This document shows positions 1 through 41,036 of a stretch of 41,036 nucleotides of DNA, one piece after another. Numbering within the stretch: position 1 is the stretch's first letter; every line of letters begins with the position of its first letter. The stretch is from Acidaminococcaceae bacterium (lineage in GTDB: Bacteria > Bacillota > Negativicutes > Acidaminococcales > Acidaminococcaceae). Under the pieces are notes generated by a model. The model was not told the origin of the DNA, ran no database searches, and was given only the letters and a program-made list of their open reading frames with translations. The translations under genes and the position numbers were made by a program. The stretch covers positions 1 to 41,036 of the forward strand of contig JAQVYX010000007.1 in NCBI GenBank assembly GCA_029004715.1, read 5' to 3'.

Positions 1-591
1 AGTATAAAATTTAAGGGCGAAGAAATTATGGGCATGTCTCCTAAAGCAATGATTGAGCGAGGTATTAGTTATGTGCCGGAAGATAGATTAGGAATGGGAC
101 TTGTACCAAATTTAGATGCTAGTGAAAACGTAATTTTAAAAGAGTATGGTACTTCTAAATATTCTAATAGTTGGAAAGTAAATAAAACTGCTGCTATAAA
201 AGCTACTGAAGCTATTGTTAAAAAGTTTGACGTGCGCATGGGTTCAATTTTTCAGCCTGTAAAAATGATGAGCGGTGGTAACTTACAAAAACTACTTCTT
301 GGCAGAGAAATTGCTTCGCATCCTAAGCTGATGATAGTGTTATATCCTGTGCGAGGATTAGATATTGGGGCTATCGAATCGGTCCATAAATTATTATTGC
401 AGCTTAAAAAGGAAAACACCGCAATAATTCTTGTTTCTGAAGAACTGGAAGAAATTGCTGAACTTGCAGACAGAGTAGGGGTTATTTTTAGTGGGAAAAT
501 CTTAGGAGAATTTCCTGTTAGTGCTATGGATACAGAACTAGTTGGATCTTTGATGGCTGGTATTACCGAGAACAAGGAGGATATGGTATGA
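1..591 (+). CDS. Nucleoside/simple-sugar ABC transporter ATP-binding protein (5'-truncated by window edge)
   Basis: The reading frame is open from base 1, so only the last 196 residues, the second nucleotide-binding domain, are visible. An ABC signature SGGNLQK is at 271-291. The Walker B/D-loop region reads LMIVLYPVRGLD, without the usual Asp-Glu pair; second NBDs of BmpA-type nucleoside importers are often degenerate here (LLIAAQPTRGLD). ATP binding by two fused NBDs would power uptake through the two permeases that follow. The stop codon overlaps the next start as ATGA. Family assignment rests on this degenerate NBD plus the two permeases; the substrate, nucleoside or sugar, is inferred. 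The binding protein, usually a BmpA lipoprotein, would lie upstream outside the window. Confidence 0.88.
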   Translation, partial: SIKFKGEEIMGMSPKAMIERGISYVPEDRLGMGLVPNLDASENVILKEYGTSKYSNSWKVNKTAAIKATEAIVKKFDVRMGSIFQPVKMMSGGNLQKLLLGREIASHPKLMIVLYPVRGLDIGAIESVHKLLLQLKKENTAIILVSEELEEIAELADRVGVIFSGKILGEFPVSAMDTELVGSLMAGITENKEDMV

Positions 592-1664
592 AAATCAAGG
601 TTCAAAAAAGCCTAGCACCAAACCTCACTTCTCAAATTTTAGTACCCATTTTTGCTGTTCTGGCTTCGCTATTTTTTTGTGCCATATTTTTTGCTTTGAC
701 AGGCAAAGATCCCATTGAGGTTTATTCAACTATGTTTTCCGGAGCGTTGGGATCGGAATATGGTATTTCCGAAACGTTTGTTAAAATGATACCGCTAGCA
801 CTGTGTGGTTTGGGTGTAGCAGTGGCTTTTCGCATGCACTTATGGAACATAGGGGCCGAAGGTCAGTTTTATATGGGAGCTTGTGCGGCAACGTGGGTGA
901 CGCTTTCATTTCCTACACTACCATTTTTTCTTATGATTCCGGCAATGATTATTATGGGTGCTCTTGCAGGGGGCTTATGGGGGCTATTGGCCGGCTGGTT
1001 TAAAGTAAAGTGGCAGGTAGATGAAATAATTTCCACCTTAATGATGAATTATATAGGTATTTTATGGGTAGATTTTTTGGTCTATGGAGCGTGGAGAGAT
1101 CCTGAAGGTAAAAATTTCCCTTTAACTGCTGCGTTTCCTGCGGCAGCTATGCTGCCAACATTTGGTTCCTTGCGCGTGCATTATGGCATCTTCTTTGTAT
1201 TTATTTTAGCGCTTATTTTTTGGGTGGTTTTCAAAAAATCTAAATGGGGTTACGAGACTTTAGTAATTGGTTCAAATCCAATAGCAGCTAAATATGCAGG
1301 CATCAATATTCGTAGCAATGTATTATTAGCTATGTTTATTTCCGGGGCACTTTGTGGTATCGCCGGTATGGTGGAAGTTAGCGGTGTGGTAGGGAAATTA
1401 CAACCTGGTATCAGTCCAGGCTATGGTTATACAGCAATTATTGTTGCGTGGTTGGCTAGACTACATCCGCTTGCGATTGTAGGAGTAGCATTTTTATTTG
1501 CAGTAATTCATGTTGGTGGATTTATGCTACAGACTATGGGTATGCCGTCTGCAACAGCAACAATGCTACAAGGTGCAATGTTATTCTTTGTGGTGGGATC
1601 AGATATTTTGACTAAATATGAAATAAAATTTATTAGTAGTAAGGAAGGCGAAAAAAATGAATGA
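588..1664 (+). CDS. BmpA-type ABC transporter permease (YufP/NupP-like)
   Basis: A 358-residue polytopic membrane protein of the BPD_transp_2 permease type. It has a hydrophobic N-terminal segment (about residues 17-40) and the typical stretch MHLWNIGAEGQFYMG around residue 83, which is shared by nucleoside and branched-chain/sugar importer permeases. It overlaps the ATPase gene by 4 nt and the next permease by 8 nt, so the three are translationally coupled. It should form the membrane channel as a heterodimer with the product of 1657-2586. Length and order ATPase-permease-permease match the B. subtilis nupOPQ (yufOPQ) arrangement; the exact substrate cannot be read from the sequence. Confidence 0.88.
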   Translation: MKIKVQKSLAPNLTSQILVPIFAVLASLFFCAIFFALTGKDPIEVYSTMFSGALGSEYGISETFVKMIPLALCGLGVAVAFRMHLWNIGAEGQFYMGACAATWVTLSFPTLPFFLMIPAMIIMGALAGGLWGLLAGWFKVKWQVDEIISTLMMNYIGILWVDFLVYGAWRDPEGKNFPLTAAFPAAAMLPTFGSLRVHYGIFFVFILALIFWVVFKKSKWGYETLVIGSNPIAAKYAGINIRSNVLLAMFISGALCGIAGMVEVSGVVGKLQPGISPGYGYTAIIVAWLARLHPLAIVGVAFLFAVIHVGGFMLQTMGMPSATATMLQGAMLFFVVGSDILTKYEIKFISSKEGEKNE

Positions 1665-2586
1665 GACCTTGCTTATTTCTATTTTAGCGGCTTCTATTAC
1701 AGCGGGGACGCCAATATTATTTGCCGCCTTAGGTGAACTAATTACAGAACGTTCCGGGGTTACGAATCTGGGCGTTGATGGTATGATGCTAGTTGGTGCT
1801 GCTACTGGTTTTATGGCTTCAGTTACTTTTCATAGCCCTTGGTTGGGAGTAGGAGTGGCTTTATTAGCTGGTGGGATAATGGCGTTAATACATGCGTATT
1901 TAACAATTACTTTGCGAGCTAATCAAGTAGTTAGCGGTTTGGCATTGGCTTTATTTGGCTCCGGGCTTAGCAGCTATCTAGGGAAAAATTATGTTGGTAT
2001 GCGCCCTGAACAAACTTTTGAAAAATTGGCAGTGCCCTATTTAAGCAATATACCAATTATTGGACCGGTTATTTTCAAGCAGGATGCTTTAGTTTATTTG
2101 AGTTATGGTTTGGTAGTTTTTGTAGCTTTTTATTTATATAAAACAAGAGCAGGTTTGTTCTTGCGCGCTTTAGGTGAAAATCCTGCGGCTGTGGATGCGG
2201 TAGGTGTTAATGTTTTCGGTTTGAGATATTTATATGTTATTATTGGTGGTGCTTTGGCTGGACTTGGTGGTGCGTATCTTTCTTTAGCATATGCACCTTG
2301 TTGGTTAGAAAATATGACGGCGGGACGCGGCTGGATTGCGGTGGCTTTAGTTATTTTTGCACTTTGGGATCCGTGGCGTGCGTTGGTTGGTTCATATCTG
2401 TTTGGCGGAATAGACGCTTTAGGTTTCCATTTACAAGTTTTAGGCATTCCTGTTTCAATTTTTATTCTTAATATGATGCCTTATATCTTTACCATAGTAG
2501 TATTGATTTTTGTTTTAATTCGCAGAGGCGGAAGGCTGGCTGCGCCACAGTCATTGGGACTTCCCTACGATAGAGAAGAAAGATAA
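1657..2586 (+). CDS. BmpA-type ABC transporter permease (YufQ/NupQ-like)
   Basis: A 309-residue integral membrane protein. It begins with a hydrophobic helix followed by ALGELITERSGVTNLGVDGMM, the signature region of the shorter permease subunit of nucleoside importers. Its ATG overlaps the previous gene by 8 nt and has AAGGAAGG as Shine-Dalgarno sequence. It ends the operon: a strong hairpin with a T-run follows the stop codon directly. It is expected to pair with the preceding permease in the inner membrane. The call is firm at family level; nucleoside as substrate is an inference from family membership. Confidence 0.88.
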   Translation: MNETLLISILAASITAGTPILFAALGELITERSGVTNLGVDGMMLVGAATGFMASVTFHSPWLGVGVALLAGGIMALIHAYLTITLRANQVVSGLALALFGSGLSSYLGKNYVGMRPEQTFEKLAVPYLSNIPIIGPVIFKQDALVYLSYGLVVFVAFYLYKTRAGLFLRALGENPAAVDAVGVNVFGLRYLYVIIGGALAGLGGAYLSLAYAPCWLENMTAGRGWIAVALVIFALWDPWRALVGSYLFGGIDALGFHLQVLGIPVSIFILNMMPYIFTIVVLIFVLIRRGGRLAAPQSLGLPYDREER

Positions 2587-2616
2587 AAAATACCGTGCAT
2601 TTGCACGGTATTTTTT
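2585..2616. terminator. Bidirectional rho-independent terminator
   Basis: A perfect 9-bp stem TACCGTGCA (2591-2599) / TGCACGGTA (2602-2610), preceded by AAAAAA and followed by TTTTTT. It sits between the convergent permease and M20 genes and can stop transcription from both sides. Confidence 0.9.
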
Positions 2617-2632
2617 ATATATTCTACAAAAT

Positions 2633-3757
2633 TTATTTTTTGAAATTTTTACAATTTAGACTGCTTAAAACAAGATTGTATAAAACATTAACTCCGTGAA
2701 TTAAATCGGCGTGGTTAAAATGCATATTACGGTCATGTAGTCCGGGAGTAAGTGCACATCCTAAACCGATAAAACCGGTCTTAAGTTCGGGACGTAATTG
2801 CTTGTAAAAGTTAAAATCTTCTCCTACAGTAGTGGTGCGTTCAAGTATTAAACCAGTGCTGCCAACTTCGTTGGTAATAGATTTTTTAATCAATTCTAAA
2901 AGTTCTGGATCATCTTCGGAACCAGGACAATCACCAATTTGCTCCACTTCTGCCTTGGCACCGTAAAGCTCAGCGGTGTTTTTAATGATATGAATAACTT
3001 TTTTCTTTAGCAGTTCCATCTCAGAATTTTTTGTAGTGCGCAAATCAAAACCAAGTTCTGCAAAATCACATATAGCATTAAGTGCACCTTCACCTGTACG
3101 GAAACGGGTAGTTTTTAAACTCCAACCTTCTAGGGGGTTCATATGTAGGGCATTAATAGAGTTAACTATCGAACACCCAACATCAATGGCATTAATTCCC
3201 AAATGGGGCATGGAACCGTGAGCTGTGCGGCCTGTTATTTTAGCTTCTAACAAGGTGGCGGCAGTCCAATGTACTTGCGCGACGATTTGGCCTGAAGAGG
3301 CTAAGTCTTCTGGCATAAGGTGTAGGCCAAAAAGACAATCAATGTCGTCTATGATGCCGGTAGCAAGAAGAGCTTTAGCTCCACAACCAATTTCTTCGGC
3401 TGGCTGCATTATTATTTTAACTTTGCCACAAGTAATGCCTTTTTTGGCAATTAATTCTGCGACAGTTAGAACTATTGCCATATGAGCATCATGCCCGCAA
3501 GCATGAATGCCTATTTTTTTGTCACCCTCCGTAAAGAGCAAACAATCCATATCAGAACGCAGGCCAACGACAGGACCATCTTTTTTGCTGTCTAGGAGGC
3601 CTACAACACCTGTGCCACCAACTTCTTCGCAAACCTCATAGCCTGCTTGACGTAAAATGTTAGCGGCAAAAGCAGCGGTTTTAAATTCACAAAAAGCAGG
3701 TTCAGGTATAGAGTGTAATTGTTTCCAGATTTCATTAATACGTTCTGACAGATTCAT
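2633..3757 (-). CDS. M20-family amidohydrolase (N-acyl-amino-acid/peptide hydrolase)
   Basis: A 374-residue metallo-amidohydrolase of the M20D type (hippurate hydrolase, N-acyl-L-amino acid amidohydrolase, IAA-amino acid hydrolase). Metal-site motifs are visible: RSDMDCL near residue 67, HACGHDAHM near residue 84, QPAEEIGCGAKA near residue 117, and the lid/dimer-domain motif TAHGSMPHLGINA near residue 178. There is no signal peptide, so it is cytosolic. The start ATG has GAGGTG 7 nt upstream. It lies 12 nt downstream of the MetQ-like lipoprotein gene in one transcript, which suggests it deacylates or hydrolyses an amino acid derivative taken up by that system. The precise substrate is unknown. 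Confidence 0.87.
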   Translation of the reverse strand: MNLSERINEIWKQLHSIPEPAFCEFKTAAFAANILRQAGYEVCEEVGGTGVVGLLDSKKDGPVVGLRSDMDCLLFTEGDKKIGIHACGHDAHMAIVLTVAELIAKKGITCGKVKIIMQPAEEIGCGAKALLATGIIDDIDCLFGLHLMPEDLASSGQIVAQVHWTAATLLEAKITGRTAHGSMPHLGINAIDVGCSIVNSINALHMNPLEGWSLKTTRFRTGEGALNAICDFAELGFDLRTTKNSEMELLKKKVIHIIKNTAELYGAKAEVEQIGDCPGSEDDPELLELIKKSITNEVGSTGLILERTTTVGEDFNFYKQLRPELKTGFIGLGCALTPGLHDRNMHFNHADLIHGVNVLYNLVLSSLNCKNFKK

Positions 3758-3769
3758 GCTAACACCTCA

Positions 3770-4603
3770 CTATTCTTTCCAACCAAGGGATACAGACCCT
3801 GGGAAATGCGTTAAAATAAATTTGGCGTTTTCTTTTGATTGATATATTTTTCTTAATTGTTCTAGTCGAGGGTCTTTTAATGTTGCTTTGCGTACAACAA
3901 AAACATTAACATAAAATGAGTCAGCAGTTTCACGCAAAATAGCGTCTTTGGCTGGATTTAAGTGGGCAGAAAGGGCATAGTTAGTATTGATTGCAGCACA
4001 GGTAACATCATCCAAACTTCTAGGAATAGCAGCTGCTTCCAACTCAACTATTTTGTAATTGTGAGGATTTGAGGTAATATCATTTAAACTGGTATCGATA
4101 TCTTTAATATTTTTAACTGTAATGAGACCGGCATTGGCCAGCAGCAAAATAGCTCTGGAACCGTTAGAGGGATCGTTAGGAATAGCTATGGTGGCTCCGT
4201 CAGGTATTTTTTCACCTGGTTTTATTTTTTTAGAATAGATACCAATAGGAAACAAAGCGGTTGGGAAGGCACTAACTAAATCAAATTTAGGTTCTTTTTT
4301 TAATGTAGCATCTAGGAAGGGCTTATGTTGAAAACAGTTGCCCCAAAGTTCGCCTTGGGCTAAGGCTGTATTAGGAGTAACATAATCAGAAAATTCCATT
4401 AGTTCAATTTTCAAACCTTGCTTTGCCGCTAATTTTTTTACGTTTTCCATTATTTCAGCGTGTGGTCCGGGGGTAACGCCTATTTTAATGGTTGCAGAGG
4501 TGTCAATCTTTTTTTCAGCATTTTTTGTTTCACCGCAACCTGCTGCTACCAATGTAGTAACACATAAAACGGTTGTAATTAGAGCTTTAACAAATTTGTT
4601 CAC
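3770..4603 (-). CDS. metQ: MetQ/NlpA-family substrate-binding lipoprotein
   Basis: A 277-residue lipoprotein of the NlpA family, the binding component of D/L-methionine ABC importers. I place the start at the GTG at 4603-4601, because AAAGGGGAGA lies 5 nt before it; an in-frame ATG at 4636 would put 11 extra residues ahead of the signal peptide. The signal peptide runs from VNKFVKALI to the lipobox VAAGC, where the Cys would be lipidated. Family-typical stretches follow: IKIGVTPGPHAEIMENVKKLA and ELWGNCFQHKPFLD. No MetN or MetI gene lies beside it, so the partner transporter must be elsewhere. The preceding leader (4659-4836) can terminate transcription. Methionine is the likely but not proven ligand. 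Confidence 0.85.
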   Translation of the reverse strand: MNKFVKALITTVLCVTTLVAAGCGETKNAEKKIDTSATIKIGVTPGPHAEIMENVKKLAAKQGLKIELMEFSDYVTPNTALAQGELWGNCFQHKPFLDATLKKEPKFDLVSAFPTALFPIGIYSKKIKPGEKIPDGATIAIPNDPSNGSRAILLLANAGLITVKNIKDIDTSLNDITSNPHNYKIVELEAAAIPRSLDDVTCAAINTNYALSAHLNPAKDAILRETADSFYVNVFVVRKATLKDPRLEQLRKIYQSKENAKFILTHFPGSVSLGWKE

Positions 4604-4658
4604 AAAAATCTCCCCTTTAAATTTTTTTATTAACATTTAATCTTTTAGCCTGCCACCT

Positions 4659-4696
4659 AAAAAGAAAAAAGGTAGGAAACCAAGTGGCTTCCTACC
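4659..4696 (-). terminator. Attenuator-type terminator in the metQ leader
   Basis: Read on the minus strand, GGTAGGAAGCC (4696-4686) pairs with GGTTTCCTACC (4681-4671) over 11 bp including one G-U, with loop ACTT, followed by TTTTTTCTTTTT. It lies about 55 nt before the metQ start and after a strong promoter, so it must be read through for metQ expression. A competing pairing with the leader ORF is described in the findings. Confidence 0.85.
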
Positions 4697-4725
4697 GCAA
4701 ACTACAGGTAATTGGTGGGCAATTG

Positions 4726-4836
4726 CTACACACAACCTAAAGAAAAAGCCAACGCTAGAATACTAGAATATAAGAAGAATTTGTATCTGTTATTGCACAT
4801 ATCCATACTAAGTATTTGAGCGTGGTAATTATTCAT
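4726..4836 (-). CDS. Putative 36-residue leader peptide upstream of metQ
   Basis: A short ORF between the minus-strand promoter and the attenuator. It starts with ATG at 4836-4834, preceded at 8 nt by AGGGG, and ends in TAG at 4728-4726. The N-terminal half contains Met-Asp-Met-Cys at residues 11-14. The C-terminal half is hydrophobic and resembles a lipoprotein signal, ending in ILALAFSLGCV. The stop codon lies about 30 nt before the terminator stem. Position, ribosome-binding site and a 9-bp complementarity between codons 28-31 and the terminator arm suggest a regulatory peptide rather than a functional protein. I recognise no family. It could also be fortuitous. Confidence 0.5.
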   Translation of the reverse strand: MNNYHAQILSMDMCNNRYKFFLYSSILALAFSLGCV

Positions 4837-4872
4837 GATGTGTACCCCTGTTAGCTTCTAGATTATGAACAT

Positions 4873-4901
4873 ATTTTACGCTTTTAGAATTATCTTGTCA
4901 A
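4873..4901 (-). promoter_or_regulatory. Sigma-A promoter for the metQ leader
   Basis: On the minus strand, TTGACA (4901-4896) is separated by 17 nt from TAAAAT (4878-4873). Transcription would begin near 4866 and run through the leader ORF and attenuator. Confidence 0.75.
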
Positions 4902-4902
4902 T

Positions 4903-4920
4903 GAAAGCCAGCTAACTTTC
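4903..4920. promoter_or_regulatory. Imperfect 18-bp palindrome between divergent promoters (candidate operator)
   Basis: GAAAGCCAGCTAACTTTC has the symmetric frame GAAAG-NN-AGCT-NN-CTTTC, with 14 of 18 positions symmetric. It fills almost exactly the 22-nt space between the two divergent -35 boxes. No regulator can be named from the sequence. Confidence 0.4.
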
Positions 4921-4923
4921 TAG

Positions 4924-4952
4924 TTGACAATAACTATATTTATACTTATAAT
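4924..4952 (+). promoter_or_regulatory. Consensus sigma-A promoter for the leuA T-box transcript
   Basis: TTGACA (4924-4929), a 17-nt spacer and TATAAT (4947-4952) form a perfect consensus promoter. It is directed at the T-box leader and back-to-back with the metQ promoter. Confidence 0.85.
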
Positions 4953-4989
4953 ATTCACCATAACAATAAATAATATTTACCACAAAAAC

Positions 4990-5238
4990 ATTGACGGGAA
5001 TAAGATGTGATTGGCAAGCCTTTAGAGAGTCGGCGCTTGGTGCAAGCTGATGGTTGCTTTCGCATGTATACTCATCCCCGAGTTGCTTATTTGATATGTA
5101 GAATAAGACGAGTGGCGTCGTTACACGCTAGGGCCTTGTTGGAGGTCGAGAGGGTTGCTTGCATTATAGACAACCGAATTAGGGTGGTACCGCGTGGAAT
5201 ATTCCCCGCCCCTATACTTTGTATGGGGCGGTTTTTTT
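4990..5238 (+). promoter_or_regulatory. T-box riboswitch (leucine-type) controlling leuA
   Basis: The conserved T-box bulge AGGGTGGTACCGCG is at 5181-5194. It is followed by a terminator, CCGCCCC pairing with GGGGCGG and then a T-run ending near 5237. Stem I probably closes by pairing GAATAAG near 4995 with CTTATTT near 5086. A CTC at 5071-5073 on the 3' side of stem I is a reasonable leucine specifier, which fits the downstream gene; I did not fold the RNA, so the specifier is tentative. Binding of uncharged tRNA-Leu should stabilise the antiterminator and switch on leuA. Confidence 0.88.
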
Positions 5239-5265
5239 CGCCCTAAATTAAAGGAGGAATTATAG

Positions 5266-7020
5266 ATGAAAGAACCCATTAAGAAATATGTACCTTTTGA
5301 TGGCTTGAATTTTTCTGAACGCACGTGGCCAAGTAAAAAAATCACTAAGGCTCCTGTTTGGTGCAGCGTAGATTTACGCGATGGGAATCAGGCTTTGGTT
5401 ACCCCTATGCAGGTGGAAGAAAAACTTTTGCTATTTAAAACACTATTAAACATTGGTTTCAAGGAAATTGAAGTTGGTTTCCCTTCGGCTTCTGAAACAG
5501 AGTATGAAATAATTCGTACTTTGATAGATGGAAATTATATACCTGATGATGTTACTGTACAAGTTTTAGTACAGGCTCGTCCGGAATTGATTAAGCGTAC
5601 TTTTGCTGCAGTTAAGGGAGCAAAAAACGTTATAATTCATTTTTATAATTCTACGTCTGTATTGCAAAGAAAAGTTGTTTTCAAGGAAGAAAAACCTGGA
5701 ATTATAAAAATAGCTGTAGATGGAGCTAAATTAATTAGGCAATTAACTGAAGAAGAAATTGCTAAAAGCGGTATGAATATTCGTTATGAATATTCACCGG
5801 AAAGTTTTACCGGTACAGAAGCGGATTTTGCAGTGGAAATATGCGAAGAAGTCATGGAAGTCCTTGGGGCAACGAAAGAAAATCCCGTGATATTAAATCT
5901 GCCTTCCACAGTTGAAATGTCAACACCTAACACTTATGCAGATCAAATAGAATATTTTTGTTCCAAATTAAAAAACCGCCAAGCAGCTATTATAAGTTTG
6001 CATCCACATAATGATCGTGGAACAGGTGTTGCCGCTACAGAACTGGCATTAATGGCTGGTGGTGATAGGGTGGAAGGAACTTTGTTTGGCAATGGTGAGC
6101 GCACAGGAAATGTAGATATTGTTACCTTGGCGCTGAATATGTATACGCAAAATATAAATCCACACCTAGATTTTTCTCATATTGGGACGATAAAGGCAAT
6201 TTGCGAAAAAGTAACTAAGATGCGAGTTCCAGAACGGCATCCTTATGCCGGTGAACTAGTTTTTACGGCCTTTTCAGGCTCCCACCAGGACGCTATACGT
6301 AAGGGCTTTGAGTACATGGCTAATACCAATAGCCCATACTGGGAAGTACCTTATCTGCCTATAAATCCAGCAGATGTTAGTCGTGAATATGAACCTGTAA
6401 TTCGTATTAATAGTCAATCAGGCAAAGGTGGAGCTGCTTTCGTTTTGCAACAGGCTGTTGGTTATCATTTACCCAAAGAAATGCATCCAGCCTTTGGTAA
6501 AATAGTAAAGGCCTATGCAGATGAATTTGGGGATGAATTAAGCTCAACACAAATAGTGGATTTGTTCAATAGAGAGTATGTAGATTTTAAAGGCATATAT
6601 AGTTTGGGCAAACACAAGGTTTATGAAGAATCAACTGATAGTAGTGAAGAAACACATACTCATTTTCAGGGGACAGTAATTGTTAAAGGCATTACTACTG
6701 AAATCACTGGTATAGGTAACGGACCAATAGACGCGTTTTTCAATGCATTACAAGCAGTAGGCGTTGAGGGTTATGAATTTATTAACTATCATGAGCATGC
6801 TATATCTCGTGGCAGTGATTCCAAGGCAATCTCTTATATTGAACTTAAGGCTCCAGGTAATGGACATATTTTTGGTGTGGGTATTGCGAACAATATTAAC
6901 TTAGCTTCTATATTGGGAGTATTGAATGCTATTAATAGAGCTATTGCGCAAAATTTAGGTGATAGTGGGAAAACAAAAGGCCAAATAAAGAGAGAACGTA
7001 AAGAAAAAGCTGGTAAATAG
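5266..7020 (+). CDS. leuA: 2-isopropylmalate synthase (long form)
   Basis: A 584-residue enzyme that condenses 2-oxoisovalerate with acetyl-CoA, the first committed step of leucine synthesis. The HMGL-like TIM barrel shows VDLRDGNQAL near residue 36 (metal and substrate site) and the metal-binding LHPHNDRGTGVA near residue 246. The C-terminal part (about 430-570) is the LeuA dimerisation/allosteric domain that usually senses leucine. Length and motif variants match the longer yeast/actinobacterial-type LeuA rather than the 510-520 residue E. coli type. The start ATG follows AAAGGAGGA. It is controlled by the upstream T-box and stands alone; no leuBCD genes follow. Confidence 0.93.
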   Translation: MKEPIKKYVPFDGLNFSERTWPSKKITKAPVWCSVDLRDGNQALVTPMQVEEKLLLFKTLLNIGFKEIEVGFPSASETEYEIIRTLIDGNYIPDDVTVQVLVQARPELIKRTFAAVKGAKNVIIHFYNSTSVLQRKVVFKEEKPGIIKIAVDGAKLIRQLTEEEIAKSGMNIRYEYSPESFTGTEADFAVEICEEVMEVLGATKENPVILNLPSTVEMSTPNTYADQIEYFCSKLKNRQAAIISLHPHNDRGTGVAATELALMAGGDRVEGTLFGNGERTGNVDIVTLALNMYTQNINPHLDFSHIGTIKAICEKVTKMRVPERHPYAGELVFTAFSGSHQDAIRKGFEYMANTNSPYWEVPYLPINPADVSREYEPVIRINSQSGKGGAAFVLQQAVGYHLPKEMHPAFGKIVKAYADEFGDELSSTQIVDLFNREYVDFKGIYSLGKHKVYEESTDSSEETHTHFQGTVIVKGITTEITGIGNGPIDAFFNALQAVGVEGYEFINYHEHAISRGSDSKAISYIELKAPGNGHIFGVGIANNINLASILGVLNAINRAIAQNLGDSGKTKGQIKRERKEKAGK

Positions 7021-7024
7021 ATAT

Positions 7025-7055
7025 AAAAAAACCTGCTCATATGAGCAGGTTTTTA
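7025..7055. terminator. Bidirectional terminator between leuA and rpsT
   Basis: A perfect palindrome ACCTGCTCAT (7031-7040) / ATGAGCAGGT (7041-7050), flanked by A-run and T-run, serves the convergent leuA and rpsT genes. In the folded RNA a few central bases open to form the loop. Confidence 0.88.
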
Positions 7056-7319
7056 TTATTTTAGAGCATTAACTTTTTTAGCTAGTCTAGATTTTTTGCG
7101 AGCAGCGGCATTCTTGTGTACAATACCTTTACGGGCAGCTTTATCAAGTAAACCAGATGCACTAACAAAAGATGCTTGCGCTTCCTCTTTGTTACCTTCA
7201 GCAGCTACAGCTATTACTTTACGCGCAGCAGTACGAAGAGTAGCTTTAACAGGGCCGTTAGCAGCACGACGTTCTGCATCGGTTTTAACACTACGAATCG
7301 ATGATTTAATGTTTGGCAA
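7056..7319 (-). CDS. rpsT: 30S ribosomal protein S20
   Basis: An 87-residue, Lys/Arg/Ala-rich helical protein that binds the 16S rRNA 5' domain. The start is typical, MPNIKSSIRSVKTDAERR, and so is the HKNAAARKKSRLAKKVN end. The initiation codon is TTG (7319-7317), with AGGAGGTG about 8 nt upstream; no in-frame ATG fits. E. coli rpsT also starts with UUG, where it is linked to autoregulation. It is encoded convergently to leuA and divergently from lepA, the common Firmicute rpsT/lepA neighbourhood. Confidence 0.96.
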   Translation of the reverse strand: MPNIKSSIRSVKTDAERRAANGPVKATLRTAARKVIAVAAEGNKEEAQASFVSASGLLDKAARKGIVHKNAAARKKSRLAKKVNALK

Positions 7320-7354
7320 CGAAATTCACCTCCTAAAAATTACTTTACCCATGA

Positions 7355-7383
7355 ATTTTATCACGAGTAGGTGATTTTGGCAA
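7355..7383 (-). promoter_or_regulatory. Sigma-A promoter for rpsT
   Basis: Minus strand TTGCCA (7383-7378), 17-nt spacer, TAAAAT (7360-7355), giving a short leader before the rpsT ribosome-binding site. Confidence 0.7.
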
Positions 7384-7411
7384 GGGATATTTCTTATATT
7401 ACCTGCTGCAC

Positions 7412-7441
7412 TTGCTTGCTAGGTGCTATAAATGCTATAAT
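7412..7441 (+). promoter_or_regulatory. Probable promoter for lepA-hemW
   Basis: TTGCTT (7412-7417), 18-nt spacer and a consensus TATAAT (7436-7441), about 50 nt before lepA. Confidence 0.6.
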
Positions 7442-7493
7442 AATTGGTACTTGTAAGATAGAAATTAAGTAATAAAGTAAGGGGTATACATAT

Positions 7494-9299
7494 ATGTCGC
7501 AAGAAGCAATTAGAAATTTTTCCATTATTGCCCATATTGATCATGGTAAGTCTACTTTGGCCGATCGTTTGATTGAAACTACGGGGACCTTGTCTAAGCG
7601 TGAGATGGAAGAACAAATTTTAGATTCCCTTGATTTAGAAAGAGAACGGGGCATTACTATTAAGGCTCAAGCGGTAAGGCTGGAGTATAAGGCAAAAGAT
7701 GGCAGTAAATATATGCTAAATCTAATAGATACCCCCGGCCATGTAGACTTCACTTATGAGGTATCTAGGGCTCTACAGGCTTGCGAGGGAGCTCTTTTAG
7801 TTATCGATGCTACACAAGGTATTGAGGCTCAAACTTTGGCAAATGTGTATTTAGCTATGGAACATGATTTGGCAATCATACCTGTTATTAATAAGGTGGA
7901 TTTGCCTAGTGCTGATCCTGAGAGAGTTAAACATGAAATAGAAGAAATTCTCGGAATAGATGCATCAGAAGCTATTTTGTGCAGCGCCAAAACAGGACTT
8001 GGCATTGATGATGTGCTAGAAGCAATAGTACAAAGAATACCGGCTCCTACAGGCGATAATGCCAAGCCTTTACAAGCCTTAGTGTTTGACTCGAAGTTTG
8101 ACGCTTATAAGGGGGTAGTACTCTATGTTCGTGTCATAAATGGCAACCTTCGTAAGGGTATGCGCATTAAAATGATGGCTACAGAAAAAGTGTTTGAAGT
8201 TACAGAAGTAGGGTGTTTTATACCTAAACCAGTTGCTATAGATGTTTTAGAGGAAGGACAAGTAGGATTTATTGCTGCCGGTATTAAAAACGTGCGTGAT
8301 GCACGTGTAGGAGATACGGTAACAAATAATGACAATCCTGCAGCGATTCCTTTGCCAGGCTACCGAAAAGCAACACCCATGGTTTATTGTGGCCTTTACC
8401 CTTTAGATAATTCTGATTATGGTGATTTGCGTGACGCATTGGAAAAACTACAATTAAATGATGCTTCTTTGGTTTTTGAACCGGAAACGTCAGTGGCTTT
8501 AGGATTCGGTTTCCGTTGTGGTTTCTTGGGATTATTACATATGGATGTTATGAAAGAACGTTTGGAAAGAGAATATAATCTATCACTTTTGACTACGGCA
8601 CCCAACGTTATATATGAAGTGTTTCTTACTAATGGCACAGTGGAAATGATAGATAACCCTTCGCTTTTCCCTGATCCTACGGTTATTGATCATGTAGAGG
8701 AACCTTTTGTAAATGCTACTATTATCGTCCCTAAAGATTATGTGGGAGCGGTAATGGAACTTTCGCAAGAAAAACGTGGCGAGTATGATAACATGACATA
8801 TTTGGACGAGACTAGAGTCATGATTCACTATGCGTTACCACTAAGTGAGATTATTTATGATTATTTTGATAAACTAAAATCCTGTTCGCGCGGCTATGCT
8901 TCACTAGATTATGAATTGCACGGCTACAGGCCTTCAAATTTGGTCAAGGTGGATATTCTTTTAAATGGTGAACCGGTGGATGCACTATCGGCTATAGTAC
9001 ATAAAGAAAGAGCAACCTATCGCGGACGACAGTTAGTGGAAAAATTGCGCAGCCTTATTCCTAGGCAAATGTTTGAAATACCGGTACAGGCTGCCATTGG
9101 CAATAAAGTTATTGCCAGAGAAACAGTCAGTGCTATGCGCAAGGATGTCTTGGCTAAGTGTTACGGCGGAGATATTTCTCGTAAACATAAATTGCTGGAG
9201 AAGCAAAAAGAAGGTAAAAAGCGTATGAAGCAAGTGGGAACAGTTGAGTTACCACAGGAAGCGTTTATGGCTATATTAAAAATGGATGACAGTAAATAG
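7494..9299 (+). CDS. lepA: Elongation factor 4 (translation GTPase LepA)
   Basis: A 601-residue translational GTPase acting on ribosomes (back-translocation or initiation/assembly roles proposed). The G-domain motifs are complete: [10 protein letters not shown] (about 13-22), [16 protein letters not shown] and NKVDLP. Domains II and III, the EF-G-like domain and the LepA-specific C-terminal domain ([20 protein letters not shown]) follow. Length is normal for LepA. hemW lies 34 nt downstream, so the two are probably cotranscribed. Confidence 0.97.
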
Positions 9300-9333
9300 A
9301 GATAATTTAAGCATCTAAAAATGAGGTTGTACC

Positions 9334-10470
9334 GTGAATAAGTGGGAACAAATTCAAGGGATATATGTGCATATCCCTTTTTGCTTGCAAAAATGCCTAT
9401 ATTGTGATTTTGCCTCTTTTGCCCAAAAAAGCGACAAGACTATGGCAAAATATACGGATAAAATTTGTGGCGAAATTAACCAACATATTTCGGATATGTA
9501 TATTAATCCACAAGCAACGATTTATTTTGGTGGAGGTACTCCCAGCGTATTGCCCATAAAATACATAGAAAAAATAGTAGCGGCTTTAAAAAACAAAGGT
9601 TTGTGGCAAAAACCAACAGAGGTTACTATTGAAGCTAACCCCGGAACGATTTCTGCAGAAAGCTTGCAAGCATATCGTCATATGGGGTTTAATCGCATTA
9701 GTTTTGGCATACAATCTATGCAAGACTCTGAACTTAAAGCCATGGGGCGTATACATACGGCACGAGAAGCTCTAGCTGCTATAGAAATGGCAAGGTCAGC
9801 TGAGTTTACTCATATCAGCGTAGACTTAATTTATGGATATCCTGGTCAAACAATTAAATCAGTTACGAATTCGTTAGAAACCATAGTAAAACAGGGAATA
9901 AAACATTTGTCGGTCTATGGACTGGTAGTTGAAGAAGATACCCCTCTGCAAAAAAAAGTTGAGACAGGGGAATTATTGCTGCCGGGCGAAGATGATAGCG
10001 GCGATATGTATGATTTTATTGAAAAATATTTAATACAGCAACAATACAGACGTTATGAAATATCTAACTATGCTCTGGAAGGTGAAGAATCCAAACATTA
10101 TTTATTGTATTGGCAATATTTGCCTTATTTGGGATTCGGTGTATCAGCTTGCTCTTTTAATGGTAAAGAGAGAAAAACCAATCCTTATACTATAGAAGGC
10201 TATTTAAATGAAGCGGAGCCATTAATAGAAAAATTATCACCTGCTGATACTTTGGCGGAGTATATTTTCATGGGGTTACGCACAAGTCAAGGTATAAATT
10301 TGGAAATAGCTTGTAAACGGTTTAATGTTGATATAAAAAAACGCTATGAGCAAGAAATTAAAGAGTGCCAAAGTAAAGGCCTTTTGCAGGTTGATGCTGG
10401 CGAAACTTCTTTTAGTCTCACTGAATTTGGTATGAAATTTGGTAACCAGGTATTTGAAAAATTTTTGTAA
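9334..10470 (+). CDS. hemW: Radical SAM heme chaperone HemW
   Basis: A 378-residue protein of the HemN-like radical SAM family. The iron-sulfur motif is C17-x3-C21-x2-C24 within HIPFCLQKCLYCDF, followed by FGGGTPS (SAM binding) and a C-terminal HemN domain (about 290-370). HemW proteins bind heme and are thought to insert it into respiratory enzymes; they lack coproporphyrinogen oxidase activity. The start is GTG, with GAGG 7 nt upstream. It lies between lepA and hrcA, the usual Firmicute position, which supports HemW over HemN. Confidence 0.92.
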   Translation: MNKWEQIQGIYVHIPFCLQKCLYCDFASFAQKSDKTMAKYTDKICGEINQHISDMYINPQATIYFGGGTPSVLPIKYIEKIVAALKNKGLWQKPTEVTIEANPGTISAESLQAYRHMGFNRISFGIQSMQDSELKAMGRIHTAREALAAIEMARSAEFTHISVDLIYGYPGQTIKSVTNSLETIVKQGIKHLSVYGLVVEEDTPLQKKVETGELLLPGEDDSGDMYDFIEKYLIQQQYRRYEISNYALEGEESKHYLLYWQYLPYLGFGVSACSFNGKERKTNPYTIEGYLNEAEPLIEKLSPADTLAEYIFMGLRTSQGINLEIACKRFNVDIKKRYEQEIKECQSKGLLQVDAGETSFSLTEFGMKFGNQVFEKFL

Positions 10471-10486
10471 AAACCCCTAGAAAGTA

Positions 10487-10515
10487 TTGACAACCATTCA
10501 AAGAAGGAGTATCTT
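10487..10515 (+). promoter_or_regulatory. Sigma-A promoter of the heat-shock operon
   Basis: TTGACA (10487-10492), 17-nt spacer, TATCTT (10510-10515), immediately upstream of the CIRCE operator, so HrcA binding would block the transcription start region. Confidence 0.75.
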
Positions 10516-10527
10516 TATATCAGGGTG

Positions 10528-10554
10528 TTAGCACTCTTCACCATAGAGTGCTAA
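10528..10554. promoter_or_regulatory. CIRCE operator (HrcA binding site)
   Basis: TTAGCACTC-N9-GAGTGCTAA, an exact match to the CIRCE consensus. It places hrcA-grpE-dnaK-dnaJ under HrcA repression, relieved on heat shock. Confidence 0.97.
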
Positions 10555-10580
10555 CAATAACCGGTAAGGAGGTTGCAATA

Positions 10581-11609
10581 ATGTTGACAGATAGAAAAAA
10601 GAAAATTCTACAAATTGTCATAGAAGACTATATTGCTACAGCTGAACCGGTTGGTTCGCGCACTATTGCGCGCAAATATGATTTGGGAATTAGTCCAGCA
10701 ACAATTCGCAATGAAATGAGTGACTTGGAGCTCTTAGGATTTTTAGAGCAACCTCATACTTCAGCTGGGCGTGTGCCTTCGGCGCAGGCTTATAGATTCT
10801 ATGTGGATTCGATGATTTCTCCCGGGGCCTTGACTGATAATGACCGTGCTCTTATAGATGGTTGGTATCGTGAAAGGGTTCGCAGTATTGATGATATTTT
10901 CCAATCTACAGCCAAAATTTTATCGAGAATGAGTAAGAATGTTTCTATGGTTTTGACTAATAGAGATAGTAGCAGTTGTTTTTCGTATATGCGCTTTTTG
11001 CCACTTGATCGTAATCGAGCGATTCTTTGTTTGATTACTGATGATGGTAATATTGATAATTGTTTAGTTGAAGTTCCACTAGGTATGAAACAGGAAGAGT
11101 TGGATTATTTAGCCCAGCGTATTAGCAACAAACTTCATGGAATGAAACTTAGCGATATTAAGGAAAATATGTTAGAAGAGCTATATGTAGATTTGTCAGG
11201 TGACAAAATGTTGTTTACCTCTTTGCTTAAGGCTGTACAACAAATGAGTGCCGGACAACAAGAACAGAAAATGTTTCTAGGAGGAACAAAACAATTATTT
11301 AATCAACCGGAATTTAGAGATGCAGAACGTATAAAAGACCTTTTAGGTGTTTTAGAAGAAGAAAAAGTATTAAAAGATATGTTGAACGCAGGAACAGATT
11401 CCGGATTGCGCATTACTATAGGCAGTGAAAATAAGTTTACGAGTATTCAAGATTGTAGTATGGTTCAAGCTACTTACCGTTTAAATGGGCAGGTAGTCGG
11501 CACCATGGCGGTTTTGGGACCTACTAGAATGGAGTATTGTAAGGTTATATCTGTTATGGATTACCTTCACAATTATCTGCAGGTAGTTTTCGATAAAGCA
11601 AAGACCTAA
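10581..11609 (+). CDS. hrcA: Heat-inducible transcription repressor HrcA
   Basis: A 342-residue repressor. The N-terminal winged helix (about residues 1-75) contains EPVGSRTIARKYDLGISPATIRNEMSDLE. The GAF-like and C-terminal dimerisation parts follow. I choose ATG 10581, which has TAAGGAGG 8 nt upstream, over an upstream in-frame ATG at 10548 that lies inside the CIRCE element. It binds the CIRCE site just upstream, so it is autoregulated; GroE usually assists its folding. Confidence 0.96.
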   Translation: MLTDRKKKILQIVIEDYIATAEPVGSRTIARKYDLGISPATIRNEMSDLELLGFLEQPHTSAGRVPSAQAYRFYVDSMISPGALTDNDRALIDGWYRERVRSIDDIFQSTAKILSRMSKNVSMVLTNRDSSSCFSYMRFLPLDRNRAILCLITDDGNIDNCLVEVPLGMKQEELDYLAQRISNKLHGMKLSDIKENMLEELYVDLSGDKMLFTSLLKAVQQMSAGQQEQKMFLGGTKQLFNQPEFRDAERIKDLLGVLEEEKVLKDMLNAGTDSGLRITIGSENKFTSIQDCSMVQATYRLNGQVVGTMAVLGPTRMEYCKVISVMDYLHNYLQVVFDKAKT

Positions 11610-11629
11610 AGAAACGAGGAGGAACAACA

Positions 11630-12205
11630 GTGCAGAACAAAGAACATGATGACGTCAAGAAAGAGATTTCTACAGAGGAATTGGTAGCAGAAGAAGCAGT
11701 AACCCCTGATGATACTGCTAAGTCTCAAGAAGAAACAAGTGCTGAGGCCCCGCCGCAAGTGGACGAAAGAGATGTAAAAATTGAAGACTTACAAAACAAG
11801 TTATTGCGGTTACAAGCAGATTTTGACAATTCACGACGTCGCAATAATGAAGAACAAACACAATTAGCTGGGTTTGTTACAGTTAGTGTAGTAAACAAAT
11901 TCTTAAAGGTTTTAGATAATTTTGAACGTGCAGAGGCTAGCATAGAAAAGTCGCCTGACAGTGAAACCATTAGAATTGGTTTGGAAAAAATTCATAAGCA
12001 GTTCGAACAAGCTTTAAAGGAATTAAATGTTGTAGAAATACCGTCTCAAGGTGAAAAGTTTAATCCTGAATTCCATGAGGCTATTATGCGAACAGAAAAT
12101 TCGGAGCTACCTGAAGACACTATTGATATGGTTTTAGAAAAAGGGTACAAGATTAATGAACGTATAGTGCGTCATAGTAAAGTTAGAGTCGTAACCAAAG
12201 CTTAG
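11630..12205 (+). CDS. grpE: Nucleotide exchange factor GrpE
   Basis: A 191-residue cochaperone that releases ADP from DnaK. There is an acidic, disordered N-terminus (about 1-45), a long coiled-coil helix (DLQNKLLRLQADFDNSRRR), and the C-terminal beta-domain ending with the family hallmark NPEFHEAIMR and VLEKGYKINERIVRHSKVRV. The start is GTG behind GAGGAGG. The gene is 20 nt from hrcA. Confidence 0.95.
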   Translation: MQNKEHDDVKKEISTEELVAEEAVTPDDTAKSQEETSAEAPPQVDERDVKIEDLQNKLLRLQADFDNSRRRNNEEQTQLAGFVTVSVVNKFLKVLDNFERAEASIEKSPDSETIRIGLEKIHKQFEQALKELNVVEIPSQGEKFNPEFHEAIMRTENSELPEDTIDMVLEKGYKINERIVRHSKVRVVTKA

Positions 12206-12211
12206 CAGATC

Positions 12212-12233
12212 ATCTCGCAGTTGCGAGATTTTC
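12212..12233 (+). terminator. Small hairpin between grpE and dnaK (attenuator or processing site)
   Basis: ATCTCGC (12212-12218) / GCGAGAT (12223-12229) with loop AGTT, then TTTTC. It is a weak terminator-like stem inside the operon. It could reduce read-through or protect the 5' end of a processed dnaK mRNA; which of these cannot be told from sequence. Confidence 0.5.
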
Positions 12234-12275
12234 AAATAAATTAAAATTAAACATAATGATTGGGAGGAATTTAAA

Positions 12276-14114
12276 ATGTCTAAAATAATTGGTATTGATT
12301 TAGGTACAACAAATTCTGTTGTTGCAGTAATGGAAGGTGGGGAACCTACTGTTATTTCCACACAGGAGGGTGGTCGTTTGACTCCGTCTGTAGTAGGTTT
12401 TAGTAAGAGTGGAGAACGTTTAGTTGGTCAATTGGCTAAACGTCAAGCAATTTCTAATCCGGATAGAACAATAAGTTCTATTAAACGTCATATGGGAACT
12501 GATTTTAAAGTAGCTATTGATGACAAAAAATATTCCCCGGAAGAAATTTCTGCTATGATTTTGCAAAAAATGAAAGGTGATGCTGAAAAATATTTAGGAG
12601 AGACGGTAACACAAGCTGTTATTACCGTTCCTGCATATTTTAGTGATAGTCAACGCCAAGCAACAAAAGATGCTGGCAAGATTGCAGGCTTAGATGTTTT
12701 GCGTATTATTAATGAGCCTACAGCCGCAGCCCTTGCTTATGGTATTGATAAAACAGATGATCATATCGTCCTTGTTTATGATTTAGGCGGAGGCACTTTT
12801 GATGTGTCTATTTTGGAAATGGGTGACGGCGTGTTTGAAGTAAAAGCTACCAATGGTGATACTCATTTGGGTGGCGATGACTTTGATGAACGTATTATGA
12901 AATGGATGACTGATGAATTCAAAAAAAATACCGGCATAGATTTAACTCCTGATAAGATGGCTATGCAACGTATTCGTGAAGCTGCTGAAAAAGCCAAAAT
13001 AGAATTGTCTAACATGTTGACTACTAATATCAACTTACCGTTTATTACGGCAGGGGCTGATGGTCCTCAACATTTAGATATGGATTTAACTCGTGCAAAA
13101 TTTGAAGAAATGACTGCTGATTTGGTAGAAAGAACTGTTGTACCTACGAGAAAAGCATTAGCTGATGCAAAACTAGAACCTAAGGATATTGCAAAAGTGT
13201 TACTTGTTGGTGGTTCTTCTAGAATTCCGGCTGTCCAAGAGGCTATTAAAAAGGTATTGGGTAAAGATCCAGCTCATGGTGTAAACCCTGATGAATGTGT
13301 AGCAGTTGGCGCAGCTATTCAAGCAGGCGTTTTAGCCGGCGATGTTAAAGATGTTTTGCTTCTTGATGTAACTCCATTGTCCTTAGGCATTGAAACGTTG
13401 GGCGGTGTATTTACAAAAATCATTGAGCGTAACACTACTATTCCTACTTCACGTAAACAAGTATTCTCTACAGCTGCTGACAATCAACCTGCCGTTGATA
13501 TTCATGTATTGCAAGGTGAACGCGAGATGGCTGCAGATAATAAAACACTTGGACGCTTTGAATTGGGTGGCATCCCAGCTGCCCCTCGTGGAGTACCTCA
13601 AGTAGAGGTTGCTTTTGATATTGATGCTAACGGTATTGTTAATGTTAGTGCCAAAGACCTAGGAACTGGTAAAGAGCAAAAAATCACTATTACTTCTTCC
13701 GGTAGCTTGAATAAAGATGAAGTTGAAAAGATGGTTAAAGAAGCGGAAGCCAATGCCGAAGCAGATAAGAAACGCAAAGAAGGCGTTGAAGTTCGCAACC
13801 AAGCTGATTCCCTATGCTACCAAGCTGAAAAGACTTGTAAAGATATGGAAGGCAAGGGCCATGAAGATTTAGTTAAGAAAGTACAAGATGCTTTGGCAAC
13901 TTTGAAGGAAACTTTGAAGGGCGAAGATAATGATAAAATTAAAGCTGATACTGAAGCTTTAACAAAACCTTTATACGAATTGTCAGCTGAATTATACAAA
14001 CAAACCGAGGCTGCAAAAAGTGCTAAGGGAGCTGAGGCAACTGAGGCCGAAAGCAAGAAAGATGCTGAAGATGTAGTAGATGCAGAAGTTGTAAATGAAA
14101 AAGATAAAAAATAA
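12276..14114 (+). CDS. dnaK: Molecular chaperone DnaK (Hsp70)
   Basis: A 612-residue ATP-dependent chaperone. Hsp70 signatures are present: [10 protein letters not shown] near the N-terminus, [14 protein letters not shown] (about 165-178) and [14 protein letters not shown] (about 307-320). The substrate-binding domain begins near residue 370, the helical lid follows, and the tail is acidic and ends in [13 protein letters not shown]. The N-terminal ATPase lobe lacks the roughly 24-residue insert found in E. coli DnaK, a known Firmicute/Actinobacteria indel. Shine-Dalgarno GGGAGG precedes the ATG. Confidence 0.98.
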
Positions 14115-14140
14115 TTAAGATCAAGATATGTACTAATTTG

Positions 14141-14231
14141 CTTTACTAAACCTTGTGCTTTTATAGCAGGCTATACTTAACTAGTATGGTTTTGCTATGA
14201 AAGCCACGGTTTTTCCTGCATTTTAGTAAAG
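14141..14231. repeat. Nested palindromic element in the dnaK-dnaJ gap
   Basis: An outer inverted repeat CTTTACTAAA (14141-14150) / TTTAGTAAAG (14222-14231) encloses a second arm pair AAACC (14148-14152) / GGTTT (14208-14212). Inside is a long hairpin, 14157-14177 pairing with 14183-14204 over 21 bp with one bulge and a few G-U pairs, loop TAACT. A short T-run follows the inner structure. It may be a terminator/attenuator, an mRNA stability element or a small mobile palindrome. Confidence 0.6.
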
Positions 14232-14274
14232 ATATTGATTTGGAAAAAATTGTTTCAAATGGGATGGTGCTATT

Positions 14275-15423
14275 TTGGATAAGAGAGACTATTATGACGT
14301 GCTAGGAGTGGGTAAAACTGCTACGGCCGATGAAATAAAAAAAGCATATCGTAAGCTTGCACGTCAGTATCATCCTGATGTGAACAAGGACAACCCGGCT
14401 GCTGCTGAAAAGTTTAAAGAATGTTCTGAAGCCTATAGTGTTTTATCTGATGAACAAAAGCGTGCTTCTTATGATCAATATGGTCATGCTGCCTTTCAAA
14501 ATGGTGGTGGCGGTGCTCAAGGAAATCCTTTTGGTGGTGGGTTTGGCGGCTTTGGCGGGCAAGGTATGGATGATATTTTTGACATGTTCTTCAACGGACA
14601 AGGGCGTAGTGGGAGAAGCAGGGCTGACAATGGACCCCGTCCTGGAGCTGACTTGCGTATGGATTTAGAAATAAAATTTGAGGAAGCAGCTTTTGGTTGC
14701 GAAAAAGAAGTTAGCTTAAATCGCGAGGAAGAGTGCGAAACTTGCCATGGTAATGGTGCTGAACCTGGGAGCAAGGTAGAAACATGTAGTGAGTGTCACG
14801 GGACAGGTGAAGTCCGTGTTACTCAAAACACTATGTTTGGACAAATGGTTAACGTACGTCCTTGCCCACGTTGTCATGGCAAAGGGAAAATAATTAAAAC
14901 ACCATGTCACACTTGTCGTGGTACAGGTCGCGTAAAACGTAATAAAACTTTGACCGTTAAAATACCTGCTGGTGTAGACAGTGGTTCACGACTAAGAGTT
15001 TCCGGTGAAGGCGAAGCAGGAATTCGTGGTGGCGGCAAAGGAGATTTGTACGTTTACTTATATGTAAAACCGCATAAATTCTTTGAGCGTGATGGCACTA
15101 CTATTCATTGTGAGATACCAATAAATATTGTTCAAGCTAGCTTAGGGGCTGAAATAAAAGTCCCAACTTTGGAAGGCCAAGTTATTATGAAAGTTCCTGC
15201 CGGTACGCAACCTGGGAAAATTTTGCGCTTAAAAGGCAAAGGTGTTGCTAGCCTTAGAAATGGGGCTAAGGGAGATCAATTGGTACGTATTAAAGTTGTA
15301 ATTCCTACAAAACTTAGCGAAAAACAAAAAGATGCCTTGGAGAAATTCTCTGCTGTAGGCGGAGATGATATTAATCCGGAAGAAAAAGGTTTCTTGAAGA
15401 AGATTTCCGGCTTGTTTAAATAA
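14275..15423 (+). CDS. dnaJ: Chaperone protein DnaJ (Hsp40)
   Basis: A 382-residue type I Hsp40. The J domain (1-70) carries the HPD motif in [10 protein letters not shown] Gly/Phe-rich linker spans about 78-105. Four CxxCxGxG zinc repeats follow ([32 protein letters not shown]), then the C-terminal substrate-binding domains. The start is TTG, 7 nt after GGGATGG; the normal [13 protein letters not shown]-terminus fixes this choice. The 160-nt gap from dnaK contains a palindromic structure that could modulate its expression. Confidence 0.96.
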
Positions 15424-15441
15424 CAGACAGGAGAAATGCTG

Positions 15442-16380
15442 ATGAAACAATGGGTTGAAGTGAAAGTGCAAGTAACACATGAGGCCGTAGAAGCAGTTGC
15501 CGATATATTTAATTCTTTAAGAGCAGGTGGGGTTGTCATTGATGACCCACTGCTCTTAAATCACTTACGGGATTCTAATATTTGGGAGTTTTGTGATATA
15601 CCGCGACAAGAGAATACTGAGTCAGTTGCAGTTACTACCTATTTACCTGACGATGAGGAACTTACCAAGCACATTACTGAGGTAGAAGAAAAAATAGCTG
15701 AAGTAGAAAACCGTATTGGCCACTGTCGTTTTGGTGTGACAAAATTCCGTAAACTTAAAGAGGAAGATTGGGCTAATGAATGGAAGCAATTTTTTCATAC
15801 TACTAAAGTCGGAGACAGGTTAGTTATTAAACCAACATGGGAAGAATATAGCCCTAGCGCTAAAGAAAAGGTCATTGTTATTGATCCTGGGATGGCTTTT
15901 GGTACTGGTACTCATCATACAACCAATATGTGTATGAAAAAGTTAGAACAAATAGTTACACCAGGAGCAACCGTATTTGATATTGGCTGTGGTAGTGGGA
16001 TATTGTCTATAGCGGCTGCACTTTTAGGCGCAGGTACATGTAAAGCGGTGGACATAGATTTGACAGCGGTAAAAGTTGCCAAGGAAAATGTGGCTCTAAA
16101 TGGTTTAAGTGATAAAATTTCCGTGCAGCATGGAGATTTATTGTGTGGTACTGAAGGCAAAGCCGATGTAATAATTGCCAATATTATTGCTGATGTGATT
16201 ATTATGCTCTTATCAGATATTCCTAAAAAATTAAAAGACGATGGGGTCTTTTTGGCTAGTGGAATTATCGATACTAGGGTAGATGAGGTTGTGCAAGCGG
16301 CGGCAAAAAATGGCATGAAAATAGTAAAAATAGATATGCAAGGCGGTTGGGCAGCTATTACTATGTGTAGGGAGGAATAA
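15442..16380 (+). CDS. prmA: Ribosomal protein L11 methyltransferase
   Basis: A 312-residue SAM-dependent enzyme that trimethylates L11. The N-terminal substrate-binding domain is followed by the class I methyltransferase fold with FDIGCGSGILSIAAALLGA (motif I) and DVIIANIIADVI (motif IV, an N-I-A/N-I variant typical of PrmA). The upstream ATG at 15436 is only 1-2 nt after AGGAGA, so the ATG at 15442 with 7-nt spacing is the better start. It is cotranscribed with dnaJ, as in many Firmicutes. Confidence 0.94.
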   Translation: MKQWVEVKVQVTHEAVEAVADIFNSLRAGGVVIDDPLLLNHLRDSNIWEFCDIPRQENTESVAVTTYLPDDEELTKHITEVEEKIAEVENRIGHCRFGVTKFRKLKEEDWANEWKQFFHTTKVGDRLVIKPTWEEYSPSAKEKVIVIDPGMAFGTGTHHTTNMCMKKLEQIVTPGATVFDIGCGSGILSIAAALLGAGTCKAVDIDLTAVKVAKENVALNGLSDKISVQHGDLLCGTEGKADVIIANIIADVIIMLLSDIPKKLKDDGVFLASGIIDTRVDEVVQAAAKNGMKIVKIDMQGGWAAITMCREE

Positions 16381-16382
16381 CT

Positions 16383-17120
16383 TTGCACAGATTTTTTTTA
16401 CCAATACCTTTCGCAGAGCAAATGCCAATAACGGGTAAAGATGCTTATCATATTATTAATGTACTGCGCATGCAAGTTGGACAGCAGTTACAAATCGTTA
16501 GCAACGACCAAGTAAGTGCTCTGATGGAAATCATAGCACTTAATGAAGCCGTTGTTTCTGTGCGTTTGGTGGAAAGGTTGCTAACAACTCACGAACCATC
16601 TGTTCGTATAATTTTAGCTCAAGGGTTACCTAAGGGCGATAAAATGGACTTTGTGGTGCAAAAAGCAGTGGAAATGGGCGTTAGTGAAATAATTCCTTTA
16701 AGTATGGATAATTGTGTAGTAAAGTTAGATGCAGTAAGAGCTAAGAAAAAAACTGAACGTTGGCAAAAAATTGTAGAAGAAGCGGCCAAACAAAGCAAGC
16801 GAGATATAGTGCCACAGGTTTCTTTACCTATGACACTTAAGCAACTTTTAACTAATAAACAAGATGTTTTGTTGAAGATAGTGGCTTATGAAGTCGAAGA
16901 CCGCAGAGGACTAAGAGAGCTTTTGCAAGCACAGGAAAACATAACGGAAATACTTTTGCTTATTGGACCGGAAGGTGGAATATCTAAAGAGGAATTTACT
17001 TTGGCAGAAGATAAAGGCATGCAGTCTGTTAGCTTGGGCAAAAGAATTTTGCGCACAGAAACAGCAGGACTCGCTACAGTAGCGGCTATTTTATACGAAA
17101 CAGGAGATTTCGGAGGTTAA
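16383..17120 (+). CDS. rsmE: 16S rRNA (uracil1498-N3)-methyltransferase
   Basis: A 245-residue SPOUT-class methyltransferase modifying U1498 of 16S rRNA. An N-terminal PUA-like part (about 1-70) is followed by the knotted C-terminal domain with LLIGPEGGISKEEF and LGKRILRTETAGLAT. The start is TTG, 2 nt after the prmA stop, with GGGAGGA 6-7 nt upstream. It is translationally close-coupled to prmA and mtaB. Confidence 0.95.
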   Translation: MHRFFLPIPFAEQMPITGKDAYHIINVLRMQVGQQLQIVSNDQVSALMEIIALNEAVVSVRLVERLLTTHEPSVRIILAQGLPKGDKMDFVVQKAVEMGVSEIIPLSMDNCVVKLDAVRAKKKTERWQKIVEEAAKQSKRDIVPQVSLPMTLKQLLTNKQDVLLKIVAYEVEDRRGLRELLQAQENITEILLLIGPEGGISKEEFTLAEDKGMQSVSLGKRILRTETAGLATVAAILYETGDFGG

Positions 17121-17123
17121 GTA

Positions 17124-18428
17124 ATGAAAACTATAGCTTTTTATACCTTGGGTTGTAAGGTCAATCAATCAGATACTGCCTCCATGGAAAAACTATTTCG
17201 TCAGGCCGGCTATAAAATAGTGGACTTTAATTCCAAAGCCGATATTTATTTGATAAATACTTGTGTGGTTACTAATATGGGACAAAGCAAATCCAGAAAG
17301 ACTATCCATAAAGCTGTGCGCCTAAATCCAACTGCTTTTGTGGTTGTCACAGGTTGCTATCCTCAAACATTCCCTGAGGAAGTTAAGAACATTATGGGTG
17401 TGGATCTCATTGTTGGCAATCAAGACAGAGAAAAAATAGTAACTCTTACAGAGCTGGCTTATGGTACAAATAGAGTAGATACGGTAGATGCAGTGAGAAA
17501 ATTGGAAATTGGAAGTAAATTTGAAGAAATGGATGCCGATGAAGGCACGAATAAAACCAGAGCCTTTTTAAAAATCCAAGAAGGGTGCAATCAGTTTTGT
17601 ACCTATTGTATTATCCCTTATGCTAGAGGTCCCTTGCGTTCCCGCAGCATAAATAGTATTACCGAAGAAGTTACAAAGTTAGTTGCGGTGGGTTTTAAAG
17701 AAGTGGTTCTCATTGGCATACACTTAGGCGCTTATGGTCACGAAAGCAGGGAAGAAACAACTTTGGTAAGTGCAGTGAAGGCTGCATTGGCAGTGCCGGA
17801 CCTAGTGCGTTTGCGCTTAGGTTCTTTGGAATCAGTGGAAGTAAGCAGGGACTTTTTAGAATTAATGACAAAGGATACTAGAATTTGTCAGCATTTACAT
17901 TTACCCTTGCAAGCAGGTACTGATAAAATTTTGGCAGCTATGCATCGGCCTTATAACACTGAAAAATTCACGGATATACTTAAACAAGTAAGAAATAAAT
18001 TTCCTGATATAGCTATAACTACGGATATAATTGTAGGGTTTCCAGGTGAGACAGAAGAAGATTTTACGCAATCTTTAGCATATATAAAACGTTGTAATTT
18101 TAGCAAAATTCATATTTTCCCCTACTCCGAACGCAAAGGTACTCCTGCTGCCAGTTATCCTAATCAGGTCGCTCCAGTTATAAAACAGGAGCGAGTGGCA
18201 AGGTTGGAATTGTTGGCAGAAGAAAGTCATAAAGGTTTTTGTGAAAAATTCATAGGCAAGACTATATCAGTAATTATGGAAAATCAAGATAAAAATGGTT
18301 TCTGGGAAGGTTTGTCAACGGAATATATTAGAACCTTTGCACAAGGTGATAATGCTTTAGGTGGTACGGTGCAAAATATTATAGTAGAAAAATTGTATGA
18401 AGATGGTTTATTTGGCAGACTAGTTTAA
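17124..18428 (+). CDS. mtaB: tRNA (N6-threonylcarbamoyladenosine37-C2)-methylthiotransferase
   Basis: A 434-residue radical SAM methylthiotransferase. The N-terminal UPF0004 domain with its own iron-sulfur cysteines begins TLGCKVNQSDTASME; the radical SAM cluster is CNQFCTYC in EGCNQFCTYCIIPYARGP. A C-terminal TRAM domain starts near residue 370. MtaB converts t6A37 to ms2t6A37 in tRNAs decoding ANN codons. The GCKVNQ start and its position after rsmE favour MtaB over MiaB or RimO. The gene is 3 nt from rsmE. Confidence 0.92.
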   Translation: MKTIAFYTLGCKVNQSDTASMEKLFRQAGYKIVDFNSKADIYLINTCVVTNMGQSKSRKTIHKAVRLNPTAFVVVTGCYPQTFPEEVKNIMGVDLIVGNQDREKIVTLTELAYGTNRVDTVDAVRKLEIGSKFEEMDADEGTNKTRAFLKIQEGCNQFCTYCIIPYARGPLRSRSINSITEEVTKLVAVGFKEVVLIGIHLGAYGHESREETTLVSAVKAALAVPDLVRLRLGSLESVEVSRDFLELMTKDTRICQHLHLPLQAGTDKILAAMHRPYNTEKFTDILKQVRNKFPDIAITTDIIVGFPGETEEDFTQSLAYIKRCNFSKIHIFPYSERKGTPAASYPNQVAPVIKQERVARLELLAEESHKGFCEKFIGKTISVIMENQDKNGFWEGLSTEYIRTFAQGDNALGGTVQNIIVEKLYEDGLFGRLV

Positions 18429-18507
18429 GAAAAAAGGTTTTTTTGTTTTTTGCAGGGAAACACGAATTTTTGGCGAATTTAATCTTCAGGCAAAGGTGGT
18501 GACAAGA

Positions 18508-18843
18508 ATGTCAGATTGTATATTTTGCAAGATAGTGGCAGGCGAGATACCAAGTGAAAAGATTTATGAGGATGACAAGATTATAGTTATTAAAGACGTT
18601 AATCCTGGTGCACCGGTTCATGTACTTATTATTCCGAAGGAACATACAGATAATATTTTGCATGCACCTTCAGAGTTATTGCTTTATATTCAAGATAAAC
18701 TGGAAGAAATTGTAAAAAAACTAGGCGTTTATGAAGACGGATTCCGTATAGTTATTAATACTGGGGTAGATGGCGGACAGTCCGTTAATCACCTACATTT
18801 CCATGTTTTAGGTGGTAAAACACTTGGATGGCCGCCTTGCTAA
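18508..18843 (+). CDS. HIT-family nucleotide hydrolase (Hint type)
   Basis: A 111-residue histidine-triad protein. CIFCKIVAGEIPSEKIYEDD at the N-terminus and the catalytic triad HLHFHVLGG near residue 96 identify the Hint/PKCI branch, which hydrolyses AMP-lysine or aminoacyl-AMP phosphoramidates. I choose ATG 18508, 8 nt after AGGTGG, over the earlier in-frame GTG codons that overlap the ribosome-binding site. It lies 79 nt after mtaB and may be read through from that operon. Confidence 0.93.
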   Translation: MSDCIFCKIVAGEIPSEKIYEDDKIIVIKDVNPGAPVHVLIIPKEHTDNILHAPSELLLYIQDKLEEIVKKLGVYEDGFRIVINTGVDGGQSVNHLHFHVLGGKTLGWPPC

Positions 18844-18847
18844 TCTA

Positions 18848-18877
18848 TTGACAGGCTGGGAGGCTATACGTTATAAT
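18848..18877 (+). promoter_or_regulatory. Sigma-A promoter for rpsU-yqeY
   Basis: TTGACA (18848-18853), 18-nt spacer, TATAAT (18872-18877), 60 nt before rpsU. Confidence 0.82.
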
Positions 18878-18936
18878 ATCCAGGTGTAATATACTACTAC
18901 ACTTCCTTAAAGCGGTTGTGGAGGGAGGGATAACAG

Positions 18937-19113
18937 ATGACAGAAGTTAAAGTTGGCAAAAGCGAGACAATAGACAGCGCATTGCGTCGTTTTAAACGCG
19001 CAACCCAAAAAGCCGGGGTCCTTTCCGAGGTCAGGAAACGCGAACATTATGAAAAACCTAGTGTTAAACGTAAGCTAAAATCTGAAGCTGCAAGAAAGCG
19101 CAAAACCAGATAA
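18937..19113 (+). CDS. rpsU: 30S ribosomal protein S21
   Basis: A 58-residue basic protein. The translation begins [20 protein letters not shown], continues [22 protein letters not shown] and ends in a Lys/Arg tail, the standard bS21 form. GGAGGGAGG lies about 8 nt upstream of the ATG. S21 contacts the 16S anti-Shine-Dalgarno region. It is paired with yqeY as in most Firmicutes. Confidence 0.96.
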
Positions 19114-19128
19114 TTTGGGGGCGTAACA

Positions 19129-19578
19129 ATGTCGATAAAAGATCTTTTAAATGCAGATATGAAACAAGCAATGAAGGATAGAGAAGCTGGCAAGTTGGCT
19201 CTTGGAGTTATCCGCATGGCTCGTTCTAATATCAGGAAAATTGAGATCGATGATAAAAAAGACCTTAGTGATGACGAGGTTCTTGTTGTACTGATGAAAG
19301 AAGTTAAAATGCGTCAGGATTCTATTGAAGAATTCAAAAAAGCCGGACGTATGGAGCTTGTGGAACAAAATGAAAAAGAAATTGCAGTTTTGCAAAAGTA
19401 TTTACCTCAACAATTAAGCGATGAAGAATTAAAGCTTTTGGTACAAGAAGCTGCAAATGAGTGTGGAGCTACCAGTTTGAAAGATATGGGCAAGATAATG
19501 CCGGTAGTTATGGGTAAAACCAAAGGGCGCGCTGATGGTAAACGTATTAATTTGTTAGTACGTGAAATATTAAAATAA
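19129..19578 (+). CDS. yqeY: GatB/YqeY domain protein
   Basis: A 149-residue protein of the YqeY family, related to the C-terminal helical domain of GatB and possibly tRNA-binding. It begins MSIKDLLNADMKQAMKDREAGKLALGVIRMARS and ends with the conserved VMGKTKGRADGKRINLLVREIL. It starts 15 nt after rpsU and ends the transcript at a strong terminator. The cellular function of the family is still unclear. Confidence 0.92.
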   Translation: MSIKDLLNADMKQAMKDREAGKLALGVIRMARSNIRKIEIDDKKDLSDDEVLVVLMKEVKMRQDSIEEFKKAGRMELVEQNEKEIAVLQKYLPQQLSDEELKLLVQEAANECGATSLKDMGKIMPVVMGKTKGRADGKRINLLVREILK

Positions 19579-19580
19579 TA

Positions 19581-19616
19581 AAAAAAGAAGATACCTTTTA
19601 TGGTATCTTCTTTTTT
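19581..19616. terminator. Rho-independent terminator after yqeY
   Basis: AAAAAAGAAGATACC (19581-19595) pairs perfectly with GGTATCTTCTTTTTT (19602-19616), loop TTTTAT. Confidence 0.9.
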
Positions 19617-19617
19617 A

Positions 19618-19748
19618 GGTTCTTTGTCAAATGTTGGGGTAAACCGATGCAAGTTAATCTTACAGGTAGTCTAATAATTACTATCTGTATTTTGGGCTCT
19701 ATACTAAATGTTGAAGTGATTTATAACACCAGTATTTAGTATAGAGCC
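19618..19748. repeat. Cluster of transposon-end-like inverted repeats
   Basis: Three related sequences begin GG(T/C)TCT and share AAAT nine bases later: 19618-19640 forward, 19695-19717 forward and 19726-19748 in reverse. The last two form an exact 15-bp inverted repeat (19695-19709 / 19734-19748) around a 24-nt loop. The first two agree at 16 of 23 positions. The GGnTCT start resembles ISL3-family ends, from memory. There is no transposase here. The 15-bp hairpin could also act as a terminator because ATTTTT follows. Confidence 0.45.
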
Positions 19749-19821
19749 ATTTTTATGCTTTTTGGCAGAAATAACCACTAATGTTGTGTTATTTGGTAGC
19801 ATGAAAAGTGAGCTTTTAAAT

Positions 19822-19850
19822 TTGTTATTTTAAAATCTTATTGTTATAAT
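19822..19850 (+). promoter_or_regulatory. Promoter for the LysR gene
   Basis: TTGTTA (19822-19827), 17-nt spacer, TATAAT (19845-19850). The remaining 125 nt to the gene show no further feature I can name. Confidence 0.6.
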
Positions 19851-19974
19851 ATGAAAGATATCCAACAAGATCAAAGCTGTTTGGACTAAGGATTATTTTT
19901 ATAATGACAAAAGATAAAATTTAATTGTTAGTCTTGCTGCATAAATAGGTCTGTCAAGAAAAGAGCTGGTAGCA

Positions 19975-20850
19975 ATGAATATTCAACTATTTAAGTCATT
20001 TTTGATTGTTGCAGAATGTAAAAATTTTACACAGGCTGCACAAAACCTTAATTTCACACAACCGGCTATTAGTAATCATATTACAACTTTAGAAAAAAAA
20101 TATGGTGTACAACTTTTTCAAAGAGATGGTAAAAATGTTTATCTTACGGCAGCGGGCAGAAGTTTTTGCAATTATGCCCAAAATATTGTTGCTGAATATG
20201 AGGAAAGTATGGAAAAGATGGCTGGGTTTAAGAAAAAAAGGAAAAAGTTGAAAATAGGCGTTTCTACACAGTTTATCAATTATTTTCTTATAGATGTTTT
20301 GCGCAAAATGCATGATAAGTATGCTGATTTGAGCATTGAAGTCGACCGTTGTATGACGGTTGAAACCACCCTTAAAGCAACTTTTCAAGATAAAATATAC
20401 GATTTGGCTTTTGTTCATCTTGATACACAACCACTTTATACAAAAAGGCAACTTTTATGGAGTCAAAAAATAATTTGGGTTGTAAGTCCGAAAATGTATG
20501 AAGAACATAATTATAAAGATAATATTTACGAATATCCTTATATTGCCTATCCCAGTGGCGGAGATTATTGTGATTCTTTAAAAAACAAAATAGATTTTGG
20601 ACTCCTTGATACTCAATTTTCTTGCAGTGATTCAGAAACAGTACGGTTGGCAGTTATGAAAAATTTGGGCATAGGACTGTTGCCTGCTATAAAAATAAAG
20701 GAGGATTTGGAGGAAAAAAAGCTAATTGCATTTCCCCTTAAATATGGTATTGAAATGCCTGTTTACCTCCTTTATGCACAGGAAATGGAAATAACATCGG
20801 AAATAAAGTGTTTTCTAGAGTTATTGGAGAAACATGCTAAAAATATATAA
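19975..20850 (+). CDS. LysR-family transcriptional regulator
   Basis: A 291-residue LTTR. The N-terminal helix-turn-helix (about residues 1-60) reads FLIVAECKNFTQAAQNLNFTQPAISNHITTLEKKYG. The rest is the periplasmic-binding-like effector domain (about 90-288). The ribosome-binding site is weak. It precedes, on the same strand, an NhaC-type transporter and isoaspartyl dipeptidase, and probably controls them; the effector is unknown. A hairpin after its stop separates it from the transporter gene. Confidence 0.92.
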   Translation: MNIQLFKSFLIVAECKNFTQAAQNLNFTQPAISNHITTLEKKYGVQLFQRDGKNVYLTAAGRSFCNYAQNIVAEYEESMEKMAGFKKKRKKLKIGVSTQFINYFLIDVLRKMHDKYADLSIEVDRCMTVETTLKATFQDKIYDLAFVHLDTQPLYTKRQLLWSQKIIWVVSPKMYEEHNYKDNIYEYPYIAYPSGGDYCDSLKNKIDFGLLDTQFSCSDSETVRLAVMKNLGIGLLPAIKIKEDLEEKKLIAFPLKYGIEMPVYLLYAQEMEITSEIKCFLELLEKHAKNI

Positions 20851-20878
20851 TTAAAAATGCTCATAAAAATATACAGTG

Positions 20879-20930
20879 CCTTATGACTAAAGATAATAAC
20901 ATTGAATTATCTATGTCATAAGGATTTTTT
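20879..20930 (+). terminator. Hairpin terminator/attenuator between the LysR and NhaC genes
   Basis: CCTTATGAC (20879-20887) / GTCATAAGG (20915-20923) with an inner stem AGATAAT / ATTATCT, followed by ATTTTTTATTT. It ends the regulator transcript or attenuates entry into nhaC-iadA. I saw no convincing consensus promoter between it and the next gene. Confidence 0.7.
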
Positions 20931-21025
20931 ATTTATTGATAAAATTATTTGATTTCCCAAAAAATATCAATAAATGTATGATAAAAGTGTTTAAACGATT
21001 GATAAATGAGGGGGGAGTAATTAGT

Positions 21026-22477
21026 ATGAGGAAAACGATTTTAAAAAGGGAGCCAACATTTATAGAATCAATAGTCCCTATTATTGCTATGTTAGTAATT
21101 TTATTTTATGGAAAGGGTATTAAAGGATGGGCGACAGAACCATTGCTAATAATTGTAGCAATTATTGCGGCCATAGTTGCTATGCGTGTGGGGGTTACAT
21201 GGGATGAAATGCTTGACGAGATTTCAATTAAAATAGCTAAAGGTATGCCGGCCATTTTAATTCTAATTACCGTCGGGATGTTAATTGGTACTTGGAAAGC
21301 CTCAGGCACAATTCCTATGATGATATATTATGGTATACAAATGGTAAATCCTCAATATTTATTAGTTACGGCTTTTTTGATAACGGCTTTAGTTTCTATT
21401 GTTACAGGAACATCTTGGGGTTCTGTTGGTACAATGGGGGTAGCTTTAATGGGGATTGCTTCTGGACTCAATGTTTCTTTGCCGGCTACGGCTGGAGCTG
21501 TTATTGCAGGATCTTATTTTGGAGATAAAATGTCACCGCTGTCAGATACTACAAATTTAGCCCCAATTTCAGCAGGAAGTGATTTATATGGGCATATACG
21601 CCATATGTTTTGGACTACAGTACCGGCAACTATTGTTTCACTTATAGTTTACGCTGTGGCAGGAGCTAGCGCAAGTGGTGGTGTGGCACCAGATTCTGAG
21701 ACAGTGCAGGTTATGCTTTCAACACTAAATGTAATGTATAGTTGGAGTTGGTTATTATTATTACCTGTAGTTATTGTGTTAGTAGGTTCTGTTATTAAAA
21801 TGCCTACTATTCCAGTGATGCTTTGTTCTTCAACGGTTGCAGGTATAATGGCAATATTTATCCAAAATATTACATTGGATAATGTTTTGAAATGCATGGT
21901 TAAGGGGTTTAATGTGTCTATGATTACGGCGCCTGGATTTAATCCAAAAACTGTAGCATGGGCGGTAACACGTTTAATTAATGGTGGCGGCATGGCCAGT
22001 ATCATGTCTACTACATTACTTGTATTTTGTGCATTTTGTTTTGCCGGTATTATGAGCAGAGCCGGTTGTTTAAAAGTAGTATTGCAAAAATTGTTGTCTA
22101 TTGTAACAAATACAGGAGGGCTTATTGCTAGTACTGTAGTAGCTTGTTTGACAATGGCCATTACTACCGGCAGTTCTTATTTGTCTATACTTATTCCTGG
22201 TGAAATGTTTAAGGATGCATACAAGGCTAGGAATTTAGCTGCTGTTAATTTATCAAGAACACTGGAAGATTCGGCCACAGTTGTCGTACCTTTAGTTCCG
22301 TGGTCAGCGGCTGGAGCTTATATGACTGCCACACTTGGTGTGCCTACGCTTTCTTATTTGCCGTGGGCAGTACTTTGTTATACTGGGTTTATTTTTGCCT
22401 TATTTTACGGTTTTACGGGAATTGGAATAAAAAAAATAACACAGAAAGAAAACATTGAAGAACAAAAAGCTGAATAA
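21026..22477 (+). CDS. nhaC: NhaC-family Na+/H+ antiporter-type transporter
   Basis: A 483-residue polytopic membrane protein with about 11-12 hydrophobic segments. NhaC hallmarks are TGTSWGSVGTMGVALMGIA and FGDKMSPLSDTTNLAPISAGSDLYGHIRHM. I place the start at ATG 21026, with GAGGGGGGAG 10-11 nt before it; an alternative TTG at 20936 would add 30 residues and lacks a ribosome-binding site. It is 24 nt upstream of iadA, so it may serve the peptide pathway. NhaC relatives include sodium/proton antiporters and Na+-coupled organic-acid carriers; substrate is not determined. Confidence 0.88.
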   Translation: MRKTILKREPTFIESIVPIIAMLVILFYGKGIKGWATEPLLIIVAIIAAIVAMRVGVTWDEMLDEISIKIAKGMPAILILITVGMLIGTWKASGTIPMMIYYGIQMVNPQYLLVTAFLITALVSIVTGTSWGSVGTMGVALMGIASGLNVSLPATAGAVIAGSYFGDKMSPLSDTTNLAPISAGSDLYGHIRHMFWTTVPATIVSLIVYAVAGASASGGVAPDSETVQVMLSTLNVMYSWSWLLLLPVVIVLVGSVIKMPTIPVMLCSSTVAGIMAIFIQNITLDNVLKCMVKGFNVSMITAPGFNPKTVAWAVTRLINGGGMASIMSTTLLVFCAFCFAGIMSRAGCLKVVLQKLLSIVTNTGGLIASTVVACLTMAITTGSSYLSILIPGEMFKDAYKARNLAAVNLSRTLEDSATVVVPLVPWSAAGAYMTATLGVPTLSYLPWAVLCYTGFIFALFYGFTGIGIKKITQKENIEEQKAE

Positions 22478-22501
22478 TTTAAAGACTGGGAGGGAAATTA
22501 A

Positions 22502-23662
22502 TTGATACTTTTTAAAAATGCTGATGTATATGCACCAAAACATTTGGGCCTTAAAGATGTATTAGTGGAGGGTAGTAAGATTGTTGCTATAGAAGACGTG
22601 ATAAAAGGGTATGATAATCTTGTTAATGTCCAAATAATAGATGTTCAAGGTAAGAAAATGGTACCTGGTTATATTGATTTGCATGAACATATTACAGGAG
22701 GAGGGGGGGAGCAAGGTCCGGTTTCTCGTACGCCTGAAGCTAGCATAGGGACATTGTTAGAGTGCGGAGTTACTACTGTGATTGGATTGCTCGGTACAGA
22801 TGGAATTTCTAGGAGTTTAGAAAATCTTTTGGCTAAAGCCAGAGCATTAAACGAAGAAGGGATTACTTGTTATGTTCTTACAGGATCATATGGATATCCT
22901 TCGATTACTATTACTGGCAGTGTTGAAAGAGATATAACTTTAATTGATTTAATAATAGGCGTTAAGCTTGCGGTATCAGATCATCGTAGTTCTAATCCAC
23001 AGGGAGAAGAAATAATAAAGGTTGCGACTGCGGCACGTAGAGCTGGGTTATTAGCACCATGTTGTGGTTTAGTAACTATGCATATGGGGAGTGGCAAAGG
23101 ACGACTTGAACCAATTTTTTATGCTTTAGAGCATTCAGATATCTTGGCAAAAAATTTGTTGCCTACACATATGAATACCAGAGGTAAGGAGCTTCTTGAT
23201 GATGGTATTAGATTCACAAAAATGGGCGGACATATAGATTTTACTGCTAGTGGTACAAAGGAAGGAAATATGGAAGAGGCAGCAAAAGTGAAGTATTGTC
23301 TTGAGCAAGGAGCACCTCTGGGCAGCATAACAGTATCTAGTGATGGCTACGGCAGTCAACCACGCTTTAATGTTCAAGGTGAGTGCATCGGATTAACATA
23401 TTCTACACCATGTGGTTTACACCAATTGGTTGAGGATTTGGTTGAGAAAAAAGTACTTAAACTTGAAGAAGCTTTGACATTGGTTACTTCTAATGCGGCA
23501 CAAGTATTGGATATGAATAATGTAAAGGGCAATATTGACATAGGTGCCGATGCTGATTTATTGATTTACAATGCTGATTTAAAAATTGAAAGTGTTTTTG
23601 CAAAAGGCAAAACTGCAATTTGGGAAAATGAGCATATTATAAAGGGACGTTTTGAAGTTTAG
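22502..23662 (+). CDS. iadA: Isoaspartyl (beta-aspartyl) dipeptidase
   Basis: A 386-residue M38-family metallopeptidase that cleaves beta-aspartyl dipeptides from damaged proteins. Active-site elements match E. coli IadA: the HxH pair in DLHEHITGGGGEQGP, the Lys expected to be carbamylated in GVKLAVSDHRSS, His in VTMHMGSGKG and LPTHMNTRG, and catalytic Asp in SSDGYGSQP. The start is TTG (22502), 7 nt after GGGAGGG. It is cotranscribed with the NhaC-type transporter under a nearby LysR gene; in E. coli iadA also sits beside a LysR gene and membrane proteins. Confidence 0.93.
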   Translation: MILFKNADVYAPKHLGLKDVLVEGSKIVAIEDVIKGYDNLVNVQIIDVQGKKMVPGYIDLHEHITGGGGEQGPVSRTPEASIGTLLECGVTTVIGLLGTDGISRSLENLLAKARALNEEGITCYVLTGSYGYPSITITGSVERDITLIDLIIGVKLAVSDHRSSNPQGEEIIKVATAARRAGLLAPCCGLVTMHMGSGKGRLEPIFYALEHSDILAKNLLPTHMNTRGKELLDDGIRFTKMGGHIDFTASGTKEGNMEEAAKVKYCLEQGAPLGSITVSSDGYGSQPRFNVQGECIGLTYSTPCGLHQLVEDLVEKKVLKLEEALTLVTSNAAQVLDMNNVKGNIDIGADADLLIYNADLKIESVFAKGKTAIWENEHIIKGRFEV

Positions 23663-23691
23663 GGGTAAGAAAATAAATTATTAATATGAAC

Positions 23692-23752
23692 TGCTCTCTC
23701 TAGAACGAATAGATTTAATAGAAATTTATTAAAACTAGTGAGGGCATTTTTA
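23692..23752 (+). terminator. Terminator after iadA
   Basis: TGCTCTCTCTAG (23692-23703) pairs with CTAGTGAGGGCA (23735-23746) with one mismatch and one G-U; a T-rich tail follows. The next 150 nt up to nfeD are AT-rich with TATAAT-like boxes but no -35 at proper spacing. Confidence 0.75.
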
Positions 23753-23900
23753 TATGCAAAATTTACTTGTGGCCAAAATATAAAAAATTTTATTATATAA
23801 TACTGTTCTTATAAAGGAGAATTTCTTTACATTTTTATGTTATAATAAATAGCAAGAAGAAATTGTTACATTATTTTACAAGAAGGCAGGGGGGAGCGTA

Positions 23901-24488
23901 ATGAAGAAATATGTTTTAATTATTGCAGCTTTATGTTTATTAGCTTGGACATCAATAGCTATGGCTGCCAATGCTGTTCCGCTTGACTTGTATCCTTCTA
24001 CCTTCGATTTAATAACTGGGTGGATGGAAATAAGACTATTTTTATTGGGAGTATTTCTTCTAGCAATAGAGGTTTTTATTCCTGGTTTTGGCATTTTTGG
24101 CATCGGGGGTCTTTGTTGTATATTAGGCAGTTTTTATTTTGCCTTGGGCGGTAATAGACCTGCTTTGTATTGGTTGACAGGTGGTTTGGTAGTTGTTTTA
24201 GCAGCTTTTGCCGTGCTCATTAAGTATTTGCCGAACAATCCAGCTTGGAATTTGCTGGTTTTAAAAAATCGGCAGGAAAACAACAAGGGTTATAGCAGTA
24301 ATCCTGATTTAAGTAGATATATTGGCAAAACAGGGACTGCTGTAAGTATGTTAAGACCAAGTGGCACAGCCATCATTGATGGCGAGCGGGTTGACGTAGT
24401 GGCAGATGGTGAGTTTTTAGCAAACGGAGAAAGTATAGTTGTTTTTAAAGTTGTAGGCAATAAAATTTTGGTGAAAAAGGAGAAGTGA
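23901..24488 (+). CDS. NfeD-family membrane protein
   Basis: A 195-residue short-form NfeD without the ClpP-like protease domain. There is a signal-like helix (about 1-24, ending near AMAANA), two or three further membrane helices including [25 protein letters not shown], and a C-terminal OB-fold (about 135-195) with [32 protein letters not shown]. NfeD proteins act with flotillins in membrane microdomains. The floA gene follows at once, which supports that role here. Shine-Dalgarno GGGGGAG precedes the ATG. Confidence 0.9.
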
Positions 24489-24490
24489 TT

Positions 24491-25495
24491 ATGAATATTT
24501 TTGGAATTGATATTTTAGGTAGTGGCTTTGTTATTATCTTAGCAATATTGGCAATTTCGTTGTTTTTAAATTTTGTCCCCATAGGTTTATGGATTTCGGC
24601 TATGGCTGCAGGGGTAGATGTTAACATCTTTAATTTGGTAGGTATGAGGTTGCGTCGTGTACCGGCTTCCAAAATAGTTTTACCTTTAGTAAAGGCTAAT
24701 AAGGCTGGTTTGGTTGTTAATGCGAACCAACTAGAAGCTCATTATTTAGCAGGTGGCGACGTTGATAAGGTAATTGATGCTTTAATTGCAGCTCATCGCG
24801 CAGAAATTCCACTAACCTTTGAACGTGCTTGTGCTATTGATTTAGCAGGACGTAATGTTTTGGAAGCAGTGCAAATGAGTGTTAATCCAGAAGTTATTGA
24901 AACTCCAATTGTTTCTGCCGTAGCTAAAAATGGTATAGAATTAAAAGTAAAAGCTCGTGTAACAGTACGTGCTAATATTGACCGTTTAGTTGGCGGTGCC
25001 GGTGAACAAACAATTATTGCCCGTGTGGGTGAAGGTATTGTCACTAGTGTTGGTTCTGCTAAAAATCATAGTGAAGTATTAGAAAATCCTGATCATATTT
25101 CTAAAACTGTTCTAGAAAAAGGCTTAGATGCTGGTACAGCTTTTGAAATCTTATCTATTGATATTGCTGACGTAGATGTAGGTAGAAATATTGGCGCAGA
25201 ATTAATGACTGACCAAGCTGAAGCTGATAAACGTATTGCTCAGGCACGCGCTGAAGAAAGACGAGCTATGGCTGTAGCTAAAGAACAAGAGATGAAAGCC
25301 TATACTCAGGAAATGCAAGCTAAAGTTGTGGAAGCACAAGCCGCAGTGCCAATTGCTCTTGCTGCAGCTTTGGAAGCAGGAAGATTGGGAGTTATGGATT
25401 ACTATCGTATGAATAATATCGTTGCTGATACGCAAATGCGCAACACGATTGCTGAAGCAGGTCCTGATGATGAAAAAACAGGTCAACCAAAATAA
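24491..25495 (+). CDS. floA: Flotillin-like protein FloA
   Basis: A 334-residue membrane scaffold protein (family usually about 330). The N-terminal hydrophobic hairpin (about 5-40) is followed by [25 protein letters not shown], the SPFH/PHB-like domain, and a Glu/Ala/Gln-rich helical tail ([20 protein letters not shown]). I choose ATG 24491, 7-8 nt after GGAGA, over GTG 24485, which would be only 2 nt from it. It is nearly overlapping with nfeD. FloA organises functional membrane microdomains in Bacillus. Confidence 0.95.
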
Positions 25496-25513
25496 TAGAA
25501 ACGGGGAGTAAAA

Positions 25514-25945
25514 ATGAAAATATTACCTATTTTTATACTATGGGCTTTTTTATTCTTTTTACTTCCCAAATTAATGGGAAGTAAAAAGAAATCAACGCAA
25601 GAAGATTTACCAAATGCTCAGCAAAATGTACCGGAAAATACACAAGGAAATACTCAAGCACCTAATGCCAACATGGATTTTTGGCGTACTTGGGGCCTAG
25701 AAGCAGAGCCAACGATAGTAGAGCCCATGAAGTCTGAAAAGATGAAATCTGAACCAATGCCGACTACTGTGCTAAAACAGGAACACGAAACAGTTTCGAT
25801 GCAAGAGGTAAATACTAGTGATTGGGTGGAAAAGCCTAATGCTTGGCGGGGAAAGATTTCAGGCAAAGACATTAAACGGGGACTCATTATGAAGGAAATA
25901 TTGGGGGCACCTAGAGCTTTTAACCCTTATGGTAAAGATGTTTGA
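25514..25945 (+). CDS. Unknown membrane-anchored protein downstream of floA
   Basis: A 143-residue protein I do not recognise. The N-terminal segment MKILPIFILWAFLFFLLPKL is one membrane helix. A Lys/Gln/Asn/Pro-rich, probably disordered stretch follows (about 23-105) with a short charged repeat EPMKSEKMKSEPMP. The last 35 residues, WRGKISGKDIKRGLIMKEILGAPRAFNPYG, look folded and may be a binding motif. It is 18 nt after floA and in the same operon, so it may be a partner of the flotillin/NfeD complex; that is inference only. Confidence 0.75.
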   Translation: MKILPIFILWAFLFFLLPKLMGSKKKSTQEDLPNAQQNVPENTQGNTQAPNANMDFWRTWGLEAEPTIVEPMKSEKMKSEPMPTTVLKQEHETVSMQEVNTSDWVEKPNAWRGKISGKDIKRGLIMKEILGAPRAFNPYGKDV

Positions 25946-25962
25946 GGCAGGAGAGATTCCGT

Positions 25963-27438
25963 ATGCTAGAAAAAATAAACCTAAAACGAAAAATGTCTAA
26001 GAAGGACTATGAAAAGGAATTTGATGATTTAGCTGCCAAAGTTGGTGCTTTGCAAAGAGCACTTCGAGATGCCCAAATTCCTGTAATTATTGTTTTTGAA
26101 GGCTTTAGAGGAACTTTGCGGGGGGAATTAATTAACAAGCTTTTATCTGTTATGGACCCCCGGGGTTTCAGAGTATACTCAGCATCAAAAACTACAGAAG
26201 GACAAAAAACTCAACCATTCTTTACTGCTTTTTGGCAGCAATTACCTGCTAAAGGTGCTATTAGTTTGTATCATAGAGCATGGTACTTTTTGAAGAATGA
26301 ACATGATGTGGGTGACCCTGATGAAGCGTCTTCTTGGTATGAAATAGAGCACGAGCAGATTAATACTTTTGAAAGGGAATTAACTGAAGAAGGCTACACG
26401 ATTGTTAAACTATTTGCTCATATTTCCGAAAAAAAGCAAGAAAAAAATTCTAAAAAAATAGATAAAATATATGGTAATGGCTGGGGCAATTTAGCACCTG
26501 GTGGTGTGGAAGGTATTGACTACAAGGCTTATTATAAAGTTTACGAAAAAATGTTAGAAGCTACAGATACTGTTGAGGCACCTTGGCATATTGTTCCTTT
26601 AGAGGATATGCGTGTAGGTGTTATAGCAGCTTTTAATATAGTTATTGATACTTTTGAACGGGCTTTGCAAAAGAAAAAGCAAAAAAAAGCAGGAACTATT
26701 TATTTTAAAAAAGATTCTGCTGTTCCTAATATTTTGTCTACCTTTGATTTAACGAAGGCTATCAGCAAACAAGATTACCTAGTTAAGCTAAAAGAATATC
26801 AGAAAAAGCTGGAAAGTTTGCAGTATGAATTATATAAGAAAAAAATCAGTACTATTATTGGCTTTGAAGGATGGGATGCCGGTGGCAAAGGCGGAGTTAT
26901 AAAACGTTTCACATCGGCTTTGGATCCTTTAGGATATGCAGTTAATCCTGTTGGTTCTCCTAATGATTGGGAGAAAAGTTTCCATTATTTATGGCGATTT
27001 TGGCAGCACATTCCCAAAGTCGGTGAAGTAGCAATTTTTGATAGGACATGGTATGGGCGTGTGTTGGTGGAACGTGTTGAACATTTTGCTACGGTAGATG
27101 AGTGGCGCCGAGCTTATCAAGAAATTAATGATATGGAAGCACAGTGGGATAAACAGGGTATTATTGTCAATAAATTTTGGCTGCAAATAGACAAAGAAGA
27201 GCAATATAAGCGTTTTGAAGCTAGAGAAAAAGATCCTAATAAAACATGGAAAATAACACCTGATGATTGGCGTAACCGCGATAAGTGGGATGCATATGTA
27301 GATGCTGTTAATGAAATGTTATATCGAACGGACACTAAAGCAGCTCCTTGGACTGTAATAGAGGCAAATAGTAAATATTACGCACGTCTGAAGGTTTTAG
27401 AAACCATGATTGCTCGCTATGAGAAAGTTTTGAAATAG
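25963..27438 (+). CDS. pap: Two-domain polyphosphate phosphotransferase (PPK2 class II, PAP)
   Basis: A 491-residue protein of two tandem PPK2 domains. The C-terminal domain (about 265-490) has an intact Walker A, GFEGWDAGGKGG, and the lid/Walker B region IFDRTWYGRVLVERVE. The N-terminal domain (about 15-240) carries the equivalent VFEGFRGTLRGE, where the P-loop is eroded. This asymmetry is typical of polyphosphate:AMP phosphotransferases, which make ADP from AMP and polyP. I choose ATG 25963, 8-9 nt after CAGGAGA. The gene starts 17 nt after the unknown floA-operon gene and ends at a terminator. Confidence 0.88.
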   Translation: MLEKINLKRKMSKKDYEKEFDDLAAKVGALQRALRDAQIPVIIVFEGFRGTLRGELINKLLSVMDPRGFRVYSASKTTEGQKTQPFFTAFWQQLPAKGAISLYHRAWYFLKNEHDVGDPDEASSWYEIEHEQINTFERELTEEGYTIVKLFAHISEKKQEKNSKKIDKIYGNGWGNLAPGGVEGIDYKAYYKVYEKMLEATDTVEAPWHIVPLEDMRVGVIAAFNIVIDTFERALQKKKQKKAGTIYFKKDSAVPNILSTFDLTKAISKQDYLVKLKEYQKKLESLQYELYKKKISTIIGFEGWDAGGKGGVIKRFTSALDPLGYAVNPVGSPNDWEKSFHYLWRFWQHIPKVGEVAIFDRTWYGRVLVERVEHFATVDEWRRAYQEINDMEAQWDKQGIIVNKFWLQIDKEEQYKRFEAREKDPNKTWKITPDDWRNRDKWDAYVDAVNEMLYRTDTKAAPWTVIEANSKYYARLKVLETMIARYEKVLK

Positions 27439-27443
27439 GACAC

Positions 27444-27475
27444 AAAAAAAGACGACATAGTTGTCGTCTTTTTTT
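27444..27475. terminator. Rho-independent terminator after pap
   Basis: AAAAAAAGACGACA (27444-27457) pairs with TGTCGTCTTTTTTT (27462-27475), loop TAGT. Confidence 0.92.
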
Positions 27476-27523
27476 GTTGTATGTACTATAATATATAAAT
27501 AGGCAGTTTGTTAGGAGGCTTTT

Positions 27524-28327
27524 ATGTCAGATTTTGTTTTAAAACTAGAAAATGGTATCTGGTATGGGGTATTTCCTCGACTGGAAGTCTTGAATATAGT
27601 ACATGGTTTTACTTGTAGGTTGCACGGACAAAGTGATTTAGTTGCAAGCGAATTAAATATGGCGCTGCATGTAGGAGACAACGTCCAAAAAGTAATAGCT
27701 AATCGTAAAAAAGTAGCTATGGCATTAGGCTTTGATTTAAATAAAGTGACCACTTGTGCACAGGTTCATGGTAATAATATCGCTCTTGTAACTAAGAAAA
27801 ATGTAGGGAGCGGTGCGACGGATTACGCTCAAACTATTGGCTCTGTCGATGGACTAGTTACAAATTTAAAGCAAGTACCACTGATGCTTTTTTTTGCTGA
27901 CTGCGTTCCTTTAATTTTAGCAGACCAGCAGGGAGATACAATTGCTGTAATACATGCCGGTTGGCGTGGTTCTCTTGGGAATATAGCAGCCAAAGCGGTG
28001 GAAGTTATGATAAATAACTACGGCGTACAAGTAGAACATATTGTAGCTGCTATTGGTCCGTCTATCGGCCCTTGTTGTTATGAAGTAGATAAAAGTGTAT
28101 GGGATGCGGCAACTAGGTATCATGACTGTTTTGTGCCTACTACGCCAGGACATTGGCTCTTCAATTTGTGGCAAATAAATCGCAAACAGTTGGAAGCAAA
28201 GGGCATTTTAGCAGGTAATATTATGTGTGCTAATGTTTGTACTTTTACTAATAAAGAATTGTATTTTTCTTATCGAGCCGAAAACGGCAAAACAGGGCGT
28301 TTGGCAGCGATTGCTTACAAAAAATAA
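27524..28327 (+). CDS. pgeF: Peptidoglycan editing factor PgeF (multicopper polyphenol oxidase/laccase-domain family)
   Basis: A 267-residue YfiH/YlmD-type protein. Zinc-site motifs are visible: QVHGNNIALV (His), FADCVPLILAD (Cys) and VIHAGWRG (His), with GPSIGPCCYEVD near residue 182. The family has been linked to removing wrong amino acids from peptidoglycan precursors and to purine nucleoside phosphorylase activity. GGAGG precedes the ATG. It opens the cluster pgeF-yggS-sepF-proC-ylmH. A TATAAT (27487-27492) lies 31 nt upstream but has no good -35. Confidence 0.92.
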   Translation: MSDFVLKLENGIWYGVFPRLEVLNIVHGFTCRLHGQSDLVASELNMALHVGDNVQKVIANRKKVAMALGFDLNKVTTCAQVHGNNIALVTKKNVGSGATDYAQTIGSVDGLVTNLKQVPLMLFFADCVPLILADQQGDTIAVIHAGWRGSLGNIAAKAVEVMINNYGVQVEHIVAAIGPSIGPCCYEVDKSVWDAATRYHDCFVPTTPGHWLFNLWQINRKQLEAKGILAGNIMCANVCTFTNKELYFSYRAENGKTGRLAAIAYKK

Positions 28328-28378
28328 AAAGGTATATTTTGCTAAAAGGGCGAATGTATGTGTTGAGGAGGCTTTACT

Positions 28379-29080
28379 ATGTTAGAGGATAATATTAATA
28401 TTGTACGTGCTAAAATTAATAAAGCACTTGCACAGCGAAAAACAAAAAAACTTACAGGTGATAAGGTAACTATTGTAGCCGTTACTAAAAATCATCCTGT
28501 TCAGGTAGTTACCGAAGCCTTGGAAGCTGGCTTACAAAATATAGGTGAAAATCGTGTCCAAGAAGCTAAGGGCAAGCGTGAGTTGCTTCCAAACGGCGGG
28601 ATTTGGCATTTAATTGGACACTTACAAACAAATAAAACAAAACAGGCTGTAGAGTTATTTGATATTATAGAATCAGTTGACAGTGAAAAAGTACTTACTG
28701 CAATTAATAAAGAAGCTGGTAAAATAGGCAAGGTTCAAGATATTTTATTACAGGTAAATGTTGCTCGCGAAGAACAAAAGAGCGGTTTTTTGCAAGAAGA
28801 GTTTGTTGCTTTATTGCCCAAACTGCATGTTTTTGATAAAGTGCGTGTTAGAGGTTTAATGGTGATTGCGCAAGCAACAGATAATCCAGAAGAAACAAAG
28901 CCTGTTTTTGCAGATGGGTATGAGAATTTTTTGCTTTTGCAAAACCAGGTTGGTGCTGGTTATTGTGACATTCTCTCTATGGGTATGACTCACGACTATT
29001 GGGTTGCTGTGGAAGAAGGAGCAAATTCTATTCGTTTGGGAACAGCGTTATTTGGACTTAGGGACTATTCTATTAAATAA
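28379..29080 (+). CDS. yggS: YggS/YlmE-family PLP homeostasis protein
   Basis: A 233-residue PLP-binding protein with an alanine-racemase-like barrel. The PLP lysine is in VAVTKNHPVQVV (about residue 38). Family motifs are GENRVQEA, WHLIGHLQTNK and SMGMTHDYWVAVEEGANSIRLGTALFG. The protein controls free PLP and amino acid pools rather than being a classical enzyme. It lies upstream of sepF, as in Bacillus ylmE-ylmF. GAGGAGG is 8 nt before the ATG. Confidence 0.94.
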   Translation: MLEDNINIVRAKINKALAQRKTKKLTGDKVTIVAVTKNHPVQVVTEALEAGLQNIGENRVQEAKGKRELLPNGGIWHLIGHLQTNKTKQAVELFDIIESVDSEKVLTAINKEAGKIGKVQDILLQVNVAREEQKSGFLQEEFVALLPKLHVFDKVRVRGLMVIAQATDNPEETKPVFADGYENFLLLQNQVGAGYCDILSMGMTHDYWVAVEEGANSIRLGTALFGLRDYSIK

Positions 29081-29096
29081 AGGATTGGTGAAATTC

Positions 29097-29603
29097 ATGA
29101 AGATTATTGATAAAATTTGCGAAACTTTAGGCTTATATGGAGATGAGGAAGAAGCAGAGATAAAGCAAGAGCAGATTAAAGAAGAACCAGTGCGTCCTAT
29201 GTTTGGAACAAAAAGTTGGGAAGATAGACAAGCCAGCAGGGTACGTAAAGAACGCAAGTCGTTTTTTGCTGCTAAGCCTGTTACTGATGATGATAAATTA
29301 ATTTCTATGCCGCTGGCAAAAACTCAAGTTAAGGTTGTAGTTATAGAACCAATAAATTTTGATGATGCGCAAAAGGTAGCGGATTATTTGCGTAAAAACC
29401 AGCCGGTTGTAGTTAACTTTGAAGATACAGATAGCGATGTTATGAAACGTATTGTAGATTTTGTGAGCGGGACTATCTACGCGCTTAACGGCAGTATGAA
29501 AAAAATTGGCCGTAACATTATGGTTTGTGCTCCTCAAAATGTAGATATTGATGCAGGGAACACAGCTTATGGAGACAGGAGTGATTCACCATGGAAAAAC
29601 TAA
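29097..29603 (+). CDS. sepF: Cell division protein SepF
   Basis: A 168-residue FtsZ-binding division protein. It has the N-terminal amphipathic membrane-targeting helix MKIIDKICETLGLYG, an acidic variable linker (about 16-80) and the C-terminal SepF core (about 85-165) with VVVIEPINFDDAQKVADYL and FVSGTIYALNGSMKKIGRNI. ATG 29097 is the proper start, since it exposes the amphipathic helix; GGATTGGTG is the ribosome-binding site. It overlaps proC by 13 nt. SepF tethers and shapes the Z-ring where FtsA-type anchors are supplemented or absent. Confidence 0.94.
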   Translation: MKIIDKICETLGLYGDEEEAEIKQEQIKEEPVRPMFGTKSWEDRQASRVRKERKSFFAAKPVTDDDKLISMPLAKTQVKVVVIEPINFDDAQKVADYLRKNQPVVVNFEDTDSDVMKRIVDFVSGTIYALNGSMKKIGRNIMVCAPQNVDIDAGNTAYGDRSDSPWKN

Positions 29604-30415
29604 AAAATATTGGAAATGTTACTTTTATTGGCTGTGGTTCCATGGGAGAAGCAATTTTAAAAGGTATTTTGGGTGCAAAGATGACCAAAGCCGAAGAAAT
29701 TAGCGTAAGTTTACCGACGAAATCTAGACGGGATTATCTAGCTAAAGAATATGGTGTGAAAACTTTTTCTGAAAATACCGAAGCAGTAATTAATGCTGAT
29801 GTGGTTATTTTGGCTATTAAACCACAAATGTTTACCAATGCTATTACTGCGGAAGTTGTCGCCGCTATTCCTGAAAATGCTATAGTGGTATCTATTATGG
29901 GCTCCGTGGATTTAGTTAAATTACATGGAATAATACCCAAACAGGTTATTATTCGTGTTATGCCCAATACGCCATTGGCAGTAGGGGCAGGAATGACGGC
30001 AATTGCGCCTGATGATATTGCTACGCGTAGCAATATTGAGACGGTTAAGGCTATTTTTTGCTCGTGTGGAGAGGTTGTGGAAGCACAAGAGTCTTCTATG
30101 GAAGCAATTACAGCTATTAGTGGTTGTGGACCAGGGTATGTATTTATGCTTATTGATGCTTTAGCGGATGCAGGTGTTAATGCAGGCTTAACAAGAGCTT
30201 TGTCCATTAAGTTGGCGGCTCAAACTTTTGCTGGGGCCGGTAAGATGGCTGTTGAAACTGGTCTTCATCCTGCTCAATTACGTGATCAGGTAACATCACC
30301 GGGTGGCACGACCATTGCCGGTATTCACGCTTTGGAATTACATGGCGTACGTGGAGCTATGTATGATGCAGTTAATGCTGTTTTAGTACGCAGCGAGAAA
30401 CTAAAGGGTAAGTAA
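29591..30415 (+). CDS. proC: Pyrroline-5-carboxylate reductase
   Basis: A 274-residue NADPH-dependent enzyme catalysing the last step of proline synthesis. The Rossmann motif is VTFIGCGSMGEAILKGIL (about 10-26). The C-terminal dimer/active-site region includes ISGCGPGYVFMLIDALADAGVNAGL and DQVTSPGGTTIAGIHALE. The start ATG lies within the last codons of sepF, so translation is likely coupled. Its presence inside the division cluster is a recurrent Firmicute arrangement. Confidence 0.96.
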   Translation: MEKLKNIGNVTFIGCGSMGEAILKGILGAKMTKAEEISVSLPTKSRRDYLAKEYGVKTFSENTEAVINADVVILAIKPQMFTNAITAEVVAAIPENAIVVSIMGSVDLVKLHGIIPKQVIIRVMPNTPLAVGAGMTAIAPDDIATRSNIETVKAIFCSCGEVVEAQESSMEAITAISGCGPGYVFMLIDALADAGVNAGLTRALSIKLAAQTFAGAGKMAVETGLHPAQLRDQVTSPGGTTIAGIHALELHGVRGAMYDAVNAVLVRSEKLKGK

Positions 30416-30416
30416 T

Positions 30417-31202
30417 ATGGCAGATAGAGAAAAAATATTAAGATATTTCAAAGCTAGTGGTGATGAGAATTTAGCAGCTAAACTTTTAGATTTATGTGAA
30501 GGTGCTAACAAAAGCAGGAAGTATAAACTTAGTGATTTTTTGGACCCTCATAGCCTTAATGTAGCAGAAATAATTGCGGCTAATTTTGAACGTATTAAGG
30601 TAGAAACAAGCGGAGGTTTCAAAAATTCGGAACGAGCCAAGGCAGCTTTTGTTTCTGAAGATTTTTATGGTAATCCGGATTATGCCATTGATGCCTATAA
30701 AGTGGAATGGGATAAACGTTATTACACTTTAGGACATCAGGATATTCTAGGTGCCTTTATGGGCTTAGGCTGTAAGAGAGAGATTTTGGGGGATATAATT
30801 TTTATTCCTGAAGGCGCACAGTTTGTAGCGGATAGAAGTTTTAATGCGTATATTGTTTCCAACCTCACACAGATTGGAGCAGCACCGGTACAGCTGGTAA
30901 ATATTCCTCTTACTGATTTGCAGGAAAAGGAAGAACAGGTGAAAATAATAAGTGCTACCGTGGCAGCTCTTAGACTAGATGCTGTGGCAGCAGCAGGTTA
31001 TGGTGCTTCGCGTTCACGTATGGCGGATGAAATAAAAGGGCAGAATGTTAAAGTTAACTGGAAAGAGGCAAAGAACGCAGCCCAAACAGTTGGTGAAGGT
31101 GACATTATTTCTTACCGTGGACGTGGCCGTGTGGAGCTTTTAGAAGTTCGCGGTACTACTAAAAAGGGAAGAACAAGCATTACACTAAAACGCTACATTT
31201 AA
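30417..31202 (+). CDS. ylmH: YlmH-type S4-domain RNA-binding protein
   Basis: A 261-residue protein. The N-terminal YlmH/RNA-binding-like domain (about 1-165) includes FLDPHSLNVAEIIAANF and DILGAFMGLGCKREILGDI. The C-terminal S4 domain (about 185-260) has SRSRMADEIKGQNVKVNWKEAK. YlmH proteins act at the ribosome on obstructed or stalled nascent chains and tRNA in Bacillus. The ATG is 1 nt after the proC stop. A divIVA gene often follows ylmH in Firmicutes but not here. Confidence 0.9.
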   Translation: MADREKILRYFKASGDENLAAKLLDLCEGANKSRKYKLSDFLDPHSLNVAEIIAANFERIKVETSGGFKNSERAKAAFVSEDFYGNPDYAIDAYKVEWDKRYYTLGHQDILGAFMGLGCKREILGDIIFIPEGAQFVADRSFNAYIVSNLTQIGAAPVQLVNIPLTDLQEKEEQVKIISATVAALRLDAVAAAGYGASRSRMADEIKGQNVKVNWKEAKNAAQTVGEGDIISYRGRGRVELLEVRGTTKKGRTSITLKRYI

Positions 31203-31220
31203 TTTTTCAGGGGAGGTTCT

Positions 31221-31883
31221 ATGATTATTTTGGTGCGGCACGGGGAAGCTACTCATCATACTGAGCATTTAACCGGAGGATGGACGGACTCGGTACTAAC
31301 TGCTTACGGCAAACAGCAAATAAAAATAGTTGCGAAAATGTTAGCCAAAGATTTTGCCAAACATCCTAAGCCTATTGTTTTTACCAGTGATTTGCAAAGA
31401 GCATCTGCTTCGGCTCGCATAATTTGCAAAGCATTGGGTGACGTACCTATGATTATAAAAAATTCTTTGCGCGAAAAAAACAATGGTAAAGCTGCCGGAC
31501 TAACTGAAGAAGAAGCTCGTAAATATTATCGCAAACCTATATCGGAAAAAGAATTAGATCATGCCAACTATGAGGGGGGTGAGACTCGTAGAGAGTTTTA
31601 CAATCGAACAGTAAAGGGATTTGAGGATCTAGTTAACACCGATGAAAACATTATTATTGTGGCACACAAGGGCACACTACAAAACATAGTTTTTTCTTGG
31701 TTGGGCATGGATATTGATGAGGTAAATGAGAAAAATTTTTCTTTGGACGTAAGACCTGCTTCCATTAGTGTTTTAGGCATAAATAAGTGGCAAGAACATG
31801 CTATATTTTTGCTTAATGATACATCTTATTTGCAAAAAGATAGTACACTTGGACTTTTCAACTATAAATTTTCTTGGCGTTGA
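31221..31883 (+). CDS. Histidine phosphatase (phosphoglycerate mutase-like) family protein
   Basis: A 220-residue branch-1 histidine phosphatase. The catalytic histidine motif is LVRHGEATHHTEHLTGGWTD at the N-terminus, the acid is in the SLREKNNGKAAGLTEEEA region, and the second histidine is in IIVAHKGTLQNIV. Substrate is not evident: relatives include phosphoglycerate mutases, alpha-ribazole phosphatase and general phosphatases. GGGGAGG lies 4 nt before the ATG. Its stop codon overlaps the -35 box of the ileS promoter. Confidence 0.87.
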   Translation: MIILVRHGEATHHTEHLTGGWTDSVLTAYGKQQIKIVAKMLAKDFAKHPKPIVFTSDLQRASASARIICKALGDVPMIIKNSLREKNNGKAAGLTEEEARKYYRKPISEKELDHANYEGGETRREFYNRTVKGFEDLVNTDENIIIVAHKGTLQNIVFSWLGMDIDEVNEKNFSLDVRPASISVLGINKWQEHAIFLLNDTSYLQKDSTLGLFNYKFSWR

Positions 31884-31909
31884 CACTTATAAGCATATTA
31901 TTGTATAAT
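31880..31909 (+). promoter_or_regulatory. Consensus promoter of the ileS T-box transcript
   Basis: TTGACA (31880-31885), 18-nt spacer, TATAAT (31904-31909). The -35 box overlaps the last codons of the phosphatase gene. Confidence 0.87.
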
Positions 31910-31924
31910 TACAATGTTTTTAAT

Positions 31925-32172
31925 AATGAATAAAGCGATGATAGAGACAGTACTTTGTCAGAGGCCTGAAGAGCGAAGCGGAGACGGTGTGAGTCCGCGA
32001 GGAATTTAGCAAAGAAAAATCACTCTAGAGCTGCTTGCCTGAAATAATAGTAGGACAAGCCGTGTAATGAACGTTAAAGCATTTTTGAGTGGCATCATTA
32101 GGTGTCATTAGGGTGGTACCACGGGTTATTTAGTCTCGTCCCTTTTGGGATAGGGGCTTTATTTTTTTTGGA
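31925..32172 (+). promoter_or_regulatory. T-box riboswitch (isoleucine-type) controlling ileS
   Basis: The T-box bulge AGGGTGGTACCACG is at 32110-32123. The competing terminator pairs AGTCTC..TCCC (from 32132) with GGGA..GGGGCT (to 32158) and ends in a T-run. The proximal stem I shows the usual AGAG-rich 5' strand. ATC at 32019-32021, on the 3' side after GAAAA, is a good isoleucine specifier and matches the downstream gene. Uncharged tRNA-Ile should promote read-through. Confidence 0.92.
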
Positions 32173-32183
32173 GGTGTAGTATT

Positions 32184-34964
32184 GTGGATTATGGTAAAAC
32201 ATTAAATTTGCCGAAAACCGAATTCCCTATGCGAGCAGGGTTGCCGGAAAGAGAACCAGGAGTTTTAGATTTCTGGGAAGAAAACAAAATTTATGAGAAA
32301 AAACAAGCTTTGCATGCAGGGAACGAAAAATTTGTTTTGCATGATGGACCGCCTTATGCTAATGGCAGGATTCATATGGGTACGGCTTTAAATAAAATTT
32401 TAAAAGATATTGTTATAAAATATAAATATGCCCAAGGATTTGACACTCCTTATGTTCCCGGTTGGGATACTCATGGTATGCCAATTGAACATGCTGCTAT
32501 AAAAAATTTAGGCTTGGATCGTCATGCTTTAGACATTCTTGTTTTGCGCAATGAATGTCGTAACTATGCGTTAGGTTGGGTAGATCAACAACGCAAAGAT
32601 TTCAAACGCTTAGGCGTTTTAGGTGATTGGGAAAATCCTTATATTACTTTGAAGCCGGCTTATGAAGAAAGACAGATTAGAGTTTTTGGAAAAATGGCGA
32701 CAAAAGGATATATTTATAAAGGCAAAAAAGCTGTTTATTGGTGCCCTCATTGCGAGACTGCTTTGGCAGAAGCTGAAATTGAATATGGTGAGGAAAAATC
32801 TCCGGCTATTTTTGTTAAATTTCCTTTGAAAGATGACAAAGGCTTGTTGCCTGAAGCAGCGAAAGGGAAAAATGTTTTTGTAGTTATTTGGACAACGACT
32901 CCCTGGACTTTACCTGCTAATGTGGCCATTGCTTTAAATCCTGATTTTGAATATTCTTGGGTAGAATCAGAAGGCGAAGTTTACCTGATGGCTAGTGATT
33001 TGTTAGAAGCTGTCGGTAAAGTTTGTAAACGCGAATTTACTAACGTGTTGGGAACGGTTATGGGCAAAGAGCTAGAATTTGCCGTAGCGCGTCATCCATT
33101 TATGGAACGTGATTCTTTAGTTGTATTAGCGGATTATGTTACATTAGATGCAGGTAGTGGTTGTGTACATACGGCTCCAGGACATGGGCAAGAGGATTTC
33201 GAAACCGGGTTGCGTTACAAATTACCAATTATTTCACCTGTAGATGCTTCCGGTAAATTAACAGAAGAGGCCGGTCCTTTATTTGCCGGTATGAATGTCT
33301 TTGATGCTAATATCCCAGTGTTAAAACATTTAGCATCAATTAATGCACTTTTGGGTAAGGAAAATATTCGTCACCAATATGCTCATTGTTGGCGCTGCAA
33401 GGAACCAATTATTTATCGTGCTACTGAGCAATGGTTTGCATCTGTAGATGGTTTTAGAGAAGCTGCTTTGAATGCTATAGCTAATGAAGTTAAATGGATT
33501 CCTGCTTGGGGTGAGTCTCGTATTCACAATATGGTTGCTGATCGTCGTGATTGGTGCATTTCCCGCCAACGTGTTTGGGGCGTACCTATTCCAATTTTTT
33601 ATTGTGAAGACTGTAATGAACCTTTGATCAATGATGAGACTATTGATGCTGTAGCAACCTTGTTTGGTAAGGAAGGTTCTGACGCTTGGTGGTCACATAC
33701 GGCAGAAGAAATTTTACCGGAAGGAACAAAATGCCCTAAATGCGGACATACACATTTTCGGAAAGAAACGGACATCATGGATGTTTGGTTTGACAGTGGT
33801 TCTTCCCACGAAGCTGTATTAAAAGAACGTCCGGAGTTGAAATGGCCCGCAGATATGTATCTAGAAGGCAGTGACCAACATCGCGGTTGGTTCCAATCTT
33901 CTTTGCTCACGTCTATTGCTTGTACAGGAAAAGCTCCTTACAAATCTGTTTTGACTCATGGTTATGTAGTAGATGGAGAAGGCAAGAAAATGTCTAAGTC
34001 AGTGGGCAATACTGTAGCTCCTGACGATGTTATTAAACAATATGGTGCTGACGTTGTGCGTTTGTGGGCGGCATCATCTGATTATAAAGCAGACGTAAGA
34101 ATTTCTAAGGAAATTTTGAAACAGCTTTCTGAAGTTTATCGCAAGATACGTAATACCATTCGCTATATTTTGGGTAATACCAGCGACTTTGATTATGCTA
34201 CAGAAAAAGTTGCTTTTGCAGATATGGAAGAACTTGATCGTTGGGCTTTAATGCATACGCAACTTTTGAAAAAAGAAGTTAAGGCGGCTTATGAGGCTTA
34301 TGATTTCTATATTTTGTATCATGCTATTCACAATTTCTGCACTGTAGAAATGAGTGCTTTTTATCTAGATATTATTAAAGACAGACTGTATGCTTCTAAG
34401 GCTGATGCCAAGGAAAGACGTAGTGCTCAGACTGCTATGTATGAAATAATGAATGATTTGATTGTTATGCTAATGCCTGTACTTAGTTTTACAATGGAAG
34501 AAGTTTATCAGTTTATGACGAAGCCAGCTAATGCTCCTGAGAGTGTACAAATGCTCCCTTGGCCTAGTATGCATGAAGAATATATTGATGAAGCGTTGGA
34601 AACTAAATGGGATGAATTCATTGAAATCCGTGGCGAAATAACTAAGATTTTAGAAAATGCTCGTCGTGCTAAAACAATTGGACATTCTTTGGATGCCAAA
34701 GTGGAATTGCATGCAACTGATGAAGCTTTGCGTATCCTAAAAACTGTGGAAAAAGATTTAGCTAACCTACTTATTGTTTCTCAAGCTAGCGTTGTTGCCG
34801 GGTTAGAAGGCGGGACCGAGGCTACAGGACGTGAAGACCTAATGGTAACGGTAAAGGCCGCAGAAGGTAAAAAATGTGAAAGATGCTGGATTTATAGTGA
34901 TAGCGTAGGAGAAGATGCAGAACATCCAACCCTTTGCCATCGTTGTGTAGAAGTTCTTAAATAA
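32184..34964 (+). CDS. ileS: Isoleucyl-tRNA synthetase
   Basis: A 926-residue class I aminoacyl-tRNA synthetase of bacterial type 1. The HIGH motif is in [12 protein letters not shown] (about residue 57), the editing CP1 domain spans roughly 190-390 with [16 protein letters not shown], and KMSKS is in [12 protein letters not shown]. The C-terminal zinc finger is [24 protein letters not shown]. The start is GTG behind GGAGGTG. It is a single-gene transcript under its own T-box and ends at a strong terminator. Confidence 0.97.
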
Positions 34965-34967
34965 AGT

Positions 34968-35016
34968 AAAACCGCTGTGCACTTATGAATGAAGTGAAGT
35001 GCACAGTGGTTTTTTG
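34968..35016 (+). terminator. Terminator after ileS
   Basis: AACCGCTGTGCACTT (34970-34984) pairs with AAGTGCACAGTGGTT (34997-35011) with one G-U, followed by a T-run. Confidence 0.9.
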
Positions 35017-35074
35017 TCGACATTTTAAAGGAACTTTGTTAGAATATACATAGAATGAATAAGGAGGGTATTCC

Positions 35075-35239
35075 ATGTTATCAATAGGTACAATAGTTTC
35101 TCTTGGTTTTGCTTATTATGTATATCAAGATGCAAAAAAACGTGGATTAGATGATGGTGCTTTATGGGCCGTCGCAACATTCCTTGCTTGGATTGTAGTG
35201 TTACCGATTTACTATTTTAAAATTATGAGAAAAAAATAA
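35075..35239 (+). CDS. Small two-helix membrane protein (54 residues)
   Basis: A short gene with AAGGAGGG 6 nt before its ATG. It encodes MLSIGTIVSLGFAYYVYQDA, a charged turn KKRGLDDG, and a second hydrophobic helix ALWAVATFLAWIVVLPIYYF, ending with a KIMRKK positive tail. This is a clean two-helix hairpin. A possible promoter is TCGACA (35017-35022) with 17-nt spacer to TAGAAT (35040-35045). It ends directly at a bidirectional terminator. Similar short DAKKRG-containing membrane proteins of unknown function occur in other bacteria, in my recollection; I assign no function. Confidence 0.75.
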   Translation: MLSIGTIVSLGFAYYVYQDAKKRGLDDGALWAVATFLAWIVVLPIYYFKIMRKK

Positions 35240-35270
35240 GAAACAGCCCATTTTTTATGGGCTGTTTCTT
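35238..35270. terminator. Bidirectional terminator between two small convergent genes
   Basis: AAGAAACAGCCCAT (35238-35251) pairs with ATGGGCTGTTTCTT (35257-35270), loop TTTTT. It overlaps the stop codons of both small genes. Confidence 0.88.
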
Positions 35271-35460
35271 ATTCGTAGCGGTTCAGAATATCTTTGATTT
35301 CTTCTTTTTTGGATTTTTTTATCTTTTTCTCGTAATTGCGAAAGTTGTTGTCACGATGGTCAGTAGAGTAATCGGCATAATCAAAATCATCATGATTATA
35401 ATCATAGCTTTGACCATATGGACCGTGACCGTCATCAAGATAATATATTTGTTGATTCAT
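35269..35460 (-). CDS. Small hydrophilic Tyr/Asp/Asn-rich protein (63 residues)
   Basis: A 63-residue minus-strand ORF with an excellent ribosome-binding site, AAGGAGG 7 nt before its ATG, and a terminator at its end, so it is likely real. The first half is rich in Tyr, Asp and His (YDYNHDDFDYADYSTDH), and the second half is basic then acidic (EKKIKKSKKEEIKDILNRYE). No transmembrane or known domain is visible. It is convergent with the 54-residue membrane protein gene. I do not recognise a family. Confidence 0.65.
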   Translation of the reverse strand: MNQQIYYLDDGHGPYGQSYDYNHDDFDYADYSTDHRDNNFRNYEKKIKKSKKEEIKDILNRYE

Positions 35461-35577
35461 AGTAAAGCCTCCTTGGGATAGTTTCCTTGCGCAACTTGCT
35501 TAACATATATTTCTACTATGGATATTTTAGCACAAAAGGGTTAAAATTAAAACAAAGTAATATTTAGGAGGTATGCA

Positions 35578-36438
35578 ATGAAAATCTTAACTTATGAATA
35601 TCAAAACAAAGAACAAGTAGGTATTCTCACAGAAGATGGTAAATATGTTGTACAGGCTTTCATGTACGCAGACATGCAACAGCTTATAAAACACGCTACC
35701 TTAGGTGAATTGGCAGTAATTGTCGCAGCTGGAGAAAATAAAGTGGATTTAGCTGATGTAAAACTTTTGGCACCTATACCGGAACCAGCCCAAGATTTAA
35801 TTTGTCTAGGAATTAATTATCAGGAACATGATACAGAAATAGCACATTCTTTTGGTAAGGAACAACTGAAAAAACGCAATGTTCCCATTTATTTTTCCAA
35901 AAGAGTAAATCGTGCCGTTGATCCAGGTGGTTTTATTGATGGTCATTTTAACATAGTAGATTCGTTGGATTATGAATCGGAACTGGCGGTAATAATTAGT
36001 AAAGATGCTAAAAATATTAGCGAGGAAGATGTTCAAGACTATATATTTGGTTATACTATAGTCAATGATGTTAGCGCACGCAATGTGCAGACCGCATACA
36101 AACAATGGTATTTTGGCAAGAGCATGGATGATTTTGCGCCTATGGGGCCTTGGATTGTTACCGCCGATGAAATTTCTTTCCCTCCCAAATTAGATATTAG
36201 CTGTAGGGTGAACGGTGAACTTAGGCAGAACAGCAATACAAAATTGTTGGTTCATGGGGTAGCGCATATTATTAGTGAGTTATCACAGGGAATGACATTG
36301 CAAGCGGGTACGATTATTGTTACAGGAACTCCTGGCGGTGTAGGTATGGGTATGAAACCTCCTAGTTTTTTAAAACCAGGAGACGTAGTTACTTGTACCA
36401 TTGAAAAAATTGGTTATTTGACCAATACAGTTAAATAA
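35578..36438 (+). CDS. Fumarylacetoacetate hydrolase-family protein
   Basis: A 286-residue FAH-superfamily enzyme. The N-terminal variable domain (about 1-70) is followed by the catalytic fold: LICLGINYQEH, the metal ligands Glu in DYESELAVII and Asp in GYTIVNDVSARN, then KSMDDFAPMGPWIVT and VTGTPGGVGMGMKPP. Such proteins hydrolyse acylpyruvates, decarboxylate oxaloacetate or hydrate 2-keto-4-pentenoates; which applies is not clear. TAGGAGG precedes the ATG. It is monocistronic, ending at a terminator. Confidence 0.9.
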   Translation: MKILTYEYQNKEQVGILTEDGKYVVQAFMYADMQQLIKHATLGELAVIVAAGENKVDLADVKLLAPIPEPAQDLICLGINYQEHDTEIAHSFGKEQLKKRNVPIYFSKRVNRAVDPGGFIDGHFNIVDSLDYESELAVIISKDAKNISEEDVQDYIFGYTIVNDVSARNVQTAYKQWYFGKSMDDFAPMGPWIVTADEISFPPKLDISCRVNGELRQNSNTKLLVHGVAHIISELSQGMTLQAGTIIVTGTPGGVGMGMKPPSFLKPGDVVTCTIEKIGYLTNTVK

Positions 36439-36464
36439 AAACAGTATACGACTATGGATGTATA

Positions 36465-36494
36465 AAAAAATACGACCTTTGGGTCGTATTTTTT
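36465..36494. terminator. Bidirectional terminator (FAH-family gene / tRNA-Val)
   Basis: AAAAAATACGACC (36465-36477) pairs with GGTCGTATTTTTT (36482-36494), loop TTTG. It lies 11 nt beyond the CCA end of the minus-strand tRNA, so it serves both transcripts. Confidence 0.9.
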
Positions 36495-36505
36495 GTGTTT
36501 TGAAT

Positions 36506-36582
36506 TGGTGGAACTAACTGGACTCGAACCAGTGACCCCCACGATGTCAACGTGGTACTCTAACCGTCTGAGCTATAGTTCC
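36506..36582 (-). tRNA. tRNA-Val (anticodon GAC)
   Basis: A 77-nt cloverleaf on the minus strand. The acceptor GGAACTA pairs with TAGTTCC and is followed by encoded ACCA. The D arm contains GCTCAGACGGTTAGAG. The anticodon stem is CCACG/CGTGG with loop TTGACAT, giving anticodon GAC (GUC/GUU valine codons). The T arm CTGGTTCGAGTCCAG is intact. It is a single tRNA gene with its own promoter and terminator. Confidence 0.97.
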
Positions 36583-36592
36583 GAATAAAAGT

Positions 36593-36621
36593 ATTATATC
36601 TGGGTGAAAGAATTTTGTCAA
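36593..36621 (-). promoter_or_regulatory. Perfect consensus promoter for tRNA-Val
   Basis: Minus strand TTGACA (36621-36616), 17-nt spacer, TATAAT (36598-36593), 11 nt before the tRNA 5' end. Confidence 0.88.
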
Positions 36622-36770
36622 ATTGTCAGGGCTGCAAGGTGAACTTAAAGCATATATTGTGGGAAATATAGGAATAAAGGTTATTTTCCTGTTAATTTCA
36701 TGTTTATAATTCCCTTTTATGGCTATAAACTATATAATATATGTAATGATATATTAATGGAGGGTTTCAA

Positions 36771-37343
36771 ATGAAAAGAATTTTTATTGCTATGGTTTTG
36801 CTGATTTGTTGTTTATTCTTATTTGCTTGTAGTAATCAAGAGAAAAAAGCTGGTGCAGAGAAAGCTGTTATGACAAAAAAGGCAACGGCTGTTTTCACTA
36901 CTAACATGGGAACTTTTGAAGTAGAGCTGGCCACTAAGGATGCTCCGCTTACTTGCGATAATTTTATTAAGTTGGCTAAAAAAGGTTTTTATAATGGAGT
37001 CTTGTTCCATCGTGTAATTGATGGTTTTATGATTCAAGGTGGAGATCCAACCGGAAGTGGCGCTGGTGGTCCCGGCTATGCTATTAGAGACGAGTTTTCT
37101 TCTAAGCTAAAACATGATGCCGCCGGTGTGCTATCAATGGCTAATGCAGGACCTAATACAGGCGGCAGCCAGTTTTTTATTACACTAGCACCTACCCCTT
37201 GGCTTGATGGGAAACATGCAGTATTTGGCAAGGTAATCAAGGGCATGGACGTAGTAAAAAAAATTGGTAAGGTACCAACAGATAGTAGGGACAAACCTTT
37301 TGATGATGTGGTAATTAAAACTATAACAATAAAAGAAAGCTAA
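36771..37343 (+). CDS. Cyclophilin-type peptidyl-prolyl isomerase lipoprotein
   Basis: A 190-residue exported cyclophilin. Signal peptide [20 protein letters not shown] ends in a lipobox with the Cys at residue 20. After a short linker, the cyclophilin domain (about 40-188) has [25 protein letters not shown], the active-site Arg and Phe/Met/Gln cluster, and [24 protein letters not shown]. It should assist protein folding outside the cytoplasmic membrane. GGAGGG precedes the ATG. A TATAAT lies at 36733-36738, but I see no matching -35 box. Confidence 0.93.
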
Positions 37344-37368
37344 GTAAGGGAGAAACGGGGGGATATTT

Positions 37369-38370
37369 TTGCCGCGTGAACAAGTAGAAACACGTTTTGA
37401 AGTACGAGATCAACAAGAAATGTTGGGTATTTTAGGCAAGAACGATGAATTTTTACGTATTATGCAGGCAGGTGTTTCTTGTGTTTTAGTAGCCCGAGGG
37501 AATGTTATTAGTGCCACCGGTACGGAAGAAACTGTAAATATGGCAACGCAGGTAATTGAAGAATTATTATTTCTCTATCGTCAAGGATTGCCATTAACTA
37601 CACATGATGTGCGGTATAGCATGCGTATGGTGGCAGAAGGAAGGCAGGCAAGCCTGCATAGAATGTTTGCAGAAACGGTTGTTGTGACCAATCGTGGACG
37701 CCAAGTTAAGGCCAAAACCTTGGGACAGTGGAATTATTTAGAAACAATTAAACATAATGTTATTACTATTGGCATAGGACCGGCTGGCACAGGTAAAACT
37801 TATTTAGCAGTGGCCATGGCGGTAAAAGCTTTGAAAACAAAAGAAGTAGAACGAATTATTTTAACGCGTCCCGCTGTAGAAGCCGGAGAAAAGCTAGGTT
37901 TTTTGCCCGGTGATCTACAAGATAAAGTAGACCCTTATTTACGTCCCTTATATGATGCGCTTTATGATATAATGGGAATGGAAACTTTTCAGAAGCATTT
38001 GGCGAAAGGAGCAATTGAGGTAGCGCCACTTGCCTATATGCGAGGACGTACTTTGAATGATTCCTTTATAATTTTGGATGAGGCCCAGAATACTTCACCT
38101 GAACAGATGAAAATGGTTCTCACTCGTTTTGGCTTTGGTTCTAAAATGGTAATTACCGGTGATGCCACCCAAGTAGATTTACCTTTTGGCAAAAAGTCCG
38201 GCTTAGGCCATGCCGCGTTAGTACTCAAAGAGACAGAGGGTATAGGTATTATGCGGTTTTCTGAAACTGATGTTGTTCGTCATGAAATAGTGGGGGCAAT
38301 TATTAGAGCATATGAAAAATATGAAACGGCAAATAAGAAAAATACTTTTCTCCAGGAGGAAGAAAAATGA
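37369..38370 (+). CDS. phoH: PhoH-family ATPase (PhoH-like/YbeZ)
   Basis: A 333-residue cytosolic ATPase. Walker A is in GIGPAGTGKTYLAVAMAVKAL (about residue 137), Walker B in FIILDEAQNTSPEQMKMVLTRFG, and sensor GDATQVDLP. A KH-like N-terminal segment precedes the ATPase. The start is TTG behind a GGGGGG run at 6 nt. Its stop overlaps the ybeY start (ATGA), reflecting the widespread YbeZ-YbeY pair in rRNA maturation. Confidence 0.94.
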   Translation: MPREQVETRFEVRDQQEMLGILGKNDEFLRIMQAGVSCVLVARGNVISATGTEETVNMATQVIEELLFLYRQGLPLTTHDVRYSMRMVAEGRQASLHRMFAETVVVTNRGRQVKAKTLGQWNYLETIKHNVITIGIGPAGTGKTYLAVAMAVKALKTKEVERIILTRPAVEAGEKLGFLPGDLQDKVDPYLRPLYDALYDIMGMETFQKHLAKGAIEVAPLAYMRGRTLNDSFIILDEAQNTSPEQMKMVLTRFGFGSKMVITGDATQVDLPFGKKSGLGHAALVLKETEGIGIMRFSETDVVRHEIVGAIIRAYEKYETANKKNTFLQEEEK

Positions 38371-38849
38371 TCGTTTGCTTGGACAATGATCAAGAAAAAA
38401 TAAAAGTTTCTGCAGAGTTAGAGAATCTTTTAAACAAAGCCATGAATATTGTGGCAAAGATGGAAAAGCTGTCTGCTAATACTGAGGTAGATATTACGAT
38501 TGTCACAGATGAAGAAATTCACGTTCTTAATCGTGACTATCGCGGGGTCGATAGACCTACAGATGTATTGTCCTTTGCTTTGGACGAGGAAACTGACGAG
38601 CCTGAAATTTTAGGCGATGAAGCGGAACATTTACTTGGGAACGTTATTATTTCTGCAGAAAAGGCTAATGCGCAGGCAGAAGAATTTGGACATGGACTTA
38701 ACCGAGAGATTTTATATTTGGCTGTGCATGGCATTTTGCATTTGCTAGGTTACGATCATATGAGAGAGGAAGATAAGGTTATTATGCGCAGACGAGAAGA
38801 AGAAATCTTGCGTGAAATAGATCTTTCAGAAGAATTTTTTGGAGGCTAA
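38367..38849 (+). CDS. ybeY: Endoribonuclease / rRNA maturation factor YbeY
   Basis: A 160-residue zinc-dependent RNase acting in 16S rRNA 3'-end maturation and ribosome quality control. The metal motif H-x3-H-x5-H is in VHGILHLLGYDHMREED (about 123-139), and NRDYRGVDRPTDVLSFAL is the second conserved block. The start ATG overlaps phoH by 4 nt. Length is normal. Confidence 0.96.
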   Translation: MIVCLDNDQEKIKVSAELENLLNKAMNIVAKMEKLSANTEVDITIVTDEEIHVLNRDYRGVDRPTDVLSFALDEETDEPEILGDEAEHLLGNVIISAEKANAQAEEFGHGLNREILYLAVHGILHLLGYDHMREEDKVIMRRREEEILREIDLSEEFFGG

Positions 38850-38850
38850 T

Positions 38851-39240
38851 ATGGATAAAGAATTATTCGCAGCGGCTATGGCTGCCCGCCAAAATGCTTA
38901 TGCACCATATTCTAAGTTCGCAGTTGGCGCGGCAGTGCGTACTATGGATGGAACTATCTTCACAGGGTGTAATATTGAAAATGCATCTTACGGTTTAAGT
39001 ATTTGTGCTGAGCGTAATGCTATTTTTGCAGCAGTTTCTAAAGGCTATAATGATTTAACTACGCTTTGCGTAGTAGCAGATACGGAAAAACCAGTATCAC
39101 CTTGTGGGGCCTGCCGACAGGTGATGGTCGAGTTTAACATACAAGAAGTTTGGCTGACAAACTGTGCAGGGGAAAATAAGAAGATGACCATGACCGAGCT
39201 TTTACCGGCTAGTTTTAGCCCGGAATGTTTAACGAAATAA
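38851..39240 (+). CDS. cdd: Cytidine deaminase
   Basis: A 129-residue tetrameric-type cytidine deaminase for pyrimidine salvage. The catalytic zinc motifs are CAERNAIF (Cys and the proton-shuttling Glu) and PCGACRQVM. The substrate loop YAPYSKFAVGAAV is typical. ATG 38851, with GGAGG 5 nt upstream, is better than the in-frame TTG at 38839. The gene is 1 nt after ybeY and just before era, a common Firmicute order. Confidence 0.95.
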   Translation: MDKELFAAAMAARQNAYAPYSKFAVGAAVRTMDGTIFTGCNIENASYGLSICAERNAIFAAVSKGYNDLTTLCVVADTEKPVSPCGACRQVMVEFNIQEVWLTNCAGENKKMTMTELLPASFSPECLTK

Positions 39241-39258
39241 TTTAAGGGAGCGATTAAT

Positions 39259-40167
39259 ATAAAAAATAATGACGTACATCACTCTGGTTTTGTAGCTGTT
39301 GTAGGGCGACCTAATGTAGGTAAATCAACTTTAATTAACAGCTTAATTGGAGAAAAAATTGCTATTATGTCCGATAGGCCACAAACGACCAGAAACAAGA
39401 TTATGTGCATAATGAATACTGATAATGCCCAAATAATGTTCTTGGATACACCGGGGATTCACAAACCGCAACATAAATTAGGCGAATATATGGTTAAGGC
39501 TGCTGAAAGTGCACTAAAGGAAGTGGATGCGGTACTTTTCGTAGTAGATGCCAATGAGAAAAAAGGAGCTGGCGATGCTTTTATTATGGCAAAGCTTAGC
39601 ATTATTAATACGCCGGTTATTTTAGTAGTGAATAAAATTGACAAACTTTCTAATAAGGAGCAGTTATTTGCTATAATTGAAAGCTACAGCAATGTTTGTA
39701 ATTTTAAGGCAGTGGTACCTATATCTGCGTTGCAAGACAAAGAATTCAATCCTTTGATTGAAGAAATTTTAAAATATTTGCCGGAGGGACCTGAATATTT
39801 CCCGGAAGATATGATAACAGATCAACCTGAGCGCGTTATTGTGGGAGAATTAATTCGCGAGAAGATTTTGAAACTTACTCGTGATGAAGTACCACATTCT
39901 ATTGCTGTGGAAATTGAAGAAATGAAAACTCGCGACAATGACAGCCTATACATTAGGGCTACTATATTTGTGGAACGCGAATCACAAAAAGGCATTGTTA
40001 TAGGCGCAAAAGGGGCTTTGCTTAAACTAATAGGTCAACAGGCCCGTAAAGACATAGAAGTACTTTTAGGAAATAAAACTTATTTAGACTTATGGGTTAA
40101 GGTGAAACCTGATTGGCGTAATAAGGATCAACTACTGCGCCAATTTGGCTATGAGGATAAAGGCTAA
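39259..40167 (+). CDS. era: GTPase Era, with a non-canonical (ATA) start
   Basis: A 302-residue GTPase for 30S assembly that binds the 16S rRNA 3' end. G1 GRPNVGKST lies at about residues 17-25, then the effector TTR, G3 DTPGIHKPQ, G4 NKID, and the KH domain with VIGAKGALLKLIGQQARKDIE. The first in-frame ATG (39367) lies after G1 and cannot be the true start. Between the cdd stop and G1 the frame has no ATG, GTG, TTG or CTG. ATA 39259 is 8 nt after AAGGGAG and gives a normal N-terminus and length; ATT 39253 is only 2 nt away from it. A sequencing or assembly error is the alternative. Confidence 0.9.
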   Translation: MKNNDVHHSGFVAVVGRPNVGKSTLINSLIGEKIAIMSDRPQTTRNKIMCIMNTDNAQIMFLDTPGIHKPQHKLGEYMVKAAESALKEVDAVLFVVDANEKKGAGDAFIMAKLSIINTPVILVVNKIDKLSNKEQLFAIIESYSNVCNFKAVVPISALQDKEFNPLIEEILKYLPEGPEYFPEDMITDQPERVIVGELIREKILKLTRDEVPHSIAVEIEEMKTRDNDSLYIRATIFVERESQKGIVIGAKGALLKLIGQQARKDIEVLLGNKTYLDLWVKVKPDWRNKDQLLRQFGYEDKG

Positions 40168-40246
40168 GATTTGACCAAAATCATAGAAAATGGTATTATT
40201 CAATATAATTATAGTTTTCTCAAAAAAATGTTAGGAGAGATGTCTT

Positions 40247-41036
40247 ATCGACGGTGGACCTGCGTTATCTGACGCAATTAAAATTGGAATTCTTATTTTT
40301 ATTGTGTTGTGCAACGGTTTTTTTGTAATGACAGAGTATTCTTTTGTTCGTATCAGGAAAGGTCGTTTGGAGGAGCTTGTAGAACAAGGGGATACAGGGG
40401 CTGCTTTAGTTTTAAAAATGGTTGGCTCTTTAGATTCTTATCTTAATGTTGCTCAATTGGGCAATACCGTGACATCACTTATTTTGGGGTGGTTGGGCGG
40501 TAGTTTCTTGGTGGATATTATTAACAAGTATTTACCACAGTTTGGCCTAGACACATGGACCATTAATTTGATGACAATAATTTGTTCCTTTGCTATTTTG
40601 TTGTCCTTACAAGTTGTTTTGGGTGAATTTATGCCACGGATTCTGGCTTTAGGAAAAGCAGAAAAAGTGTCACTGTTTGTAGCAAGGCCCTTATATCTTT
40701 TTTATATTTTCACCTATCCTCTTTCTGTGGTTTTTAGCAGAATTTCTAAGGCTACATTACAACTTTTGGGTATTAATCCTGTACCGGATTCTAATATTAC
40801 TCATTCTGAAGATGAGCTACGCATGATTGTTAGTGCTAGTGAGCGTGGAGGGGTTTTAGACCATGTGGAAAGCCGTTTGATTGATAATGTTTTTGACTTT
40901 GCTGATCGAGTCGCTAGAGAGGTCATGGTGCCAAGACAGGATATGGTTTGCCTGTTTGCCGACGATGATTTATCAGAAAATTTGGCTGTTACTAGAAGGA
41001 CCGGACATACCCGTTATCCTTTATGTATAGAAGATA
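40247..41036 (+). CDS. CNNM/CBS-domain (hemolysin C/CorC-like) membrane protein, 3' end outside the window
   Basis: The visible 263 residues show a DUF21/CNNM transmembrane domain: helices near 10-25, 65-90, 100-125 and 135-155, with VMTEYSFVRIRKGRLEELVEQG and LNVAQLGNTVTSLILGWLGG. A conserved block EDELRMIVSASERGGVLDHVESRLIDNVFDFADRV follows, then REVMVPRQDMV at the start of the CBS pair. Such proteins act in Mg2+/metal export or toxin-like roles. No usual start codon lies before the first helix; ATC 40247 follows GGAGAG by 7 nt and yields IDGGPALS. The upstream ATG 40240 is in another frame and stops after 10 codons. Confidence 0.85.
   Translation, partial: MDGGPALSDAIKIGILIFIVLCNGFFVMTEYSFVRIRKGRLEELVEQGDTGAALVLKMVGSLDSYLNVAQLGNTVTSLILGWLGGSFLVDIINKYLPQFGLDTWTINLMTIICSFAILLSLQVVLGEFMPRILALGKAEKVSLFVARPLYLFYIFTYPLSVVFSRISKATLQLLGINPVPDSNITHSEDELRMIVSASERGGVLDHVESRLIDNVFDFADRVAREVMVPRQDMVCLFADDDLSENLAVTRRTGHTRYPLCIED

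Follow-up and report, generated by a model that had tools for sequence, protein, structure and literature searches.

The metQ gene in the window analysed here (the whole stretch of 41,036 nucleotides, contig JAQVYX010000007.1 of an Acidaminococcaceae bacterium) probably lies behind a real, lineage-specific transcription attenuator. Our best overall explanation, held with slightly less assurance, is that metQ and the adjacent M20-family amidohydrolase gene form a unit controlled by premature termination at a hairpin at 4696-4671. Such control of metQ is likely because a strong terminator is combined with no known aptamer and no clear second promoter. On the minus strand the parts follow one another as promoter (4901-4873), short open reading frame (ORF; 4836-4726), terminator (4696-4671), U-tract (to 4659) and metQ start (4603), and the order of promoter, ORF and terminator described in an earlier sequence-only reading is present in full. 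That reading had gone on to couple metQ to methionine or cysteine supply through a leader peptide; the attenuator layout stands, whereas the ORF, its Shine-Dalgarno sequence and the pairings are lost in a congener. Translation of the 36-codon ORF as the sensor is a tentative proposal that we rather doubt, and a signal that is specifically methionine or cysteine is improbable. The principal features, all on the minus strand, are the following:

4873..4901, minus strand: sigma-70-type promoter (TTGACA, 17 nt, TAAAAT), 11/12 consensus match.
4671..4696, minus strand: intrinsic terminator, 11 bp, loop of 4, U-tract 4670-4659, -17.8 kcal/mol.
3770..4603, minus strand: metQ-type substrate-binding lipoprotein, GTG start (Pfam NlpA lipoprotein, 275.6 bits).
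2633..3757, minus strand: M20-family amidohydrolase (TIGR01891, above cut-off).

The promoter is as strong as had been claimed, and transcription would start near 4866. It is the only clear promoter before metQ; a clear second one was looked for in the leader and none was found, and no gene on the same strand lies upstream. The 11-bp terminator is equally real and strongly non-random. Eleven perfect pairs and a loop of four are followed by TTTTTTCTTTTT, an 11-bp stem with a U-tract arose in 0 of 1000 dinucleotide shuffles of the leader, and a hairpin as stable arose in 0 of 500 shuffles. The U-tract is present on the metQ-facing side only, and the hairpin separates the metQ promoter from metQ, as expected of a leader-peptide attenuator.

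A fundamental question is which device would sense the signal. A full Rfam scan of the window found no S-box, T-box or other relevant aptamer in the metQ leader, and no relevant family was returned when the leaders of both congeners were scanned permissively, with E up to 10. A degenerate T-box was considered and rejected, since RF00230 gave no match on the minus strand up to the same E; the leader gave no match to a SAM aptamer. The claimed absence of an S-box or T-box is thus borne out, and a known aptamer covering the leader, the case that the sequence-only reading had set against itself, was looked for and none was found. No copy of the leader was found elsewhere in the source genome, which has 13 T-box matches and 4 SAM riboswitches. 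One SAM riboswitch lies directly before another metQ paralogue (contig C34), and in the window a T-box with an AUC (Ile) specifier, at 31929-32146, precedes an ileS-like gene starting near 32184. A neighboring T-box belongs to leuA, which diverges from metQ:

4982..5216, plus strand: T-box leader of divergent leuA (RF00230, 117.9 bits), outside the metQ leader.

The MetQ protein is related to solved MetQ structures and scores under the NCBIfam cut-offs for MetQ proper, and methionine is therefore its likely, not established, substrate. The M20 amidohydrolase gene stands next downstream of metQ, as it does in eleven of the twelve closest homologues, and the two genes probably form one operon. 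Neither metN nor metI adjoins this metQ (pair at 2633-4603), the M20 amidohydrolase standing there instead. Recurrence of the metQ-M20 pair in most close family homologues suggests that the substrate may be an acylated or peptide form.

In the mechanism we favor, the promoter at 4901-4873 would drive transcription of the metQ-M20 unit, which would be controlled by a terminator that acts in the cell and is itself regulated. Termination at 4696-4671 would be the default, because the terminator is far stabler than its alternatives and the fold of the full leader keeps its 5' arm free, and read-through would follow when the leader cannot take its full fold. The simplest route would make the ribosome the regulator, such that, positioned anywhere in the initial two thirds of the ORF, it would leave 4751-4743 available for pairing with the arm of the terminator. 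Two further features enter here:

4726..4836, minus strand: candidate leader peptide MNNYHAQILSMDMCNNRYKFFLYSSILALAFSLGCV, 36 codons, ATG, AGGGG upstream, no family match.
4743..4751, minus strand: segment TGGCTTTTT proposed as antiterminator, codons 29-32, -9.2 kcal/mol when paired with 4693-4685.

The segment TGGCTTTTT (4751-4743) does pair with AGGAAGCCA (4693-4685) over 9 bp with two G-U pairs, as had been described, although it covers codons 29-32 rather than 28-31. Its partner was taken to be the 5' arm of the terminator, which holds for 8 of the 9 bases, base 4685 sitting in the loop. The length of this pairing is at chance level: a run of at least 9 bp against the terminator arm plus loop occurs in 13% of shuffles, and a duplex with the arm that is at least as stable occurs in 68%. 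Ribosome positions were followed in two folding models, one in which only RNA downstream of the ribosome may pair and one in which upstream RNA is also free to do so. With downstream RNA only, the antiterminator forms with a probability of mostly 0.8-1.0 when the ribosome is at codons 1-24 (0.39 at codon 20) and is gone from codon 26 onward. With upstream pairing allowed, the probability is about 0.12 or less for a ribosome at codons 2-37. The proposal that an early ribosome frees the antiterminator and a late one masks it consequently holds in the first model and fails in the second; a ribosome at the stop codon masks 4751-4743 only partly. In both models, the terminator wins at equilibrium in all cases once its 3' arm is out.

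An alternative fold of the leader is nonetheless present. The terminator arm is almost unpaired in the full leader (0.44 of 11 nt), whereas it is paired (8.98 of 11 nt) when the leader is cut at 4782. Freedom of the arm in the full leader together with its capture in the cut one is found in 0.1% of shuffles, or 2.1% under looser limits; this joint statistic was picked after the fold had been seen and therefore counts as suggestive only.

Is the ORF itself more than an accident? It runs from an ATG at 4836 to a TAG ending at 4726 with AGGGG 8 nt upstream, and the 36-codon ORF with a ribosome-binding site that had been claimed exists as a predicted ORF. Shuffled leaders contain an ATG ORF of at least 36 codons in 4.7% of cases, and in 0.3% one that also has a Shine-Dalgarno sequence by a loose definition; the ORF is thus mildly non-random and a candidate leader peptide of putative translation. 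Its codon usage is close to that of random codons, and each 36-codon piece cut from six genes of the window scores higher; the peptide matched none of the protein families searched. The succession M11-D12-M13-C14 is correct as reported. The Met and Cys codons as a sensor signal fare worse: two internal Met and two internal Cys codons make 4 of 35 (P = 0.14), which is the chance level and no enrichment of control codons.

One alternative hypothesis is that the hairpin is an unregulated partial terminator that just lowers metQ expression, with an ORF that arose by chance and no sensing of methionine or cysteine. Codon usage, Met/Cys content and antiterminator pairing, all at chance level, would agree with this, as would the failure of the ORF and pairings to be conserved in the congener. 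However, an ORF of such length with a Shine-Dalgarno sequence is rare in shuffles, as given above, and all three genomes with divergent leuA and metQ have a terminator-like hairpin, in one of them within a Met T-box. We regard this explanation as a serious but doubtful one, and regulated termination at 4696-4671 remains our preferred reading.

Conservation was assessed between two genomes of the genus, the congener (G001) being represented by contig JAAYAE010000111.1, titled as an Acholeplasmataceae MAG. The MetQ search took in sixty genomes from the family, the order and the class as well as GTDB 220, and leader DNA was searched across the family. No third leader of the genus emerged from the GTDB 220 MetQ scan, the family-wide DNA search or a viral-contig pattern scan. 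The two MetQ proteins are 88% identical and 62 of 97 four-fold degenerate sites of metQ differ; these sites are saturated, and neutral sequence therefore holds no signal between this pair. Conservation is strong across the promoter and the region where transcription would start, taking in -35, -10 and the sequence down to 4862, and the alignment continues into the leader:

4812..4866, minus strand: leader head, first ~55 nt, aligning with the congener above the shuffled null.

The score of this head alignment is reached by 0.2% of shuffles. Farther on, at 4811-4686, the alignment is no better than for shuffled sequence, 19% of shuffles scoring as well; the terminator arm, the antiterminator segment and the greater part of the ORF all fall within this region. 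At the aligned places the congener has ATT for ATG and CGAAG for AGGGG, and it lacks the antiterminator and terminator pairings of the source leader. The sequence-only reading had looked to relatives for conservation of the ORF, the Met/Cys codons and both pairings, none of which is kept in this one congener. It had also named a kept hairpin with a lost ORF or pairing as the adverse outcome, and here the ORF and pairing are indeed lost but the hairpin is the congener's own: a 10-bp stem of -13.3 kcal/mol, accompanied by a T-run, that lies 200-175 nt ahead of metQ and is equalled in 0 of 500 shuffles. That hairpin and T-run fall inside a frame reading Cys-Met-Cys-Ala-Ala-Cys. Two counterparts of the ORF were considered in the congener and set aside: the frame aligned to it is open for 33 codons with Cys-Met-Cys, has no standard start there and crosses the congener's hairpin, and an in-frame ATG with GGAAG opens 19 codons and was judged unconvincing. 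The leader-peptide model is weakly supported overall, and those of its predictions that comparison could test failed in this one congener; with a single congener to compare, a fast-evolving form of leader-peptide attenuation is possible.

Could another regulator act on this leader? An undescribed riboswitch or an attenuator worked by an RNA-binding protein, with the ORF incidental, would accord with conservation of the first ~55 nt and not of the ORF body, with the bistable folds of the leader, and with an ORF whose translation is putative. We consider it unlikely, as the leader as a whole folds with unremarkable energy (z -0.9), no shared structure is evident in the congener leader and Rfam gave no relevant match up to E 10 in either genome. 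A repressor is less probable again. It would bind an operator overlapping -10/+1 (conserved TATGTTCATAAT) and leave the terminator as background, and AAAAGCGTARAATATGTTCATAATC is almost identical in both congeners. However, any promoter would be expected to conserve its -10 and start region; each of the two congeners has a single copy of the exact 12-mer, so that there is no regulon, and in the rest of the order the longer element gave just two chance-like matches with 2 mismatches.

Attenuation of metQ by premature termination, the explanation we retain, also appears at this locus in a related genus. In an Acidaminococcaceae MAG of another genus (G011, contig JALCSJ010000003), leuA and metQ are divergent and each has its own T-box. 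The one before metQ, at 30151-30395 (C3), has an AUG (Met) specifier and the one before leuA a CUC (Leu) specifier, both assigned via the Rfam alignment column. The anatomy indicates methionine control by attenuation in this neighboring genus and makes a methionine link plausible for the equivalent metQ studied here. Divergent leuA and metQ were found in three genomes, all with a terminator-like hairpin between promoter and metQ. The other family orthologues have no such terminator within the metQ leader, except for one that immediately follows a tRNA gene upstream, and in several the promoter is apparently directly upstream of metQ. A Met T-box in one genus and a leader without a T-box in the other suggest that attenuation recurs at the locus while the sensing device differs, the sensing part appearing to evolve fast. 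It would take more to hold that the Acidaminococcaceae metQ locus uses a tRNA-Met T-box and a ribosome-sensing Met/Cys leader peptide as alternative devices, the latter outside the known groups, and we think this improbable.

As matters stand, the leader is one more attenuator without an assigned sensor. If the leader peptide works, the locus would represent a compact device swap between a Met T-box in one genus and a leader ORF in its neighbor, and the list of amino acids so sensed in Firmicutes would grow by methionine or cysteine. Among open-licence papers, a literature search turned up none that deals with a methionine leader peptide. Cysteine leader peptides have been proposed in Actinobacteria (PMC1262725), where, as in the source leader, a short ORF that includes Cys codons stands ahead of sulfur genes; unlike the source leader, they have Cys runs close to the stop codon and lack a clear terminator hairpin. 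The S-box/SAM riboswitch (RF00162), with its four copies in the source genome, one of them before a metQ paralogue, is absent from the leader studied. The T-box (RF00230, AUG) of metQ in G011 has in common the leuA/metQ divergence, the gene type and the anatomy of premature termination, whereas the source leader lacks T-box sequence and structure. The closest systems are the ribosome-mediated leader-peptide attenuators of S. aureus ilv-leu, with a leucine-rich peptide (PMC5794164), and of Bacillus hisS*/hisZ (PMC2965389), which share the promoter, the short ORF with a Shine-Dalgarno sequence, the downstream terminator and a possible alternative pairing. Control codons are numerous in their peptides (Leu/Ile, His runs) and are shared among relatives, against two internal Met codons and two Cys codons in the 36-codon ORF here, and the S. 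aureus ilv-leu terminator is conserved, whereas in the source leader nothing past the head is conserved in the one congener. Among Firmicutes hisS paralogues T-boxes have been replaced by leader peptides, and syntenic genes can swap sensing devices yet keep premature termination (PMC2965389); like the leader-peptide attenuators of Firmicutes, the source leader sits where relatives have a T-box.
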